A stretch of 64,000 nucleotides of DNA from Haliovirga abyssi (GTDB lineage Bacteria; Fusobacteriota; Fusobacteriia; Fusobacteriales; Haliovirgaceae). Positions 1 through 64,000 of this stretch are shown here, in pieces (position 1 is the stretch's first letter; the number at the start of each line of letters is the position of its first letter). The stretch is from positions 992,001 through 1,056,000 of the forward strand of contig NZ_AP027059.1 in the NCBI RefSeq assembly GCF_030295325.1, written 5' to 3'. Both the position numbers and the translations under genes were made by a program. The notes below the pieces were generated by a model. That model did not search any database, was not told the DNA's origin, and saw nothing but the letters and a program-made list of their open reading frames with translations.

Positions 1-1
1 T

Positions 2-826
2 AGAGATTTTATATATTCAAAGTCAGGAATATATTTTAAAGAAAATAAAATAGAACTTTTAAGAAATAGAATAATAAAAAAAATAAAAGATAATAGTTTT
101 AATTCTTTTAAAGAATATTATTATTATTTGAAGTATAATAGTGATGAAAAAGAGTTTAAGCTATTAATGGATGCTATTACAATAAATGAAACTAAATTTT
201 TTAGAAATAATATTTTAATGTCAAATTTTGAAGCAGTTATATTACCAGAAATTTTAAAAGAAAAAGAAATAAATAGAGAAAAATATATAAAAATATTAAG
301 TGTAGGATGTTCTACTGGAGAGGAACCATATACAATAGCAATGATATTGGAAGAGAATAAAGATATTTTAATGGAAAAAGGGATAAGTTACAAAATAGTG
401 GCTGGAGATATTAGTTCAAAAGCTTTAAATTCTGCTAAAGAAGGTATTTATAAAACAACACAATTTAGGGCAACTAAAGATAAATATATAAAAAAATATT
501 TTAAAGTTATAGGAGAAGGAAAGTATGAAATAGATTTTAGTTTAAAATCTAAAATTGATTTTAACTATTTAAATCTAGCAGATTTAAATAGTTTGAAATC
601 TTTAGGTAATTTTGATATTATATTTTGTAGAAATGTAATGATATATTTTGACAATGATTTTAAAACAAAATTAATAAAACAATTTTATGAGATGTTAAAT
701 GAAAATGGATATTTATTTATAGGGTATTCAGAATCTTTATTTTCTATAAATAATGATTTTAAATTAAAACAATTAAATGGTTCAATAGTATATAAAAAGG
801 AGGCTGAAAAATGTCAAAAATATTAA
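2..826 (+). CDS. cheR: Chemotaxis protein methyltransferase CheR (5' end outside window)
   Basis: CheR uses S-adenosylmethionine to methylate glutamates on chemoreceptors during adaptation. The frame is open from base 2, before any plausible start, and the first residues (RDFIYSKSGIYF) match the usual CheR N-terminal helical domain, so the true start lies upstream of the window. The SAM-binding signature SVGCSTGEEPYTIAM and the later FDIIFCRNVMIYF stretch are both present, with the family TKFFRN segment before them. The end overlaps cheY by 16 bases, so the two are translationally coupled. Family assignment is firm; only the missing 5' part is unknown. It probably belongs to a larger chemotaxis operon (cheA, cheW, receptors) to the left. 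Confidence 0.95.
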   Translation, partial: RDFIYSKSGIYFKENKIELLRNRIIKKIKDNSFNSFKEYYYYLKYNSDEKEFKLLMDAITINETKFFRNNILMSNFEAVILPEILKEKEINREKYIKILSVGCSTGEEPYTIAMILEENKDILMEKGISYKIVAGDISSKALNSAKEGIYKTTQFRATKDKYIKKYFKVIGEGKYEIDFSLKSKIDFNYLNLADLNSLKSLGNFDIIFCRNVMIYFDNDFKTKLIKQFYEMLNENGYLFIGYSESLFSINNDFKLKQLNGSIVYKKEAEKCQKY

Positions 827-1176
827 TAGTAGATGATTCGAGCACAATAAGAAAATTAGTAAAATTTACATTACAAATGAAAAAGCATGAAGTAACATTG
901 GCTGAAGATGGATTGCAGGCGTATAGATTATTTATGCAATATGATTTTGATTTAATTATAACTGATTTGAATATGCCTATAATGAATGGAATAGAGCTTA
1001 TAAAAAAAATTAGGTTAGGAAGTAAATTTAAAGATATACCAATTATATTATTAACAACAGAATCAGAAGAAAAAGATAAAAAAATGGGTGAAAAAGTTGG
1101 AGTAACCAAATATATAACAAAACCATTTCAACCTCCAAAGTTATTAAAAGAGATAGAGGAAATATTAAAATCCTAA
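811..1176 (+). CDS. cheY: CheY-type single-domain response regulator
   Basis: A stand-alone 121-residue receiver domain, the usual CheY length. The acidic pocket is D8 and D9, the phosphoacceptor is D52 in TDLNMP, T82/T83 is the switch threonine and K104 (TKPF) the conserved lysine, so all active-site positions are intact. It would be phosphorylated by CheA and carry the signal to its target. The start codon lies inside the end of cheR behind an AAGGAGG site, and cheB follows 24 bases after the stop. No flagellar gene is in view, so whether the target is a flagellar switch or another output cannot be decided here. Confidence 0.93.
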   Translation: MSKILIVDDSSTIRKLVKFTLQMKKHEVTLAEDGLQAYRLFMQYDFDLIITDLNMPIMNGIELIKKIRLGSKFKDIPIILLTTESEEKDKKMGEKVGVTKYITKPFQPPKLLKEIEEILKS

Positions 1177-1200
1177 AATTTTTTATGGGAGGTTATAATA

Positions 1201-2304
1201 ATGATTAATGCAATGGTTGTAGATGATTCATCTTTTATGCGAAGAGCTATAAAAAAAATATTAGAAAAAAGCGGAAAAATAAAAGTTATAGAAATGGCAA
1301 ATAATGGAAAAGATGCTTTTGATAAATTAATGAACAACGATGAAATAGATGTAATAACAATGGATGTAGAAATGCCTATAATGGATGGATTGGAGGCTAC
1401 CAAGCTTATAATGGATAATAAGCCGCGTCCAATAATAATATTAAGTTCTGTCACACAATATGGGACAGAGAGTGCTATAAAAGCTCTTGAATATGGTGCG
1501 GTAGATATTATTGTAAAATCAGGAAATCTTTCTTTAGATATGAATAAACTGTCTAATGAGATAGTTGATAAAGTTATCTCTGTTTCAGGAGTAACTATAA
1601 AGAATAATATGAGAAATTTATTGATAAAAAATAAAATATTAGAAAAAAGTATAAAGAAATATGATAGTGAGTTTATATATTCGAAAAATATTAGATATAA
1701 AAAATTAGAAAGAATGGAAAAAAATCCAAAAGTTTTATTTATAGGAGCTTCAACTGGAGGACCAAAAGTATTGAAAAAACTTATAATGGGATTGCCAAAG
1801 CTAAACTTACCTATAATAATAACCCAACATATGCCTAAAGGATTTACAGAATCACTTGCAAAAACTTTAAATTCTGTAAGTGCAATGGATGTAAAAGAGA
1901 TTGCAATAGGAGAAGAGTTAAAGAGTGGGATCGTTTATGTCGTTCCTGGTGGAACGGAACATACTATATTAGAAAAAAAAGATGGGAAATTAATATTTAA
2001 TTTAAAATCAAACAATGAAGAAAATAAATTTTATATTCCATCTGTAGATGTTATGTTAAAATCGTTAGTAGATATATTTAATGGAAGAGTATTTGTGATT
2101 ATATTGACAGGAATGGGGAATGATGGCTTGGATGGTGTTAAATATTTAAGGAAATATAAGAACGGATATGTAATAGTAGAATCAGAAGAGACAGCTATAA
2201 TATATGGGATGCCAAGAGTTATTGCAGAAGAAAATTTAGAAAATGAAATATTAGAAAATGATAAAATTGCAGATAGAGTTATAAAATTATTAAAAACTGT
2301 TTAA
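1201..2304 (+). CDS. cheB: Chemotaxis response regulator protein-glutamate methylesterase CheB
   Basis: CheB removes methyl groups (and deamidates glutamines) on chemoreceptors, opposing CheR. The 367-residue protein has an N-terminal receiver (D8, D9, phosphoacceptor D55, K106) joined by a poorly conserved linker (about 130-172) to the methylesterase domain. The catalytic triad is visible as S184 in GASTGGP, H210 in ITQHMP and D308 in TGMGNDG. A GGAGG site sits just ahead of the ATG. With cheR and cheY it forms the adaptation part of a chemotaxis operon. No clear terminator follows; the 94-base gap to the next gene is featureless apart from its ribosome binding site. Confidence 0.95.
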   Translation: MINAMVVDDSSFMRRAIKKILEKSGKIKVIEMANNGKDAFDKLMNNDEIDVITMDVEMPIMDGLEATKLIMDNKPRPIIILSSVTQYGTESAIKALEYGAVDIIVKSGNLSLDMNKLSNEIVDKVISVSGVTIKNNMRNLLIKNKILEKSIKKYDSEFIYSKNIRYKKLERMEKNPKVLFIGASTGGPKVLKKLIMGLPKLNLPIIITQHMPKGFTESLAKTLNSVSAMDVKEIAIGEELKSGIVYVVPGGTEHTILEKKDGKLIFNLKSNNEENKFYIPSVDVMLKSLVDIFNGRVFVIILTGMGNDGLDGVKYLRKYKNGYVIVESEETAIIYGMPRVIAEENLENEILENDKIADRVIKLLKTV

Positions 2305-2398
2305 TCATGATTTGGGTTAAATTTCATGCTATTTTGACGAGATGGTTAATTTGAAAAGTTCAGATTGAAAATATTATTTTTTAAAAAGGAGTAATAAA

Positions 2399-3586
2399 AT
2401 GAAAGCAACTGGAATAATTGTAGAATATAATCCTTTTCACAATGGACATAAATATCACATAAAAAAAGCTAGAGAAGTGGGAAATTCTGATTGTATAATA
2501 GCTGTTATGAGTGGGGATTTTTTACAAAGAGGAGAACCTGCTATTTTGAATAAATGGGAAAGAACGAAAATGGCCTTATTAAATGGAGTGGATATAGTAT
2601 TGGAACTTCCAACAATTTATTCTACACAATCAGCAGAAATATTTGCATATGGAGCTATTTTAGTTTTAGAAGCAATGAAAGTTAAAAATTTAGTTTTTGG
2701 TTCTGAAAATGGAAATATTTCTAATTTTTTAAATTATGTTGATTTTATAGAAGAATTTAAAGATGAAATTGATTTTGAAATAAAAAAACTTATAAAAACA
2801 GGAATTAGCTATCCTAATGCAATGAGCAATGTTATTGGCAAAAAAATAAAAATAGATGGATTTTTACAACCTAATAATATTTTAGGAATTGAATATATAA
2901 AGGCAATAAGAAAGTTGAATTTGTTAATAGAGCCACTTACTATAAAAAGAGAAAAATCAAATTATAATGATAAAGATATAAAGGGAAATATTGCAAGTGC
3001 AACAGCAATAAGAAAAACTATATTTGAAGGAGATATAGAAAAAATAAAAAAAGCTATCCCAGAAGAAACTTTTGGAATTTTATCTAAGAATGTAAAAATG
3101 AAAAATTTAAAAAAAATAGATGATTTTTATCAAATTTTAAGGTATAAAATTATTAGTGATAAAGAAAAGCTATTAGATATACAAGATTTAGAAATTGGGT
3201 TAGAAAATAGGCTATATGAAGCAGCACTAAAAGCAAAAACTTTTTATGAATTTTATCAATTAGTAGTAACTAAGAGATATACAATGTCAAGATTATATAG
3301 AGTTTTTACACATATTTTATTGGGAATAACAAAAGAGATGACTGATAATGCAAAAAATATAGATTCTATGTATGGGAGAATTTTGGGAATTTCTGATATT
3401 GGGAAAAAATATTTAAGAGATATAAAGCAAGATGAATCTCTTGAGATAATAACTAATTTAAAAGAAAGTAAAAAAATAAAAGGGGGAAAACGAGCAATTT
3501 TTGAACTTGGATTAAAAAGTTCATATATATATTCGATAGATAAAGAGTATATAGAACCTAGATTCCCAATTTTTTTAAAATATTAG
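2399..3586 (+). CDS. tmcAL: tRNA(Met) cytidine acetate ligase (YlbM/TmcAL family)
   Basis: The family uses ATP and acetate to make N4-acetylcytidine at the wobble position of elongator tRNA-Met. The N-terminus (GIIVEYNPFHNGH) carries the nucleotidyltransferase HxGH motif at H14-H17, followed by the typical MSGDFLQRGEPA and NKWERTKMALLNGVD segments. The length of 395 residues is normal for the family. The ATG is preceded by AAAGGAG at good spacing. It appears to be a single-gene unit between the chemotaxis operon and the BMP-protein gene. Function is taken from the characterised Bacillus subtilis family member; nothing in this sequence contradicts it. Confidence 0.92.
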   Translation: MKATGIIVEYNPFHNGHKYHIKKAREVGNSDCIIAVMSGDFLQRGEPAILNKWERTKMALLNGVDIVLELPTIYSTQSAEIFAYGAILVLEAMKVKNLVFGSENGNISNFLNYVDFIEEFKDEIDFEIKKLIKTGISYPNAMSNVIGKKIKIDGFLQPNNILGIEYIKAIRKLNLLIEPLTIKREKSNYNDKDIKGNIASATAIRKTIFEGDIEKIKKAIPEETFGILSKNVKMKNLKKIDDFYQILRYKIISDKEKLLDIQDLEIGLENRLYEAALKAKTFYEFYQLVVTKRYTMSRLYRVFTHILLGITKEMTDNAKNIDSMYGRILGISDIGKKYLRDIKQDESLEIITNLKESKKIKGGKRAIFELGLKSSYIYSIDKEYIEPRFPIFLKY

Positions 3587-3626
3587 ATTTTTTTATTGTA
3601 CTATTAAAAAAAAAATAAAATCTAAA
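3583..3626 (+). terminator. Possible AT-only hairpin after tmcAL
   Basis: The arms TTAGATTTTTTTATT and AATAAAATCTAA flank a short loop starting at the tmcAL stop codon. The stem is almost all A-T and no separate T-tract follows, so it is a weak terminator candidate at best. Confidence 0.3.
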
Positions 3627-3696
3627 TTATCTATATTATAAAAAGCTTTTCATTGGCTTAGATTGTCCTATTGAGAGAAAGTGCAAATATTTTAAG

Positions 3697-3725
3697 TTGA
3701 CTTTTTAAGCGTTATATGGTATATA
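3697..3725 (+). promoter_or_regulatory. Sigma-70-type promoter for the BMP-protein gene
   Basis: TTGACT at 3697-3702 and TATATA at 3720-3725 are separated by exactly 17 bases, about 40 bases ahead of the start codon at 3763. The match and spacing make this a good housekeeping promoter. The rest of the 3587-3762 gap holds nothing else that I can assign. Confidence 0.65.
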
Positions 3726-3762
3726 TTTAAGCATAACAAACTATATTGAGGAGGAGATTTGT

Positions 3763-4797
3763 ATGAAATTAATCAGAAAAAATTTAGTATTAGTATTGGT
3801 ACTAATGCTAACAGTAGGGGCAGTAGCTCAAGCGGGATTATTTGATTTTTTTAAGAAAAAATCAGACACAAAAGTAACAAAAAAGGCGACAGTGAAAAAA
3901 TTAAAAGCAGGAATTGTATTTTCAATCGGTGGATTAGGAGACAAATCATTTAATGATTCAGCTTTCAGAGGAATGAAAATGGGTAAAGACAAATTGGGTG
4001 TAGAATTTAATTATGTTGAACCAGCATCACCAGCAGAAGATGAACAATATTTAAGACAATATGCAGAAGCAGGATATGATTTAGTAATAGCAACAGGATT
4101 TTTAATGCATGATTCATGTGAAAAGGTTGCCAAAGAGTTTCCAAATATTAAATTTGCAATAATTGATTCTTATGTAGATTTACCAAATGTATCGTCATTA
4201 TTATTTAAAGAAGATGAAGGATCATTCTTAGTAGGAGCTGTTGCTGGAATGATGACAAAAACAAATACAGTAGGATTTGTTGGTGGAATGGATATACCAT
4301 TAATTCATAAATTCCAAAATGGATTTGAACAAGGTGCAAAATATGTAAATCCTAAAGTAAAAGCATTAAGTGTATATACAAGTGGACCAAATCCATTTAA
4401 TGATCCAGTTAGAGGTAAAGAAGAAGCTTTATCATTAATGCAACAAGATGCAGATGTAGTTTATCATGCAGCTGGTGGTACTGGAATGGGAGTTATTGAA
4501 GCAGCAAAAGAAAAAGGTGTTTATGCAATAGGTGTAGATTCTGATCAAGATGGAGTTGCTCCAGGAGTTGTATTAACAAGTATGATGAAAAATGTTGATG
4601 TAGCAGTATATAATACTATAAAAGCTGTAAAAGATGGTACTTTTAAAGCTGGAGAAAATAGATTTGGATTAAAAGAAAATGGTGTAGGAGTTACTAACTT
4701 CGAATATACTAAAAATAAATTACCAGCAGGAACTATAGAAAAAATAAAAGAAATAAAAGCAAAAATCATTAGTGGAGAAATAAAATTAGCTAAATAA
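3763..4797 (+). CDS. BMP-family periplasmic substrate-binding protein
   Basis: Basic membrane protein (BMP/PnrA-like) family members bind purine nucleosides or related ligands for an ABC importer, and some act in sensing. Residues 1-24 form a signal peptide ending in a signal peptidase I-type site (AQA|G). There is no lipobox cysteine, so the mature protein should be soluble in the periplasm, consistent with a diderm. A charged linker leads to the BMP domain from about residue 47 (GIVFSIGGLGDKSFND), with the GVDSDQDG segment near 250. No ABC ATPase or permease gene is adjacent, and a strong terminator follows, so it is transcribed alone. The ligand is not deducible from sequence. Confidence 0.88.
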   Translation: MKLIRKNLVLVLVLMLTVGAVAQAGLFDFFKKKSDTKVTKKATVKKLKAGIVFSIGGLGDKSFNDSAFRGMKMGKDKLGVEFNYVEPASPAEDEQYLRQYAEAGYDLVIATGFLMHDSCEKVAKEFPNIKFAIIDSYVDLPNVSSLLFKEDEGSFLVGAVAGMMTKTNTVGFVGGMDIPLIHKFQNGFEQGAKYVNPKVKALSVYTSGPNPFNDPVRGKEEALSLMQQDADVVYHAAGGTGMGVIEAAKEKGVYAIGVDSDQDGVAPGVVLTSMMKNVDVAVYNTIKAVKDGTFKAGENRFGLKENGVGVTNFEYTKNKLPAGTIEKIKEIKAKIISGEIKLAK

Positions 4798-4802
4798 TAT
4801 TT

Positions 4803-4832
4803 AAGCGGAGTAGATATCTACTCCGCTTTTTT
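4803..4832 (+). terminator. Rho-independent terminator after the BMP-protein gene
   Basis: A perfect palindrome at 4803-4828 (core GCGGAGTAGA / TCTACTCCGC) runs into a T-tract. It separates the BMP-protein gene from the convergent recJ. Confidence 0.9.
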
Positions 4833-4835
4833 AGT

Positions 4836-4880
4836 TATTAGTAAAGTATAAATTTATCCAGAAAATAAACTATATTATTT
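4836..4880. repeat. Short relative of the 34855-34995 intergenic element
   Basis: The segment from about 4836 to 4875, containing AAAGTATAAATTTAT, matches the left end of the element at 34859-34896 in about nine of ten positions. Both copies lie directly after a terminator. Here the right half, which would give the inverted repeats, is missing. Confidence 0.55.
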
Positions 4881-4881
4881 T

Positions 4882-7503
4882 TTAAAGAAAAAGCTTTATA
4901 TCGTTAGTAGAATAAATTTTTTCATTATTTTTCATATTATTTTTTAAATTTGAAATAATCTCTTTTTTTAATTTATTAGGTAATTCAATATAAAATATTT
5001 TTTTATTATCTTTTTCAAGACTTTCCACATTATTATCATCAACAATAATAATATTTTCAGGTATTTCAATATTGTTTATTATATTTTCAAAATTTTTAAT
5101 ATTTATTATCTTTTTTAGAGTAATTATAGTAGGGGTATCATTATTAATAACTTTGGGAATAACATCATAATAAACTGCAAAATTATATTTATTCTTTATA
5201 GAAATTTTGCTATCAACAATATCGAAATATTCATAAAATATATCATCTAATTTTTTTTCTGTAATTAAAATAGATTTTTTAGAAGTAGTAATCCAATAAT
5301 ATATGCCAATAGATAAAATTATCGTATTGATCCCTACTCCTTCTTGTAAAGGAAGCATAATATTTTTTTTGTTTTTAATAAATTCAGATAGAACCTTTTT
5401 TTGAAAACTGTTATATTCAAAATCTCCTATTAAAAAATTTTTAATTTCTTTAAAGATAACTCCTGGTTTATAAGAATATGTTTCAAATCTCTTTTTCTCT
5501 ATAATATCTATTAAAATTTGAAAATTTGAATCTGTTTTAGTTATGTTGCTAATCTTTAAATCAAATTTTTTATTATACAATTCATTTAAATTTAAAATAA
5601 GTTTAGATGTTGTTTCATTAAAAAAACCAATAATCTCTTTATTGTTGTAAACAGGGATAGACGAGTAATCTTTGTCTAATTTTATATATAACTTATCAGA
5701 AATATCAATTTTATGTTTTGTATAAATAATGGTTTTAATAGGGAATTTATAATTATACAAATAATTATAATAATTATATTTAGAGCTATATTCTTTTTTG
5801 GATTCAACTATATCTGCAGTATAAACTTTAGTGTAATATTTATCTTTGAATTCAGAAATATCTAATTTGAAAGCTATATTATATTTTTTATGAACATCTA
5901 ATTTTTCTTTTAATTCTCCTTCGCCAAACCATACACAGCTTTTATGTGTTGTGCATGGAGTTTCAATATCAAAGCTCAAATGTGATCTATCTTTTCCAAT
6001 TAATCGAATATTTTTTAATGATACATTATTTGTTGCAAAAATAGGTTTCGGATTTCCAAATCCAAAAGGTTCCAATTTTTTTAATACATTAAAAAACTCG
6101 TATGATATGTCATATGGAAAGATAGTTTTATCTATTTTTATAGGTTTAATTAAATCTTTAGAAGATAACCTATTTTTTGCAACTTCATTTATTTTTTCTT
6201 CAAATAAAGGTATATCTTTTTGTAAAATAGAAAAACCAGCTGCACCTTCATGTCCACCAAATCTAATTAATAGGTCTTTTGTTTCAATTAGAGCCTCTAT
6301 TATATTAAATCCTTCTATACTTCTAGCAGAAGCAACAGCGGTTCCATCATCTTTTAATTCCATAATAATGGTAGGTTTATAATATTTATCTGTAATTTTA
6401 GAAGCTACAATACCAATAACTCCATGATGAAAAGAGGTGTCAGATACAACAATTACATATTTATCCGACAAATGGTTTTTGGTAATTTCATTTTCAACTT
6501 TTTCATAAATTGTTTTTTGTATACTTTTTCTTTGAAAATTGTTTTCAATAAGATCATTAGATATAATTTCAGCTTCTTTTATAGATGTTGTTGTAAATAA
6601 TGCTACCCCTTTTTTAGCATCATCGAGTCTACCAGCAGCATTAAAAGTTGGTGCAATTATAAATCCAATATCATAAGTGTTAAATTTTTTTGTGGCGTAA
6701 TTTTCAAATAATTTTTTTAATAACACTTTTAAACCTATATTTTCATTGGAATTAAGTAATTTAAGTCCATGTTTTACAAATATTCTATTTTCTTCTTTTA
6801 AAGGTACAATATCTGCAACTGTACCAATAGCAACAATATATAAAAGAGAGTATGCTTCTTCTTTTATATTATTAGCTTTAAATAAATTTAAAACCAACAT
6901 AAATGCAGTACCTACACCAGCTAGAGATTTAAATTCATAACTATTTTCTATTCTTTTGGGATTTATTACAGCTACTGCAGGAGGGATATTATTATTTATT
7001 TCATGATGATCAGTAATTATGACATTCAACCCAATAGAGTTAGCGTATTGAACTTCATCTACTGAAGATATTCCACAGTCTACTGTAATAACTAAATCTC
7101 CTCCTTGTTCTTTAATGTAAGCTAAAGCCTCTTTATTAAGTCCGTAACCTTCTTCTCTTAAAGGAATATAGTACTCTATGTCATATCCAAGTTTTCTAAA
7201 TGCTAAAACCATTAAAGAGGAAGAGGTTATTCCATCTACATCATAATCTCCATAAATCCAAATTTTTTTATTATTCTGCATAGATTTTAAAATAAAATTT
7301 GTAGCTTCATCCACATCTTTCAATAATAATGGATTAGAGATGTTGTTTATGTCTGGATTAAGAAAATTTATAATTTTTTCTTTTGATGTTATTCCTCTGT
7401 TATAGATGATACTTAATATATCTTGATTAATATTTATTTTTTTTATCTCTTCTGGTATGTTTTTAATGTTCTTTTCTTTATAAATCCATCGAGTGTTTTT
7501 CAT
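4882..7503 (-). CDS. recJ: Single-stranded-DNA exonuclease RecJ, with long C-terminal extension
   Basis: RecJ degrades single-stranded DNA 5' to 3' in recombination and repair. The DHH core is clear: DYDVDG near residue 86, TDHHE near 164, NAAGRLDDA, and the DHHA1 motif GGHEGAAGF, followed by the OB-type domain. I chose the ATG at 7503 because GGAGG lies just before it; an in-frame TTG 12 bases upstream overlaps that site. The protein is 873 residues, much longer than the roughly 580-residue E. coli enzyme, and the last 300 or so residues are an extension. That part resembles a worn-down helicase-type ATPase fold (FQKKVLSEF, QEGVGINT, later IIIVDD) or the RecJ C-terminal domain of Firmicutes. 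It is transcribed divergently from the phosphatase gene. Confidence 0.93.
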   Translation of the reverse strand: MKNTRWIYKEKNIKNIPEEIKKININQDILSIIYNRGITSKEKIINFLNPDINNISNPLLLKDVDEATNFILKSMQNNKKIWIYGDYDVDGITSSSLMVLAFRKLGYDIEYYIPLREEGYGLNKEALAYIKEQGGDLVITVDCGISSVDEVQYANSIGLNVIITDHHEINNNIPPAVAVINPKRIENSYEFKSLAGVGTAFMLVLNLFKANNIKEEAYSLLYIVAIGTVADIVPLKEENRIFVKHGLKLLNSNENIGLKVLLKKLFENYATKKFNTYDIGFIIAPTFNAAGRLDDAKKGVALFTTTSIKEAEIISNDLIENNFQRKSIQKTIYEKVENEITKNHLSDKYVIVVSDTSFHHGVIGIVASKITDKYYKPTIIMELKDDGTAVASARSIEGFNIIEALIETKDLLIRFGGHEGAAGFSILQKDIPLFEEKINEVAKNRLSSKDLIKPIKIDKTIFPYDISYEFFNVLKKLEPFGFGNPKPIFATNNVSLKNIRLIGKDRSHLSFDIETPCTTHKSCVWFGEGELKEKLDVHKKYNIAFKLDISEFKDKYYTKVYTADIVESKKEYSSKYNYYNYLYNYKFPIKTIIYTKHKIDISDKLYIKLDKDYSSIPVYNNKEIIGFFNETTSKLILNLNELYNKKFDLKISNITKTDSNFQILIDIIEKKRFETYSYKPGVIFKEIKNFLIGDFEYNSFQKKVLSEFIKNKKNIMLPLQEGVGINTIILSIGIYYWITTSKKSILITEKKLDDIFYEYFDIVDSKISIKNKYNFAVYYDVIPKVINNDTPTIITLKKIINIKNFENIINNIEIPENIIIVDDNNVESLEKDNKKIFYIELPNKLKKEIISNLKNNMKNNEKIYSTNDIKLFL

Positions 7504-7533
7504 ATAATCCTCCAATTTATTTTTGTTTTATAT

Positions 7534-7563
7534 ATTATAACAATAAAAACTAAGAAATATCAA
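7534..7563 (-). promoter_or_regulatory. Promoter for recJ
   Basis: Read on the minus strand, TTGATA (7563-7558) and TATAAT (7539-7534) are 18 bases apart and lie about 30 bases upstream of the recJ ATG. Confidence 0.65.
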
Positions 7564-7583
7564 TAGAAATAATAAAATTTAGC

Positions 7584-7612
7584 TTTATGATTAAATATAG
7601 TTGTGGTATAAT
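7584..7612 (+). promoter_or_regulatory. Extended -10 promoter for the SpoIIE-type phosphatase
   Basis: TATAAT at 7607-7612 is preceded by TGG, giving the extended -10 pattern TGnTATAAT. The -35 (TTTATG, 7584-7589) is weak. It lies 35 bases before the start codon, back to back with the recJ promoter. Confidence 0.6.
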
Positions 7613-7647
7613 AATAAGAGAATGAGCTGTTTTTAAGGAGGAAAATA

Positions 7648-9204
7648 ATGAAATTAGATGAATTTATATCAAAAATTGCAAATTCTTTAGAAAAAGGAAA
7701 AATAATAACATTTTTTTTTAATAATAAGAATGTTATGGATACAGCAAAAGGATTAAGCATATGGTTAAATATCTCTGAAGAAAAGTTAAAAAATATATTA
7801 AATGAATTGGTTGATAGCAAAATTATAGTTTTAGAATATGGTATGTATTATTATAAACCGTCTAATGAAATAAAAGGAGTATTAGCTGAATTCAATAAAT
7901 ACTATAAAACACAAAAAAATAAGTTTATAGATGCTATAAGTGAAATACCAACATATGATAAAGAACTAGAAGAAAAGTTAGAAAAATTAACAGAAGAACT
8001 ATTTGAAAAAAATAGAGTTTTATTTATTTTACAAGAAATAAATGAGATAATAAATTCTCCTAAAAAAATCGAAGAAATAATAGATATGATGTCAGATGTA
8101 ATAGAATTACATTTAGAATCAGATGGAATATTTTTTCAATACAAGTTATCAAATATAAGTGGAGAAAAAATAGAAATTGAAAATAGTAGTTTGAAAAAAT
8201 ATGTGATAAGTAATTATAATTTTTCAGATAAAATATCAAATGAAGTTATTATAAAATTTATTAAAGAATTTAATTTTAAAATATATAAATATGATATTAT
8301 TGGAGAAAATAATAATAAAATTGCAGAATTAAAAATATTAAAAAAAGCCAAAGAGATAGAAGAATTTGAAAAAGATTTAGAACTTTTAAATATAATATCT
8401 TCGTTAATAGGACAGATGCTAGAAAAGCAAAATTATTTTATAGAAAAAATAAAAAAAGAGAAATTAGAAGTTGATTTAGAATTAGCAAAAAAAATTCAAT
8501 TAAGTTATATTCCAGAAACATTTCCTGAAATAGAAGGGTTTCAATTTGCCTCTATTTATAAACCTGCGAGAATGGTTGGAGGCGATTATTATGATTGGTT
8601 TCAAATTGGAGAAGATAAATATTCTTTTGTTATAGGAGATGTAAGCGGAAAAGGAAGTTCTGCGGCACTATATATGGTAAAAGCAAGAGAAAATTTTAGA
8701 GTGTATTCTAAAGACAATATAGACTCAGATAATGTTTTGGAATGTGTAAATGATAATTTATCGAATGATGTAGATGTAGAAAAATTTATGACAGCTTTTT
8801 ATTTTACACTTGATCTAAAAAATAAAAAGATAAAATGTTCTAACGCTGGACATGATCCTCTGCTTATTGTTAGAGATGGAAAAATAATTAAAGTAGAAAT
8901 AAGAGGGTTGCCGTTAGGAATAATAGAGAGTTCGACTTATCAAAGTGTAGATATAGAATTGAAAAAAGGTGATGTTATAGTTGTATATACTGATGGAATC
9001 CCAGAGTCTAGAAATTTAGAAAAAGAGTTTTATGAATTTGATAGATTTTTAAAAGTATTAAAAGAGAACTATAAAAAAAATCCAAATGAATTAGTTGTTG
9101 AAATAGAAAATGATGTTAAAAAATTTATAAAAGATGCTCCACAACATGATGATTTTACAATGTTTATAATAAAATATAATGGGAAGAGTGAAAAAGAAAT
9201 TTGA
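7648..9204 (+). CDS. SpoIIE-family serine phosphatase with N-terminal winged-helix-like domain
   Basis: PP2C-type phosphatases of this family dephosphorylate anti-sigma-factor antagonists or similar targets. Residues about 1-75 look like a winged helix (alternating helices, then IIVLEYGMYYYKP). A coiled coil (about 105-130) and a GAF-like region (about 130-270) come next, then the phosphatase from about 290: GGDYYDWF, GDVSGKG, SNAGHDPLL, YTDGIPE and QHDDFTMF. The metal-binding aspartates appear intact. No STAS-domain or anti-sigma gene is adjacent, so the target is unknown. The start follows AAGGAGG. The phosphatase call is firm; the N-terminal domains are judged only from pattern. Confidence 0.88.
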   Translation: MKLDEFISKIANSLEKGKIITFFFNNKNVMDTAKGLSIWLNISEEKLKNILNELVDSKIIVLEYGMYYYKPSNEIKGVLAEFNKYYKTQKNKFIDAISEIPTYDKELEEKLEKLTEELFEKNRVLFILQEINEIINSPKKIEEIIDMMSDVIELHLESDGIFFQYKLSNISGEKIEIENSSLKKYVISNYNFSDKISNEVIIKFIKEFNFKIYKYDIIGENNNKIAELKILKKAKEIEEFEKDLELLNIISSLIGQMLEKQNYFIEKIKKEKLEVDLELAKKIQLSYIPETFPEIEGFQFASIYKPARMVGGDYYDWFQIGEDKYSFVIGDVSGKGSSAALYMVKARENFRVYSKDNIDSDNVLECVNDNLSNDVDVEKFMTAFYFTLDLKNKKIKCSNAGHDPLLIVRDGKIIKVEIRGLPLGIIESSTYQSVDIELKKGDVIVVYTDGIPESRNLEKEFYEFDRFLKVLKENYKKNPNELVVEIENDVKKFIKDAPQHDDFTMFIIKYNGKSEKEI

Positions 9205-9224
9205 AAGGGCAAAGGTGAGAATAG

Positions 9225-10571
9225 ATGATAGGTGAGAGAATATGGCTAGAAAAAGATAGGGAATATGTTTGGCATCCATTTACTCAAATGAAAGACTATG
9301 AAAATAAAGATCATGTCTTGATAGAGAGGGGAGAAGGGATTTTTTTATATGATTATAATGGGAAAGAATATTATGACACAATAAGTTCATGGTGGGTAAA
9401 TGTTCATGGACATAATAATGTTAGAATAAAAAAAGCCATAATAAAACAGATGGAAAAAATAGAACACGTTAATTTTTCTGGATTTACACACACTCCAGCG
9501 ATAGAACTAGCAGAAAGAATCATAAATTTAATGCCAAAAGATTTAACAAGAGTGTTTTATTCGGATAATGGTTCTACGGCTGTGGAAGTTGCGTTAAAAA
9601 TGTCATTTCAATATTGGAAAAACAAAGGTTTTGATAAAAAGAAAAATTTTATATATTTTGAAAATAGTTATCACGGGGACACAATTGGAGCTGTTAGTGT
9701 AGGAGGCGTTCAAGGATATCATGGACTATATAAGCCTTTACTTTTTGATTCTTTTATAAGTGAAGCTCCTAATTGCAAAAAATGTAAATATAATAAAGAG
9801 GCTAATAGTTGTCAACTAGAATGTTTAAATGGAATAGAAAAAATATTAGAAGAAAATAGTGAAACTATAAGTGGGGTTATAATCGAACCATTGATTCAAG
9901 CAGCAGGTGGGATGCATTTTTATTCTCCAAGAGTATTAAAAAAATTGAGAGAGGTGACAAAACAATATAATGTTCATTTGATTATAGATGAAGTAGCAAT
10001 GGGATTTGGAAGAACTGGGAAAATGTGGGCTTTTGAACATGCGGGAATTACTCCTGATTTAGTTTCAATTTCTAAAGGGATTTCAGCTGGATATTTACCA
10101 CTTGCAGCTACAATAGTTACTGATGATATATATAATGCATTTTATGATGATTATAATAAAAACAAAACTTTTTTTCATGGACATTCTTATACAGCAAATC
10201 CACTTGCTTGTGCAGCTGGAATAGAAAGTTTAAAGATATTCGAAGAAGATAAGTTATTAGAAAAGGTAAAAGAAACTAGTGAATATTTAGAAGAAAGTAT
10301 GAAGGTATTTGAAAATAATGAACATATAGAAAACATTAGATGTTTGGGATTAATTGCTGCAATGGATGTAGTTAAAAATAAAAAAACATCCGAAAAATAT
10401 GACTCTAAAATTAGAATAGGTAAAAAGATATATGAAAAAGGATTTGAACATGGCTTGGTACTTAGACCGGTAGGAGATACAATATATTATTTTTTACCGT
10501 TATCTGTAAAAAAAGAGGATATAAAAGAGATAATAAAAAGAACCCAAGATGTGTTGTTGGGGGTTTTATAA
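9225..10571 (+). CDS. bioA: Adenosylmethionine-8-amino-7-oxononanoate aminotransferase
   Basis: BioA is the PLP enzyme that converts KAPA to DAPA in biotin synthesis. The N-terminus (YVWHPFTQM) and SSWWVNVHGH are BioA signatures. DEVAMGFGRTG supplies the PLP-contacting aspartate and SKGISAGYLP the Schiff-base lysine. Four cysteines (NCKKCKYNKE...SCQLEC) sit in a mid-protein insert; I recall similar cysteine-bearing inserts in clostridial homologues. The ATG follows AAGGTGAG. No other bio gene is in the window, and the next gene begins at the very next base, so the two are coupled. SAM versus lysine as amino donor cannot be told here. Confidence 0.92.
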   Translation: MIGERIWLEKDREYVWHPFTQMKDYENKDHVLIERGEGIFLYDYNGKEYYDTISSWWVNVHGHNNVRIKKAIIKQMEKIEHVNFSGFTHTPAIELAERIINLMPKDLTRVFYSDNGSTAVEVALKMSFQYWKNKGFDKKKNFIYFENSYHGDTIGAVSVGGVQGYHGLYKPLLFDSFISEAPNCKKCKYNKEANSCQLECLNGIEKILEENSETISGVIIEPLIQAAGGMHFYSPRVLKKLREVTKQYNVHLIIDEVAMGFGRTGKMWAFEHAGITPDLVSISKGISAGYLPLAATIVTDDIYNAFYDDYNKNKTFFHGHSYTANPLACAAGIESLKIFEEDKLLEKVKETSEYLEESMKVFENNEHIENIRCLGLIAAMDVVKNKKTSEKYDSKIRIGKKIYEKGFEHGLVLRPVGDTIYYFLPLSVKKEDIKEIIKRTQDVLLGVL

Positions 10572-11822
10572 TTGCAGAAATTTAAAAAAATATGTGAAAA
10601 AGAGATTGGAGATTTTATAAAAAAAATAAAAAATACAGATAAAAATTTAGAAGAGTTTAGAATGGATAATTGTGAATATTTTTTGTTTTTTGAAGATGAT
10701 AATCCAATTGCTTATGCAATTATAGGAAAAGAGAGTGATGAATATTTTTTATATGATTTTTTTGTAAAAAAAGAAGAAAGATTTAGAAATGTAGGAACAA
10801 ATTTTATGAAAAATATATTTGAAGAATTATCAAAAAATAATGTAGATGAATTTTATTTGAAAAGTTGGGGGAATAATAAATATTTTTTTTTAAGGAATGG
10901 ATTTATAGAAGAAAACGGGAAAATTTTTATAAAAGATTTGATGATGTCAAAGAAAAGGCAAAAAGAAGGAATGTTTGGAACCATTGTATCTATAGTTGTA
11001 AATATATTTTTATCTATATTGAAAATAATGTTTGGAATAATTGGAAAAAGTCATGGATTGATTGCTGACGGGATACATTCATTTTCAGATGTTATAACAT
11101 CTGTTGTAATTCTTTTTACGTTGAAAATAGCATCAAAACCAGCTGACAACGAGCACCCATATGGGCATGGACAAGCAGAATCAATTGCAGGAAATATGGT
11201 TGGAGTGATACTAATAATTACAGCAGTTCAATTGATTATAGAAAATATAAAATATCTTGTAGTTGGGAAGGATAAAACTGTTCCAGAAGGGATAACAATA
11301 ATTATAGTTGTAATAGCAATTATAATAAAATTCATTTTATATAAATATAAAATGAATATGGCAATAAAATTAAATAATGATGCTATATTAGCAGATGCAA
11401 AAGATCATAAAAGTGATGTTATTTCTTCAATTGGAGTATTGGTTGGAATTTTATTAGCAATTAAATTTTCACCGATTTTTGATATATTAACAGGAATTTT
11501 AGTTGCAATATTAATAGGTAGGGAAGGAATAGAAGTTGTTATACATACATCTAATAAAATAATGGATGAGCAAGAAAAAAAGTTTATTTCTTCTATAGAA
11601 GAAATAGTTGAAAATACAGCTAAAGTATATAATATCCATAATATATTTATGAAAAGATCTGGCGATAAGGTGTATTTGGCTTTTCATATGAGAGTCAATG
11701 AAAATATGAGTGTAACAGAATCACATTTTATAGTAGATGAGGTTATGATAAAAATTAAAAATAAGTATAAATTTGTAGAAGATATCATAATACACGTGGA
11801 TCCGTTAAGGGAAAAAATATAA
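10572..11822 (+). CDS. GNAT acetyltransferase domain fused to a CDF cation-efflux transporter
   Basis: Residues 1-125 look like a GNAT N-acetyltransferase: a beta-rich start, then the acetyl-CoA loop region VKKEERFRNVGTNF (about 65-78) and a final LRNGFIEENGK strand. From about 136 the protein is a cation diffusion facilitator: six predicted membrane helices, metal-site ligands H169/D173 and D278/D282, the PYGHGQAE segment and a C-terminal cytoplasmic domain. CDF proteins export Zn, Fe, Mn or similar ions in exchange for protons. The start is a TTG directly after the bioA stop; the only internal candidate for a separate CDF start (about residue 134) has no obvious Shine-Dalgarno, so the fusion looks real. 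The metal and the acyl acceptor are unknown. Confidence 0.85.
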   Translation: MQKFKKICEKEIGDFIKKIKNTDKNLEEFRMDNCEYFLFFEDDNPIAYAIIGKESDEYFLYDFFVKKEERFRNVGTNFMKNIFEELSKNNVDEFYLKSWGNNKYFFLRNGFIEENGKIFIKDLMMSKKRQKEGMFGTIVSIVVNIFLSILKIMFGIIGKSHGLIADGIHSFSDVITSVVILFTLKIASKPADNEHPYGHGQAESIAGNMVGVILIITAVQLIIENIKYLVVGKDKTVPEGITIIIVVIAIIIKFILYKYKMNMAIKLNNDAILADAKDHKSDVISSIGVLVGILLAIKFSPIFDILTGILVAILIGREGIEVVIHTSNKIMDEQEKKFISSIEEIVENTAKVYNIHNIFMKRSGDKVYLAFHMRVNENMSVTESHFIVDEVMIKIKNKYKFVEDIIIHVDPLREKI

Positions 11823-11831
11823 TTAAAAAAA

Positions 11832-11866
11832 TCAAAAAAGTTCTGTCTTGGGCAGAGCTTTTTTGA
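11832..11866 (+). terminator. Terminator after the GNAT-CDF gene
   Basis: The arms TCAAAAAAGTTCTG and CAGAGCTTTTTTGA surround a short loop. The 3' arm supplies the T-tract. Confidence 0.85.
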
Positions 11867-11901
11867 TTGGTGAACAAATGTAGAATTCTAGTTATTTTAG
11901 G

Positions 11902-11930
11902 TTGAAACTATGTTGAAAATATAGTATAAT
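11902..11930 (+). promoter_or_regulatory. Promoter for ktrB and the long downstream run
   Basis: TTGAAA (11902-11907) and TATAAT (11925-11930) have a 17-base spacer and lie 30 bases before the ktrB ATG. It is the first promoter ahead of roughly 20 kb of same-strand genes. Confidence 0.75.
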
Positions 11931-11960
11931 GTATAAGTTATTTTATAATTGGAGGGTTCT

Positions 11961-13304
11961 ATGGGAAGTTTTTTTAAATTAAAGAAAAAGACTCCATCGC
12001 AAATTTTGATAAACTCTTTTTTGGTTATTATTTTTATAGGTACAACATTGTTGTCGTTACCTATATCGAAAACTAATAATGGTTCATTTGATATTGTTAC
12101 AGCTATCTTTACAGCAACTTCAGCAGTATCAGTAACAGGTTTATCAATTGTAGATGTAAGCACTTATTACAATGATTTTGGAAAAGTAATTATTTTGATA
12201 TTAATTCAACTAGGTGGGCTTGGAATTATGACATTTTCATCTATAATAATGTTGATAATCGGAAGAAGAATAACTTATGAAGAAAAGAAAATTTTGCAAG
12301 AAGATTTAAATCAAGAAAAGCTTGGTGGAATAATACATTTTATAAAAAAGCTGTTTTTTACAGTTGCAACAATAGAATTAATAGGAGCTATATTTTTATT
12401 TATAGAATTTTCTAAACAGTTTGGATTTACAAACAGAGCTCTGTTTTATTCAATATTCCATTCTGTGTCAGCGTTTTGTAATGCAGGATTTTCTCTGTTT
12501 GGAGATAGTTTAGTACAATATAAAAGTAACTATATTATAAATATAGTTATTTCATCTTTGATTGTATTAGGAGGTATTGGATTTTCTGTAATTAATGGAT
12601 TTATTGGATATACAAAAACTGGTAAAAAAAAGTTTTCTTTAACATCTAGAATGGCAATAAAAATTAGTATATGGATGATAGTAATTGGGACTATTTTAAT
12701 ATTTTTTACTGAAGGATCAAATGTAAAAACTATTGGAGATTTGAATTTTTTTGACAAATTGTTGGCTTCATTATTTCAAAGTATAACTACTAGGACAGCT
12801 GGATTTAATACTGTTTCAATTGGAGATTTGAAACCAGCAACCATATTTTTATTTATAGTGTGGATGTTTATTGGTGCATCACCAGGATCTACTGGCGGCG
12901 GAATTAAAACGACAACTTTTGGAGTAATTATTTACTCTGTTTTTTCAATTATAAGAAATAAAAAAGATGTTGAAATTAAAAACAGAAGAATATCTTGGCA
13001 TATTTTAAATAGAGCATTAGCTATTTTGGTGATTTCTCTTTTTTATGTAATTTTAATAACGTTATCAATTTTAATTGTAGAAGAAAAAGATTTTATTCAA
13101 ATATTTTTTGAAGTTATTTCAGCATTTGGAACTGTTGGATTATCAATGGGAGTTACTGCTGATTTGACTACGTTTTCAAAAGTTTTATTAATAATTACAA
13201 TGTTAGTAGGAAGAGTAGGACCATTAACTTTTGCATTAGCATTAGGGGAAAATTTGGAAAAGCCAAAATATAGATATCCAAGAGAAAATATATCAGTTGG
13301 ATAA
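11961..13304 (+). CDS. ktrB: Potassium uptake channel subunit KtrB/TrkH
   Basis: KtrB is the membrane pore of the Ktr K+ uptake system. The four selectivity-filter loops of the TrkH/KtrB/HKT family are visible in order: SVTGL near residue 55, NAGFS near 178, TAGFN near 280 and TVGLS near 392, each between predicted membrane helices. GGIKTTTFG is the conserved intramembrane-loop region. I use the ATG at 11961, which has GGAGGG just upstream; the in-frame TTG 12 bases earlier overlaps that site. At 447 residues it has KtrB size. The regulatory subunit KtrA follows after 32 bases. Confidence 0.94.
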   Translation: MGSFFKLKKKTPSQILINSFLVIIFIGTTLLSLPISKTNNGSFDIVTAIFTATSAVSVTGLSIVDVSTYYNDFGKVIILILIQLGGLGIMTFSSIIMLIIGRRITYEEKKILQEDLNQEKLGGIIHFIKKLFFTVATIELIGAIFLFIEFSKQFGFTNRALFYSIFHSVSAFCNAGFSLFGDSLVQYKSNYIINIVISSLIVLGGIGFSVINGFIGYTKTGKKKFSLTSRMAIKISIWMIVIGTILIFFTEGSNVKTIGDLNFFDKLLASLFQSITTRTAGFNTVSIGDLKPATIFLFIVWMFIGASPGSTGGGIKTTTFGVIIYSVFSIIRNKKDVEIKNRRISWHILNRALAILVISLFYVILITLSILIVEEKDFIQIFFEVISAFGTVGLSMGVTADLTTFSKVLLIITMLVGRVGPLTFALALGENLEKPKYRYPRENISVG

Positions 13305-13336
13305 AAAAATGTTATTTTTTTATTAGGAGGGAAACA

Positions 13337-13993
13337 ATGAAACAGTTTTTAGTGGTAGGTCTTGGTCGATTTGGGACAAGTGTTGCAAGTACATTATTTG
13401 AAAATGATGAAAGTATATTAGCGTTAGATAAAAATGAAGATATAGTACAAGAATCTATAAACAATAACTTAATTGATAATGGAATCACTGTAGATGCAAC
13501 AGATATGAATACTTTAAAAAATTTAGGAGTAAGTAATTTTGATGTAGCATTTGTATGTATAGGGACTAATATCCAAGATAGTATATTAATAACGTTAAAT
13601 TTGAAAGAATTGGGCATTCCTAAAATAATAGCAAAAGCTTTAACCGAAGCACATGGAAAAGTTTTGAAAAAAATTGGAGCAGATGAGATTATATTTCCAG
13701 AAGTATATATGGGGCAAAGGGTAGCGTTAAAAGAGATTGATCCTAATATTTTGGAACATATAAAATTTTCAGATAAACATATTTTGGTAGAGATAAAAGC
13801 ACCAAATAAATTTTACGGAAAGACATTAGAGAAATTGGCATTAAGAAAAAAATACAATATTAATATAATAGGAATAAAAAGAAGCGATAAAGAATTGGAA
13901 ATAAATCCAATGGGAGATACAAAAATAGAGAATGGAGATACATTAATAGCTATCACTGATTCAAAAACAGCAAAAGAACTAGAAGAGCTATAA
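13337..13993 (+). CDS. ktrA: Potassium uptake regulatory subunit KtrA/TrkA
   Basis: KtrA is the cytoplasmic RCK ring protein that binds ATP/ADP or NAD(H) and gates KtrB. The Rossmann motif [10 protein letters not shown] is at residues 6-15, with an acidic residue ending strand 2 (LALDKNE). A TrkA-C domain covers about 135-218. Its 218 residues make a single RCK unit, as in KtrA rather than the doubled E. coli TrkA. It lies directly behind ktrB with an AGGAGGG site, and mnmG follows 16 bases after its stop. Confidence 0.94.
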
Positions 13994-14009
13994 CAGAGGA
14001 GGAGCAGAA

Positions 14010-15881
14010 TTGTTTAATTATGATGTATTAGTTGTTGGGGCAGGTCATGCTGGATGTGAAGCAGCGCTTGCAGCAGCAAGAATGGGGTTGAAAACAGGAA
14101 TTTTTACAATAACTTTAGATAATATAGGAGTAATGTCTTGTAATCCTTCTGTAGGAGGACCTGCAAAAGGTCATCTTGTTAAGGAGATAGATGCACTTGG
14201 TGGAGAAATGGCAAGAAATGCAGACAAAACATCTATTCAAGTTAGGGTGTTAAATACAAAAAAAGGACCAGCAGTTAGAGCTTTAAGAATTCAAGCTGAT
14301 AAAAAACTTTATCATATGGAAATGAAAAAAACATTAGAAAATACAGATAACTTAGACGTTATTCAAGGATTGGTTACAGATATATTAGTAGAAGATTCTA
14401 AGATAATTGGATTAAGAATAAAAGAAGGTATGGAATATAGAAGCAAAACAATAGTTATAGCAACAGGTACATTTATGAGAGGGCTAATACATATTGGAAA
14501 CACTAAATTTAGAGGTGGAAGAATGGGTGAACTTCCTTCTGATGAGTTGCCAGAATCACTAGAAAAAATTGGGCTAAATTTAGGCAGATTTAAAACAGGT
14601 ACGCCTCCAAGAATTGATGCTAGAACAATAAATTATGAAAAAGTAGAAGAGCAACCTGGAGATATTGGGATTTTAAAATTTTCAAAGAGAACTTCTGATG
14701 AGGAAACTTTGAGTAAAAAACAGGTACCTTGCTACATAACATACACAAATGAAAAAGTTCATAATTTTGTATTGGATAATATAGATAGAGCTCCTCTTTT
14801 TAATGGTTCAATACAAGGGGTTGGACCTAGATATTGTCCTTCTATTGAAGATAAAATAGTAAGACATCAAGATAAAGCAAGGCATCATATATTTTTAGAA
14901 CCAGAAGGGTACAATACTAATGAGATATATGTAAATGGTATGGCAACAAGTTTACCAACAGATATACAGTATGAAATGTTACAAAATATGGTTGGATTAG
15001 AAAAAAGCAAGATAATGAGATATGGGTATGCAATTGAATATGATTATATACTTCCAGAAGAATTAAAATATACTTTAGAGACAAAAAAAATAAAAGGATT
15101 ATTTTTAGCAGGACAAATAAATGGAACTTCTGGATATGAAGAAGCGGCATCTCAAGGATTAATTGCAGGTATAAACGCAGGATTATTGGTACAAGGAAAA
15201 GAACAAATTATATTAGATAGAGCAGATTCGTATATAGGGACTTTAATTGATGATTTAGTAACAAAAGGGACAAAAGAACCATATAGAATGTTTACAGCTA
15301 GATCAGAATACAGACTTGTTTTAAGAGAAGATAATGCAGATTTAAGATTAACAGAAATTGGATATAAAATAGGTCTAGTACCAGAAAAAGAATATAATAG
15401 AGTTAAAGAAAAAGAAAAAAATGTTAAAGAGACTATTGAATTAATGGAAAATATAAATGTGGGGCCATCTAATGAAAAAATTCAAAAATTATTAGATGAA
15501 ATTGGAGAAACTAGATTAAAAAGTGGGACTACAGCGAAAGAGTTGTTAAAAAGGCCTAAAATTAAATATGAAAATTTAAAAAATATATTTGATGAAATAA
15601 AAGAATTTTATAGAGAAACAGAAGAGCAAATTGAAATACAAGTGAAATATGAAGGATATATTGAAAAACAGTTAAAAATGATAGAAAAACATAAAAAATT
15701 AGAAAACAAAAAAATATATGATGATTTTAATTATGATAATGTTATGGGATTAACAAACGAAGCAAGAGAAAAACTAAAAAAAATTAGACCTATAAATGTT
15801 GGACAAGCATCAAGGATTTCAGGGGTATCTCCAGCGGATATAGCTATATTAATACTTTATGTAGAGGGAAAGAAAAGATGA
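14010..15881 (+). CDS. mnmG: tRNA uridine-34 carboxymethylaminomethyl synthesis protein MnmG (GidA)
   Basis: With MnmE, MnmG installs the (carboxymethyl)aminomethyl group on wobble uridine of several tRNAs. The FAD dinucleotide site [12 protein letters not shown] is at residues 8-19, followed by [23 protein letters not shown] and the conserved GTPPRID and FTARSEYRL stretches. At 623 residues it has family length. It starts with TTG after GAGGAGG; no in-frame ATG nearby would keep the FAD strand. rsmG overlaps its stop by four bases, the gidA-gidB pair usually found near replication origins. Confidence 0.97.
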
Positions 15882-16588
15882 AAAAAATATTAGAAAAAGG
15901 GTTAGGAATAATTAATTTAAAATTAGATGAAAAAACTATGGATAAATTATGTGTTTATGGAGAGTTTTTGCAAAAAAAAAATAAGATTGTGAACTTAACA
16001 TCTATAATAGATGATGAAGGAATAATAGAAAAACATTTTATTGATTCATTGTTATTGCAAAAATATTTGGAAAATTATGAAGGTGTAGAAATTAAAAATG
16101 TTATAGATGTTGGAACTGGAGCTGGTTTTCCAGGTATGGTACTAGCAATTGTAAATCCTAATATAAATTTTACTTTAATAGATTCAATAGGAAAAAAAGT
16201 AGAGTTTTTAAAAGAGTTAAAAGAAAAATTAGGAATAGAAAATGTGAATATTTATAAAACAAGAGCAGAAGATTTTATTAAAGAAAATCGGGAAAAATTT
16301 GATATTGGAGTTTGTAGAGCAGTATCGGAGTTAAGAGTTATTTTAGAGTATATAATTCCTTTTTTAAAAGTTGGGGGTTCTTTTTTAGCACAAAAAGTTA
16401 ATTATGAACAAGAGTTAGAAGAGGCAAAGAATGCTTTAGAATTATTAAATGGAGAAGTTATAAAAATAGATAAAATGAGATTGCCATTTAATGGTGAAAA
16501 TAGAGTTGTATTAAATATAAAAAAAACTAAAACGACAGACAAAAGATATCCGAGAAGAGCAGGAATACCGGTAAAAAGACCATTATAA
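15878..16588 (+). CDS. rsmG: 16S rRNA (guanine-527-N7)-methyltransferase RsmG (GidB)
   Basis: RsmG uses SAM to methylate G527 in the 530 loop of 16S rRNA. Motifs visible are KIVNLTSI near residue 37, the SAM loop [14 protein letters not shown] near 77, CRAVSEL near 145 and the C-terminal [10 protein letters not shown] tail. The length is 236 residues. Its ATG overlaps the mnmG stop (ATGA), so the two are translationally coupled. Confidence 0.96.
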
Positions 16589-16599
16589 AGAGGTGAAAG

Positions 16600-17361
16600 A
16601 TGAAAGTAATATCTATTTTAAATCAAAAAGGTGGAGTGGGGAAGACAACAACAACAGTTAATTTGTCAAGTTATTTAGCTAAAATGGGAAAAAGAGTATT
16701 ATTGGTAGATATGGATCCACAAGGAAATGCAACTACTGGAATTGGAATTGATAAATCAGAATTAGAAAATTCAATATACAACCTTATATTAGATGATGTA
16801 GCAATAAAAAAAATTATAATTAATAGAAAAGAAAATTTAGATGTTTTACCAGCAAAAATAGATTTAGCAGGAGCTGAAATAGAATTAGTTGGGAAAATAT
16901 CTAGAGAAACAAGACTAAAAAAGAAATTAGATGAAATTAAAAATGAGTATGATGTTGTATTGATAGATTGTCCACCTTCTTTGGGGCTACTGACATTAAA
17001 TGCACTTACAGCATCTAATGATATAATAATACCAATACAATGTGAATTTTATGCATTAGAGGGTTTGAGCCAACTGTTAAATACAATAAATCTTATAAAA
17101 AAAGAGTTAAATCCTGAATTGAATATAGCTAAAATATTACTTACAATGTATGATAAAAGATTGAAACTATCTGAGGAAGTTTCAAATGAAATTAGAACTT
17201 ATTTTAAAGAAAAAGTATTTGAAAATGTAATTCCAAGAAATATAAAATTAACAGAAGCACCAAGTTATGGAAAAACTATAGACGAATATGATATGAATTC
17301 AAATGGAGCAAAAGCATATTATGAAATTGCAAAGGAAGTGATAAATAGTGGAATCATCTAA
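16600..17361 (+). CDS. parA: Chromosome partitioning ATPase ParA/Soj
   Basis: ParA/Soj binds DNA non-specifically in its ATP form and, with ParB, segregates replicated origins; in several bacteria it also affects DnaA. The deviant Walker A motif KGGVGKTT begins at residue 10, with DMDPQGN for switch I and LIDCPPSLG for Walker B. The short N-terminus lacking an HTH marks a chromosomal Soj-type protein. It follows rsmG by 11 bases and overlaps parB by 14. Confidence 0.95.
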   Translation: MKVISILNQKGGVGKTTTTVNLSSYLAKMGKRVLLVDMDPQGNATTGIGIDKSELENSIYNLILDDVAIKKIIINRKENLDVLPAKIDLAGAEIELVGKISRETRLKKKLDEIKNEYDVVLIDCPPSLGLLTLNALTASNDIIIPIQCEFYALEGLSQLLNTINLIKKELNPELNIAKILLTMYDKRLKLSEEVSNEIRTYFKEKVFENVIPRNIKLTEAPSYGKTIDEYDMNSNGAKAYYEIAKEVINSGII

Positions 17362-18223
17362 GTCATCTAAAACAAGATTAGGAAAAGGATTAAATGCCTT
17401 AATAAAAAGTGATAAAAATGACTCAGAAAAAAACAGTTCAAATTATATATTAGAGATAGAGATTGATAAAGTAAAGCCGAACCCACTGCAGCCAAGAAAA
17501 AAATTTGATGAAAGTAAAATTATAGAGTTGGCATCTTCTATTAAGGAAAATGGGATATTACAACCTATAATCGTTAGAGAAAAAGGAGATATATATGAAA
17601 TAATTGCTGGGGAAAGAAGATATAGAGCATCTTTATATTTAAAATTAGAAAAAATTTCAGTTATAGTTAAGAATGCTGCAGAAGATGAAAGTTTAGAATT
17701 AGCTATTATAGAAAATATTCAAAGAGAGGATCTAAATCCTATTGAAGAAGGAGAAGCTTATCAGTCATTGATAGTTAAATATGGTTATACTCAAGAAGTG
17801 TTAGCAAATAAATTGGGAAAAAAAAGAAGTACAATAACGAATACATTAAGATTATTAAAGTTATCCACTAAAATAAAGCAAGATATTATTGTGGGGAAAA
17901 TTTCTTCGGGACATGCAAGAGCGTTATTATCATTAAAAGATGAAGATGAACAAGAGAAACTATCTAATAAAATAACAAAAGAAAAGTTATCAGTAAGAGA
18001 AACTGAAAAGTTAATAAAATTAAAAAAAGTTGTGAAGAATGAAAAAGTAAAACATAGAGAGAAAAGTATTGAAACAATAGAGGTAGAAAAAAAGCTAACA
18101 GAATATTTAGGAGCTAAAGTTAGAATAAAAAAAATGAAAGACAAAAAAGGACAGATAGTTATAGAATATTATTCAAATGGGGATTTGGAAAGATTATTGG
18201 AAACAATTTGTATAACAAAATAA
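17348..18223 (+). CDS. parB: Chromosome partitioning protein ParB/Spo0J
   Basis: ParB is a CTP-dependent clamp loaded at parS sites that organises the origin region and recruits SMC. The N-terminal RLGKGLNAL segment is the ParA-activating tail. NPLQPRKKFDE, GERRYRAS and ENIQREDLNPIEEG are the ParB CTPase boxes, and TQEVLANKLGKKRSTITNTLRLL is the HTH. A short dimerisation domain ends the protein. The start is GTG inside parA with GGAAGTGA upstream. I did not find a parS-like palindrome (centre CACGTG with TTTC/GAAA arms) close to the gene. Confidence 0.95.
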   Translation: MESSKSSKTRLGKGLNALIKSDKNDSEKNSSNYILEIEIDKVKPNPLQPRKKFDESKIIELASSIKENGILQPIIVREKGDIYEIIAGERRYRASLYLKLEKISVIVKNAAEDESLELAIIENIQREDLNPIEEGEAYQSLIVKYGYTQEVLANKLGKKRSTITNTLRLLKLSTKIKQDIIVGKISSGHARALLSLKDEDEQEKLSNKITKEKLSVRETEKLIKLKKVVKNEKVKHREKSIETIEVEKKLTEYLGAKVRIKKMKDKKGQIVIEYYSNGDLERLLETICITK

Positions 18224-18236
18224 GGAGAGAAATTTT

Positions 18237-19103
18237 ATGGCTCAAGATAATGATAGAATAAAAAAAATAATATCAAAAATAGATGATTTGCCAACACTTC
18301 CAATTGTAGTTACGCAGTTAATGGAATTAGTGGATAATCCTATGAGTACAGCAAGAGATATTAATAATGTAATAAAAACTGACCAATCTTTAACTGCCAA
18401 AACATTAAAATTGGTAAATTCAGCTTATTATGGGTTTCCAAGATCAATAGCAACTGTTACAGATGCAGTAGTAATATTAGGGTTTAATACAGTACGTAGT
18501 TTGGCTCTTAGTGCTACAGTTTGTAAAATGTTTTCTGGAAAAACAGAAAGTTTTGATAGAGGAGAACTTTGGGAGCACTCAATTGCAGTAGCATTTGCAT
18601 CTAGAATTATAGCAAAAAAAGTAAAATATCAAGAGGAAGAAGAAGCGTTTGTTGTGGGACTTTTGCATGATATTGCTAAAATTGTAGAAGATCAATATTT
18701 TCATGATGATTTTGTGAAAGCAATAGAAGAATCAAAAAGTAAAAAAATAGATTTAACAGTAGCTGAAAAAGAGTATATAGGAATGGATCATTCGTTAATA
18801 GGTAGAAGAGTAGCTGATAAATGGAGTTTACCTTCTAAGGTTACAAAAGTAATAGGGTATCATCATCAACCACAGTTTGCAGGAGTAGGAGAAGATAAAG
18901 TATTAGCCTCAATAGTTCATGTGGCAGATGTTGTAGTTAAAATAAGAAAAATTGGAAATAGTGGAAATTATGGTCCATTGTCAATAAATAAAGCTGCAGT
19001 AGAAACATTAAAAATATCAAAAAAAGATTTAGCAGACACTGTACAAAAATTAGTAGTTGAGATGAAGAAAGCAGCTGATTTTTTAAAGATAGTTCAAGAA
19101 TAG
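18237..19103 (+). CDS. HDOD-domain signalling protein
   Basis: HDOD proteins are enzymatically degenerate relatives of HD phosphohydrolases that act as signalling or scaffold modules. The 288 residues cover one HDOD domain: DDLPTLPIVVTQLMEL at the start, TDQSLTAKTLKLVNSAYYGFP near 50-70, a GLLHDIAKIVED stretch near 145 and a GYHHQP segment near 205. It sits 13 bases after parB with its own GGAGAG site, so it is co-transcribed with the segregation genes. No GGDEF, EAL or other output domain is attached. Role unknown. Confidence 0.88.
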   Translation: MAQDNDRIKKIISKIDDLPTLPIVVTQLMELVDNPMSTARDINNVIKTDQSLTAKTLKLVNSAYYGFPRSIATVTDAVVILGFNTVRSLALSATVCKMFSGKTESFDRGELWEHSIAVAFASRIIAKKVKYQEEEEAFVVGLLHDIAKIVEDQYFHDDFVKAIEESKSKKIDLTVAEKEYIGMDHSLIGRRVADKWSLPSKVTKVIGYHHQPQFAGVGEDKVLASIVHVADVVVKIRKIGNSGNYGPLSINKAAVETLKISKKDLADTVQKLVVEMKKAADFLKIVQE

Positions 19104-19133
19104 AAATTAATTTTTTAAAAATAGGTGGAATTT

Positions 19134-20915
19134 ATGAAAAAAATTATTTATATATTTATATATTTGTTTATATCTGTTTATAGTTTTTCAATATATGAGG
19201 TTGGAATTACTTATGGTGATAAGCCAAATGAGATAATATTTCCAATCTCATTTACTATGTCCAAAAATAATGACACATATGTATTGGATTATGGTTTGTC
19301 AAAAGTTGTACTCTTTGATAAAAAATTTAAATTTATTAAAAAATTAGACTTAGAAAAAGGAAATATTTCAATAAAAAATATTAAGGATAAAATATATTTA
19401 TTAAATAGTATTAAAAATAGTATTACAGTATACAATTTGAATTTAGAAAAAATATTTTCTTTTGGTTCAAAAGGAATGACCGAAAAAAAGTTTAATCATA
19501 TAGGAGAAATATATATGATTAAAGATAAATTATATATATTTGATGAATATAATTATAGAATTCAAATTTTAGATAAAAATTATAATTATTTATCACAAAT
19601 CTTATTGCCAAAATTTGAATATATATATAAACCTTATTATAGTTTTAATTATGATTTGAGTTATAATAATGGCATTATTTATATATTAGATAAATTTAAT
19701 AAAAAAGTTTATGAGTATGATGTTAAAACTAATAAAAAAATCAAAAAAGAGTTAAATTTAGCAGAGATGGTTTCTCCAGCTAAAATGTTTTTTATAAAGA
19801 AAAGTTTGGTATTATTTGATAAATCAAATAATAATATCTATTTTCCTGGAGTAAAAACAACAAAAAAAGTAAAAGAAGAGGGAAAGAAGAATAATGTTGA
19901 AATATTAAATGGTTCGAAAATTATAGAAAAGGATAATAATATATTTTTTATTAGAGAAAGTAGTATTTATAAATATAATATACAAACAAAAAAAGAAAAA
20001 AAAATAATAGATTTTAAGAAGATTTCAAAAGGAGAATATCTAAAACCTATAGCTTTATCAGAAGATAAAAAGAATAATTTATATGTAGTAGATAATTCGT
20101 TAAATAAAGTATTAATCTATGATAAAAAAGGGAGTTTTGTTAAAGAAATTGAAAATATAGGGATATTTCCAACAGATATAGCAATAGATGATAATAATAA
20201 TAAATATATTTCTATCGCAGGAGAAAATAGAATAAAAAAATATAATTGGAAAAATAGATTAATTTTTACTTATGGAGGATATCAAGAATTTCCTTGTAAT
20301 TATAAATTTTGGTATGACAATTTAGATAAAAAAGAAAAAGAGAAAAAGAAAAAAAGTGAAGATAGATATATTTATAATTTAAAACTAGATTTAGATAGTA
20401 TGGGATACATATATGTTTTAGATTCAAAAGAGATGAATATAAAAAAATATGACAATTTTTTTTCGGAAAAAGATATAATTGGTGGAAGAGAATCTTTATT
20501 AAATATAGTAAGAGGAAAAAAGAGCTTTGATAAATTTGGCTGGGATGAACAGAATTTAGATAATTTAAGTGATATATTTTATAATGATAATAAAATATAT
20601 GTTTTGGATAGATTTTATAAAAGGATAGATATTATAGAAAATGGGAAACTCACTAAATTTATAGAAGATAAATTTTCAGAGAATGGTTTAAATGGAATTT
20701 ATGTAAAAAACGATAAAATTTATGTAACAGATACTTATAATTTTTCAATAAAAATATATGATAATAGCTTAAAAAGGATTAAAGATGTATCTTTATTGCA
20801 ATATGGGATTATGCCAGTTAAAATTTATGGAGATTATATTATAGGGATTTCAACAAAAGAAGCTTTAAAGAAAAACTATAGAATATATAATATAAAGGAG
20901 CTTTTAAATGATTAG
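19134..20915 (+). CDS. Exported NHL-type beta-propeller protein of unknown function
   Basis: A hydrophobic N-terminus of about 20 residues ending in VYSFS is a signal peptide without a lipobox. The remainder (about 590 residues) is made of repeats such as YVLDYGLSKVVLFDKKF, LYVVDNSLNKVLIYDKKG and IYVTDTYNFSIKIYD. This [IL]Yv.D...n.i.iyd pattern is typical of NHL or six-bladed propellers. I use the ATG at 19134, which has AGGTGGA just upstream; the GTG nine bases earlier is part of that site. Its end overlaps mlaF by eight bases, so it is translated together with the lipid-transport genes. It could be a periplasmic accessory of that system; the sequence gives no enzyme motif. Confidence 0.8.
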   Translation: MKKIIYIFIYLFISVYSFSIYEVGITYGDKPNEIIFPISFTMSKNNDTYVLDYGLSKVVLFDKKFKFIKKLDLEKGNISIKNIKDKIYLLNSIKNSITVYNLNLEKIFSFGSKGMTEKKFNHIGEIYMIKDKLYIFDEYNYRIQILDKNYNYLSQILLPKFEYIYKPYYSFNYDLSYNNGIIYILDKFNKKVYEYDVKTNKKIKKELNLAEMVSPAKMFFIKKSLVLFDKSNNNIYFPGVKTTKKVKEEGKKNNVEILNGSKIIEKDNNIFFIRESSIYKYNIQTKKEKKIIDFKKISKGEYLKPIALSEDKKNNLYVVDNSLNKVLIYDKKGSFVKEIENIGIFPTDIAIDDNNNKYISIAGENRIKKYNWKNRLIFTYGGYQEFPCNYKFWYDNLDKKEKEKKKKSEDRYIYNLKLDLDSMGYIYVLDSKEMNIKKYDNFFSEKDIIGGRESLLNIVRGKKSFDKFGWDEQNLDNLSDIFYNDNKIYVLDRFYKRIDIIENGKLTKFIEDKFSENGLNGIYVKNDKIYVTDTYNFSIKIYDNSLKRIKDVSLLQYGIMPVKIYGDYIIGISTKEALKKNYRIYNIKELLND

Positions 20916-21666
20916 TTTGAATTCTGTAAATGTGATTTTGAGTTCTAAAGAGATATTAAAAGATATAACAATGGAAGTAAAAGAAGGAGAAGTTTTTTCT
21001 ATATTAGGGCCTTCTGGATGTGGAAAAAGTGTTTTGCTACAAAATATCATTGGATTAATGAAACCTAACAAAGGTGAAATTATTATTGACAATATAGATA
21101 TAACTAAATGTAATAAAAAAGAATTAAATCAAATAAGAAAAAAATGTGGATTTTTATTTCAGCATTCTGCTTTATTTGATTCAATGACAATAGAAGAAAA
21201 TTTAGCATTTCCAGTTTTACAACATACAAATTTAAGTTATGATATAATAAAAGAAAAAATAAATGAAAAATTAAAAATAGTAGGGTTAAATGGTATAAAT
21301 GATAAAAAGCCATCAGAATTATCAGGAGGGATGCAAAAGAGAGCAGCTCTTGCGAGAAGTATAATATTAGAACCTAAGTATATGTTTTATGATGAGCCAA
21401 CAACTGGATTAGATCCAATAATGTCAAATGTAATAAATGATTTGATAATAGATTTAAATAAACGATTAAATATTACATCAATTGTAGTGACTCATGATAT
21501 GAAATCTGCTTTTAAAGTTTCAGATAGATTAGGGCTTTTATATAACGGAGAAATTATAGTTCAAGGAGACAAAGAGTATATGAAAAAGATAGATGACCCA
21601 TACTTTTTACAATTTATTGAAGGTGAAACAAATGGGCCTATAGATTTAAATTTTATAAAGAGGTGA
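20908..21666 (+). CDS. mlaF: MlaF-type ABC transporter ATP-binding protein
   Basis: MlaF is the ATPase of the MCE phospholipid transport system at the inner membrane. Walker A GPSGCGKSV starts near residue 35, the Q-loop is FQHSALFDSMTIEENLAFP (characteristic of the Mla/Mkl subfamily), the signature is LSGGMQKR, Walker B is YMFYDEPTTGLDP and the H-loop is THD. The 252 residues are standard. It overlaps both neighbours, the propeller gene and mlaD. The permease gene mlaE, normally adjacent, is not in this window. Confidence 0.92.
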   Translation: MISLNSVNVILSSKEILKDITMEVKEGEVFSILGPSGCGKSVLLQNIIGLMKPNKGEIIIDNIDITKCNKKELNQIRKKCGFLFQHSALFDSMTIEENLAFPVLQHTNLSYDIIKEKINEKLKIVGLNGINDKKPSELSGGMQKRAALARSIILEPKYMFYDEPTTGLDPIMSNVINDLIIDLNKRLNITSIVVTHDMKSAFKVSDRLGLLYNGEIIVQGDKEYMKKIDDPYFLQFIEGETNGPIDLNFIKR

Positions 21667-23042
21667 TTAAAATAGTTAAGAAAGAAACTTTTATTGGAAT
21701 TTTTGTATTTATAAGTATTATAGCGTTAATTATTTTTTTATTTAGTTTAGGAAAAATAAGTTTATCTTCAAATTATTATGTTGTAAAAGTAAGTTATAAA
21801 GATGTTAGTAATTTAGAAATAGGTACTCCAGTATTATTAGCAGGAGTGAAAGTTGGAAAAGTAAAAAATATATATTTAGATGATGGAAAAGTTATAGTTG
21901 AATTATATATTAAAAAAAATATCAAAATAAGAAAAGGGGCAAAAGTTGCTATATTTTTAAAAGGTGTAATGGGAGATTTGATAGTTAGTATATATAATCC
22001 ATTAAAAGGGGATGAATATTATAAGAATAAAGATGTTCTTGAAGGGATTGATCCAATATCTTTAAATACATTAGTAGACCAGCTATCAGAAACTATAGTA
22101 ATAATCAATGGTTTAAAGGATACTATTGATAAATTACCAATAAAAGAAACAAAAGAATTGATAATAAATTTAAATAAAGCATCAAAAAGTTTAGATAAAA
22201 CATTATTGGAAAGTAATAAATTAATAAAAGTAAGCAGTTTAATATTAAATGAGAATAAGAAAAATATAAATTTATTATTAAATGAAATGATAAGTTTTAT
22301 GAAAAAATTAGATTCTATTATAGATAGTAATAATAAAAACTTAAAAATGGTATATAACTCTATATTATTAACTATTAATAATACGCAAAAGATATTAGAT
22401 GATAATTCAGATAATATATCAGGAGTTTCTAAAAATTTAAAATTAATAACAGAAGAACTTTTAGAAGTAATAAAAAGTTTATCAAAAGATGACATTAGTA
22501 AAGTATCAAAAGGTATAGTTGGTATAACTGATAATATTGACAAGATAGTAAATAGTATAAACGGTTCATTAAATGAAGAAAATAAAGGTAAAGTTTCTAA
22601 AAGTTTAAAAAATATAGAAGATTTAAGTGATAAATTAAAAAAATATACTAATAATAAAATAAAAAAAGAGATTAATTTAGAATATACAAATAAAAATAAT
22701 AAAATTAATGGGAATATAAAGCTAGAATTAAAAAATGAAAATAGTAATTATTTTGTAGGAGTAAATAGTGGAGAGTTTTCTGATAAATTAAAAAATTTTA
22801 ATTTGACTTTAGGGAAATATTTTGATAGAACTAAAATAGGAATTAAATTTAGAACTGATGGGTATATGGGAACTTTAATAAAATATGAAATAAATAAAAA
22901 ATTATATTTAACTGGAGATTTTAATAATTTGGAGAATAAAGAAGTGATTATAGGCACAGATTTTTACTTTAAAAATAGTAAAATATATTTAAGATACGAA
23001 TTAGAAAACTTCCTTCATATTGGGATAGGATATGAATTTTAA
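21663..23042 (+). CDS. mlaD: MlaD/MCE-domain protein with C-terminal beta-strand domain
   Basis: MCE proteins form hexameric channels that carry lipids between membranes. Residues 10-31 are one inner-membrane helix. The MCE domain follows (about 37-115: NLEIGTPVLLAGVKVGKVKNIYL, VMGDLIVSIY). Residues about 130-330 are helical, needle-like heptad sequence. The last 123 residues (337-459) change character to about ten short alternating strands with the chain ending in GIGYEF, a terminal aromatic as in outer membrane barrel proteins. This fits the trans-envelope MlaD described in diderm Firmicutes (Veillonella). The start is a GTG overlapping the mlaF stop. Confidence 0.85.
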   Translation: MIKIVKKETFIGIFVFISIIALIIFLFSLGKISLSSNYYVVKVSYKDVSNLEIGTPVLLAGVKVGKVKNIYLDDGKVIVELYIKKNIKIRKGAKVAIFLKGVMGDLIVSIYNPLKGDEYYKNKDVLEGIDPISLNTLVDQLSETIVIINGLKDTIDKLPIKETKELIINLNKASKSLDKTLLESNKLIKVSSLILNENKKNINLLLNEMISFMKKLDSIIDSNNKNLKMVYNSILLTINNTQKILDDNSDNISGVSKNLKLITEELLEVIKSLSKDDISKVSKGIVGITDNIDKIVNSINGSLNEENKGKVSKSLKNIEDLSDKLKKYTNNKIKKEINLEYTNKNNKINGNIKLELKNENSNYFVGVNSGEFSDKLKNFNLTLGKYFDRTKIGIKFRTDGYMGTLIKYEINKKLYLTGDFNNLENKEVIIGTDFYFKNSKIYLRYELENFLHIGIGYEF

Positions 23043-23054
23043 GGAGTTATAAAT

Positions 23055-26000
23055 ATGAGAGATTTAATTAAAAAGCATAAGTATGCAATGCTTATGCCGG
23101 CATTTATAATAGTAATATATATATTTACTAATTTATATATTACATTTAAATATCAAATACAAAATACAGTTAAAACATTAACAAAAACATATGCTAATTT
23201 AAATATTAATTTTGTAGATATGAAAATTAAGAATATTAATGAAGTTGAGTTAAAAGATTTTATATTCAAATCAAAAAAAGGTAAAGTGTTATTAAAAGCT
23301 CCACGTGTAAAAATTAATTTTAATATTTTTCCATTTAAATTATCTACAATAAAAGTGATTGATGGGAAAATTAATTTTGAAATGTATAAAAATTCTAAAA
23401 TAAATTTTTTAACTGAATTTGAAAATAAAGAATCAGATTCAAAAGAAAATAAAGAAATACCATTAAATAAAATTATATTTGAAAATTCAAACATTAATTT
23501 TCAAGATTTTAGTAAGAAAAATATTATTAGTAGAGATTTAAAAAATTCAAATGGGATAATATCTTTTTATAATGGGAAAATAAAAATAATAGCTGAAGGG
23601 TCTACAAAATATAAAGAAAAATTAAATTTAAACTTAACATTTGATAAAAAACTAAAATTATTAATAAATATAAAAAATTTACTTATTAATGAAAATGATA
23701 TGCAATATATTGGAGAATTATCAGGAATTAATAGGTATAAAGGAAGAGGGAACATAACATTAACCATAGAAGATAAGAATATAAATGTAAAAGGTGATTT
23801 TCATAATGCATCATTACATTATAATGAAATTGAGGATAAAATATATAATATAAATGGAAAATTTGATTATAAAAATAAGAGATTAAATTTATATACTTTT
23901 GGATATGTAAGTGGTAAGAAATATGATTTAAATTTATTATATTTAAATAGTAAATTAAATATTAAAATAAGTACCAAAAATATAACATATAATGATGTAG
24001 AAAAATTTAAACCAATAAAAAATTTAAATTTAAAAATTAAAGGAAAAATAGAAAAAGCTAATGTAGATTTTAATTATATTAATGATAAACCTTATGCAAC
24101 AATTATAGCGAAATCTAAAAAGATTTTTGTATTTGAAAATGAATTAAAAAATGTAAATCTTAAAATGGTTTATGATGAAAAAAGATTAAATATAAAAAAT
24201 GTAGAGTTTAGTTATTCTAAAGATAATCTTTTTTCTGGTGAATTAGTAGGAAATGCAATTTTAACAGGAAAAAAAATAGATGGGAATATAGAAATAAAAA
24301 AAATTAAAAATATTTATATTGAAAGTTTAACAAATTTAAAAGGAACTTTTATAGGGCAATTAGATAAAAATATTATAGAAATAAATTTGAAAAATAAAGA
24401 ATTCGGGAATATATTTATTAGAAATGATTTTTTAAAAAATAGTATAGAAATTAAAAGCAAAATAATTAAAAAACAAAAATTAAAAATAGAAAATCAGGAG
24501 TTATTAACAAAAGGGAATTTAGATATAAATTATAATTTTAAAAATTTAGAATTTGAAAAAGGAAGTTTTAATTTAGAAGGAGAATATAAAAATATTAGTT
24601 GTTTTGTTAATGGTACTATATTATCAAATATAATGAGGATAAAAAAGTTATATATAAAGAATGAAATTGCATTTGGAACTTTAGATGGGCTATTTAATTT
24701 AAAAACATTTTTTTATAAACTGAATATAAAGAAATCAAGGATTAATGTTAAGGGGTCTAATATAGATTTATATACAGATGGGATATTAACAGGGAAAAAA
24801 GAAAAATTTTATTATAGTGGAACTATTTCAAGTGAAAAAGGAAATTATATAGGAAATTATTCTGGTCTAAAAGGGAAAATTAATTTATCATATAATGGTA
24901 TATTTAAAGGAAACTTCTTAGGAGAGTTGAAAAAAATAGAATATAATAATTTTAATTTTCAAGATTTAAGTATAAATATAAGTTTAAATGATAAAATATT
25001 AAGTTTTAAAAATATTTCAAATAGATTTGTAACTGTTTTGGGTGACTATAACATAGATTCTAAAAATATGGATTTGAAATATGAATTAACAAATTATAAA
25101 TTAAATGATTTGAAGTGGTTAGATGCAGAAGGATTAAATTTATATATAAAAAAAATAAATGGAAAGATTAGTGGAGATTTTACAAATCCTAAAATATATT
25201 TTGATTTAAAAGAATTAAATTTAAAATATAAAAAAAATGATATTTTATTTTCTGGAAATGGAGAAATATCAGATAATATATTAAAATTAAATAAAGCTAA
25301 GATAGATGATAATTTAATTACAGGAAAAATAGATTTAATAAATAAAAATATAGATATACATACAAATATATTTGAGGAAAATTTAAATAAATACTATGAT
25401 TTCAAAATACCAGATTATTTAAAATATAGGATATTAGGAGATATTAATATTTGGGGAAATATTAAAAATTTAAAATCAGTAGGAGAATTAAATATTGATT
25501 CTATTAATTATAAAGATATAAAACTTCCTTCTTTATACTGCAAATTTTCATATAATAAAGGTAATGTTTTTAATTTTTTAAATAGTGGTATATTTGACAT
25601 ATCAAATATAGAAATTAGAAACTATAAAAACAGAAAAACAGCATTAAAAGGTAAAGGAATTGCAAATTTTAAAGATAAAGAGTTTAGTTTGAAAATTCCT
25701 GACCAAAATATAAATATAAATAATTTTGGGATAGATAATATTAACGGACAACTAAATGTTAAATATAACTTTATCTATAAAAATAAAAACATAGAATATG
25801 AATTGATAGCTAATTCAGATATGTTAAATATTTTTGATGCAAAAATAATTAATTTAGAAAATCATATAGAAGGAAATAATAGTGAATTAACTTTAAAAAT
25901 TTTAAGGTTATATTATAATAGCAATAAATTTGAAGCATATGGAAATTTAGATATGAAAAATTTAAAGTATAATTTTAGAATTAACGCCCAAAAGTTAAGA

Positions 26001-27368
26001 TTAAAAACATTTGCATTTTTATTAAAAGATAAATTAAAGTTAATAGATGGAGAAGTTGATGCGAACATATATTTGAATGACGATAGTACATACGGAACTA
26101 TTAAATTGAATAGAGGAAGTTTAATAACAAAGGATGAAAAAATTGTTTTAAAAAATATAAGTGGAATTGGCGTTATAAATAAAAATAAATTTTCTATTTC
26201 AAAATTTTATAGTGATATTAATGGTGGGGATTTAAGTGGAAGTGGAAATTTAGAATTAGATGTACCGGATATTTCAAATATAATGAAATATAAACCAAAA
26301 ATAAATAATTGGGATTTTAATATAAAAGCTGAAAATGTAAAATATTATTTAAATAAAAATATAAATGTACTGTTTGACACAAATCTAAAAATTAAAAATA
26401 AAAATATATTAGGTAGCCTAAAGATAAAATCCGGCGAATTTTCTGGAATAGAATCAGGATTAAAAAAAGATAATAAAAATTATAGTGATATTTTTAAAGG
26501 TTTAGAAGTTGGATTGGATGTTTCTATATCAAAAGAATTTAAAATTCATTTAGCAAATATATCAATATTGGAGGATTTGGAAGCATCTATTTCAGGAAAT
26601 GGGAATTTAACTATTGAAAATAAAAAAATTAATTTTTTAGGAACTATATCAACTGAAGAAGGAGTTATAACTGTAAACAATAATGATTTTAAAATAGAAA
26701 ATGGGTTTATTGTTTTTGATGATCCATATCTGTTTTTTCCAGAGTTGAATCCTTCTATCTCTTTATTAGCTAGTACTAATATAGCAGGGGAAACAATAGA
26801 TGCTCAACTACTTGGAGATCTAAAAAGCATAAAATTAAATTTGAGTTCAAGTTCTAATTTGAATTATTCAGATATAATATCTTTATTAACTTTTCATAAA
26901 AAAATAGGAGAACTTTCTCCTGGAGGGGTTGTAAGGGATGTTTTAGCAAGGCAACTTAATTCAGAAATAGTATTTAATCCATTATCAAAAAGGATTGCTA
27001 AAATATTAGGAATAAGCAAATTCAAATTATACTCAAATATATTAGAAATAAATGATAAGGAGGGAGAACTAAATTTAACAAATGATATTAGATTAGGTGC
27101 AACTTTAGATTTGGGAAATTCTTTATATAAAAATATTTTATTTTGGAATGTAAAAGGAAAATTATCAGATGAAATATCAGGGAAAATTGATTATTATGAT
27201 GTTTGGCTTAATTATAAGATAAATGATCAAAATAATGTATCAGCTGGTATAAAAGAAGAATATAGTGATGACATTGGAAAAAGTGAGCTACATATTGGAT
27301 GGAACTTTAAATATAAAATTTATAAATGGTTAGATATGATAAATATATTTAATATTCCTAAAAAATAA
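23055..27368 (+). CDS. tamB: TamB/AsmA-like inter-membrane bridge protein
   Basis: TamB-type proteins form a long hydrophobic beta-taco groove from inner to outer membrane and help move phospholipids or assemble outer membrane proteins. Residues 12-32 are the inner-membrane anchor. The following 1,100 or so residues are repetitive short beta strands (pattern like NINGKFDYKNKRLNLYTFG). The C-terminal TamB domain (old DUF490) is recognisable from about residue 1190: ISTEEGVITVNNNDFKIENG, FDDPYLFFPELNPSISLLA and the closing strands. The length is 1437 residues. It sits between mlaD and bamA, 12 and 19 bases from its neighbours, fitting a shared job in outer membrane building. Confidence 0.9.
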   Translation: MRDLIKKHKYAMLMPAFIIVIYIFTNLYITFKYQIQNTVKTLTKTYANLNINFVDMKIKNINEVELKDFIFKSKKGKVLLKAPRVKINFNIFPFKLSTIKVIDGKINFEMYKNSKINFLTEFENKESDSKENKEIPLNKIIFENSNINFQDFSKKNIISRDLKNSNGIISFYNGKIKIIAEGSTKYKEKLNLNLTFDKKLKLLINIKNLLINENDMQYIGELSGINRYKGRGNITLTIEDKNINVKGDFHNASLHYNEIEDKIYNINGKFDYKNKRLNLYTFGYVSGKKYDLNLLYLNSKLNIKISTKNITYNDVEKFKPIKNLNLKIKGKIEKANVDFNYINDKPYATIIAKSKKIFVFENELKNVNLKMVYDEKRLNIKNVEFSYSKDNLFSGELVGNAILTGKKIDGNIEIKKIKNIYIESLTNLKGTFIGQLDKNIIEINLKNKEFGNIFIRNDFLKNSIEIKSKIIKKQKLKIENQELLTKGNLDINYNFKNLEFEKGSFNLEGEYKNISCFVNGTILSNIMRIKKLYIKNEIAFGTLDGLFNLKTFFYKLNIKKSRINVKGSNIDLYTDGILTGKKEKFYYSGTISSEKGNYIGNYSGLKGKINLSYNGIFKGNFLGELKKIEYNNFNFQDLSINISLNDKILSFKNISNRFVTVLGDYNIDSKNMDLKYELTNYKLNDLKWLDAEGLNLYIKKINGKISGDFTNPKIYFDLKELNLKYKKNDILFSGNGEISDNILKLNKAKIDDNLITGKIDLINKNIDIHTNIFEENLNKYYDFKIPDYLKYRILGDINIWGNIKNLKSVGELNIDSINYKDIKLPSLYCKFSYNKGNVFNFLNSGIFDISNIEIRNYKNRKTALKGKGIANFKDKEFSLKIPDQNININNFGIDNINGQLNVKYNFIYKNKNIEYELIANSDMLNIFDAKIINLENHIEGNNSELTLKILRLYYNSNKFEAYGNLDMKNLKYNFRINAQKLRLKTFAFLLKDKLKLIDGEVDANIYLNDDSTYGTIKLNRGSLITKDEKIVLKNISGIGVINKNKFSISKFYSDINGGDLSGSGNLELDVPDISNIMKYKPKINNWDFNIKAENVKYYLNKNINVLFDTNLKIKNKNILGSLKIKSGEFSGIESGLKKDNKNYSDIFKGLEVGLDVSISKEFKIHLANISILEDLEASISGNGNLTIENKKINFLGTISTEEGVITVNNNDFKIENGFIVFDDPYLFFPELNPSISLLASTNIAGETIDAQLLGDLKSIKLNLSSSSNLNYSDIISLLTFHKKIGELSPGGVVRDVLARQLNSEIVFNPLSKRIAKILGISKFKLYSNILEINDKEGELNLTNDIRLGATLDLGNSLYKNILFWNVKGKLSDEISGKIDYYDVWLNYKINDQNNVSAGIKEEYSDDIGKSELHIGWNFKYKIYKWLDMINIFNIPKK

Positions 27369-27387
27369 AAAAACGGAGGTACAGAAA

Positions 27388-29382
27388 TTGAAGAAATTAA
27401 TTTTAATTTTAAATTTATTAATTTTAAGTATTGCATTTGGAGATAGTGGAACATTAATAAAAAATATAGAAATAACATCAAATAAAGAGGTTCCTAATGA
27501 AATAATTTTAAATAGTATGAAGCTAAAAAAAGGGATGGAATTTAAATCCAATGAAATGATAAATGATTATATTTCCATAAAAAATTTAGAATATATAAAA
27601 GATTTAGAAATATATCCTAAAGTGGAAGATAATGGTATAAATTTAATGATAAATGTAGTGGAAGTAGAAGGTGTAAAAAAATTATTAAAAGATAAAGGGA
27701 TTGTGCCAAATTCAGAAAGAGAAAAGATTGATAAAAATATGATTGTTCAGTCAATAGAAGTATTTGGAAATTCTAAAGTAAAGAAAAAAGATATAATAAA
27801 GGAAATACCATTTACAATTGGAAGTTATTTTTCAAAAACAAAAACTTTAGAGGGGAAAAATAAAATATTAGCTATGGGTTATTTCAGAGATGTTAGCCCA
27901 GAAGTATTAAAATATAAAGACGGAATATATATAAAATATAGAGTTTTAGAAAATCCAATATTAAAAGGTGTAAAAATAGAAGGAAATACATTAATTGGTA
28001 CAAAAGAGCTTTTAAGTAAATTCAATACAAAAATTGGAGATATATACAATATTAATATATTGAGAAAAGATATTGATAGTGTTACAAAATCTTATGTTGA
28101 TAAAGGTTATTTTCTTGCTACAGTATATGATGTGGCATTAGACAATGATTTTAATTTAAATATAAAGGTTTCAGAAGGAATATTAAAAGATATAAAATAT
28201 GAAAAAATAATAGAAAAAACAAAAGATAATGCAGTAAGTATGTCAAAAGAATTAAAAACTAAAAAATATATTTTAGATAGAGAAGTTTCACTAGAAAAAG
28301 GGAAGCCAATGGAGATTGCTAAATACAAAGAAAGTGTAAAAAATATATTTAGATTGGGATTTTTTAAAGATATTAAACCTGACTTTATAAGAGATAAAAA
28401 TGATCCAAGATATATAACATTGGTATTGCATTTAAATGAAAATAGAAGTGGTTCTATTCAAGGAGGAGTTTCATATGGAAATTCTATAGGATTAACTGGT
28501 AATATTAGTGTACAAGATAATAATTTTATGGGAAAATCACAAAATTTAAATTTGAAATTTGAGGTATCTTCAAAAAATAAAAAGTTATACGAACTTAGTT
28601 TTTATGATCCTTGGATAAAGGGCAGCAATCATCTATCTTTTGGTTCGGGACTATATAGAACAGAAGTTCAGAATTCGGAAAAATCAGATTTAGATTCAGT
28701 GTATACAAATAAAAATGGAATTAGATTTTCAATAGGAAAAGGATTAACAAATAGAATTAGATTAAGTATAGGTACAAAACTAGAAGAAGTAACAGAATAT
28801 AATGGATCACATGAGGAAATAGATAAATATTCTCTCTTGACATTATACCCTACAATATATTATGATAATAGAGATAATTATTTGGATCCTAAATCAGGAG
28901 AATATGCAAAATTTAGTACTACTTATGGAAAAGTATTTGGAAGAACAAATTATTATTTAATGGATTCAGAGTTTAGAAAATATCATAAATTTTTAACAGA
29001 TAAAAATCATATGGCGTATAGAGTGTTATGGGGATATGCCAGCGAAGAAACACCTAAGTCACAAATATATGCTGTTGGTGGTGGTAACAGCTTAAGAGGA
29101 TATACAAGTTATGATTATGAAGGTAATTTTGAATTAGTATTAAACATAGAAAATAGGTATCAAATTGATGATAATGTTCAAGGTGTCATATTTTATGATG
29201 TAGGAAGAACTTGGACACTATTCAAAGATTTTAGTGGATTAAAAGATATAAAAATGGGATATGGAATAGGTCTTAGAGTAAAAACTCCATTAGGGCCATT
29301 AAGATTTGATTATGGATGGCCGATAAATGATAAAGATAAGAGTGGTGGTAAGTTTTATTTTAATATAGGGCAATTATTTTAG
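27388..29382 (+). CDS. bamA: Outer membrane protein assembly factor BamA (Omp85)
   Basis: BamA inserts beta-barrel proteins into the outer membrane. A signal peptide covers about residues 1-18. POTRA domains follow, e.g. QSIEVFGNSKVKKKDIIKEIPF near 115 and GVKIEGNTLIGTKELLSKFN near 195. The Omp85 barrel begins near 350 with GSIQGGVSYGNSIGLTGNI, the YAVGGGNSLRGY loop (family VRGY/F motif) is near 555, and the chain ends FNIGQLF with the terminal Phe. At 664 residues it has fewer POTRAs or a shorter barrel than E. coli BamA. Start TTG at good distance from GGAGG. It is followed by skp and lpxD as in many diderms. Confidence 0.95.
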   Translation: MKKLILILNLLILSIAFGDSGTLIKNIEITSNKEVPNEIILNSMKLKKGMEFKSNEMINDYISIKNLEYIKDLEIYPKVEDNGINLMINVVEVEGVKKLLKDKGIVPNSEREKIDKNMIVQSIEVFGNSKVKKKDIIKEIPFTIGSYFSKTKTLEGKNKILAMGYFRDVSPEVLKYKDGIYIKYRVLENPILKGVKIEGNTLIGTKELLSKFNTKIGDIYNINILRKDIDSVTKSYVDKGYFLATVYDVALDNDFNLNIKVSEGILKDIKYEKIIEKTKDNAVSMSKELKTKKYILDREVSLEKGKPMEIAKYKESVKNIFRLGFFKDIKPDFIRDKNDPRYITLVLHLNENRSGSIQGGVSYGNSIGLTGNISVQDNNFMGKSQNLNLKFEVSSKNKKLYELSFYDPWIKGSNHLSFGSGLYRTEVQNSEKSDLDSVYTNKNGIRFSIGKGLTNRIRLSIGTKLEEVTEYNGSHEEIDKYSLLTLYPTIYYDNRDNYLDPKSGEYAKFSTTYGKVFGRTNYYLMDSEFRKYHKFLTDKNHMAYRVLWGYASEETPKSQIYAVGGGNSLRGYTSYDYEGNFELVLNIENRYQIDDNVQGVIFYDVGRTWTLFKDFSGLKDIKMGYGIGLRVKTPLGPLRFDYGWPINDKDKSGGKFYFNIGQLF

Positions 29383-29420
29383 GTTATTAGAAATAAAAAA
29401 TATTGGGAGGAGAAAAAAAT

Positions 29421-29915
29421 ATGAAAAAAATAGCAGTAGTTATATCATCATTATTAATAAGTGCATCAATATTTGCAGGAGGATTAGGTAAGGTAGATAC
29501 TCAAAAAGTTCTATCTAAATATCCAGAGACACAAAGAACACAACAATTTTTACAATCTCAAAAAGAAAAAATGCAAAAAGATTTAGATGCAGGAAAAGAA
29601 AAAGTCGCAAATTATCAAAAAGAACTAGAACAAAAAGGGGATAAAGCTACAAAAGAAGAGAAAGATAAATTAGATAAAATGAAATCAGAATTTGCAAAAA
29701 ATTATAAAGGAATGCAAAGTAGTTTAGACCAATTACAATATACAATGTATGAAAAATTAAAATCAGATATAAATTTAGCAATAAAACAAGTTGCTAAAAA
29801 AGATCAATTAGATGCGATATTTGATAGTGCTGTTGTATATTATGGAGCAACAGATGTAACAGACGATGTAATAAAATTTTTATCAGGAGTTGAAAAAATA
29901 GATTTAAGTAAGTAG
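29421..29915 (+). CDS. skp: OmpH/Skp-family periplasmic chaperone
   Basis: Skp-type proteins hold unfolded outer membrane proteins on the way to BamA. A signal peptide ends near residue 19 (SIFAGG). The mature part begins [16 protein letters not shown], the normal OmpH start, followed by a charged coiled coil (about 40-110) and a C-terminal [22 protein letters not shown] segment. I use the ATG at 29421; the in-frame TTG at 29403 is upstream of the GGGAGGAG ribosome binding site. It lies between bamA and lpxD. Confidence 0.93.
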
Positions 29916-29923
29916 GAGGAAAT

Positions 29924-30931
29924 ATGTACTCAGTAGAAGAAATTGCAAAATTAATTGATGGGAAAATTATTGGAGATAAAAATTTTAAAGTAGAAGGATT
30001 AGCTCCATTTTATGAATCAAAAGAGAATAAAATTACATTTGCTTTAGATGAAAAATTTTTAAAAAATTTAAACAAGACTTTATCAAAAGCAATTATAATA
30101 CCAGAAGGAATTATTACAGAATTTGATAATAACAAAATATATATATTGGTAGATAAAAGCCCAAAAGAAAAGTTAATGAAAATATTGAAATTTTTTAAAA
30201 AAGAACAAAAAGAGATAGAAAAAAATATAGAAGAAGATTTAAATATATACGTAAATGTAAAAATTTCTCCAAATTGTTATATTGGTCATAATGTTAAAAT
30301 AGGAGAAAACAGTATAATATATCCTAATGTAACAATATTAGAAGGAGTAACTATAGGAAAAAATAGCATAATATATCCTAATGTAACAATAAGAGAATTC
30401 TGTAAAATAGGTGATAATGTAATTATTCAACCAGGAGCAGTTATTGGTTCTGATGGATTTGGATATATTCCATTGAATGGAATGCATCAAAAATTAGAAC
30501 AAATAGGGAGTGTCATAATAGAAGATAATGTGGAAATAGGTTCAAATACAACAATTGATAGAGGAGCTATTGGAGATACAATTATAAAAAAAGGGACAAA
30601 AATTGATAATTTAGTTCATATTGCACATAATGATAAAATAGGAGAAAATTGTCTTATAATAGCTCAAGTTGGGATATCTGGAAGTGTTGAAGTTGGAGAT
30701 AATACAATTTTAGCAGGACAAACAGGAGTTGCAGGACATTTAAAAATAGGTAGTAATGTTGTAATAGCTGCAAAATCTGGAGTAACAAATAATGTTCCAG
30801 ATAACTCAAGAATGGCAGGATTTCCATTAAGAGCTCATAAAGATGATTTACGAGTAAAAGTGGCAATGGGAAAAGTACCTTCTTTGATAAAACAAATTAA
30901 GAAATTGGAAAAAAAATTGGAGGAAAAATAA
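29924..30931 (+). CDS. lpxD: UDP-3-O-acylglucosamine N-acyltransferase LpxD
   Basis: LpxD adds the N-linked hydroxyacyl chain in lipid A synthesis. The N-terminal uridine-binding domain (about 1-95) has the typical [19 protein letters not shown] segment. A long left-handed beta helix of hexapeptide repeats follows ([13 protein letters not shown] and so on), with the VHIAHND segment containing the catalytic histidine near residue 233. A C-terminal helix ends the protein. The length is 335 residues. It starts eight bases after skp and ends two bases before the next gene. Confidence 0.96.
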
Positions 30932-30932
30932 A

Positions 30933-31613
30933 GTGAAAAAAAAATATTTTATTTTAATAATGTTTTTAGTTATATCGATAGTTGCTTTAAGTAAACCAGC
31001 AAGTAAAGGGTTTACGGGGTTAATTGATTTTCCAACTGCATATAATTTAAGAATAAGCAATTATTCAGTAACTGGGTTAATAGATCATCTTGAGGGAAAC
31101 AGTAAATTTGGCATTATGTTAGAAGGTGGATTTATTCCTCAAATTGAAGCGGGAATAAAATTATCAAGTGAAGACAAATTAATAAATCAAAAATTATTAA
31201 AAGCTAATTTTAAATTTCAATTTGTACAAGAAGCAGATAATCCTGCAATGGCAATAGGGTTTGTAGAAGATGAAGATGTGGTTTATGGTTATTTAGTTGC
31301 GTCAAAATCGATAAGAAAATTATTAAATAAAAAAATATTTTTAGATACTTCAGTAGGATTAAAATATAATGAAAATTCAGAAGCAAGTTTTTTTGTAGGG
31401 TTAGGATTTCCAATCTTTCAAAAGATAAAACTATTATCAGAGGTATATTCATATAATAGTGAAAATAAATTGGGAGAAAAAGAAAAAAAAATCAGTTATA
31501 ATATAGGTGGAGAATTTTATACAACTTCAAATGTTTCTACAAAAGTTTTTTGGAGAGAAATTGATGATAGTGTTGGAATTTCAATAAGTTATACAGGAAT
31601 ATATGACAGATAA
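30933..31613 (+). CDS. Exported YjbH-like outer membrane protein, function unknown
   Basis: A signal peptide (about 1-20) is followed by GFTGLIDFPTAYNL, which resembles the start of YjbH/GfcD-type outer membrane proteins. The rest is alternating beta strands (FGIMLEGGFIPQIEAGIKL, ASFFVGLGFPIF) and suggests a small barrel of 8-12 strands. It starts with GTG two bases after lpxD, behind GGAGG inside the lpxD end. The position suggests an outer membrane role; no enzyme motif is visible and the YjbH link rests on one short motif. Confidence 0.7.
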   Translation: MKKKYFILIMFLVISIVALSKPASKGFTGLIDFPTAYNLRISNYSVTGLIDHLEGNSKFGIMLEGGFIPQIEAGIKLSSEDKLINQKLLKANFKFQFVQEADNPAMAIGFVEDEDVVYGYLVASKSIRKLLNKKIFLDTSVGLKYNENSEASFFVGLGFPIFQKIKLLSEVYSYNSENKLGEKEKKISYNIGGEFYTTSNVSTKVFWREIDDSVGISISYTGIYDR

Positions 31614-31678
31614 TTTATAGTTTTAAATATAAATTTTGAATATATTATTTTTTGCTATTCCTAAAGAGGGTGAGAAAA

Positions 31679-31858
31679 ATGGAATTAGAAGAATGGAATA
31701 ATCTTCAATGTCAGTTATTTAAAGAATGCAATTTAAATGTAAAAAATATTGTAGAGGTTTATAGAGTTGCCTCTAAGATTGCACATTTAAGAGAATTAGA
31801 GGATTTTGAACTAGCACTAGGTTATGCTAAAGATATTTTAATGAAAGAAGTAGGATGA
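31679..31858 (+). CDS. Small 59-residue hypothetical protein
   Basis: The protein is MELEEWNNLQ...KEVG, mostly helical and charged with two cysteines. GAGGGTGAG lies just ahead of the ATG, and a good terminator follows 43 bases after the stop, so it looks like a real last gene of the long plus-strand run. I do not recognise the family. Confidence 0.6.
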   Translation: MELEEWNNLQCQLFKECNLNVKNIVEVYRVASKIAHLRELEDFELALGYAKDILMKEVG

Positions 31859-31901
31859 AAATATCAAAAGAATATATTATAATTTGATTTTGATCTATAA
31901 A

Positions 31902-31939
31902 AATGAAAGGGAATTTTATAAAATTTTCCTTTCATTTTT
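31902..31939 (+). terminator. Terminator ending the ktrB-lpxD gene run
   Basis: The arms AATGAAAGG and CCTTTCATT, with additional AATTTTATAAAATT pairing inside, lead into a T-tract. It is the first convincing terminator after position 11866. Confidence 0.85.
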
Positions 31940-31944
31940 ATATT

Positions 31945-32057
31945 GAGGAACGGCTTAAAAATAACCTTTAGTTAAAGAAGCTTACTTTTTAAACGTTCTT
32001 GAGGAACGGCTTAAAAATAATCTTTTTATTAAAGAAACTTATTTTTTAAACGTTTTC
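31945..32057. repeat. Two tandem copies of a 56 bp palindromic repeat
   Basis: Copy 1 is 31945-32000 and copy 2 is 32001-32057. Both begin GAGGAACGGCTTAAAAATAA and end in TTTTTAAACGTT, so each unit is itself an imperfect inverted repeat (GAACG...CGTTC) able to form a hairpin. They fill the gap between the terminator and the lpxL-like gene. A third copy lies at 61277-61342. Confidence 0.8.
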
Positions 32058-32092
32058 ATATGATATACTACAAAAGTTTTTTGGAGGAAAAT

Positions 32093-32950
32093 TTGAAAAA
32101 AGAAATTAAATACAGATTTGAAGTATCCTTATATTATATAATAAAATTTTTTATATTATTATTTCCAATGAAAATTAGATATAAAATTGCTGAATTTTTT
32201 GGAGTAATAATTTATAAATTATTAAAAATAAGGAAAAGGGTTACATTAAAAAATTTAGAAATAGCTTTCCCAGAAGCAGATAATATTACAATAGAAAAAA
32301 TAGCGTTAGAGTCCTATAAAAATATTTCTAAAACATTTTTTGAACTATTGTGGTTAGATGAAATAAAAACCAAACTTGTAGGGAGAGAAAAATTAGATGT
32401 AGAATTAAAAAAAGGGAAAGGAGTAATTTTATTATCTTTACATATTGACAATTGGGAGATATTAGGGCAAGAATTAGGTAAAAGTGGATATAATGTTTAT
32501 GGGGTGGCAAAATCACAAAGTAATAAAATTTTAGATGAAATAATAAATAATATAAGGACAAAACATGGTGCAAAGGTTATTTTTAAAGGGCGAAATTCTT
32601 CTAGATTATTAATAAAAGCTTTAAGAGAAAATGCAATATTAGGATTAATATCAGATCAATATACTAACGATAGTGAAGTTATATTTTTTAATAAAAAAAC
32701 AAAAGCTCCAACTGGAGCGGCAGTTTTAGCATTGAAATTTGATGTCCCTGTTTTTTTAGCATATACAGTTAGAGAAAAAGATAATACACATATATTTTAT
32801 TTTGAAAAAAAAATAGATTTACAAAAAACAGGAGATGATAAACAAGATATAAAAACTAATACTCAAATATGTACAAGTGAAATAGAAAAAGTAATAAGAA
32901 AATATCCAGAACAGTGGTTTTGGCAACACGATAGATGGAGGATAAAATGA
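32093..32950 (+). CDS. Lipid A acyltransferase (LpxL/HtrB family)
   Basis: The family adds secondary acyl chains to Kdo-lipid A at the inner membrane. Motifs: LLSLHIDNWEILG with the H(x4)D/E-type catalytic signature, the KGRNSSRLLIKALRENAILGLISDQ stretch (R and D as in LpxL), APTGAAVLALKFDVPVFLAYTVR and the terminal PEQWFWQHDRWR, diagnostic of the family. I chose TTG at 32093 because GGAGG lies six bases before it; an upstream in-frame ATG at 32060 has no such site and abuts the repeat. kdsB overlaps its stop by four bases. Confidence 0.9.
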   Translation: MKKEIKYRFEVSLYYIIKFFILLFPMKIRYKIAEFFGVIIYKLLKIRKRVTLKNLEIAFPEADNITIEKIALESYKNISKTFFELLWLDEIKTKLVGREKLDVELKKGKGVILLSLHIDNWEILGQELGKSGYNVYGVAKSQSNKILDEIINNIRTKHGAKVIFKGRNSSRLLIKALRENAILGLISDQYTNDSEVIFFNKKTKAPTGAAVLALKFDVPVFLAYTVREKDNTHIFYFEKKIDLQKTGDDKQDIKTNTQICTSEIEKVIRKYPEQWFWQHDRWRIK

Positions 32951-33684
32951 AAATATTAGGAGTTATTCCTGCTAGATATGGTTCTAGCAGATTTGAAGGG
33001 AAGCCATTAGCATTAATTAATGGAAAAACAATGATAGAATGGGTTTATAAAAGGGCGTTGAAATCAAATGTAGATAAACTAATTGTGGCTACTGATGATA
33101 TGAGGATTTATGATAAAGTTAAAGAATTTGGCGGAGATGTTATGATGACTTCTAATTCTCACAAAACAGGCACAGATAGGATAATAGAAGTAGCAAAAGA
33201 ATGGAATGAGTATGATGTTATAATAAATATCCAAGGTGATGAACCATTAATTGAAGTAGAGATGATTAATCAATTGATTGTTCCATTTGTAGAAAATTCT
33301 AAATTAAAAATGGCTACTTTAAAGCATGAAATATCGAATAAAAATAATATTGTTAATCCAAATATTGTAAAAGTAATTACTGATAAAAATGGATATGCTC
33401 TATATTTTAGCAGAACTCCAATACCATATAATAGAGACAAAAAAGATGCAAAATATTATAGACATATTGGAATTTATGGATATAATAGACAATTTTTATT
33501 AAATTATAACAATTTAGAAAAAAGTGTGTTAGAGGAAATGGAATCTTTAGAACAATTAAGAGCATTGGAAAATGGATATAAAATTAAAGTTGAAACTACA
33601 AATTTTGATGTACGAGGAGTAGATACTCCTGAAGATTTGCATGAAGTTGAAAGAATAATAAAAATAAAAGGAATTAAAATATAA
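32947..33684 (+). CDS. kdsB: 3-deoxy-manno-octulosonate cytidylyltransferase KdsB
   Basis: KdsB activates Kdo as CMP-Kdo for attachment to lipid A. The nucleotide loop PARYGSSRFEGKPLA begins near residue 8, followed by VATDDMRI, NIQGDEPLI and the YFSRTPIPYNRD stretch. The C-terminal EQLRALENGYKIKV segment is normal. I use the ATG at 32947 (GGAGG upstream) rather than the in-frame ATG at 32935, which overlaps that site. It sits directly behind the lipid A acyltransferase. Confidence 0.96.
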   Translation: MKILGVIPARYGSSRFEGKPLALINGKTMIEWVYKRALKSNVDKLIVATDDMRIYDKVKEFGGDVMMTSNSHKTGTDRIIEVAKEWNEYDVIINIQGDEPLIEVEMINQLIVPFVENSKLKMATLKHEISNKNNIVNPNIVKVITDKNGYALYFSRTPIPYNRDKKDAKYYRHIGIYGYNRQFLLNYNNLEKSVLEEMESLEQLRALENGYKIKVETTNFDVRGVDTPEDLHEVERIIKIKGIKI

Positions 33685-33693
33685 GGAGGAGTA

Positions 33694-34818
33694 ATGAAAC
33701 TTACAGAAAAATTAATCAGGGATACTAAAAATATAGAGACACCAGCATTAATTATGGATTTGGATATAATAGAAAATAATTATAAGTCATTAGTAAAAAA
33801 TATTGATAATTCACAAATATTTTTTGCAGTAAAGGCTAATTCTCACCCTAAGATTGTGGAAAGATTAGTTAGATTAGGCTCTTCATTTGATGTAGCCTCT
33901 ATAGGTGAATTAGATTTAGTTTTGTCGAAAAATGCTGATGTGAAAAAAATAAGTTTTGGTAATACAATAAAAAAATCTAAACATATAAAATATGCTTATG
34001 AAAAAGGAGTTAGAATATTTGTAGCAGATGAGTTTTTAGAAATAGATAAAATAGCAATTAATGCTCCTAATTCGAAGTTATTTGTAAGAATGCAAATGTC
34101 AGATTCTGATAGTGATTGGCCTTTGACAAAAAAATTTGGAACAAATATAGAAAAAGCAAAACAACTACTTATATATGCAAAAGAAAAAGGAGTTATTCCA
34201 TATGGAATATCATTTCATGTAGGGTCACAATGTTATGATAAATATATATGGAAGACAGCACTTTTGAAAACAAAAGATATATTTGATGAATTGAGGGAAG
34301 AAGGGATAAATTTAAAATTTATAAATACTGGTGGAGGTATGCCAATAAAACATATTAGAGAAATTCCTACAATTGAAGAGATTAGTGATGTAATTAATGA
34401 TACTATAAAAACATCTTTTGAGGAATATAAAGATTTAATTGTAGCTGTGGAACCTGGAAGGTCAATGGTTGGTAATGCGGGGATTTTAATTTCAGAAGTA
34501 ATATTAAGATCAGAAAAAGAAAAAAATGAATGGCTTTATATTGATAGTGGAGTTTTTCACGGTTTAATGGAAACATCACAGGGATTCAAATATGAAATTA
34601 TAGTCCCAAATAGAGCAGGAGAACTTTGTAATTATACATTATCAGGTCCAACTTGTGATAGCGTAGATACAATGTATGAAAATATTCAGTTACCAGATGA
34701 TATTGAAATAGGAGATAGGGTATATTTTATAAATGCAGGAGCATATACTACTGGATATGCTAGTAATTTTAATGGAATAGAACCACCAAAAATTTATTTT
34801 TTAGATGAAATTTTATAA
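33694..34818 (+). CDS. Fold-III PLP decarboxylase, ornithine decarboxylase type
   Basis: Alanine-racemase-fold decarboxylases act on ornithine, lysine, diaminopimelate or carboxynorspermidine. The Schiff-base lysine is K47 in FFAVKANSHP. HVGSQC, NTGGGMP and AVEPGRSMVG are the phosphate-binding segments, and the catalytic Cys-Asp pair is C321-D322 in SGPTCDSVD. The short 374-residue length and GPTCDS motif favour ornithine (or ornithine/lysine) decarboxylase over DAP decarboxylase. The product would be putrescine for polyamine synthesis. It follows kdsB by nine bases and is closed by a terminator. Confidence 0.88.
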   Translation: MKLTEKLIRDTKNIETPALIMDLDIIENNYKSLVKNIDNSQIFFAVKANSHPKIVERLVRLGSSFDVASIGELDLVLSKNADVKKISFGNTIKKSKHIKYAYEKGVRIFVADEFLEIDKIAINAPNSKLFVRMQMSDSDSDWPLTKKFGTNIEKAKQLLIYAKEKGVIPYGISFHVGSQCYDKYIWKTALLKTKDIFDELREEGINLKFINTGGGMPIKHIREIPTIEEISDVINDTIKTSFEEYKDLIVAVEPGRSMVGNAGILISEVILRSEKEKNEWLYIDSGVFHGLMETSQGFKYEIIVPNRAGELCNYTLSGPTCDSVDTMYENIQLPDDIEIGDRVYFINAGAYTTGYASNFNGIEPPKIYFLDEIL

Positions 34819-34826
34819 ATAACAGG

Positions 34827-34858
34827 AGAGGCTTTGATAAAAAGCCTCTTTGTTTTTT
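34827..34858 (+). terminator. Terminator after the ornithine-decarboxylase-type gene
   Basis: AGAGGCTTT and AAAGCCTCT form the stem, followed by TGTTTTTT. Confidence 0.9.
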
Positions 34859-34995
34859 ATTAGGAAAGTATAAATTTATGCAGAAAATAAGCTACGCCGT
34901 TTTTTTGAAATATGCAATTTTTCAAAGCGAAATTTTTCAGAAACCAAAAATTTTGAAAAACATTTATACTTTACATTATGAAGCGTAGCTTATTT
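34859..34995. repeat. Intergenic element with two interleaved inverted repeats
   Basis: AAAGTATAAAT (34865-34875) is complementary to ATTTATACTTT (34962-34972), and AATAAGCTACGC (34886-34897) to GCGTAGCTTATT (34983-34994). The pairs are interleaved rather than nested, so only one stem, or a pseudoknot, can form. The second stem is followed by a T-tract. The left end recurs at about 4836-4875. No ORF is inside. This element, the terminator before it and the promoter after it account for most of the 34819-35174 gap. Confidence 0.7.
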
Positions 34996-35045
34996 TTTTA
35001 TTTTATAAATAATTACTATTTTCGAAAAAAATAATAAAATAATGT

Positions 35046-35074
35046 TTGACATATGAAAAAAAATAGAGTAATAT
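35046..35074 (+). promoter_or_regulatory. Promoter for the LysM-acid phosphatase gene
   Basis: A perfect TTGACA at 35046-35051 is 17 bases from TAATAT at 35069-35074. This leaves a leader of roughly 90 bases before the start codon, with an extra GGAGGTGAGG stretch at about 35093 that could serve a short leader ORF. Confidence 0.6.
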
Positions 35075-35174
35075 TTTTATATAGCGAACAGTTGGAGGTG
35101 AGGCTAAAATTATTTTTTAAAAATTTTAAAAAAAGTTTTAGAAAAACAGAATTTTATTAAAAGGAGGGGTAGTT

Positions 35175-36110
35175 GTGAAAAAGATTGGCAGTTTTATTGC
35201 AGGAATACTTTTATCAGCAACAGTTTTTGCGGGAACATCAGAGTATGTAGTTCAAAGGGGTGACACTTTATCGAAAATTGCAAATAAGAACAAAATTAGC
35301 GTTCAAAAAATTATGCAATTTAATAATTTGAAAAATATGAATTTTATCAGAGAAGGTCAAAGACTGAAATTAATGCCTATGTATAGCCAAAAAAATTTAA
35401 ATGAACAAATGGTAATGGCAGCAAATTGGTATCAAACTTCAGGAGAGATGCAAGCATTATCATATCAAGCATTTAATATGGCCAAAATAATCTACTATGC
35501 AGATTTGACTTCTAACAAAGATAATGAACAAAAAAGAGCAGTAGTTGTAGATATAGATGAAACAGTTTTAAATAACAGTCCATATGATGCAGGATCTATT
35601 GAAACTAATAATTCATATCCAAAAGAATGGAATGATTGGGTTAAATCAGAGCAAGCAGTTCCATTACCTGGTGCAGTAGAATTTTTAAATTTTGTTGTAA
35701 AAAATAAAGGTGATGTTTATTATATATCGAATAGAAGTGTTAAGCTATTACAACCTACAATTAATAATTTAAAGAAATTTGGATTTCCAGAAGCAGACAA
35801 AGAGCATGTATTATTAAAAGGTAAAACTTCAAATAAAGAACCGAGAAGAGAACAGGTAGCTAAAAATCATAGAATTGTATTGTTAATGGGAGATAATCTT
35901 AATGATTTTTCATATGTATTTAGAGGAAAAACAATGTCAGAAAAAGCTGATTTAGTTGATAATTTAAAATCACAATTTGGAAATAAATTTGTATTGCTTC
36001 CAAATCCATTATATGGAGATTGGGAAGGAGATATTTATAAAGGAAATTGGGGAATGACACCAGAGCAAAAAAATAAAGCAAGAAAAGAACATTTAGTAAA
36101 ATGGGAATAA
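35175..36110 (+). CDS. Exported LysM plus class C acid phosphatase (e(P4)-type) protein
   Basis: A signal peptide (about 1-19, ATVFAG) is followed by one LysM domain (about 23-68: YVVQRGDTLSKIANKN...NFIREGQRLKL), which binds peptidoglycan. The rest (about 75-311) is a class C acid phosphatase of the HAD superfamily, like the H. influenzae e(P4) 5'-nucleotidase: VVVDIDETVLNNSP (catalytic DxDET), YYISNRS and LLMGDNLNDF. In that family the protein is normally a lipoprotein; here the lipobox is absent and LysM replaces the anchor. Likely role: release of nucleosides or phosphate from nucleotides in the periplasm. Start GTG after AAGGAGGGG. Confidence 0.9.
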   Translation: MKKIGSFIAGILLSATVFAGTSEYVVQRGDTLSKIANKNKISVQKIMQFNNLKNMNFIREGQRLKLMPMYSQKNLNEQMVMAANWYQTSGEMQALSYQAFNMAKIIYYADLTSNKDNEQKRAVVVDIDETVLNNSPYDAGSIETNNSYPKEWNDWVKSEQAVPLPGAVEFLNFVVKNKGDVYYISNRSVKLLQPTINNLKKFGFPEADKEHVLLKGKTSNKEPRREQVAKNHRIVLLMGDNLNDFSYVFRGKTMSEKADLVDNLKSQFGNKFVLLPNPLYGDWEGDIYKGNWGMTPEQKNKARKEHLVKWE

Positions 36111-36111
36111 C

Positions 36112-36163
36112 AAAATAAAGAAAAAGGTATCAGAAATTAATCTGATACCTTTTTCTTTATTTT
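36112..36163. terminator. Bidirectional terminator with a 23 bp perfect stem
   Basis: Positions 36112-36134 pair perfectly with 36141-36163 around the loop AATTAA; the GC core is GGTATCAGA / TCTGATACC. T-rich arms on both sides let it stop both convergent genes, and it includes the stop codon of the minus-strand gene. Confidence 0.92.
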
Positions 36164-37998
36164 AAATCACATTCTATTTTTTCATTCCATAAGGTTACTT
36201 TATTTCTTCCACTGTGTTTAGAGCTATATAAGGCTTCATCTGATTGTTGCTTTAGTTCTTCTAAAGTTGTTGCTGTTTCTGGATAATTAGAAACTCCAAG
36301 GCTAATAGTAAGATTCCCCAATGGTTGTAATTCCTCATATGGAAAAGTATTTTCAGCAACTTTTGTTCGTACTTTTTCAGCAAGTTCAGATGCTCCGTTC
36401 ATATCGGTATTTGGCAAAATAATAGAAAATTCTTCTCCACCATATCTACATACAAAATCTGTTTCTCTACATGTATCTTTAAATAATTTAGAAATAGTGC
36501 TAAGAAGAATATCTCCTGCAATATGGCCATTATTATCATTGTAATTTTTAAAATGATCTATATCAATCATAATTAATGACAAAGGAATATTTTCTCGTAT
36601 GCTTCTAGTCATCTCATTTTTTGAAGAAGTATCAAAGAAACGTCTGTTATATAATTGAGTAAGTTCATCTATTATAGCTATTTTTTTATTTTTTTGATAC
36701 AGGTGTAAATTATTAATAACTAATGCAGTTTGATGAGAAAAATTTATTAATGAATTTAATCTATATTCCGTATATTTTTTCTTATCAAATTTATTATCAA
36801 CAATAACAAATCCAAGAATAGTATCATATGAAATTAACGGTACTAAAATAAAATTTTCAAGATTAAATTTTTTAAAAACTTTTTTGTTGCTTTCAGAAAA
36901 ATTTGAAAAATTTAAATTTACAGTTTCATAATTTTGTTTAGCTAAAATAGTTTTTAGATAAATATCATTACTATAGTTTATTTTGGAAGAATTAACAATT
37001 TTGTTAATTGGTTTTATTATTTCAGAAGGAGAATAAAAAAATTCTATTGGACATTTTTCTATTTTTTCCCAAGTAGATTTTGCTTCCTCTTCTGTAATCT
37101 CACCAATAGCTTTTTCTCCAAAGAAAAAATTTCCATTTTTTGAAAATAGTATAGCTCTATTAAACCCAATGCCATCATTTGATGTAAGATAAGTTAAATA
37201 TAAATGATATATTTCATTTAAATCTTTATCTTTTTCCATTAATGTTATAATTTTATTTAATAAATCTAGTTCTCTTATTTTTTTTCTTAGTTGAGAATGG
37301 TTTATATGTAAGTCAAATGAAGTAGATACTTGTAATAAAACAGAATTATATTCTGAAAAAAAATCAGGATCCATTAATTTATTAGAATAACCAAGAAGGA
37401 TATATCCAATATAATTCAATGAAGAATGTAGCTTTAATATTCCAAGATTTTGCAAGTTTATATCCTCATTTTTAAATACAGTAGAAAAAAGTTCTGGTGG
37501 AATTATATTTTTTTGATATTGGTCTAAAAATTTAAAATCAATATTAAAAGTTCTATCTAAAAAATTCCCATTAGAAAAAGTTTTTTCATAAAGACCAGTT
37601 GTAGGATCGTATAAAATAAAATATATGTTTGGAGTGTTAAAAACAACTCCTAAATTTTCACTTGCAACTTTAAAAAAGTTAATAGAATTACTGCTTTTAG
37701 TTAAAGCAATATTAACAGCATCAATTATTTTGTTTTTATAGATCAAAGTTTGTACAAATTGATTAACTTTTGAAAACTCTAAAAAAGAAATTTTATTTTC
37801 TATAGGATAAGAACTATTTTCATTTTTTGAAAATGATTCCAAACGATATATCAATTGAAGAATAATTAAAGAAAAAATCAGTGATAATATTATTCCGATT
37901 AAAAGAAACTGTGGAAAAGAAAAAAATTGATATGCAAAAACGAATCCAATTAAAATTAAAGAATAAAAAATGGTTAGTTTTCTTAATTTTATTTTCAT
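36157..37998 (-). CDS. Membrane-anchored GGDEF diguanylate cyclase
   Basis: Makes cyclic di-GMP from GTP. Two membrane helices occupy about residues 8-50. A large central region (about 75-430) looks like two GAF-type sensor domains (e.g. NFILVPLISYDTILGFVIVDN near 380). The GGDEF domain covers about 445-605: DELTQLYNRRFFD, IDHFKNYNDNNGH, and the active-site YGGEEF at 519-524. An inhibitory I-site RxxD (RETD) stands five residues before GGEEF, so product feedback is expected. No EAL, HD-GYP or PilZ gene is in the window. GGGAGG precedes the ATG. Confidence 0.93.
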   Translation of the reverse strand: MKIKLRKLTIFYSLILIGFVFAYQFFSFPQFLLIGIILSLIFSLIILQLIYRLESFSKNENSSYPIENKISFLEFSKVNQFVQTLIYKNKIIDAVNIALTKSSNSINFFKVASENLGVVFNTPNIYFILYDPTTGLYEKTFSNGNFLDRTFNIDFKFLDQYQKNIIPPELFSTVFKNEDINLQNLGILKLHSSLNYIGYILLGYSNKLMDPDFFSEYNSVLLQVSTSFDLHINHSQLRKKIRELDLLNKIITLMEKDKDLNEIYHLYLTYLTSNDGIGFNRAILFSKNGNFFFGEKAIGEITEEEAKSTWEKIEKCPIEFFYSPSEIIKPINKIVNSSKINYSNDIYLKTILAKQNYETVNLNFSNFSESNKKVFKKFNLENFILVPLISYDTILGFVIVDNKFDKKKYTEYRLNSLINFSHQTALVINNLHLYQKNKKIAIIDELTQLYNRRFFDTSSKNEMTRSIRENIPLSLIMIDIDHFKNYNDNNGHIAGDILLSTISKLFKDTCRETDFVCRYGGEEFSIILPNTDMNGASELAEKVRTKVAENTFPYEELQPLGNLTISLGVSNYPETATTLEELKQQSDEALYSSKHSGRNKVTLWNEKIECDLK

Positions 37999-38035
37999 AA
38001 ATTATGCGCCTCCCGAATGGTTACTAATAAAAGAA

Positions 38036-38041
38036 ATTATA
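38036..38041 (-). promoter_or_regulatory. Extended -10 element for the diguanylate cyclase gene
   Basis: On the minus strand TGTTATAAT is an extended -10, 38 bases ahead of the start codon. No good -35 is visible. Confidence 0.5.
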
Positions 38042-38065
38042 ACATAATTTTAAGGAAAATAAAAG

Positions 38066-38094
38066 TTGTAATTTAAAAAAAAATAGTATATAAT
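38066..38094 (+). promoter_or_regulatory. Promoter for hslU
   Basis: TTGTAA (38066-38071) and TATAAT (38089-38094) are 17 bases apart. The predicted transcript begins close to the inverted repeat at 38097-38134. Confidence 0.65.
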
Positions 38095-38096
38095 TA

Positions 38097-38134
38097 TTTA
38101 AGGATATCAAGTTGCTTTTTAAGATATTCTTAAA
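38097..38134 (+). promoter_or_regulatory. Inverted repeat in the hslU leader
   Basis: TTTAAGGATATC (38097-38108) pairs with GATATTCTTAAA (38123-38134), 11 of 12 bases, around a 14-base loop. It begins at about the expected transcription start and could be an mRNA hairpin or an operator. It does not match the CIRCE heat-shock element. Confidence 0.5.
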
Positions 38135-38176
38135 CTGTTTTTAGGAATAATAATGTTTTTAGGAGGAAATAAAATA

Positions 38177-39502
38177 ATGAATATGAATTATACGCCAAAA
38201 GAAATAGTGGAAAAATTAAATAAATATATTATTTCACAAGATGAAGCAAAAAAAAATGTAGCTATAGCTTTGAGAAATCGTTATAGAAGAAAAGAGATAC
38301 AAGATATAGAATTAAAAAAAGAGATAATTCCCAAAAATATAATTTTGATAGGTTCTACTGGAGTTGGTAAAACAGAAATAGCAAGAAGATTAGCCAAAAT
38401 AGCAAATGCTCCATTTATAAAAGTTGAAGCTACTAAATATACAGAAGTGGGATATGTAGGTAAAGATGTCGAAAGTATTGTAAAAGATTTGGTAGCTCTT
38501 ACATTTAGAATGGTACAGAATGAAAAAGCAAAAGAATTAAGAGAAAAATATATTGAAAAAGTATATGAAATTATCGCTAAAAAGCTTTTTTCTTATGAAA
38601 CTATAAATGATGATAAAAAAGAAGAAATTATAGAAAAAATAAAATCTGGTGAATATGATGAGTCAGAAATAGAGATAAAACCGCATTCAAAATCAATTTC
38701 TCCAGTAATAGAAGTTTATTCTAATGGAAGAGGAGATGGACCAGAAGGATTAGGCAATATTACTGAAATGTTAGATGATTTAGTATCTGGATTATCAGGA
38801 AAACCTCAAAAACAAAAAAAGATAAAAGTAAAAAATGCAATAGAAATATTATTGCAAGAAGAGATAAATGAGAATACAAATAAAGAAGATTTAATAAGGG
38901 AAGCAATAAATAAAGTAGAAAATGATGGGATAATTTTTATAGATGAAATTGATAAAATAGCAGAAAGAGGAACTAGATCAGAGGTATCAAGGCAAGGAGT
39001 ACAAAGAGATATTTTGCCAATTGTAGAGGGGACAACGGTTATGACTAAATATGGGCCAGTAAAAACTGATCATATTTTATTTATAGCAGCAGGAGCTTTT
39101 TCTATGACAAAGCCATCAGATCTTATGCCTGAATTACAAGGTAGATTTCCAGTAAGAGTTGAGTTGAAAAATTTATCAAAAGATGATTTCGTAAAAATAT
39201 TGACAAATGTTAAGAATAATTTAGTATATCAATATATAAAATTATTAGAAGTAGAAGATGTAACATTAGAAGTAACAGATGAAGCAGTAGATAAAATAGC
39301 AGAATACGCTATTTTATTAAATGAGAAAATTGAAAATATAGGAGCTAGAAGATTACATTCGGTAATAGAAAAAGTTTTAAAAGATATTTTGTTTGAGGCA
39401 CCTTATGGAGAAAACAGGAAGATAATATTAAAAGGTAAAGATATTGATGATAAATTTAAAGGAGCTATAAAAAAAGAAAATTTAGAGAATTATATATTAT
39501 AA
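38177..39502 (+). CDS. hslU: ATP-dependent protease ATPase subunit HslU
   Basis: HslU is the AAA+ unfoldase that feeds substrates to the HslV peptidase. Walker A GSTGVGKT is at residues 59-66 and Walker B is FIDEIDKIA. The insertion (I) domain lies between them (about 105-240), and the C-terminus ENYIL keeps the hydrophobic tail that docks into HslV. I use the ATG at 38177 with AGGAGG upstream; the more distal ATG at 38153 lies ahead of that site. hslV is normally directly upstream but is absent here; the neighbour is a minus-strand cyclase gene. The length is 441 residues. Confidence 0.95.
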   Translation: MNMNYTPKEIVEKLNKYIISQDEAKKNVAIALRNRYRRKEIQDIELKKEIIPKNIILIGSTGVGKTEIARRLAKIANAPFIKVEATKYTEVGYVGKDVESIVKDLVALTFRMVQNEKAKELREKYIEKVYEIIAKKLFSYETINDDKKEEIIEKIKSGEYDESEIEIKPHSKSISPVIEVYSNGRGDGPEGLGNITEMLDDLVSGLSGKPQKQKKIKVKNAIEILLQEEINENTNKEDLIREAINKVENDGIIFIDEIDKIAERGTRSEVSRQGVQRDILPIVEGTTVMTKYGPVKTDHILFIAAGAFSMTKPSDLMPELQGRFPVRVELKNLSKDDFVKILTNVKNNLVYQYIKLLEVEDVTLEVTDEAVDKIAEYAILLNEKIENIGARRLHSVIEKVLKDILFEAPYGENRKIILKGKDIDDKFKGAIKKENLENYIL

Positions 39503-39519
39503 AATTTTTTAGAAAATAG

Positions 39520-39560
39520 AAAGGTCATTTTTGGTATTATGATCAAAAATGATCTTTTTA
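39520..39560 (+). terminator. Terminator after hslU
   Basis: AAAGGTCATTTTTG and CAAAAATGATCTTT form a stem with one G-T pair, followed by T-rich sequence. A 46-base gap then leads to smc. Confidence 0.75.
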
Positions 39561-39605
39561 TAATTAAGACTCAGAAAAAATCAAAGAAAGGAATTTAAAT
39601 AAAAA

Positions 39606-42600
39606 ATGTATTTAAAATCTATAGAAATATCTGGCTTTAAGTCATTTGCAGACAAAACTAAATTAAATTTATCAAAAGGGATAACTTCAATAGTTGGTCC
39701 AAATGGAAGTGGTAAAAGTAATGTTTTGGATGCTGTATTGTGGGCATTAGGAGAACAAAGCTATAAAAGTATAAGAGCTAAAGAGGGGAGTGATGTAATT
39801 TTTTCTGGTGGGAAAAATTCAAAGAAAAAAGGAATGGCAATGGTTTCTTTAATAATTGATAACAATAACTCTCTTTTAGATATAGAATATAATGAAATAA
39901 AAATAACTAGAAAAATATTTTCATCTGGAGAAAATGAATATTATATTAATGATGGTAAAGTTAGATTAAAAGATATTCACGAATTATTTATGGATACTGG
40001 TATAGGGAAAAAAGCCTATTCTGTTATTGGACAAGGAAAAGTAGAAGAGATAATAATGTCTTCACAAAAAGAGTTAAGAGAAATAATAGAAGAAGTGGCA
40101 GGAATAAAAAAAATAAAAAAGAGGAAAGAGGAAGCTGAAAAGAAATTAGAAAAATTAAATGATAACATTGAAAAAATAGAAATTATAGAAAATGGAATAG
40201 TTGAAAGATTAGGACCTTTAAAAAAACAGTATGAAAAAGCAATAAAATATAGAGAACTTAATGAAAGTTTGAATGAATATAGATATGTTATTTATAAAAA
40301 GCAAAAAGAAACTTTAGGAATAAGTTTAGAAAAAATAGGTGTTGAAAAAGATAGAAAATTAGATGAATTAGAAAAAATTAAAGAAAATTTCAAAGCGACA
40401 GAAGAAAATTTAGAAAAACAAGTTCAATTAAAAGAAGCATTACAAAATAAAATTTTTGAAAAAGAAAATTCATTAAAAGAGATTGAAACTGTTTTAAATA
40501 TAAATGAAAATAATAAAATTTTATATTTTGAAAGAGAAAATAATAATAAAAAAAGTTTAGAAAAGATTAATTTGGATATAATAGAATTAAATACACTACA
40601 AGATACAAGAAAAAAAGAGATTATAAAATTAAAAAAAGATGTTAATGAAATAGAAAATGAGATAAAAAAACAATTTGAAATTTTAGAAAAAGATAAAGAA
40701 GAGGTTGATGGAATCCAAATAAAAACATTAAACTTGGAAAAATCATTAGAAAAAAGCAAAAAAGATATTTTCAATTTAGAAATAGAAAAAGCCAAGTTAC
40801 AAAATAAATTAGAAAGCAAAGATAATAAAGTAAAAAAAATTGAGATACATATTAAAAATTTAGAGATAGAAAACAGAGAGGTTATAGATGAAAAACATAA
40901 AGCAATAGAGGAAAGTAATAAAATTGTAAAGAATATAGATGAAAATCGTTCTAAATTAAGAGAGATACAAATTAATATAGATGATAAGTTTGAACAGATT
41001 AAAGAATTAAAAAAAACAGTTGAAAATAAAAATGTTATAGTGGAAGAATTAAATAGAAAATTAAATAATAGAATATTAAAATCACAAGCTCTTAATAGAA
41101 TGAATGAAAATTTTGAAGGATTATTTAAGGGTGTAAAAGAGATTATAAAATCAAATATAAGTGGAGTAATTTCACCATTTATGGATATAATAGAAATTCC
41201 AGAATATTTAGAAACAGCAATAGTAACAGTAGCTGGAAATAGTTTACAAGATATAGTAGTAGAGAATAGTAGTGTGGCTAAAAAATGTATAGAATTTTTA
41301 AAAAGAGAAAAAAAAGGAAGAGCATCTTTTTTGGCATTTGATATGGTTAGTAAAAGTAAGGGTGGAAAAATAGAAAAAAAAGATGGAATTCTTGGAAGAT
41401 TATCAGAATTAGTAAAATATGATAATCAATATAAAGATGTTGTAGAGTTAGTTTTAGGGAATATATTAGTAGTAAAAGATGTAAATATTGGGATAAATAT
41501 TCAAAAAAAGAGATCTTTTTATGGAACAATAGTAACGTTAGAAGGAGAAGTTATACATTCTAAAGGAAAAATAAGCGGTGGAGAAAAAGTTAAAAATGGC
41601 ATAACTATGATATTTGAAAGAAAAAAAGAGATTAATAATATAAATGAAGAAATAACTAATATTGAAGAAATATTAGTAAAAGAAAAACAATATGAAATTA
41701 AAATTAAAAAAGATATAAATATACTTATAGATAAAATAGAAGAATTAAATATCAATAAAAGTAATATAGAGGATATTCTAAAAAAATTAGGTTCAGAAAA
41801 AGAGAAGAGAGCATATTTATTAAATAGTATAGAAAATAAATTAGAAGTTATAGAATATGAACTTAAAAATGAAAAAAACTATTTAAATGAAATTATTGAA
41901 AACAGTTCTAAACAAAACAATGAGGTTAAAATTATTGAAGAAGATATTTTAAAATTAAAAAATAATATTTTAGAGCTTGAATTTAAACTAAAAGAAAATA
42001 GAAAAAAATCTGAAAAAAATTCAGGAGAATATTATGAAAAAAAATCTAAAATTGATATTTTGAAGCAAAAAAAAGAGTTTGTTGAAAAAAATCTATTTGA
42101 TAAAGAGGAACAATTAAAAAATGTTTTAGAAAATCTTAATAAAAATAACAGTCAAAGAGATATTTATATTTCTGAAATAGAAGATTTAGAGAAAAAGCTT
42201 TTAAAAATTGATGAAATATTATCTGAGAAATCAGGATTTTTGAAAAATATGCAAACTGGAATAGAACAATTAAAAGAAGAATTTTTAAATTTTCAAAATT
42301 TAGAAAAAATGAAAATAATTGAAATAAAAGAGATTGAAAAAGAGTTAATAAAAAATGAAAATAGTTATCATATAATAATAAAAGAATATGAAGTGCTGAA
42401 TGATGAATTTGAACAAATAATTAAAAAGTTTTCGGAAGTTGATTATGAAGGGGAACTAGATGAAGCACTTTTAAAATTACCAGTAGATATTTTAAAATCA
42501 GAAATTAATAAATTAGAAAGAAGTATAAATAAAATTGGAGAAATTAATTTATATTCTATTGAAGAATATAAAGAATTGTCAAAAAAGTATGAAGTTTTAA

Positions 42601-43127
42601 AATATCAAAAAGAAGATTTGATTAATAGCAAAAAGGAACTTGAAAAATTAATAGCATCTATTTTAGAAGAGTTATTAAATAATTTTGTGTTAGCATACAA
42701 AGAATTAAAAAACAACTTTAGTTATACTTGTCAAGAGATGTTAGGAATGGCAAAAGGAGAGATATTATTAACTAATAGCGAAGATTTATTAAATACAGGT
42801 GTAGAATTAAAAGTTAAATTTAATAATAAAAAAGAGCAATCACTTAGTTTATTATCTGGAGGAGAAAAATCAATGATTGCTGTGGCGTTTATAATGGCAA
42901 TCTTTATGTATAAGCCAAGTCCATTTACATTTTTTGATGAGATAGAAGCTGCTCTTGATGAAACAAATACTAAAAAGCTGATATTAATGTTGAAAAAATT
43001 TACTGAGAAATCACAATTTATTTTAATTACGCATAATAAAGAGACAATGAAAGAATCAGATACATTATATGGAGTTACTATGGATAAAAGTGAGGGAGTA
43101 TCGAAATTATTGTCAGTTGATATGTAG
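39606..43127 (+). CDS. smc: Chromosome segregation protein SMC
   Basis: SMC dimers extrude and organise chromosomal DNA, loaded at parS by ParB. The N-terminal head has Walker A GPNGSGKSN at 31-39. Long coiled coils (about 165-500 and 670-1000) flank a hinge (about 505-660: GVISPFMDIIEIPEYLETAIV). The C-terminal head has the signature SLLSGGEKSM, Walker B FTFFDEIEAALDE and an H-loop THN. The 1173 residues are standard. The Shine-Dalgarno (AAAGGAA) is rather far from the ATG, so initiation may be modest. The partners ScpA and ScpB are not in the window; a GNAT gene follows by 27 bases. Confidence 0.95.
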   Translation: MYLKSIEISGFKSFADKTKLNLSKGITSIVGPNGSGKSNVLDAVLWALGEQSYKSIRAKEGSDVIFSGGKNSKKKGMAMVSLIIDNNNSLLDIEYNEIKITRKIFSSGENEYYINDGKVRLKDIHELFMDTGIGKKAYSVIGQGKVEEIIMSSQKELREIIEEVAGIKKIKKRKEEAEKKLEKLNDNIEKIEIIENGIVERLGPLKKQYEKAIKYRELNESLNEYRYVIYKKQKETLGISLEKIGVEKDRKLDELEKIKENFKATEENLEKQVQLKEALQNKIFEKENSLKEIETVLNINENNKILYFERENNNKKSLEKINLDIIELNTLQDTRKKEIIKLKKDVNEIENEIKKQFEILEKDKEEVDGIQIKTLNLEKSLEKSKKDIFNLEIEKAKLQNKLESKDNKVKKIEIHIKNLEIENREVIDEKHKAIEESNKIVKNIDENRSKLREIQINIDDKFEQIKELKKTVENKNVIVEELNRKLNNRILKSQALNRMNENFEGLFKGVKEIIKSNISGVISPFMDIIEIPEYLETAIVTVAGNSLQDIVVENSSVAKKCIEFLKREKKGRASFLAFDMVSKSKGGKIEKKDGILGRLSELVKYDNQYKDVVELVLGNILVVKDVNIGINIQKKRSFYGTIVTLEGEVIHSKGKISGGEKVKNGITMIFERKKEINNINEEITNIEEILVKEKQYEIKIKKDINILIDKIEELNINKSNIEDILKKLGSEKEKRAYLLNSIENKLEVIEYELKNEKNYLNEIIENSSKQNNEVKIIEEDILKLKNNILELEFKLKENRKKSEKNSGEYYEKKSKIDILKQKKEFVEKNLFDKEEQLKNVLENLNKNNSQRDIYISEIEDLEKKLLKIDEILSEKSGFLKNMQTGIEQLKEEFLNFQNLEKMKIIEIKEIEKELIKNENSYHIIIKEYEVLNDEFEQIIKKFSEVDYEGELDEALLKLPVDILKSEINKLERSINKIGEINLYSIEEYKELSKKYEVLKYQKEDLINSKKELEKLIASILEELLNNFVLAYKELKNNFSYTCQEMLGMAKGEILLTNSEDLLNTGVELKVKFNNKKEQSLSLLSGGEKSMIAVAFIMAIFMYKPSPFTFFDEIEAALDETNTKKLILMLKKFTEKSQFILITHNKETMKESDTLYGVTMDKSEGVSKLLSVDM

Positions 43128-43154
43128 AATAAGCTTTTAGAGGAGGTTTAACAT

Positions 43155-43640
43155 ATGATTAGAGATGTAAAATTAGAAGATAGTAAAGCAATATGTGATA
43201 TTTATAATTATTATATTGAAAATACAATAATTACTTTTGAATTAGAAAAAATAGATAGTAAAGAGATGGAGAATAGAATAAAAGAAATTTCTAATAAATA
43301 TTGCTGGATAGTATTTGAAGAGGAAAATGAAATTTTAGGATATGCTTATATAGGTTTATGGAAAAGTAGAGAAGCGTATAATAGAGTATCTGAAGTTACA
43401 GTTTATTTAAAAAAGGGATATGACAGAAAAGGGATTGGGACAAAATTATTAAAAGAATTAATGAATAGAGCTAAAAAAATGGAGAATATGCATAGTTTAA
43501 TAAGTGTAATAGCAATTCCTAATGAAGGAAGCATAAAATTACACGAAAAGTTAGGATTTACTAAAGCTGCATATTATAAAGAAGTGGGATATAAATTTGA
43601 CAACTATATTGATGTGGAATGTTTGCAGTATATATTATAA
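43155..43640 (+). CDS. GNAT N-acetyltransferase, phosphinothricin/methionine-sulfone type
   Basis: The 161-residue protein follows the Pat/MnaT pattern: IRDVKLEDSKAICDIYNYYI at the start, then GYAYIGLWKSREAYNRVSEVTVYL and the acetyl-CoA loop RKGIGTKLL (near residue 95), then the IPNEGSIKLHEKLGF tail. Characterised relatives acetylate the amino group of phosphinothricin, methionine sulfone or similar amino acids; the substrate here is not known. AGAGGAGG precedes the ATG, and the gene may be read through from smc. Confidence 0.87.
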   Translation: MIRDVKLEDSKAICDIYNYYIENTIITFELEKIDSKEMENRIKEISNKYCWIVFEEENEILGYAYIGLWKSREAYNRVSEVTVYLKKGYDRKGIGTKLLKELMNRAKKMENMHSLISVIAIPNEGSIKLHEKLGFTKAAYYKEVGYKFDNYIDVECLQYIL

Positions 43641-43646
43641 AATTGT

Positions 43647-43677
43647 GAAAAAGCTGAATTAATTTTCAGCTTTTTTT
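43647..43677 (+). terminator. Terminator after the smc-GNAT unit
   Basis: AAAAGCTGAA and TTCAGCTTTTTT form the stem and T-tract. Confidence 0.85.
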
Positions 43678-43769
43678 AATTTTCAATTTCACATTATACA
43701 TTTCAAATTATATTCACTATCTATAAATTCTTTTACATTATAAAATTTGAATTATTAAAAAAAATTAAT

Positions 43770-43798
43770 TTAATTTTTTTGCTATTTTGATGTATAAT
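43770..43798 (+). promoter_or_regulatory. Probable promoter for the moxR-bat operon
   Basis: TATAAT at 43793-43798 is a full -10 match, 17 bases after a poor -35 (TTAATT). It lies 60 bases before the moxR start. Confidence 0.5.
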
Positions 43799-43857
43799 AT
43801 GTTTAAGCTTAATTTAGCAAAGTAAAATACAAAAAATTAATTTGAGGAGGGAATAAA

Positions 43858-44811
43858 TTGGAAGAATTAATAAAAGAAAAAGCTAAAACAGTAGAAAAAT
43901 TAAAGTTAGAAATAGGAAAAGTGATTGTAGGTCAAGATTATATGGTAGACAGAATTTTAGTAGGTATATTTACTGGAGGACACGTTTTATTAGAAGGAGT
44001 CCCTGGACTTGCAAAATCATTAACAGTGAGTACAATATCAAAAGTTTTGGGAACAGAATTTAATAGAATACAATTTACACCAGACCTTTTGCCAGCAGAT
44101 GTAATAGGTACAAGAATGTATAATCAACCAACAGGAGAATTTATAACAAAAAAAGGACCGATATTCAGCAATATTATATTAGCAGATGAAATAAATAGAG
44201 CACCTGCGAAAGTTCAATCAGCACTTTTAGAAGCAATGCAAGAAAAACAAGTAACAATAGGTGAAGAAAGTTATCAATTGGACAGACCATTTTTGGTGTT
44301 AGCTACTCAAAATCCATTAGAACAAGAGGGAACGTATCCTTTGCCAGAAGCTCAACAAGATAGATTTATGTTAAAATTAAATGTAGATTATCCAAAAAAA
44401 GATGAAGAAAAGATAATAATTGATAGATTAACAGGAGAAGATAGAATTGAAGATACAAAATTGGAAGCTTTAGTTTCTAAAAAAGATATATTTGAAATTA
44501 GAGAATTAGTAAGAAAAGTTTATGTAAGTGATGAACTAAAAAATTATGTGTTGGATATAGTCTTTAAATCAAGAGAAAAATCAGATTATATAGAGTGTGG
44601 AGCATCTCCAAGAGCTTCTATTAATTTAATATTAGCTTCAAAAGCAATTGCATTTTTAAACGGAAGAAACTATGTAATTCCCGATGATGTAAAAGAGATT
44701 GCATATGACGTTTTGAGGCACAGATTAATTTTGACATATGAGGCAGAAGCTGAAGATTTGAAAGTAGAGGATATTATTGAAAATATATTAGGAAGTGTTA
44801 ATATACCGTAG
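43858..44811 (+). CDS. MoxR-family AAA+ ATPase
   Basis: MoxR ATPases act as chaperones that activate or load metal-binding VWA-domain proteins, usually encoded next to them, as here. The Walker A variant GVPGLAKS is near residue 45. RIQFTPDLLPADVIGTRMY, the Walker B ILADEINRAPAKVQSALLEAMQE and the sensor ATQNPLEQEGTYPLPEAQQDRF are the family signature. Start TTG after GAGGAGGG. It opens an operon with a DUF58 gene and four Bat-type genes. Confidence 0.92.
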   Translation: MEELIKEKAKTVEKLKLEIGKVIVGQDYMVDRILVGIFTGGHVLLEGVPGLAKSLTVSTISKVLGTEFNRIQFTPDLLPADVIGTRMYNQPTGEFITKKGPIFSNIILADEINRAPAKVQSALLEAMQEKQVTIGEESYQLDRPFLVLATQNPLEQEGTYPLPEAQQDRFMLKLNVDYPKKDEEKIIIDRLTGEDRIEDTKLEALVSKKDIFEIRELVRKVYVSDELKNYVLDIVFKSREKSDYIECGASPRASINLILASKAIAFLNGRNYVIPDDVKEIAYDVLRHRLILTYEAEAEDLKVEDIIENILGSVNIP

Positions 44812-44861
44812 AGGGGATAGTTAATAATATAAAAAATAAAAAATAAAATATAAGAAGATTT

Positions 44862-44890
44862 TTAACCACTGGATGGGCACAGATAAAATA
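44862..44890. repeat. Fragment of a dispersed AACCAC-GATGGGCAC-GATA motif
   Basis: The stretch AACCACTGGATGGGCACAGA is noticeably richer in G and C than the A-rich gap around it. From memory it resembles an interspersed motif of the form AACCACnGATGnnCACnGATA found in unrelated bacterial genomes. The rest of the 44812-44941 gap is A-rich with the next gene's ribosome binding site. Confidence 0.4.
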
Positions 44891-44941
44891 TAAAAAAAGG
44901 CAAAAATATAAAGAAAAGAAAAAAATTAAGTAGGTGAAATT

Positions 44942-45763
44942 ATGGTTGATAAAGAGATTTTAAAAAAGCTTAGGAAGATAGAGATAAAGTCTAATAGGAT
45001 AGCGGAAGAGATATTTACTGGAGAGTATCATTCGGTATTTAGAGGAAACGGAATGGAATTTGAAGAGATAAGAGAGTATTCTCTTGGGGATGATATAAGG
45101 AATATTGATTGGAATGTAACAGCTCGCCAAAATAAAGCTTATGTTAAAAAATTTAAAGAAGAGAGAGAATTGAATTTTTTCTTGTTGATTGATATGTCTT
45201 GTTCTACAACTTATGGAGATAAGAAAAATATGATTGCAGAAATTGGAGCTACATTGGCATTTTCAGCATTGAAAAATAATGATAAAATTGGTGGTATGTT
45301 ATTTACAGATGAAGTAGAGAAAATAGTTCCTGCTAAAAAGGGGAAAAAACACGTTTTATCAATTATAGAATCTATATTAGAATATAGTCCTAAAAATAGA
45401 AAAACAGATATTAAAAAAGCATTGGAATATTTTTTTAGATTTGAAAAAAAGAAAAGTGTTGTTTTTATAATATCGGATTTTTTAGATGAGGGATATGAAG
45501 ATGAATTGAAAAAATTAAAGATGAAACACGATATTATTTTAATTAGAATAATTGATAGAAGTGAATCATTAATACCAAAAGGTGCTATATTTAGCTTTAG
45601 AGACCTTGAAACTGGCGAAGAAGTTATAATTGACAACAGTAAAAGAAGTTTAGAATTGTCTAGTCAATTGAAAATATTTTCTAAAAATATGATAAATGTA
45701 TATACAGATATGGATTTTGTAAAACCTTTAATGTTATTTTTTAAAAAAAGGATGAGGAGATAA
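44942..45763 (+). CDS. DUF58-domain protein of the Bat operon
   Basis: DUF58 proteins carry a VWA-like fold and accompany MoxR ATPases. The core motif GMEFEEIREYSLGDDIRNIDWNVTAR is near residue 39. FLLIDMSCSTTYG near 81 is a MIDAS-like DxSxS site, and SVVFIISDFLDEG is near 175. No membrane helix is predicted. AGTAGGTGAAA lies before the ATG. It is followed by the next gene after one base, so it is tightly coupled. Confidence 0.9.
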   Translation: MVDKEILKKLRKIEIKSNRIAEEIFTGEYHSVFRGNGMEFEEIREYSLGDDIRNIDWNVTARQNKAYVKKFKEERELNFFLLIDMSCSTTYGDKKNMIAEIGATLAFSALKNNDKIGGMLFTDEVEKIVPAKKGKKHVLSIIESILEYSPKNRKTDIKKALEYFFRFEKKKSVVFIISDFLDEGYEDELKKLKMKHDIILIRIIDRSESLIPKGAIFSFRDLETGEEVIIDNSKRSLELSSQLKIFSKNMINVYTDMDFVKPLMLFFKKRMRR

Positions 45764-45764
45764 T

Positions 45765-46547
45765 ATGAAAAAGATTATTAGCTTAATAATTTTATTAGTT
45801 GTTTTTTCACAGAGCGTATTTTCAAGTGAAAAACCTATTTATATTGGAGATTTAATTAGATTGAAAATTTCAGGAGACACTTCTGAAAAAGAGATAAAAA
45901 ATAGTTTTAAAGATTTTGAAATAGAAAAAATTGAAAATATAGATGGAAATTATATAATAGAATTTAGAAGTTTTAATACTGGTATAAATAAAATTAAGAT
46001 AGGGAACAAAATAATAAAAATAGATGTTAAAACCAGTTTGAATAAATTTAAAAATAAAGATGTTATAGAAAATTCATTGGATAACCAAAATATAAAAAAA
46101 CCTATACCTGTTACGATTTTATTGTATATATCTGTTTTATTCTTAATAATTTTAATTATAGCATATATAGTGTATAGAATAATAAAACGTAAAAAAGATA
46201 AGAAAATGTCACCAAAAGAATATTTTGAATTAATTTTGAAAAATAAAAGCAGTAAAAATTCTTTGGAAGTTTGGAGTTTTGCACTAAAAAAATATTTAGA
46301 AAAGAAGTTTAATGTAAATATTTTTGATAAAACACAAAAAGAAACTGAATTAGAATTAGGAAAGTATGACTTTTTTCAAAATATAAGAGAAGATATATTA
46401 AAATGGTTAGAAGTAGCATATAATTATAAATATCAAAATATATCATCAGATGAAACTGAAAAAGAAATTATGCTTAATGAATTAAAAGATATTATAGATA
46501 AATTAGAAAAAATAAATATTATTCAAAATGGAGGAAAAAATGTTTAG
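45765..46547 (+). CDS. Membrane protein of the Bat operon (DUF4381-like)
   Basis: A signal peptide (about 1-20), a small periplasmic beta domain (about 22-105), one membrane helix (about 114-139) and a basic cytoplasmic helical domain (about 145-260: SPKEYFELILKNKSSKNSLEVWSFALKKYLEKK). This resembles the small membrane protein usually found between the DUF58 and first VWA genes in such operons. The similarity in layout to the BatD protein downstream suggests related roles. Function is not known. Confidence 0.72.
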   Translation: MKKIISLIILLVVFSQSVFSSEKPIYIGDLIRLKISGDTSEKEIKNSFKDFEIEKIENIDGNYIIEFRSFNTGINKIKIGNKIIKIDVKTSLNKFKNKDVIENSLDNQNIKKPIPVTILLYISVLFLIILIIAYIVYRIIKRKKDKKMSPKEYFELILKNKSSKNSLEVWSFALKKYLEKKFNVNIFDKTQKETELELGKYDFFQNIREDILKWLEVAYNYKYQNISSDETEKEIMLNELKDIIDKLEKINIIQNGGKNV

Positions 46548-47514
46548 ATTTGCAAGTTACTATTTTTTACTTTTTATTCCAATAGTGATATATTTGTTTT
46601 TTATGAAAAGAAAAAATAGCTCAATCGAATTTTCAAGTATAGCAACTATAAAAAAATATAGTGCGCATAAAACTATAAAACATAAAATTGGAGAATGGCT
46701 AATTTTACTAGGAATAATTCTTTTGCTAGTAGCATTGTCAAGACCGCAATTAGTTGAACAAAATAAAAATATTTATAAAAAAGGGATAGATATTGCATTG
46801 GCATTAGATGTATCAGGGAGTATGGAAAGTGTAGATTTTAAGCCAAGTAGAATAGAAGTAGCAAAAGATGTATTAAAAAAGTTTGTAGATAAAAGGGAAA
46901 ATGATAGAATTTCTTTTGTTATATTTTCAGGGACAGCATATACGAAGATACCGCTAACTATAGACTATAATGTATTGGATGAAGCTATAGCTAAGACAAC
47001 TACAAAAGATGTGAATACAGATGGAACAGCAATTGGAATGGGAATAGCTGTAGCTGTAAATAGATTAAAAAATAGTAAAGCAAAATCAAAAGTTATAATA
47101 TTATTAACAGATGGAGATAATAATGCAGGATTAATTTCACCAGAAGCAGCAATGAAATTAGCAAAAGATACTGGAATAAAAATATATACAATTGGAGTAG
47201 GTACTAATAAAACTATAATGCCTGTAAAAGATGGTTATGGAAATATAGTTACTTATAGGCAATTTACCGGTGGATTAGATGAAGGATTATTAAAAAAAAT
47301 TGCTAATGCAACAGAAGGAAAATATTTTAGAGCAAAAGATAAAAATTCTCTTGAAAATATTTTTAAAACAATAAATTCGTTGGAAAAAACTAAGATTAAA
47401 TCAAAAAAAACATTTCAATATAAAGAGCTGTATTACTTATGGTTGTTGTTTGGATTGTTATTTATGATTTTAGGAATAATTTTAGAAAAATTAATATATA
47501 TAAAAATACCATAG
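46540..47514 (+). CDS. batA: BatA-type membrane VWA protein
   Basis: BatA proteins expose a von Willebrand factor A domain between N- and C-terminal membrane helices. Helices lie at about 6-22 and 52-70, and at about 297-318. The MIDAS metal site is complete: DVSGSM near 86, the threonine in DGTAIGMG near 165 and LLTDGDNN near 187. The ATG at 46540 is chosen because GGAGG (inside the previous gene) lies just before it; an in-frame ATG 12 bases upstream overlaps that site. BatB follows. Confidence 0.9.
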   Translation: MFRFASYYFLLFIPIVIYLFFMKRKNSSIEFSSIATIKKYSAHKTIKHKIGEWLILLGIILLLVALSRPQLVEQNKNIYKKGIDIALALDVSGSMESVDFKPSRIEVAKDVLKKFVDKRENDRISFVIFSGTAYTKIPLTIDYNVLDEAIAKTTTKDVNTDGTAIGMGIAVAVNRLKNSKAKSKVIILLTDGDNNAGLISPEAAMKLAKDTGIKIYTIGVGTNKTIMPVKDGYGNIVTYRQFTGGLDEGLLKKIANATEGKYFRAKDKNSLENIFKTINSLEKTKIKSKKTFQYKELYYLWLLFGLLFMILGIILEKLIYIKIP

Positions 47515-47532
47515 AGATGGAGGAGTCCAAAA

Positions 47533-48501
47533 ATGAATTTTGGGAATATAAATGGATTTTATTATCTTTTATTATTAGTTATATTGATAGCAATATTTTA
47601 TTTAGGCTATCAAAAAAAAGTGAATATTATAAATTTAATAAGATTTCCATTTAACAAAAAGAAAGAAAAATTATCAATTTTCATAATGATATTAGGAGTT
47701 TTTTTAATTGTTTTTTCATTAACTGACCCCGAATTTTTTAAAGGATATGAAAAATATCAAAAAAAGGGATTAGATATCTATTTTTTAATAGATGTGTCTA
47801 AGAGTATGCTGTCAGAAGATATCAAGCCAAGTAGAATAAGAAGGTCAAAAGAGATTATATCAAGTGTAATAGATGAATTAAAAGGGGATAGAGTTGGATT
47901 TATTCCGTTTTCCTCAACTGCGTATATACAAATGCCATTAACAGATGATTATGATATGGCTAAAATGTTTTTGGATGTAATAGATACTAATATGATTTCA
48001 GGTGGAGGAACTAATATAAAAAAAGCATTAGAATTAGCAGAAGCCTCATTTAAAAAATCTGCTAAAGGGGATAAAGTTATAATATTAATAAGTGATGGGG
48101 AAGTACATAATGAAAGTGGAATTAATGAGTCTGAAAAAATAGACAAAAGTATAAAAATATATACAATTGGAGTTGGAAGTTTAAAAGGAAGTTTGATACC
48201 TATAGTTGATAAAATAGGCAATAGAATAGATTATAAAAAAGATAAAAAAGGAAATTATGTATTGTCAAAATTGGATGTAAAAACATTAGAAGAAATTGCA
48301 AAAAATGGAAATGGGAAATTTTATATGTCAACTATTGCAGGAGATGAGATTCAAAAGCTAACTAGTAAAATAAATTTATTAAAAAGAGAAGAATTGGGAA
48401 TAGAAAAATTAAAAATATATAAAAAATTATATCAATACTTTTTAGGAATAGGAATTTTAATTTTTTTAATGGGATATTTATATGGAAAGAGAGGAGATTG
48501 A
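47533..48501 (+). CDS. batB: BatB-type membrane VWA protein
   Basis: Paralogue of the preceding gene with the same plan: N-terminal helices (about 7-22, 45-63), a VWA domain with MIDAS residues DVSKSM, GGGTNI and LISDGEVHN, and a C-terminal helix (about 300-318). GATGGAGG precedes the ATG. An overlapping ORF in another frame at 47439-47654 is a shadow. batC follows with an internal ribosome binding site in the batB end. Confidence 0.9.
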   Translation: MNFGNINGFYYLLLLVILIAIFYLGYQKKVNIINLIRFPFNKKKEKLSIFIMILGVFLIVFSLTDPEFFKGYEKYQKKGLDIYFLIDVSKSMLSEDIKPSRIRRSKEIISSVIDELKGDRVGFIPFSSTAYIQMPLTDDYDMAKMFLDVIDTNMISGGGTNIKKALELAEASFKKSAKGDKVIILISDGEVHNESGINESEKIDKSIKIYTIGVGSLKGSLIPIVDKIGNRIDYKKDKKGNYVLSKLDVKTLEEIAKNGNGKFYMSTIAGDEIQKLTSKINLLKREELGIEKLKIYKKLYQYFLGIGILIFLMGYLYGKRGD

Positions 48502-48502
48502 A

Positions 48503-49435
48503 ATGAAAGGAATTAAAATAGTAAATATTAAAATAATAAACTTGTTTTTAATGTTGATAATTGGAATTTCTTCATTTGGAGCGACTACTAGAATTACTAC
48601 TGGTTCTTCTATTAAATATATTACAAAAAATGAAAAATTATACTCTATAATAAATAATGGTAATGATTTTTATAAATCTAAAGACTATAAAAAAGCAATA
48701 TCTCAATATAAAGAAGGATTAAAATTAGATGAGAATAATAAAGTATTAAATAAAAATATAGCTAATAGTTATTATAGTGAAAAAAAATATGATGTTGCAA
48801 CTGAATTCTATGAAAAAACTAAAGATTTTAAACAAGCAGGGAATTCTTATAAAAGAATTGGAGATGGTTCTAAAAAATTAGACGATAAAATAAAACAATA
48901 TAAATCAGCATTAGAAGAATATAAAAAAGGAATAAAATTGAATTCGAATAATATGGAATTGAAATTTAACTATGAATATGTAAAAAAGCTTTTAGATAAA
49001 TTAAATAAGCAGAAACAACAAAATAAAAACAGGAATAAAAATAAAAAAGACAAGAATAATAAAGATAATAAGAAAAATAAGAATAAAAACTCTGATAAAG
49101 ATAATAAAAAACAAAATAAAAACAATAAAGATAATAAGAATAAAACTGGAAAAGATAATCAAAAGAAATCTGATAAAAAAGATGGAAAAGATAATAAACA
49201 AAATAAAAATTCTAAAAAGAAAGATAAAAATCAACAAAACGAATCAAAAGCTAATAAAGAGCAATCAAAAAAAGATAAAGACAAATCAAAAGACAGCAAA
49301 AATATGAAAAAAGTTAATCTGCAAGAAGCATTAAAAATTTTACAGTCATTAGAAAAGAAAGAAAAAACAGATTTAAAGAACAATCAGCAATTAAAAATGC
49401 AACAAAATAATACGCAAGAAAAATATGATTGGTAG
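48503..49435 (+). CDS. batC: BatC-type TPR protein with long Lys/Asn/Asp-rich tail
   Basis: A signal peptide (about 1-26, SSFGA) is followed by three or so TPR-like helical repeats (about 42-165: NGNDFYKSKDYKKAISQYKEGLKLDENN). A stretch of about 110 residues then follows, almost wholly K, N, D, Q and S, and finally a short helical end (VNLQEALKILQSLEKKEK). The ATG at 48503 has AGAGGAG upstream; an ATG 21 bases earlier is inside batB without a site. TPR proteins of this position probably scaffold the Bat complex in the periplasm. The basic tail could bind a polyanion, but may simply be low-complexity drift. Confidence 0.85.
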   Translation: MKGIKIVNIKIINLFLMLIIGISSFGATTRITTGSSIKYITKNEKLYSIINNGNDFYKSKDYKKAISQYKEGLKLDENNKVLNKNIANSYYSEKKYDVATEFYEKTKDFKQAGNSYKRIGDGSKKLDDKIKQYKSALEEYKKGIKLNSNNMELKFNYEYVKKLLDKLNKQKQQNKNRNKNKKDKNNKDNKKNKNKNSDKDNKKQNKNNKDNKNKTGKDNQKKSDKKDGKDNKQNKNSKKKDKNQQNESKANKEQSKKDKDKSKDSKNMKKVNLQEALKILQSLEKKEKTDLKNNQQLKMQQNNTQEKYDW

Positions 49436-49446
49436 AGGTGAGAAAA

Positions 49447-51051
49447 ATGAAGAGTATAAAACATATAATTTTTATAATTTTATTAATGATAAATTCAATA
49501 GTAATGTTAGCTGCAACTCCTAGTATTACTTTAGATATAGACACAATACAAATTCCTATAGGAGAGACAGCTAATTTATCAGTTGCATTAAACAATATGA
49601 AGGGAGCGAAAGCATTATCAATAAATGGATTAAATAATTTTAAGGTAGTGTCTAAATCAAGCTCTACTCAAACTACAATAATTAATTTTAAAAAGACAGA
49701 ATCAGTTAATTATAATTACACAATACTGGCTACACAAAAAGGTGAGTACCCTTTGAAAGCAACTGTAAAATATAAAGGAAAGATATATGAAAGCAATATA
49801 TTAAATATAAGTGTTACAAAGGCTTCGCAACAGACGGGATTTGCAAAAAATATATTTTTAAAAACTGTAATCTCAAAAGATAAAATATATTTTGGAGAGA
49901 AATTGATTTTAGCATATGATTTGTATACTCGTTATAATGTTAATAGTTATGGATTTACTGATAAAATGAATTTAGATAAATTTATGGTAAAAACAACAGA
50001 TCAAGATAAATTAAAAGGAAGTTATGTATATATAAATGGTAAAAAATATGTAAAAAAAAGAGTTTATGAATCAATATTAACTCCTTTGAATAGTGGTGAA
50101 ATTAAAATTCCATCATTTGCTTTTCAAGCTAATATAGCTACAAATGATGATTTCGGATTTTTTAATACAACAAAGCCTAAAATTTTAATGACTAAAGAAA
50201 AAATAGTAAATGTTTTAAAATTGCCATTAGATGGGCAACCTAAAAATTTCACTGGTATAATTGGAAACCTAAATATAGAAAGTAATATTTTATCTAAAAA
50301 TATAAATTATGGGGATTCAACTACACTAACAATAAAACTTTTTGGTGATTGTAATTTAGATAATGTGGATAAAATAATAAAATCAAATATAAAAGGATTT
50401 AAAATTTATGAATCTTTAAAAAAATCAAGTGAAGATTTTGAAAATGGTAAATATTTAGCAAAAAAACAATTTGATATAATAATTATACCAGAAAAAACAG
50501 GAGAATTGGTATTTCCTGGAATAGAAATACCATATTTTAATCCAACTAGTGGGAAATATGAAATAGCAAAAGTTAAAAGTTTTAAAATAAAAGTGACTGG
50601 CACAATGAAACAAAATAATATAGCAAATTCATACAATAATAATCAAGAAGAGTTAAATATATCAACATTACCAGTTAATAATGTAATTACTAAAGAAGGT
50701 AATAATAATTATTTCGTAATAAAAATAAATAAAATTTTAGCATATATAATAATAGTGGTTATTTTTGTTTTGTTAATATTGTTAATAGTTATAATTATAT
50801 TAAATAGAACAAAAGATAATATAAATAGTAAAATGAGAAAATGTAAAACTGTAGATGAGGTATATGACCTTTTTGCTGATGTTTTAAAAGATAAATATGC
50901 AATTAATATAAAAGCATTTAGTATGAAATCGTTAAAAGAAAAAATAAATGATGAGGATATAATAAAAATAATATCAAAATTTAATAATAAAGAGTATGAA
51001 GAAGTGAACGAAATAAAAAAAGATATAAAAATAATTTTAAAGAAAATTTAG
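49447..51051 (+). CDS. batD: BatD-type periplasmic/membrane protein
   Basis: The BatD family has an N-terminal signal peptide (about 1-24), several Ig-like beta domains in the periplasm (about 25-400: IPIGETANLSVALNNMKGAKAL, PSFAFQANI, EKTGELVFPGIEIPYFNP), one membrane helix (about 425-455) and a short helical cytoplasmic end. The ATG at 49447 has GAGGTGAG upstream; the in-frame TTG at 49429 lies in the batC stop region. It is the last gene of the operon. The exact job of Bat proteins is unsettled; the operon was first linked to aerotolerance in Bacteroides. Confidence 0.88.
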   Translation: MKSIKHIIFIILLMINSIVMLAATPSITLDIDTIQIPIGETANLSVALNNMKGAKALSINGLNNFKVVSKSSSTQTTIINFKKTESVNYNYTILATQKGEYPLKATVKYKGKIYESNILNISVTKASQQTGFAKNIFLKTVISKDKIYFGEKLILAYDLYTRYNVNSYGFTDKMNLDKFMVKTTDQDKLKGSYVYINGKKYVKKRVYESILTPLNSGEIKIPSFAFQANIATNDDFGFFNTTKPKILMTKEKIVNVLKLPLDGQPKNFTGIIGNLNIESNILSKNINYGDSTTLTIKLFGDCNLDNVDKIIKSNIKGFKIYESLKKSSEDFENGKYLAKKQFDIIIIPEKTGELVFPGIEIPYFNPTSGKYEIAKVKSFKIKVTGTMKQNNIANSYNNNQEELNISTLPVNNVITKEGNNNYFVIKINKILAYIIIVVIFVLLILLIVIIILNRTKDNINSKMRKCKTVDEVYDLFADVLKDKYAINIKAFSMKSLKEKINDEDIIKIISKFNNKEYEEVNEIKKDIKIILKKI

Positions 51052-51079
51052 ATTTTAATAGTGTAGAAAAAGAGTTTTC

Positions 51080-51112
51080 CTGTTATGGGCGAGAAGACCT
51101 CGCCCATACAGT
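51080..51112. repeat. GC-rich REP-like hairpin
   Basis: ATGGGCGAG (51085-51093) and CTCGCCCAT (51099-51107) form a nine-pair stem with loop AAGAC, flanked by CTGTT and ACAG. It lies between the convergent batD and the broken lipoprotein gene. It lacks a T-tract, so it is a poor terminator, and it is far richer in GC than its surroundings. Confidence 0.65.
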
Positions 51113-51132
51113 AGATTTATTATAATATTCCT

Positions 51133-52105
51133 CTATTTTTTACGATCAAAAGTATTATATTTTTTAATCTTTAAAATTGGCTCAGTAGTATATCCAGCAG
51201 GTTTTACTCTCCAGGCTTCTATAAGTCTAGCCCAATAGTTGACCTTGGCCGCTAGGGTTGAGATCAATGTCATCAAGCTAAGGGGAATTAATGCAAATCA
51301 AAAGACCAACTCCTTCCTTCTTAGCGTTTTCTCTTGGCTAAGAGAAAACTAAAGTGCAGAATATTGAGAAAAAAGCATTAAAAAAGCCAAATATCCACGC
51401 TATAGGTTTCTCTTAGATAAGAGAAACCGACAACAAGGGAGGAGTAGAGTTTTTATAAAATCCTTAGCTTGATGACATTGGGGTTGAGATAGCTACAATT
51501 TCCTCTGGTGAGAATAATCGGCGAACATCCCCTAAAAGTTTACCATCAAAACTTACTGGAGTTTTAGACAAAGCACGAGAGTATCTTAATGCTGTTAATT
51601 CTCTTTTGGAAAAGCTACTAATTTTGCTTAATTTCTTTTTACACTGCAATCCTTGAATTTCTTCAGGAGTTATTTTATAATCTTTATATTGCCACGAATT
51701 TACATCAATGGCAAAAGGGCAAGAAACATAATATGACACCTGCATACGTATAAGATAAATCAAACGAGGCTTTAAAATTTTAGCAGCTCCTTTTTCAATA
51801 TACATTTCAAGAACTCCAGAAGCTACTCCTAAATCAGTTGACCAAGTAAGAATTCTTCCTGGTAAAAGCTCTTTTCCAAATTTTTTTTCAGCTTTATTAA
51901 GTAGTGTTTTAGAAAAATAAGAGATCTTTTCTGGTGGATTGATTAAACTTTTCATGGATTTATCCACTTCGTATGTCCATGATTTTTTTCCTCTGGGTAA
52001 AGGGTCAATAACATCTGCAGGTTGAAAGTGCTTTTTAGTAGTTGTGCAACTGTTTAATAAAAACAGTTCTAGAATAATAAAAATTGATGAAATAATTTTT
52101 TTCAT
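51133..52105 (-). pseudogene. Lipoprotein gene (AhpD/carboxymuconolactone decarboxylase-like) interrupted by a miniature element
   Basis: The ATG at 52105 begins a signal peptide with lipobox LLNSC (cleavage before the Cys). The rest resembles the CMD/AhpD peroxidase-like fold: YYVSCPFAIDVNSWQYKD, RYSRALSKTPVSFDGKL and FSPEEIVAIST. The typical CxxC is reduced to one cysteine (CPFA). The frame runs into the element at 51480 and stops after five foreign residues (PMSSS). The true C-terminus (LAAKVNYWARLIEAWRVKP...) is found at 51254-51133. Removing the element and one target copy gives 747 bases, a clean 248-residue frame. The truncated 213-residue product may still be made. Confidence 0.9.
51265..51480. 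mobile_element. 216 bp miniature transposable element, IS4/IS231-like ends
   Basis: Perfect 19 bp terminal inverted repeats: CAATGTCATCAAGCTAAGG at 51265-51283 and its complement at 51462-51480. Ten-base direct repeats GGGTTGAGAT flank it at 51255-51264 and 51481-51490. No transposase ORF is inside. The ends and the 10 bp duplication resemble IS231 (IS4 family: ends like CATGCCCATCAA, 10-12 bp duplications). Two internal hairpins, GTTTTCTCTT/AAGAGAAAAC (51326-51349) and GGTTTCTCTT/AAGAGAAACC (51405-51428), are near copies of each other. Confidence 0.92.
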
Positions 52106-52191
52106 GATTAACCTCCTTTTTTTATGGTATCATGTGGATTTTATATAAGGCTTTTCAAATTTAGATAGTGTGAAATTTTGCTATTCCTTAT

Positions 52192-52221
52192 ATTATACCA
52201 TCGGAATTAAGCATCTGTCAA
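52192..52221 (-). promoter_or_regulatory. Strong consensus promoter for the broken lipoprotein gene
   Basis: On the minus strand a perfect TTGACA (52221-52216) and perfect TATAAT (52197-52192) are 18 bases apart, with TGG before the -10. It lies about 85 bases ahead of the ATG and its GGAGG site. Confidence 0.75.
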
Positions 52222-52249
52222 TTATACCCTAGGGAAGTTTCAGTTATTA

Positions 52250-52278
52250 TTTACAAAAAAGAGTAATTGTGATATAAT
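52250..52278 (+). promoter_or_regulatory. Promoter for tex
   Basis: TTTACA (52250-52255) and TATAAT (52273-52278) are 17 bases apart with an extended TGA before the -10. It is 30 bases ahead of the tex start. Confidence 0.7.
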
Positions 52279-52309
52279 ATTTCATAATTCAAAATTTGGA
52301 GGTATAGAT

Positions 52310-54469
52310 TTGGACTTAGTCAAAATAGTAGAGAAAGAACTTAATTTAAATCATTTTCAGGTGGAAAATACTTTGAAATTATCTGATGATGGAGCTACAG
52401 TTCCATTTATTGCTAGATATAGAAAAGAGATGACTGGAAATCTAAATGAAGAACAAATTAGAGATGTGCTAGATAGAATAAATTATCTTAGAAATTTAGA
52501 AAAAAGAAAAGAAGAAGTATTAGTAACTATAGAGGAGCAAGGGAAATTAACAGAAGAATTAAAAACTAAAATAGTAAAAGCTATAAAGCTACAAGAAGTT
52601 GAAGATTTATATCTTCCGTATAAAAAGAAAAGGAAAACAAAAGCAGATATAGCTAAAGAACGTGGATTAGAGCCATTAGCTATATTTATGCAAAGAAAAG
52701 ATATAAATATTAAAGATATAAATTCAGAATCTGAAAAATATATTAATGAAGAGATAACAACAATAGAAGAAGCATTAGACGGAGCAAAACTGATAATTGC
52801 ACAAGAGATATCTGAAAATATAAAATATAGAGAATTTATTAGAGATTTAATGAGTAAAAAAGGAAAAATAATATCTTCTGTTATAGAGAAAAATAGAGAA
52901 AAAGATGAAAAAGGTGTTTATCAAGATTATTATGATTATAGTGAAAATGTAAAATATATCCCTTCACATAGAATTATGGCTGTAAATAGAGGAGAAAAAG
53001 AAAAAATAATTAGAGTAGCAATAAAATTTGATGATATATCAAGAGATAGAATTTTAAATTTCATTTTATATAATTATAAAAATATTAATTTAAAAAACTT
53101 ATATGTTGATATTATAAACGATAGTTTAGATAGATTGATATTACCATCAATAGAAAGAGAAGTTAGAAATATTTTAACAGAGCAAGGAGAAAATGATTCT
53201 ATAAAGATATTTCAAAAGAATTTAAAAAATTTATTAATGCAGCCGCCAATTTATGAAAAAAATATTTTAGGAATAGATCCAGGATATAGAACAGGTTGTA
53301 AAATAGTAGTAATAAATAAATTGGGATTTTTCATAAAAAGTGATGTGGTATATTTAGTTAGTGGAGATAAAAAATTAATAGAAGCAAAAGAAAAAATAAA
53401 AAAATTAATATTAGAGAATGATATTGATTTGGTTGTAATAGGAAATGGGACAGGTTCTAGAGAAACAGAAAAGCTTACTGCTGAAATTATAAGTGAAAAT
53501 GATTTTGGTAAAAAAGTATATTATGTAATAGCAAATGAAGCAGGTGCTTCTGTTTATTCAGCATCTAAATTAGCAAAAGAGGAATTTCCTGATCTAGATG
53601 TTACAGAAAGAGGCGGGATTTCCATTGCAAGAAGAGTACAAGATCCATTAGCAGAATTAGTAAAAATTGATTCAAAATCAATTGGAGTAGGGATGTATCA
53701 ACATGATGTAAATCAGAAAAAATTAGGAATAGCATTAGAAAATACAGTTGAAAGCGTAGTTAATGATATTGGAGTAAATTTAAATACAGCATCTTGGGCT
53801 TTGCTTAGTTTTGTTTCTGGTATTAATAAAAAAGTAGCTAAAAATATAATGGAATATAGAAATGAAAATGGAAAATTTAAGAGCAGAAAAGAGCTGAAAA
53901 AAGTAAAAGGATTAGGAGAAAAGGCATATACATTAGCAGCAGGATTTATAGTTGTACCAGAGAGTAAAAATGTTTTAGATAATACAATAATTCATCCAGA
54001 GTCATATAGTATTGCAGAAGAGATATTAAAAGATATTGATTCAAATTTAAAGGAATTCAAAAATAATACAGAGGAAGTTATAAGTAAATTAAGATCATTT
54101 GATATTAAAGGATTTATTGATAAAACTAATTATGGAGAAGAGACAGTAAAAGATATATATGCTTCGCTATTAAAGCCTAAAAGAGATCCTAGAGAAAATT
54201 TACCACAACCTCTATTAAAAGAGAATATTTTAAAAATGAGTGATCTAAAAGAGGGAATGGAATTAGAAGGAACAGTTAGAAATGTAGTTAAATTTGGCGC
54301 TTTTATAGATATAGGTTTGAAAAATGATGCATTATTGCACGTTTCAGAGATGGGAAAGAAATTTATTCAAGATGCGACATTAGAATTAGAAGTAGGAGAT
54401 ATTGTAAAAGTAAAAATAAAAGAATTAGATGAAAAAAGAGGAAGGGTTTCACTTACAATGAAAGGATAG
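52310..54469 (+). CDS. tex: Tex-family RNA-binding protein
   Basis: Tex is a conserved nucleic-acid-binding protein implicated in transcription. Domains in order: N-terminal HTH/helical Tex-N (VPFIARYRKEMTGNLNEEQIRD), a YqgF/RNase H-like domain near 320 (ILGIDPGYRTGCK), two helix-hairpin-helix motifs near 500-560 (INKKVAKNIMEYRNENGKF, LKKVKGLGEKAY) and a C-terminal S1 domain (about 645-719: GMELEGTVRNVVKFGAFIDIG). The length of 719 residues is standard. Start TTG after GGAGG. The sensor kinase gene follows by eight bases. Confidence 0.95.
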   Translation: MDLVKIVEKELNLNHFQVENTLKLSDDGATVPFIARYRKEMTGNLNEEQIRDVLDRINYLRNLEKRKEEVLVTIEEQGKLTEELKTKIVKAIKLQEVEDLYLPYKKKRKTKADIAKERGLEPLAIFMQRKDINIKDINSESEKYINEEITTIEEALDGAKLIIAQEISENIKYREFIRDLMSKKGKIISSVIEKNREKDEKGVYQDYYDYSENVKYIPSHRIMAVNRGEKEKIIRVAIKFDDISRDRILNFILYNYKNINLKNLYVDIINDSLDRLILPSIEREVRNILTEQGENDSIKIFQKNLKNLLMQPPIYEKNILGIDPGYRTGCKIVVINKLGFFIKSDVVYLVSGDKKLIEAKEKIKKLILENDIDLVVIGNGTGSRETEKLTAEIISENDFGKKVYYVIANEAGASVYSASKLAKEEFPDLDVTERGGISIARRVQDPLAELVKIDSKSIGVGMYQHDVNQKKLGIALENTVESVVNDIGVNLNTASWALLSFVSGINKKVAKNIMEYRNENGKFKSRKELKKVKGLGEKAYTLAAGFIVVPESKNVLDNTIIHPESYSIAEEILKDIDSNLKEFKNNTEEVISKLRSFDIKGFIDKTNYGEETVKDIYASLLKPKRDPRENLPQPLLKENILKMSDLKEGMELEGTVRNVVKFGAFIDIGLKNDALLHVSEMGKKFIQDATLELEVGDIVKVKIKELDEKRGRVSLTMKG

Positions 54470-54477
54470 GGGTCTAT

Positions 54478-57036
54478 ATGAAAAAAAAGCTCCAACTAGA
54501 TTCACTTTTATTTAGGTTGTTGTCGTCAGTAAATTTAATTATAGTAATAATGGCAGTATCTATTATTATGTTATTTTTACAAACAGTTTTTTATCAACAA
54601 GAGAAAAATTTACAAAAAGAAACAGATAATTTAACAAATGGAGTAAAAATAGCATACAAAACAATAGAAAACAATTTAGAAAAAAATGTTATGTTAGCCT
54701 CACAAGCACAAGAAACATTAAGATTATTAAGAGATGGCACAGTTTTAAAAAATACATTCCCGCATTATAATAAAGAAAAAGGGACTTATTCATATACATA
54801 CAAAAATATAAAAGAAGGAAACTCAAAAATTTATTTAATTAGAATGTTATCTTTTTTAAAAAATGAATTATACCAAACTCATTCTAAAGAAGATTTAAAT
54901 ACAATTTTATCTTTTGTAAATACAAATGGAGATGTTGAAGCTGAAATAAGAAATAGCTATTTAGGAATAGATTATTCATTAAAGGATAATAAAACATTTT
55001 TAAAAAGTTTTTTACTGAAAAGTAGAGAAAAATATTCAAATAAAAGAATGAATTTAACAGGGATAGATTATATAAAATCTCAAAATAGGTTTGTGATGCG
55101 TTCTGGAGCATTAATTGGAATAAACTATTATCATTCAGATATTTTAGGATTAGTTATAAGCAATGTTATAAATTATGATTTTTTAGAAGATATAAGGAAT
55201 AGAGTCGCAAGTAAAAATAATTTCAAATTATTTATATTAAAAGATAATAAATATCTTTTTGGGGATTTTAATTTAAAGAAAGGATATGCTATTCTTTCAC
55301 AGGATGAAGTTAAAGAGCATAAAAAAAATCCTCAACAAAATTTATTGGAAAATAAAATAATAGAAAAAAATAAATATGAAATAGGATATACTCCGCTATT
55401 TAATATTTCAGGAGATACAATTGGATTTATAGGAGTTGCAGTATCAAAAGAATCAATAATAGACTCTAAAATGAGGATTTTGAATTATATTATTGGATTA
55501 GGAATTATTTTTATAATAGTGACTTCATTAATTTTAGGAGCTTATATATATAAAATGATAAATCCGTTAATAGAAATGGCAGATATTTCTCAAAAAATTG
55601 CAAAAGGGGATTTTTCAAAAAGAATTAATATTAGAAATCTTAAAGGCGAGATAAAAATTTTGGGGAAATCCTATAATACAATGGTAGAACATCTTAATAT
55701 TGCAATATTAAAATTAGAAGAACAAAATAAAAAGATTTTAGATACTGTGAAAAAATTAAAAGTAATAGAAAAAACATCTTCATTAATACATATAGAAAAA
55801 GATTTTTTTAAAGCTTTATATTATTTAACGACTACTTTAACTTCTGAAATTGGTCTTAGTTATAGTAGGGCAATTTATTTAGAATACAATGAAAATAAAA
55901 ATGAATTTGTAGGAAAATTTTCATCGCTAAGTTTAAAACTTATTAATGAAGAATACAATAAAAAGATAGATGATGTAGATGAATTAATTTCTCAAGTTAA
56001 AAAAATGCCTAAAATAACAAATGATATGTTAGATGAAATAGCCAAATTTATAAAGATACCTTTTAATGAAAACAATTTAATAACACAGGCAATAAAGAGC
56101 AAAGAGATAGTTTATTTTAATGATAAAGCAGAAGCTCATAATCTGGGCTCAGATTTTATAAACACATTAGGAATAGAAAGATTTGCATTAGTTCCAATAG
56201 CTTATGAAAATAATATTTATGGAATTATTATAGTAGATAATTTTTCTAATGATAGATTAATAGAAAAAGATGATATTGATATATTAAAAATATTTATTAA
56301 TACAATATCTATATATTTAGAAAAACAAAAACTTGAAAAAATGAGTTTGAAAAATGAGAGAGTTTATGCAATAGGGAAATTAGCAAGCTCTATAGTACAT
56401 GAAATAAGGACGCCACTGGTTGGCATAAAAGGCTTTGCAGATATAATATTGAAAAAGTATAAAGGTGATACAAAAATAGAATATTATATGAATATAATAA
56501 AAAGTGAAGTTACACGATTAGATGAGTTATCAACAATGTTATTAGATTATTCTAAAAATAAAAAATATATATTTACTAAAAATAACTTAAAAGTTGTATT
56601 AGAGGAATCAATTTTAAATTTTAAAAAAGTAATAAAAAGTAATAATATAAAATTAGAATTAGATATTAGTAAAGATATTATATTTAATTTTGATAGAAAT
56701 AGATTAAAACAAGTTTTTTTAAATTTAATAAAAAATAGTATAGAAGCTATTGCAGGAAATGATGGAATAATTAAAATAAAAACTAAAAAACTTGGAAAAA
56801 TAGTTGAAGTAACATTTGAGGATAATGGAGTAGGAATTCCAGCTGAAAAGTTAGAAAGAATTTTTGAACCATTTGTAACAAATAAGGTACAAGGAACAGG
56901 TCTTGGATTAGCAATAGTATCAGATATAGTACAATCACATAATGGAAAAATAACAATTGAATCTGAAGAAGGAAAAGGAACAAAATTTATATTAATTTTT
57001 GAAATATACGAAGGAGGTAACAATAATAATGGATAA
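54478..57036 (+). CDS. Membrane sensor histidine kinase (sensor-HAMP-GAF-HisKA-HATPase)
   Basis: A transmembrane kinase of 852 residues. TM1 is about 14-36. A large extracytoplasmic sensor (about 37-335) of Cache-like size contains the long-helix start typical of chemosensors. TM2 is about 336-358. HAMP (about 360-412: [23 protein letters not shown]), a GAF-type region (about 440-620) and HisKA (IVHEIRTPL, phosphoacceptor H641) follow. HATPase has N-box [11 protein letters not shown]1 DNGVGIP and G2 GTGLGLAIV. No response regulator gene is adjacent, so the partner is elsewhere. It overlaps ileS by eight bases, an unusual pairing of signalling with an essential synthetase. Confidence 0.92.
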
Positions 57037-59830
57037 AAAAGATTATGGAAGTACACTAAATTTGCCGAAAACAGGATTTAAAATGAAAGCAAATTTACCT
57101 CATAAAGAGCCGGAGATATTAAAGTATTGGGAGAATGAAAAAATTTATGAAAAAAGTTTAGAAGGTAAGGAATTGGAATTCATATTACACGATGGGCCTC
57201 CATATGCTAATGGGAATATTCATATAGGTCATGCACTAAATAAAATTTTAAAAGATATTATTTTGAAATATAAAAGATTAAGAGGATATAAAGCTCCATA
57301 TGTTCCTGGATGGGATACTCATGGATTGCCAATAGAATTACAAGTAACTAAAAAATTAGGGTCAAAAGTAAAAGATATGTCAGAATTAGAAATAAGAGAT
57401 AAATGTAAAGATCACGCTCTTAAATTTGTAGATAAACAAAAAGAAGATTTCAAAAGATTAGGAGTGTTAGGAGAATGGGATGATCCATATTTAACTTTAA
57501 ATCCTAAATTTGAAGCAAAACAATTAGAGGTATTTGCTGATCTATATGAAAATAATTATATATTTAAAGGATTAAAACCTATACATTGGTGTCCTAGTTG
57601 TCAAACAGCATTAGCAGAAGCGGAGATAGAATATCAAGATATTGGTTCTCCATCTATTTATGTAAAATTTGAAGTAAAAGATGATTTAAACAGCAAATTT
57701 AATTTAGGATTATCAGAAGATGAAAAAGTATCAGTAGTTATATGGACTACAACTCCTTGGACATTACCAGGTAATATTGCAATATCGATACATCCTAGAT
57801 TTGAATATGTTTTTGTAAAAACTTCAAAAGGTATTTTAATATTAGCAAAAGGTATGTTAGAACAATCAATGGCAGAAATGGAAATAAGCGACTATGAAAT
57901 TATAAAAGAGGTAATTGGAAGTGAACTGGAATATGTAAAATGTGCACATCCATTTTTAGGAAGAGACTCTTTAGTAATATTAGGAGAACATGTAACATTA
58001 GAAGCTGGTACAGGTTGTGTACATACTGCTCCTGGACATGGACAAGATGATTATGTAGTTGGTACGAAATATAAATTGCCAATAATATCACCTATAACAA
58101 ATAAAGGAGTTTTAACTGAAGATGCTGGAGAATTTGCAGGGCTTTATTATTCAAAAGCAAATGTGGCAATAATAGAGCATTTAGAAAAAACAGGGCATTT
58201 ATTAAAAACAAAAGAGATTGAACATTCATATCCACATTGTTGGAGATGTAAAAATCCTGTAATATTTAGGGCAACAGAACAATGGTTTGTAAAAGTTGAA
58301 GATAGTGATTTAAGAGAAAAAGCTTTAAAAGCTTTAGATGATGTAGAATTTATCCCAGAATGGGGAAGAAATAGAATTACTTCAATGGTAGAAGGAAGAC
58401 CTGACTGGTGTATCTCAAGACAAAGAATTTGGGGAGTTCCAATTCCAGCATTTTATTGCGAATCTTGTAATGAAGAGATTGTATCAAAAGAAACAGTCTT
58501 AAAAGTAGCTGAAAAAGTAAAAGAAGAGGGAACTAATGCTTGGATAAAATATACTCCTGAAGAACTATTAGGAGATTTAGCTAAATGTCCTAAATGTGGT
58601 GGAACACATTTGAGAAAAGAGAGCAATATTATGGATGTTTGGTTTGATTCTGGATCAAGTCATAGAGCGGTATTAGAAGTTAGAGATAATTTAAAATGGC
58701 CTGCTGATCTATATTTAGAAGGAAGTGACCAACATAGAGGATGGTTCCAAACTTCATTATTGACTTCTGTTGGGACAAAAGGCGCTGCACCATATAAAAA
58801 AGTTCTTACTCATGGATTTGTAAACGATGGAAAAGGGCTGAAAATGAGTAAATCAACAGGTAATGTTGTTGCACCACAGGAAATAATTAATAAATATGGC
58901 TCTGATATATTGAGATTATGGTGTGCTTCAGTTGATTATAGAGATGATGTTAGAATCTCTGATAATATATTAAAACAAATGGCAGAATCTTATAGAAGAA
59001 TTAGAAATACTGCAAGATATATTTTAGGAAATATTAATGATTTTGAGCCTAGTACAGATAAAGTTGAATATTCTAATATGCCAGAAATCGATAAATGGGC
59101 ATTGAATAAACTTGAAAGATTAAAAAGAAAAGTTACAGAAAATTATGAAAAATATGAATTTTATAATTTATTTTATGACATTCATTATTTTGCATCAGTA
59201 TATATGAGCTCGTTCTATTTAGATATATTAAAAGATAGATTGTATGTATCATCTAAAAATTCAGAAGCAAGAAGAGCAGCTCAAACAGTGATGTTTGAAA
59301 TATTAACTACATTAACTAAATTGATTTCTCCTGTATTAACATTTACAGCAGAAGAAATCTGGAAAATATTGCCAGAAAATCTTAAAGAAAAAGAGAGTAT
59401 ATTACTTGAAGATTGGATTACAGAAAATGATATATATTTAAATGATGAACTAGATGAAAAATGGGAAAAATTAATAGAATTAAGAGGAAGTGTAAATAAA
59501 GTATTAGAAGCAGCAAGAAGAGATAAAGTAATAGGACATTCACTTAATGCAGAAGTTATACTATATAGTGATGATGAAAAATATAAAGAACTTCTAAAAG
59601 AAAATTATGATAGATTAGAAGATATATTTATAGTTTCAAAGGTTACTATAGTAGAATCAAAAATTGAAGGAATGACAAAAACAGAAGAAATAGAAAATTT
59701 ATATGTTAAAGCAGATAAAGCCCCAGGAGAGAAATGTGAAAGATGTTGGAAATATTCTGAAGAATTAGGAAAAGATGAAGAACATCCAACGTTATGTCCA
59801 AGATGTACAGATGTTATTAATGAAGGGTAA
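57029..59830 (+). CDS. ileS: Isoleucyl-tRNA synthetase
   Basis: Charges tRNA-Ile and edits misactivated valine. Class I signature HIGH at residues 65-68 ([10 protein letters not shown]) and KMSKS at 605-609. The CP1 editing domain holds [13 protein letters not shown]-terminal zinc site is CERCWKYSE...CPRC. The 933-residue bacterial-type enzyme is complete. I use the ATG at 57029 with AAGGAGG upstream; the in-frame upstream TTG belongs to the kinase end. The gene is followed by lspA and glyQS. Confidence 0.97.
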
Positions 59831-59858
59831 TTCATTAGACAGGTAAAATTGTTTTTAG

Positions 59859-59888
59859 AGTAAGGGCAATTCATGAATTGCCCCTACT
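59859..59888. repeat. REP-like palindrome GGGCAATTCATGAATTGCCC
   Basis: A perfect 20-base palindrome at 59864-59883, extended by AGTA...TACT with one mismatch. On the minus strand it reads GTAGGGGCAATT, the GTAG foot typical of REP hairpins. A partial copy (AAGGGTAATTCAT) includes the ileS stop codon at about 59824. No T-tract follows. The rest of the 59831-59949 gap has no gene. Confidence 0.7.
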
Positions 59889-59949
59889 TGAGATAATGCA
59901 ATTAATAGAATAGAATTAATTAAAAAATATAAAATATAGAAGGTGAAAA

Positions 59950-60420
59950 ATGATTGTAAATGTTATTTTTATAATTTTAGCAGTATTATTAGATCAAATT
60001 ACAAAATTTTTTGTTTTAACAAAAATGAAACCTGGAGAGTCTATTCCGATTATTAAAAATTTTTTTCACATAACATTTGTACAAAATAAAGGAGTAGCTT
60101 TTGGAATGCTTTATGGACATGTAGGGGTTTTGGTTTTTGTTGGATTAATTGCAATTGTTGGAATTATATTATATTTTCATAAAAAAGGTGAAGAATATTC
60201 TATACTTTCAAGGATAGGTTTTATATTCATAATGAGTGGAGCTATTGGGAATTTTATAGATAGAGTATTTAGAGGCTTTGTAATAGATTTTATTGATTTT
60301 AGAGGTATATGGGTCTATATATTTAATTTAGCAGATGTATGGATAAATATTGGAGTATTTTTTATATTAATAGAATATTTTTTCGAAAAAGAAAAAGCAG
60401 AGAAGGAGGAAAGTAAATGA
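59950..60420 (+). CDS. lspA: Prolipoprotein signal peptidase II
   Basis: LspA cleaves signal peptides of lipoproteins in the inner membrane after lipid attachment. Four membrane helices are visible in 156 residues. The conserved segments are LDQITKFFV near residue 14, QNKGVAFGM near 48, and the catalytic aspartates in [16 protein letters not shown] and [17 protein letters not shown] precedes the ATG. glyQ overlaps its stop by four bases. The substrate pool includes the lipoprotein gene at 52105. Confidence 0.95.
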
Positions 60421-61289
60421 CTTTTCAAGAAATGATACTTGCTCTTCAAAAATATTGGAATAGCCAAGGATGTATAATTGGGAATCCATATGATATAGAA
60501 ACAGGAGCAGGAACTTTTAATCCAAATACATTTTTAATGTCACTTGGACCAGAACCATGGAATGCAGCATATGTAGAACCTTCACGTAGACCAAAAGATG
60601 GAAGATATGGTGAAAATCCAAATAGGGTTTATCAACATCATCAATTTCAAGTAATAATGAAGCCGTCGCCAGATAATATTCAAGATTTATATTTAGAAAG
60701 TTTAAGAGTATTAGGGATTGTTCCAGAAGAACATGATATTAGATTTGTGGAAGATGACTGGGAATCGCCAACATTAGGAGCTTGGGGACTTGGATGGGAA
60801 GTATGGTTAGATGGAATGGAAATAACTCAATTTACATATTTTCAACAAGTTGGAGGATTAGAATTAGATTTAATTCCAGTAGAAATTACATACGGTTTAG
60901 AAAGGCTAGCTTTATATATTCAAGAAAAAGATAGTGTTTATGATCTTTTGTGGACAGACAATGTGAAATATGGAGATATGAGATTTCAAAGTGAACTTGA
61001 ATTTTCAAGATATAGTTTTGAAGTTGCAACTTTAGAATCACATTTTAAATGGTTTGATATGTATGAAGAGGAAGCTTTAAAATGTTTAGATAATAGTTTA
61101 GTATTACCAGCATATGATTATGTTTTAAAATGTTCGCATGCTTTTAACGTGCTAGACTCGAGAGGGGCAATTAGTACAACTGAAAGAATGAGCTATATTC
61201 TAAAAGTTAGAAATTTAGCAAAAAGATGTGCTGAAATTTTTGTAGAAGAAAGGGAAAAATTAGGTCATCCTCTTTTAGGAACGGATTAA
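60417..61289 (+). CDS. glyQ: Glycyl-tRNA synthetase alpha subunit
   Basis: The alpha chain carries the class II catalytic core of the heterotetrameric (alpha2beta2) glycyl-tRNA synthetase. The signature [29 protein letters not shown] is at the start and [18 protein letters not shown] is the motif 2 region, with [14 protein letters not shown] near 160. The length is 290 residues. The last codons and the TAA lie inside the left end of a dispersed repeat (61277-61342), so the final GTD residues come from it. glyS follows 90 bases on. Confidence 0.97.
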
Positions 61290-61342
61290 AAATAACCTTA
61301 TAATTTTATTAGAAATATAAGAACTTATTTTTTAAACGTTCT
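61277..61342. repeat. Third copy of the 56 bp palindromic repeat
   Basis: Begins AGGAACGGATTAAAAATAACC and ends ACTTATTTTTTAAACGTTCT, matching the tandem copies at 31945-32057 with a longer centre (66 bp). The arms are mutually complementary (GAACG/CGTTC plus A/T runs). It includes the glyQ stop codon and most of the glyQ-glyS gap. Confidence 0.8.
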
Positions 61343-61379
61343 AAAAAAATAGTAATTGCCATGAAAGGAGAGAAAACAG

Positions 61380-63449
61380 TTGGAAATTTTATTAGAAATT
61401 GGAGTGGAAGAATTACCAGCAAGATTTTTACAACCAGCATTAAAAAATTTAAAAAATATATTGCAAAAAGATTTAAAAAATTCAAGAATAAAATTTGAAG
61501 AGATATTAACATATGGAACGCCAAGAAGATTAATTTTAAATGTAAAAGGTGTTTCTGATATGCAAGAAGATTTAAGTGGAACAAGTATAGGACCGTCAAA
61601 AAAAGTTGCATATGATAATTTAGGTGAACCAACAAAAGCAGCAATTGGATTTGCTAAATCACAAGGAATAGATATAATTGATTTACAAATTGTAAAAACT
61701 GAAAAAGGTGAATATATTGCAGCTCAAAAATTTGAAAAAGGAAAAAGTACATTAGAGCTTTTACCAGAAATACTAAAAAATACAATACTTAATTTGAATT
61801 TTTCAAAATCTATGAGATGGGGAGAAAAAAAATTAAAATTTGCCAGACCTTTAAGATGGATATTGGCATTAGCTGATTCAAAGCTTATAAATTTTGAAAT
61901 TGAAAATATAAAAACTGAAAAACTAAGTTATGGTCATAGATTTTTTGGAGCAAAATCTTTTGAAGTGGAAGATATACAAGATTATTTTAACAAATTAGAA
62001 GAAAATTATGTTATTTATGATATAGAAAAAAGAAAAAACAAAATTTTAGAAAGTATAAAAGATAAATGTTCTACTGTAGGAGAAAAAGTTTTAATTGATG
62101 ATGAACTATTAAATGAAGTTACAAATTTAATAGAATATCCATATCCAATAATAGGAACATTTAATGCAGAATTTTTAGAAGTTCCACAAGAAGTTTTGAT
62201 TATAACAATGCAAACTCATCAAAGATATTTTCCTGTATTGGATAATGAAGGGAAATTATTACCTAAGTTTGTATTAATTCGTAATGGAATAGAAAATTCT
62301 GAGAATGTAAAAAAAGGTAATGAAAAAGTTTTAAGTGCAAGATTGTCTGATGCGAGATTTTTCTATTATGAAGACTTGAAAAAATCATTAGATGAAAATG
62401 TAGAGAAATTAAAAACAGTTGTTTTTCAAAAAGATTTAGGAACAATTTATGATAAAATAGAAAGAACTGAAGAGATAGCAGAACAACTGATAAAAGCATT
62501 AAATATTGATGATAAAAAAAGTGATATATTAAGAACTATTCATTTAGCAAAATCTGATTTAGTTACTAATATGATTTCTGAAAAAGAATATACAAAACTT
62601 CAGGGATTTATGGGAATGAAATATGCAGAGAAAGCTGGAGAAAAAGATACAGTAGCGAAAGGTATATTTGAGCATTATTTACCAAGATATCAAGGAGATA
62701 TTCTTCCTGAAACTACTGAAGGAATTATTGCATCTATTTCAGATAAGATTGATACAATAGTTGGGTGCTTTGGAGTAGGTCTTATACCAAGTGGATCACA
62801 AGATCCTTATGCATTAAGAAGAGCAGCACTGGGGATTGTAAACATAATATTAAATAGCAATTTGAATATCTCTATTTTAGATATTATAAATACTTCTTTA
62901 AATATATATGAAGAGAAAAATATATTAAAATCAGATAAAAAAGAGATTTTTGAAAATTTAAAAGGATTTTTTAAAAATAGAGTTATAAATGTACTAGTAG
63001 ATATGGGATATAGAAAGGATATTGTCACATCAGTTGTAGAAATTGATTTTGATAATATTTATGAAACAAAAGAAAAAATAGAAGTTTTAACGAAAGTTTC
63101 AAAAGAAGAGGATTTTGAAGATATAGTTCTTTTGATAAAAAGAGTTAAAAATATATTAAAAGATTTTAAAATTGTAGATATTTCAACTGAACTTTTTGAA
63201 AAAGAAGAAGAAAAGGAGTTATATGATTTCGCAATATCTTTAGAAGAGAGAAATAGAACAAATTTAATAGATAAAAATTATGAAAAATATTTTATGGATA
63301 TTCTTTCTGGGAAAAATATAATAAACAATTATTTTGATAATGTAATGGTTATGGATAAAAAAGAAGATATAAAAAACAATAGAATATCATTGTTAAAAAA
63401 ATTAGATGATTTGTTTAGTAAAGTTGCACAAATTAAAGATATAAATTAA
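61380..63449 (+). CDS. glyS: Glycyl-tRNA synthetase beta subunit
   Basis: The beta chain binds tRNA-Gly. The N-terminus LLEIGVEELPARFLQPAL and the segments YGTPRRLIL, SMRWGEKKLKFARPLRWI, THQRYFPV and SARLSDARFFYYED are family hallmarks. An HD-like domain and an anticodon-binding C-terminus follow. The length is 689 residues. Start TTG after AAAGGAGA. It ends the tex-to-glyS run and is followed by a terminator. Confidence 0.97.
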   Translation: MEILLEIGVEELPARFLQPALKNLKNILQKDLKNSRIKFEEILTYGTPRRLILNVKGVSDMQEDLSGTSIGPSKKVAYDNLGEPTKAAIGFAKSQGIDIIDLQIVKTEKGEYIAAQKFEKGKSTLELLPEILKNTILNLNFSKSMRWGEKKLKFARPLRWILALADSKLINFEIENIKTEKLSYGHRFFGAKSFEVEDIQDYFNKLEENYVIYDIEKRKNKILESIKDKCSTVGEKVLIDDELLNEVTNLIEYPYPIIGTFNAEFLEVPQEVLIITMQTHQRYFPVLDNEGKLLPKFVLIRNGIENSENVKKGNEKVLSARLSDARFFYYEDLKKSLDENVEKLKTVVFQKDLGTIYDKIERTEEIAEQLIKALNIDDKKSDILRTIHLAKSDLVTNMISEKEYTKLQGFMGMKYAEKAGEKDTVAKGIFEHYLPRYQGDILPETTEGIIASISDKIDTIVGCFGVGLIPSGSQDPYALRRAALGIVNIILNSNLNISILDIINTSLNIYEEKNILKSDKKEIFENLKGFFKNRVINVLVDMGYRKDIVTSVVEIDFDNIYETKEKIEVLTKVSKEEDFEDIVLLIKRVKNILKDFKIVDISTELFEKEEEKELYDFAISLEERNRTNLIDKNYEKYFMDILSGKNIINNYFDNVMVMDKKEDIKNNRISLLKKLDDLFSKVAQIKDIN

Positions 63450-63453
63450 CTAT

Positions 63454-63502
63454 AAAAAGTAGAAACAGAGAAAGCTAAAGTTTTCTCTGTTTTTACTTTT
63501 TG
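63454..63502 (+). terminator. Terminator after glyS
   Basis: AAACAGAGAAA and TTTCTCTGTTT form the core of a 20-base near-perfect stem (63454-63473 with 63482-63501). Confidence 0.9.
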
Positions 63503-63557
63503 TATAAAGATATAAACTTATTATATATAGGCTATAATTAGAAAAGCCCTGATATAC

Positions 63558-63600
63558 TTGTAAAAAACAAGAAATTTTGATATAATATAAGTATCAAAAT
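63558..63600 (+). promoter_or_regulatory. Promoter with overlapping inverted repeats before the UvrD-type helicase gene
   Basis: TTGTAA (63558-63563) and TATAAT (63581-63586) have a 17-base spacer with TGA before the -10. An inverted repeat, ATTTTGATA (63574-63582) and TATCAAAAT (63592-63600), covers the -10 and start site. A second small one, CTTGT...ACAAG, covers the -35. These could be operator sites. Confidence 0.6.
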
Positions 63601-63617
63601 GAAGAGGTGTTTATATA

Positions 63618-64000
63618 ATGAGTATATTGGATGGATTGAATGAAGAGCAACGAATGGCAGCAGAAACATTAGATGGACCTGTTTTGATTTTAGCAGGAGC
63701 AGGAAGTGGAAAAACTAGGACAATAACATATAGAGTTGCACATATGATAAAAGAAAAAAATATATCTCCATATGATATTCTAGCGGTAACATTTACTAAT
63801 AAAGCAGCAAAAGAGATGCGAGAAAGGGTAGAATCTTTAGTTGGAGAAGATTCTGGAAAAATTCAAATTTCGACATTTCATGCTTTTGGTGTGAAATTAC
63901 TTAGAATTTATGGAAAACACGTTGGATATGATAGCAATTTTAATATTTATGATTCTGATGATCAAAAGAGAGTTATAAAAAGTATATTAAAGAAATTAAA
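63618..64000 (+). CDS. UvrD/PcrA/Rep-type DNA helicase (3' end outside window)
   Basis: Superfamily 1A 3'-5' helicase, seen for its first 127 residues. LNEEQRMAA is the Q motif, ILAGAGSGKTRT is Walker A (from about residue 24), VTFTNKAAKEMRERV is motif Ia and STFHAFGVKLLR is motif Ib, all typical of UvrD, PcrA and Rep. GAGGTG precedes the ATG. The frame is still open at the window end. Which of the three it is cannot be told from this part; in low-GC bacteria PcrA is most likely. Confidence 0.93.
   Translation, partial: MSILDGLNEEQRMAAETLDGPVLILAGAGSGKTRTITYRVAHMIKEKNISPYDILAVTFTNKAAKEMRERVESLVGEDSGKIQISTFHAFGVKLLRIYGKHVGYDSNFNIYDSDDQKRVIKSILKKL

What the first reader, a model, noticed from the sequence alone, without database searches (positions are those of the whole stretch)
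22669..23042. MlaD homologue ending in an outer-membrane-type beta domain
After the membrane helix, MCE domain and long helical needle, the final 123 residues switch to about ten alternating strands ending in Phe, like a barrel signal for BamA. Such a protein could span the whole envelope and move lipids without MlaA/MlaC. A similar MlaD was described in Veillonella; if this window is from Fusobacteriota, this extends that architecture to another diderm lineage.
Basis: partly seen in the sequence, partly recalled or inferred. Interest (0 to 1): 0.65.

Follow-up and report, generated by a model that had tools for sequence, protein, structure and literature searches.

The report
Envelope-spanning MlaD lipid transporter in Fusobacteriota
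[quoted passage not shown] it resembles the protein described in Veillonella, and the two large, well-known fusobacterial families appear to have lost it, probably independently.

Summary
The 459-residue protein (21663-23042) has a membrane helix, an MCE/MlaD domain (PF02470, 1e-14), about 195 helical residues and a ten-strand C-terminal domain. AlphaFold2 folds that domain at pLDDT 86; its best solved matches are ten-stranded transmembrane barrels (OpcA Z 16.0; designed barrel, Foldseek E 2.5e-5), and it ends in a BamA-type signal.

The genome has one MlaD, one MlaE (88 kb away), MlaF beside mlaD, and no detectable MlaA or MlaC; tamB and bamA follow directly. This matches the minimal MlaEFD system of Veillonella parvula (Grasekamp 2023), whose authors already call barrel-bearing MlaD widespread in diderm Terrabacteria. 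It is a new member of a known kind.

The window is Fusobacteriota. Of 98 genomes of the phylum, four, each alone in its family, have MlaD and MlaE; the 94 genomes of the two large families have no credible copy. In 12 of 16 of these that I inspected, rsmG and tamB remain and mlaFD is gone from between them. A four-gene tree implies vertical inheritance with two losses. Membrane insertion, oligomer and lipid transport remain inferred.

The parts
20908..21666 (+). mlaF: ABC ATPase of the lipid transporter, 252 aa
   Evidence: PF00005 6.9e-35; best NCBIfam model is MlaF PRK11831, 4.9e-63, below its curated cut-off; adjacent to mlaD in all four Mla-bearing Fusobacteriota genomes
21663..23042 (+). 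mlaD: long barrel-bearing MlaD, 459 aa if it starts at GTG 21663
   Evidence: PF02470 1e-14; the only MCE protein of the genome
21669..21755 (+). N-terminal inner-membrane helix, residues 3-31
   Evidence: helix in the full-length model (low pLDDT) and the hydrophobic sequence itself
21774..21992 (+). MCE/MlaD domain, residues 38-110
   Evidence: Pfam; structural matches to E. coli MlaD at Z about 16
22062..22646 (+). long helical needle, residues 134-328 (195 residues, about 29 nm if one straight helix)
   Evidence: secondary structure of the full-length model (low pLDDT)
22653..23039 (+). C-terminal ten-stranded beta-barrel domain, residues 331-459
   Evidence: AF2 pLDDT 86, pTM 0.74, ten strands; OpcA Z 16.0, designed TMB10 Z 15.2, Pla Z 14.4; Foldseek top hit 8uzl E 2.5e-5; face contrast
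23016..23039 (+). C-terminal BamA-type signal HIGIGYEF
   Evidence: sequence; the other three fusobacterial MlaDs end YIGASYKF, GAGIGYTF, NMGYSVSL
23055..27368 (+). tamB, AsmA-like periplasm-spanning protein, 1437 aa
   Evidence: C-terminal part (26205-27365) matches PF04357 at 2.8e-19; syntenic TamB homologues across the phylum
27388..29382 (+). bamA, 664 aa
   Evidence: Omp85 1.5e-46 and POTRA 9.8e-31; found in 96 of 98 genomes of the phylum

Best explanation
This is the MCE subunit of a minimal MlaE-F-D glycerophospholipid transporter of the Veillonella type. The N-terminal helices and MCE ring sit on an MlaE-MlaF ABC core in the inner membrane. The long helices pack into a tube across the periplasm. 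BamA folds the C-terminal ten-stranded barrel into the outer membrane, which docks the tube there and replaces MlaA (outer-membrane extractor) and MlaC (shuttle). ATP hydrolysis by MlaF most likely draws mislocalised phospholipid from the outer membrane inward, opposing TamB, whose gene is next in the run. The barrel is probably an anchor and not the lipid conduit, because its predicted inner face is crowded with charged side chains. Shown here: gene content, domain order, predicted fold, synteny, absence of detectable MlaA/MlaC. Inferred: oligomer, insertion in the outer membrane, direction and substrate.
For: Single MlaD, single MlaE, MlaF adjacent, no MlaA/MlaC match. Ten-strand C-terminal domain at pLDDT 86 with outer-membrane barrels as best matches. 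Strong two-face alternation. C-terminal signal, and bamA in the same gene run. The domain is conserved by sequence in two other deep lineages (phmmer E 2e-5 to 2e-7 between C-terminal domains alone, for a nominal 1000 sequences). None of the three other MlaD-bearing Fusobacteriota has a detectable MlaA or MlaC. lpxD, a lipid A acyltransferase and kdsB lie downstream. V. parvula, with a similar layout, becomes detergent-sensitive and hypervesiculates without MlaD, tamB loss suppresses this, and fractionation supports MlaD domains in both membranes (PMC10665443).
Against: The alignment behind the models has only four sequences; the full-length model is low confidence (pLDDT 45.8), so the needle is secondary structure only. 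UBA1095's C-terminal domain is not detectably homologous by sequence to the other three. mlaE is unlinked to mlaFD, unlike V. parvula. I found no fusobacterial experiment.
Confidence: 0.8

Rival explanations
1. The C-terminal domain is a soluble, periplasmic lipid-binding barrel (calycin-like) that receives or passes lipids at the tip of the needle, taking over MlaC's role, and is not inserted in the outer membrane.
For: Nitrobindin and fatty-acid-binding proteins appear among structural matches (Z 12.5 and about 8.8). Strand alternation alone cannot tell an inside-out from an outside-in barrel.
Against: Best matches by both programs are transmembrane barrels, and nearly all of Foldseek's top 50 are outer-membrane barrels. 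Model residue 140 (F459) aligns with the last aligned residue of OpcA, Pla and OmpT; a terminal BamA-type signal is present in all four homologues. In V. parvula fractionation supports an outer-membrane location of the equivalent domain (PMC10665443).
Confidence: 0.1
2. The single-chain barrels are not the membrane form: within the MlaD oligomer they open and merge into one larger composite barrel (TolC-like) that lets lipid through.
For: Raised as a possibility by the V. parvula authors because a ring of six barrels is unprecedented and one barrel is too narrow for lipid (PMC10665443). The predicted non-hydrophobic face holds 20 charged residues of 45, so a single barrel would hardly pass lipid.
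Against: The monomer is predicted as a complete ten-strand unit matching closed single-chain barrels over 125-129 residues. No oligomer could be predicted here.
Confidence: 0.1
3. mlaFD arrived in these lineages by recent horizontal transfer from another diderm phylum instead of being ancestral to Fusobacteriota.
For: Only 4 of 98 genomes have it; the 33-genome family branches between the two groups that have it.
Against: Same position between rsmG (directly or with four extra genes) and tamB in four families, two of them outside the window's order. The best matches in 84,980 species are other Fusobacteria, and non-fusobacterial hits are much weaker (2e-59 to 4e-21 against 6e-12 and 2e-8). The fusobacterial MlaDs are only 25-31% identical to the window's, which argues against recent transfer. 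No MlaD or MlaE gene tree was built.
Confidence: 0.08

Closest known systems
Long barrel-bearing MlaD of the Veillonella parvula MlaEFD system (Grasekamp et al. 2023, PMC10665443)
   Same: TM helix, one MCE domain, long helices, ten-strand C-terminal barrel; similar length (419 against 459 residues); no MlaA or MlaC; mlaF immediately before mlaD; tamB downstream.
   Different: mlaE lies about 88 kb away instead of in the operon; no tolC between mlaD and tamB; bamA follows tamB; different phylum.
E. coli MlaD (MlaFEDB with MlaC and MlaA-OmpC)
   Same: TM helix plus one MCE domain, with close structural matches (Z about 16, 1.6-2.0 A for the MCE domain).
   Different: E. coli MlaD has 183 residues and no needle or barrel; the window protein scores 72.5 against a cut-off of 135 for the MlaD equivalog TIGR04430.
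Mycobacterial Mce1A-1F and E. coli PqiB (tunnel-forming MCE proteins)
   Same: MCE ring continued by a helical tube across the periplasm (structures discussed in PMC10665443); Mce1 subunits match the MCE domain.
   Different: PqiB has three MCE rings and no barrel; Mce1 is a heterohexamer whose chains give one strand each to a small barrel, not ten (PMC10665443).
Ten-stranded outer-membrane barrels OpcA, Pla and pOmpT
   Same: Fold and strand number of the C-terminal domain (Z 16.0, 14.4 and 11.6).
   Different: They are not fused to an MCE protein, have longer chains (225-297 residues) and share 6-18% identity: a fold match only.

Membership tests
MlaD/MCE protein family (PF02470) | match to the MCE/MlaD domain over the curated cut-off | tested here: met
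   54.9 bits against 25.1; genome search 59.7 bits
MlaD/MCE protein family (PF02470) | N-terminal transmembrane helix followed by a single MCE domain | tested here: met
   helix 3-31, one MCE stretch 38-110
E. coli-type MlaD equivalog (TIGR04430) | score over the curated cut-off of 135 bits | tested here: not met
   72.5 bits, so not filed as the short proteobacterial MlaD
Long barrel-bearing MlaD (V. parvula type) | extended helical region after the MCE domain | tested here: met
   residues 134-328 predicted helical; model confidence low there
Long barrel-bearing MlaD (V. parvula type) | C-terminal ten-strand membrane-type beta-barrel | tested here: met
   as a prediction: pLDDT 86, ten strands, best matches outer-membrane barrels; not shown experimentally
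Long barrel-bearing MlaD (V. parvula type) | barrel homologous in sequence to the V. parvula barrel | not testable with these tools
   no V. parvula or other Negativicutes sequence could be reached
Minimal MlaEFD system | MlaE and MlaF present, MlaA and MlaC absent | tested here: met
   the MlaA and MlaC models do find E. coli and Caulobacter in the controls
Minimal MlaEFD system | mlaE, mlaF and mlaD in one operon, as in V. parvula | tested here: not met
   mlaFD together, mlaE at C1:924724, about 88 kb away; mlaE also apart from mlaFD in the other three genomes. Linkage is a feature of V. parvula and not a requirement for function
Minimal MlaEFD system | MlaD anchored in both membranes | not testable with these tools
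   needs membrane fractionation or a structure

The most novel reading that the evidence does not exclude
Fusobacteriota inherited a transenvelope MlaEFD system and lost it twice, in the ancestors of its two large families, by loss of mlaFD from an otherwise intact rsmG-tamB-bamA locus, while TamB stayed. The phylum would then be a natural experiment in which related diderms live with and without an Mla phospholipid return path.
Probability: 0.7. Interest if true: 0.55.

Novelty: new member of a known kind. Interest (0 to 1): 0.45.

Why it matters
It places the single-protein membrane bridge in a further diderm phylum, which fits the view that MlaEFD with a long MlaD is the older form and the MlaA/MlaC shuttle a later addition. 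The two large fusobacterial families appear to have lost MlaD and MlaE while keeping TamB and BamA. That makes a question testable by comparison within one phylum: how does the outer membrane stay asymmetric without an Mla return path, and what changed when it was lost.

Tried and rejected
Weak MCE-like hits in four genomes of the 33-genome family (E about 5e-4 to 1e-3, below cut-off): the one opened (L010) is an MreC-like protein, not MlaD. MlaE fragment in G047: set aside as probable contamination, since the contig's other ORF and the fragment itself look Bacteroidota-like (my reading, no tree). Barrel query in the phylum of a deltaproteobacterial hit: weak matches only; the two opened (L028, L029) are glycosyltransferase-like and methyltransferase-like proteins. 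The longer MCE proteins of that deltaproteobacterium show no terminal barrel sequence. A profile of the C-terminal domain against PDB sequences: no match up to E 1, so the barrel assignment rests on fold. Remnants of mlaF or mlaD in 16 Mla-less neighbourhoods: none at E 1e-3. First phylogeny run failed on a thread setting; repeated. Naming the organism from its second contig in the plasmid collection: no match.

Full report
Observation. The finding lies in a 459-residue ORF at 21663-23042. Residues 38-110 match the MlaD/MCE family (PF02470, 1e-14); it is the only MCE protein in the genome. The full-length AlphaFold2 model, built on four sequences, is low in confidence (pLDDT 45.8) but gives the expected order: helix 3-31, MCE strands 38-129, helices 134-328, ten strands 332-457. 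Its MCE part matches E. coli MlaD structures at Z about 16. Folded alone, residues 320-459 reach mean pLDDT 86 and pTM 0.74 with ten strands.

Is the C-terminal domain an outer-membrane barrel? Foldseek's best solved match is a designed ten-strand transmembrane barrel (8uzl, E 2.5e-5), followed mostly by porins and other outer-membrane proteins. VIA-align puts OpcA first (Z 16.0, 2.4 A, 129 residues), then 8uzl (15.2) and Pla (14.4); soluble nitrobindin follows at 12.5. On the predicted strands one face has 35 of 46 aliphatic or aromatic residues and the other 20 of 45 charged, a contrast that none of 20,000 within-strand shuffles reaches. The chain ends HIGIGYEF; relatives end YIGASYKF, GAGIGYTF and NMGYSVSL, all fitting x-Gly-x-x-hydrophobic-x-hydrophobic, the established BamA-type signal.

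Surroundings. The run is rsmG-parA-parB-HDOD-NHL-mlaF-mlaD-tamB-bamA-skp-lpxD (rsmG, parA and parB named from their sequences). The TamB assignment rests on its C-terminal part (PF04357, 2.8e-19); the full-length protein gave no Pfam match, probably a composition-filter effect. mlaE is 88 kb away, after a SpoIVB-type peptidase gene and before an HD-domain gene; the relative G063 has a similar neighbourhood. MlaA and MlaC are not found, although the same models find E. coli and Caulobacter. lpxD, a lipid A acyltransferase and kdsB downstream imply LPS.

Relatives. In 84,980 species the scan returned three Fusobacteria MAGs and two much weaker non-fusobacterial proteins. In 98 genomes of the phylum, MlaD over cut-off occurs in four, each the only held member of its family, and MlaE in the same four plus one probably contaminating fragment. 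All four have mlaF-mlaD-tamB-bamA in a row and lack detectable MlaA and MlaC. The barrels of the window, G063 and G097 are homologous by sequence; that of G001 is not detectably so.

Loss. In 16 genomes sampled from the two large families, tamB-bamA is present in all and no mlaF or mlaD remnant is detectable nearby. In all ten from the 61-genome family rsmG is followed by tamB, in eight directly and in two with HDOD and NHL between. In two of six from the 33-genome family rsmG and parB precede tamB; in the other four rsmG was not found in the stretch. A tree of MnmG, RsmG, TamB and BamA from 20 genomes, rooted on the two genomes of the phylum outside the window's order, places the 33-genome family outside a clade of the window's lineage, G063 and the 61-genome family (support 96, 99, 99). 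With shared position and vertical inheritance, two losses are the simplest account. The outgroup branches are long and the joint outgroup branch itself has support 42.

How it most likely works. By analogy with V. parvula (PMC10665443: mlaD deletion gives detergent sensitivity and hypervesiculation, tamB loss suppresses it, fractionation supports MlaD domains in both membranes), MlaEFD returns phospholipid from the outer membrane and MlaD bridges the membranes in place of MlaA and MlaC. The barrel is best seen as an anchor. Everything beyond sequence and predicted fold is inference.

Novelty. Grasekamp et al. state that barrel-bearing long MlaD is widely distributed in diderm Terrabacteria. 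They sampled three species per order from an April 2020 databank; the main text never names Fusobacteria and the supplement could not be read, so whether the phylum was scored is unknown. My searches of the held papers turned up no report of a fusobacterial MlaD. One review says F. nucleatum has MlaA and a Lol system, which I could not test. The finding is a new member of a known kind; what it adds is the phylum-level pattern of retention and loss.

Organism. Fusobacteriota, in the order of the two large families, sole held genome of its family. Two contigs (2,427,922 and 297,551 bases) suggest Haliovirga abyssi from memory (taxonomy), but this was not confirmed.

Noticed in passing
window 21657-21674: The GTG start of mlaD lies inside a strong ribosome-binding-like sequence (AGAGGTGAT). 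A start at the ATA codon 21672 would give an N-terminus of exactly the length of the G063 homologue (MVKKETFIGIF against MERKELMAGIF), so a rare ATA start is possible.
   Followed up: partly
L017 (G047 C143): An MlaE fragment in one Mla-less genome sits on a contig edge beside a Bacteroidota-like secreted protein: probable contamination of that assembly.
   Followed up: partly
window 23055-27368: Full-length TamB gives no Pfam or NCBIfam match, while its C-terminal 387 residues match PF04357 at 2.8e-19; whole-protein scans may miss TamB in AT-rich genomes.
   Followed up: yes
L044 and L045 (G040, G047): The HDOD and NHL-repeat genes that precede mlaFD in the window persist in two Mla-less genomes directly upstream of tamB, so they are not tied to Mla.
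   Followed up: partly
window 30933-31613: A 226-residue exported, beta-rich-looking protein without a Pfam match follows lpxD; possibly a small outer-membrane protein.
   Followed up: no
PMC11784454: A review says F. nucleatum produces MlaA and a Lol system, although no genome of the two large fusobacterial families held here has a credible MlaD or MlaE; an orphan MlaA would be odd and needs checking.
   Followed up: no

Follow-up and report, generated by a model that had tools for sequence, protein, structure and literature searches.

The element and the gene that it interrupts

Positions without a prefix are those of the window, by which I mean the whole 64,000-nt stretch of Haliovirga abyssi DNA that was analysed. 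The features of the locus, in order along the forward strand, are as follows:

51133 to 51264, minus strand: detached 3' part of a lipoprotein gene (C-terminus severed by the insertion)
51255 to 51264, no strand: left copy of the 10-bp target duplication GGGTTGAGAT, direct repeat
51265 to 51283, plus strand: left 19-bp terminal inverted repeat CAATGTCATCAAGCTAAGG, of apparent IS4-subgroup type
51300 to 51354, no strand: left arm of the cargo palindrome, with hairpin GTTTTCTCTTGGCTAAGAGAAAAC
51400 to 51454, no strand: right arm of the cargo palindrome, with hairpin GGTTTCTCTTAGATAAGAGAAACC
51462 to 51480, minus strand: right 19-bp terminal inverted repeat, complementary to the left at every position
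51464 to 52105, minus strand: truncated lipoprotein ORF of 213 aa, its terminal residues PMSSS derived from the element
51481 to 51490, no strand: right copy of the 10-bp target duplication GGGTTGAGAT, direct repeat

Sequence analysis of the window delimits an element of 216 bp (51265-51480), whose terminal inverted repeats are complementary at 19 of 19 positions and which is flanked by a perfect 10-bp duplication of GGGTTGAGAT. With up to three mismatches allowed, the 19-mer end occurs twice in the window and not once in 100 dinucleotide shuffles of it. The element has no long open frame, no coding capacity and no YREK DDE transposase. Terminal inverted repeats, target duplication, multiple copies (described below) and the lack of a transposase gene are the properties by which a MITE is recognized, and the element is confirmed as a recently mobile, non-autonomous transposon of this class. 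A preliminary description of the locus had claimed the perfect ends, the perfect duplication and the transposase-free interior, all confirmed here, and a recent non-autonomous insertion into a lipoprotein gene, which is supported.

When the flanks are joined with one copy of the target kept, they form a gene of 747 nt including the stop, with 248 codons, in which a 40-residue C-terminus follows residue 208. The present ORF stops five residues past the break (PMSSS). The lipoprotein has weak similarity to YciW-related and CMD families, and its group is rare in Fusobacteriota, homologues (L238, L239, L240) being found in just 3 of 97 other genomes of the phylum, at about 24% identity. All three align uninterrupted across the breakpoint, and because they do, the joined C-terminus can be considered real. 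The claim that excision restores the frame is thus borne out by the joined flanks and by homologues that span the break.

Copies, sister elements and palindromic interiors

Sequence searches of the H. abyssi genome (2.73 Mb in two contigs) were used to build an inventory of copies. The 216-bp element is complete at three places including the window, with 1-4 differences (the two further copies differ from the window element at 1 and 3 positions), and there are older truncated relatives of 90-94% identity. The copy at C1:74705-74920 (L032), also 216 bp and with one difference, has its own perfect duplication, AACTCTACCT. Its flank matches RF02012 (group II intron) in Rfam and a reverse-transcriptase-like ORF lies downstream, placing the copy beside a group II intron and probably within it. 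An integron context for this copy was rejected: the scan gave no attC-like pair, no integrase was recognized, and it is the intron match that adjoins. The third full copy (C1:220714-220929; L003 1501-1716) has no 10-bp duplication, for which recombination or an unusual insertion could account. It splits a GTAG-like palindrome (GTAGGGGTAGACC / GTCTACCC).

Further copies of the ends had been expected elsewhere in the genome, and a search for the end sequence found them, on at least two other types of element. A family of about 133 bp, represented by ten nearly full-length copies, has ends in common with the 216-bp element and a different interior, and a 182-bp element has the same ends around yet another. 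One 133-bp copy is flanked by the perfect duplication CCCCTTCTCC and is hosted by a free palindromic repeat, of which there is an uninterrupted relative at C1:2191030. Target duplications of 10 bp therefore flank the window element and two other elements of the genome. Since such duplications go together with near-identical copies at unrelated sites, transposition must have been recent. Three elements of the 133-bp type lie within the free palindromic repeat CAGACCTCAT...ATGAGGTCTG (L012, L009 and L014), one mobile palindrome inside another, and L042 is an uninterrupted relative of that host repeat.

The interior of the 216-bp element is an interrupted palindrome of about 155 nt that contains two smaller hairpins, and the whole element has a predicted fold of -83 kcal/mol (z about -11). 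The interior resembles free-standing repeats without ends in the same genome (L038, L039, L042, L043) and in other Fusobacteriota (L047-L055), and the fetched flanks of the latter contain no end with fewer than five mismatches. Some free copies of the repeat carry a short inverted repeat of their own, CAGACCTCAT/ATGAGGTCTG. The 133-bp cargo consists of two GTAG-tagged hairpins in inverted arrangement (GTAGGGGCTTGCCGTTGGCAAGCCC) and has free-standing relatives of its own (L083, L084), so both cargo palindromes recur alone in the genome, as REP and BIME sequences do. A strict test for hairpins tagged with GTAG or CGTC was positive for the 133-bp cargo and negative for the 216-bp cargo. Because just 8 of 44 cargos among the matches listed are tagged by this test, membership in the REP superfamilies is not general. 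At about 59861-59890 the window also has a GTAG-type hairpin, GGGCAATTCATGAATTGCCCCTAC, that stands by itself without IS4-type ends.

Outside H. abyssi, when one genome of each species was scanned for exact matches to CAATGTCATCAAGYTAAG, at least 119 stretches were found, a raw count without chance control. The matches listed are mostly from Bacteroidota, and also from Bacillota, Chloroflexota, Desulfobacterota and Pseudomonadota. At least 41 places have an inverted partner at a distance of 90-450 bp, a set chosen by exact ends in which fragmented metagenome assemblies have more than their share and elements of the same assembly are non-independent. Among the matches listed, flanking decamers agree at 9 or 10 of 10 positions in 14 of the 41 pairs, and the cores, once the ends are removed, have a median fold z of -8.2, with z below -3 in 35 of 41. 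The corresponding values for control segments of equal length from the same loci are -0.5 and 3 of 80. The cores form at least 27 sequence clusters, three from the Haliovirga genome and about 24 unrelated clusters elsewhere. Many of the Bacteroidales copies among the matches listed sit in short palindromes such as CGTAGGCTGGAGCCTACG.

In a second fusobacterial genus, ends differing by one base surround several cargos: one related to that of the 216-bp element (81% over 48 nt; L257, duplication 9/10), one a GTAG-type hairpin pair (L264, duplication 9/10) and one of other sequence (L253, duplication 10/10). At another locus of the same genus (L266, 1197-1421), a 146-bp element and a GTAG hairpin pair are enclosed by two end pairs that overlap, in what looks like a nested or composite element. 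A 175-bp element from Anaerolineae (L140, 6483-6657) has a perfect 10-bp duplication and, at one side, two like-oriented IS4-type ends separated by 32 bp. In Tannerella sp. Ncb351_bin64, from termite gut, many contigs end within such elements (L087, L104, L115 and other loci), and for that reason the family is probably high-copy there; the flanks are palindromes such as CGTCAGTTAAAACTGACG.

The reading that I prefer, and consider very probably correct, is that the window element is a MITE that moved in trans by way of its IS4-subgroup-like ends, with a palindromic repeat as cargo. The literature usually derives MITEs by internal deletion, and the element might accordingly be a plain deletion derivative of an IS4-subgroup IS, its interior a left-over that is palindromic by chance. 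This is unlikely, since the interior matches free repeats that have no ends, shows no similarity to the transposases of the matching ISs, and is replaced in other same-ended elements by unrelated but likewise palindromic sequences. To judge from these comparisons of sequence, what lies between the ends is a palindromic repeat in its own right that serves as cargo, and not the remnant of a deleted IS.

The family of the ends and the search for a transposase

Ends of the IS231 subgroup begin with CAT and have the signature CAT-------AA--TAA---; those of the IS4 subgroup have the signature -AATR--------WTW and are accompanied by duplications of 10-13 bp (PMC2266710). The ends of the 216-bp element start with CAA, and they match the IS4-subgroup signature everywhere but at position 14, where they have C and sister ends, for example that at C1:496847, have T. 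The 10-bp duplication lies in the IS4-subgroup range. By their letters, then, the ends would be classed as of IS4-subgroup type with one signature position relaxed. The preliminary description had seen in them a resemblance to IS231 of the IS4 family. The family stands, but the IS231 label for CAATGTCATCAAGCTAAGG is contradicted by the published signature, because IS231 ends have T at position 3 and these have A. A MITE derived from IS231, with its parent still resident in the genome, would be served by IS4-family ends in general and by the 10-bp duplication, which IS231 also makes, but with CAA in place of CAT and no intact PF01609 transposase in the genome, it is very improbable.

That last result comes from a profile search, which found no intact PF01609 transposase in the genome and just one decayed stretch below the cut-off. 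The remnant, at C1:377611, was rejected as a partner, being interrupted by six stops and without similarity to the transposases of the matching ISs. A profile made from six matching transposases found nothing in the genome at E<=1. The full-length IS with the same ends that had been predicted elsewhere in the genome was therefore not found by either search. Within the reach of these searches, the 216-bp element is at present an orphan, whose current mobility is left unproven by the absence of a partner; the loss of a partner transposase does not exclude an element from the MITE class.

Autonomous ISs with near-identical ends and a PF01609/YREK transposase do occur in other bacteria. Two of the full-length ISs have perfect 10/10 duplications: L208 (1679 bp, ends CAATGTCATTTAGATAAG, duplication GGGATATTGG) and L231 (1718 bp, duplication AAGTCTGAAC). 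Others are L219 and, on a Desulfosarcina plasmid, L205 (1479 bp). The full-length ISs match the ends at 15-17 of 18 positions, an exact match being found only at the left end of an Ornithinibacillus IS that is split across contigs.

Two other vehicles were considered. The candidate for a RAYT partner, the sole Y1_Tnp match in the genome (C1:1859497-1859856; L010), a 148-aa frame, is probably IS200-like, judging by its length and flanks. A lone IS4-type end with one mismatch lies about 335 bp from it (C1:1859144-1859162; L010). Carriage by phage was rejected, the 18-mer of the end being at chance level in viral contigs, with 1 match vs 5 for the reversed pattern.

Least probable of all is that the host maintains the palindrome as an RNA or terminator, a useful hairpin whose mobility is incidental or ancient: the extreme stability of the fold and the many intergenic relatives would fit, but the window copy disrupts a gene, recent transposition is evident from the target duplications and from near-identical copies at unrelated sites, a scan found no terminator-like site, and at the element Rfam offered no family above threshold, only sub-threshold microRNA matches.

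Mechanism and relation to known systems

If the MITE moved in trans, as I prefer to think, the enzyme would have been an IS4-type DDE transposase acting on the 19-bp ends and supplied, presumably, by an IS since lost from the genome or only transiently present. Insertion into the lipoprotein gene with a 10-bp stagger would have duplicated the target and produced a lipoprotein without its last 40 residues. The cargo may have come between the ends by either of two routes: the ends might insert into or beside palindromes, two insertions perhaps bracketing one, or a REP-like element might perhaps insert into a MITE. Each half of this mechanism has a precedent, since ISRm22 targets REPs (PMC1525189) and QMITE2 encloses a GTAG REP (PMC5896051).

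A broader proposal I put forward tentatively, holding its chances to be a little short of even: that the conserved IS4-type end pair CAATGTCATCAAGYTAAG crosses phyla as a portable wrapper for REP-like palindromes that would otherwise be immobile, and that IS4-family transposases spread these in trans, often into other palindromes. If true, it would give mobility and exchange of cargo to repeats without a dedicated transposase, for example the CGTC repeats. The spread of REP-like palindromes is only partly understood, and same-ended elements suggest a second, directly testable route. It would also be an alternative to seeing short REP-like copies only as decayed MITEs, a view that may be drawn from PMC5896051, where short copies of QMITE2 that lack ends are said to resemble REPs.

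With ISs of the IS4 subgroup (PMC2266710) these elements share the end signature -AATR...WTW and the 10-bp duplications, and the ISs with near-identical ends carry PF01609/YREK transposases. The window element differs in having 216 bp, no transposase gene and an unrelated palindromic repeat as its interior. QMITE2 of Coxiella burnetii, as described in the consulted passages of PMC5896051, is a MITE that measures 150-190 bp, has direct repeats of 7-11 bp and encloses a GTAG REP. It is similar as a MITE that encloses a REP-like palindrome between direct repeats, but it has one cargo in one species, whereas here one end pair surrounds many unrelated cargos in several phyla. Those passages report no link of QMITE2 to IS4. 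ISRm22 of Sinorhizobium meliloti is an IS4-family IS that inserts into REP palindromes with reported 6-bp duplications (PMC1525189). It too connects the IS4 family with REP palindromes, but it is a full IS that takes the REP as target and not as cargo.

The mobile insertion cassettes (MIC231) of the IS231 group, named in PMC2266710, likewise enclose unrelated DNA in IS4-family ends and lack a transposase. Their passengers are genes and not, as in the present elements, a non-coding palindrome, and the present ends differ from those of IS231. RAYT transposases are held responsible for GTAG REPs, and for CGTC REPs no transposase is known (PMC3733652). The 133-bp sister element resembles REPs and BIMEs in bearing an inverted pair of GTAG-tagged hairpins; bounding repeats of IS4 type are not normal for REPs, and the 216-bp cargo is untagged in the strict test. 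A Thiomargarita MITE with 10-bp direct and 19-bp inverted repeats, whose parent is not known (PMC4853749), may, going by its description alone, belong with these elements.

MITEs, and a MITE that encloses a REP (QMITE2), are already known, and the window element taken alone is an ordinary recent MITE insertion with ends of IS4-subgroup type. In print, the core of the end sequence turned up only in two papers, both unrelated. What is new, being absent from the literature searched, is one IS4-type end pair around interchangeable REP-like palindromes in several phyla.
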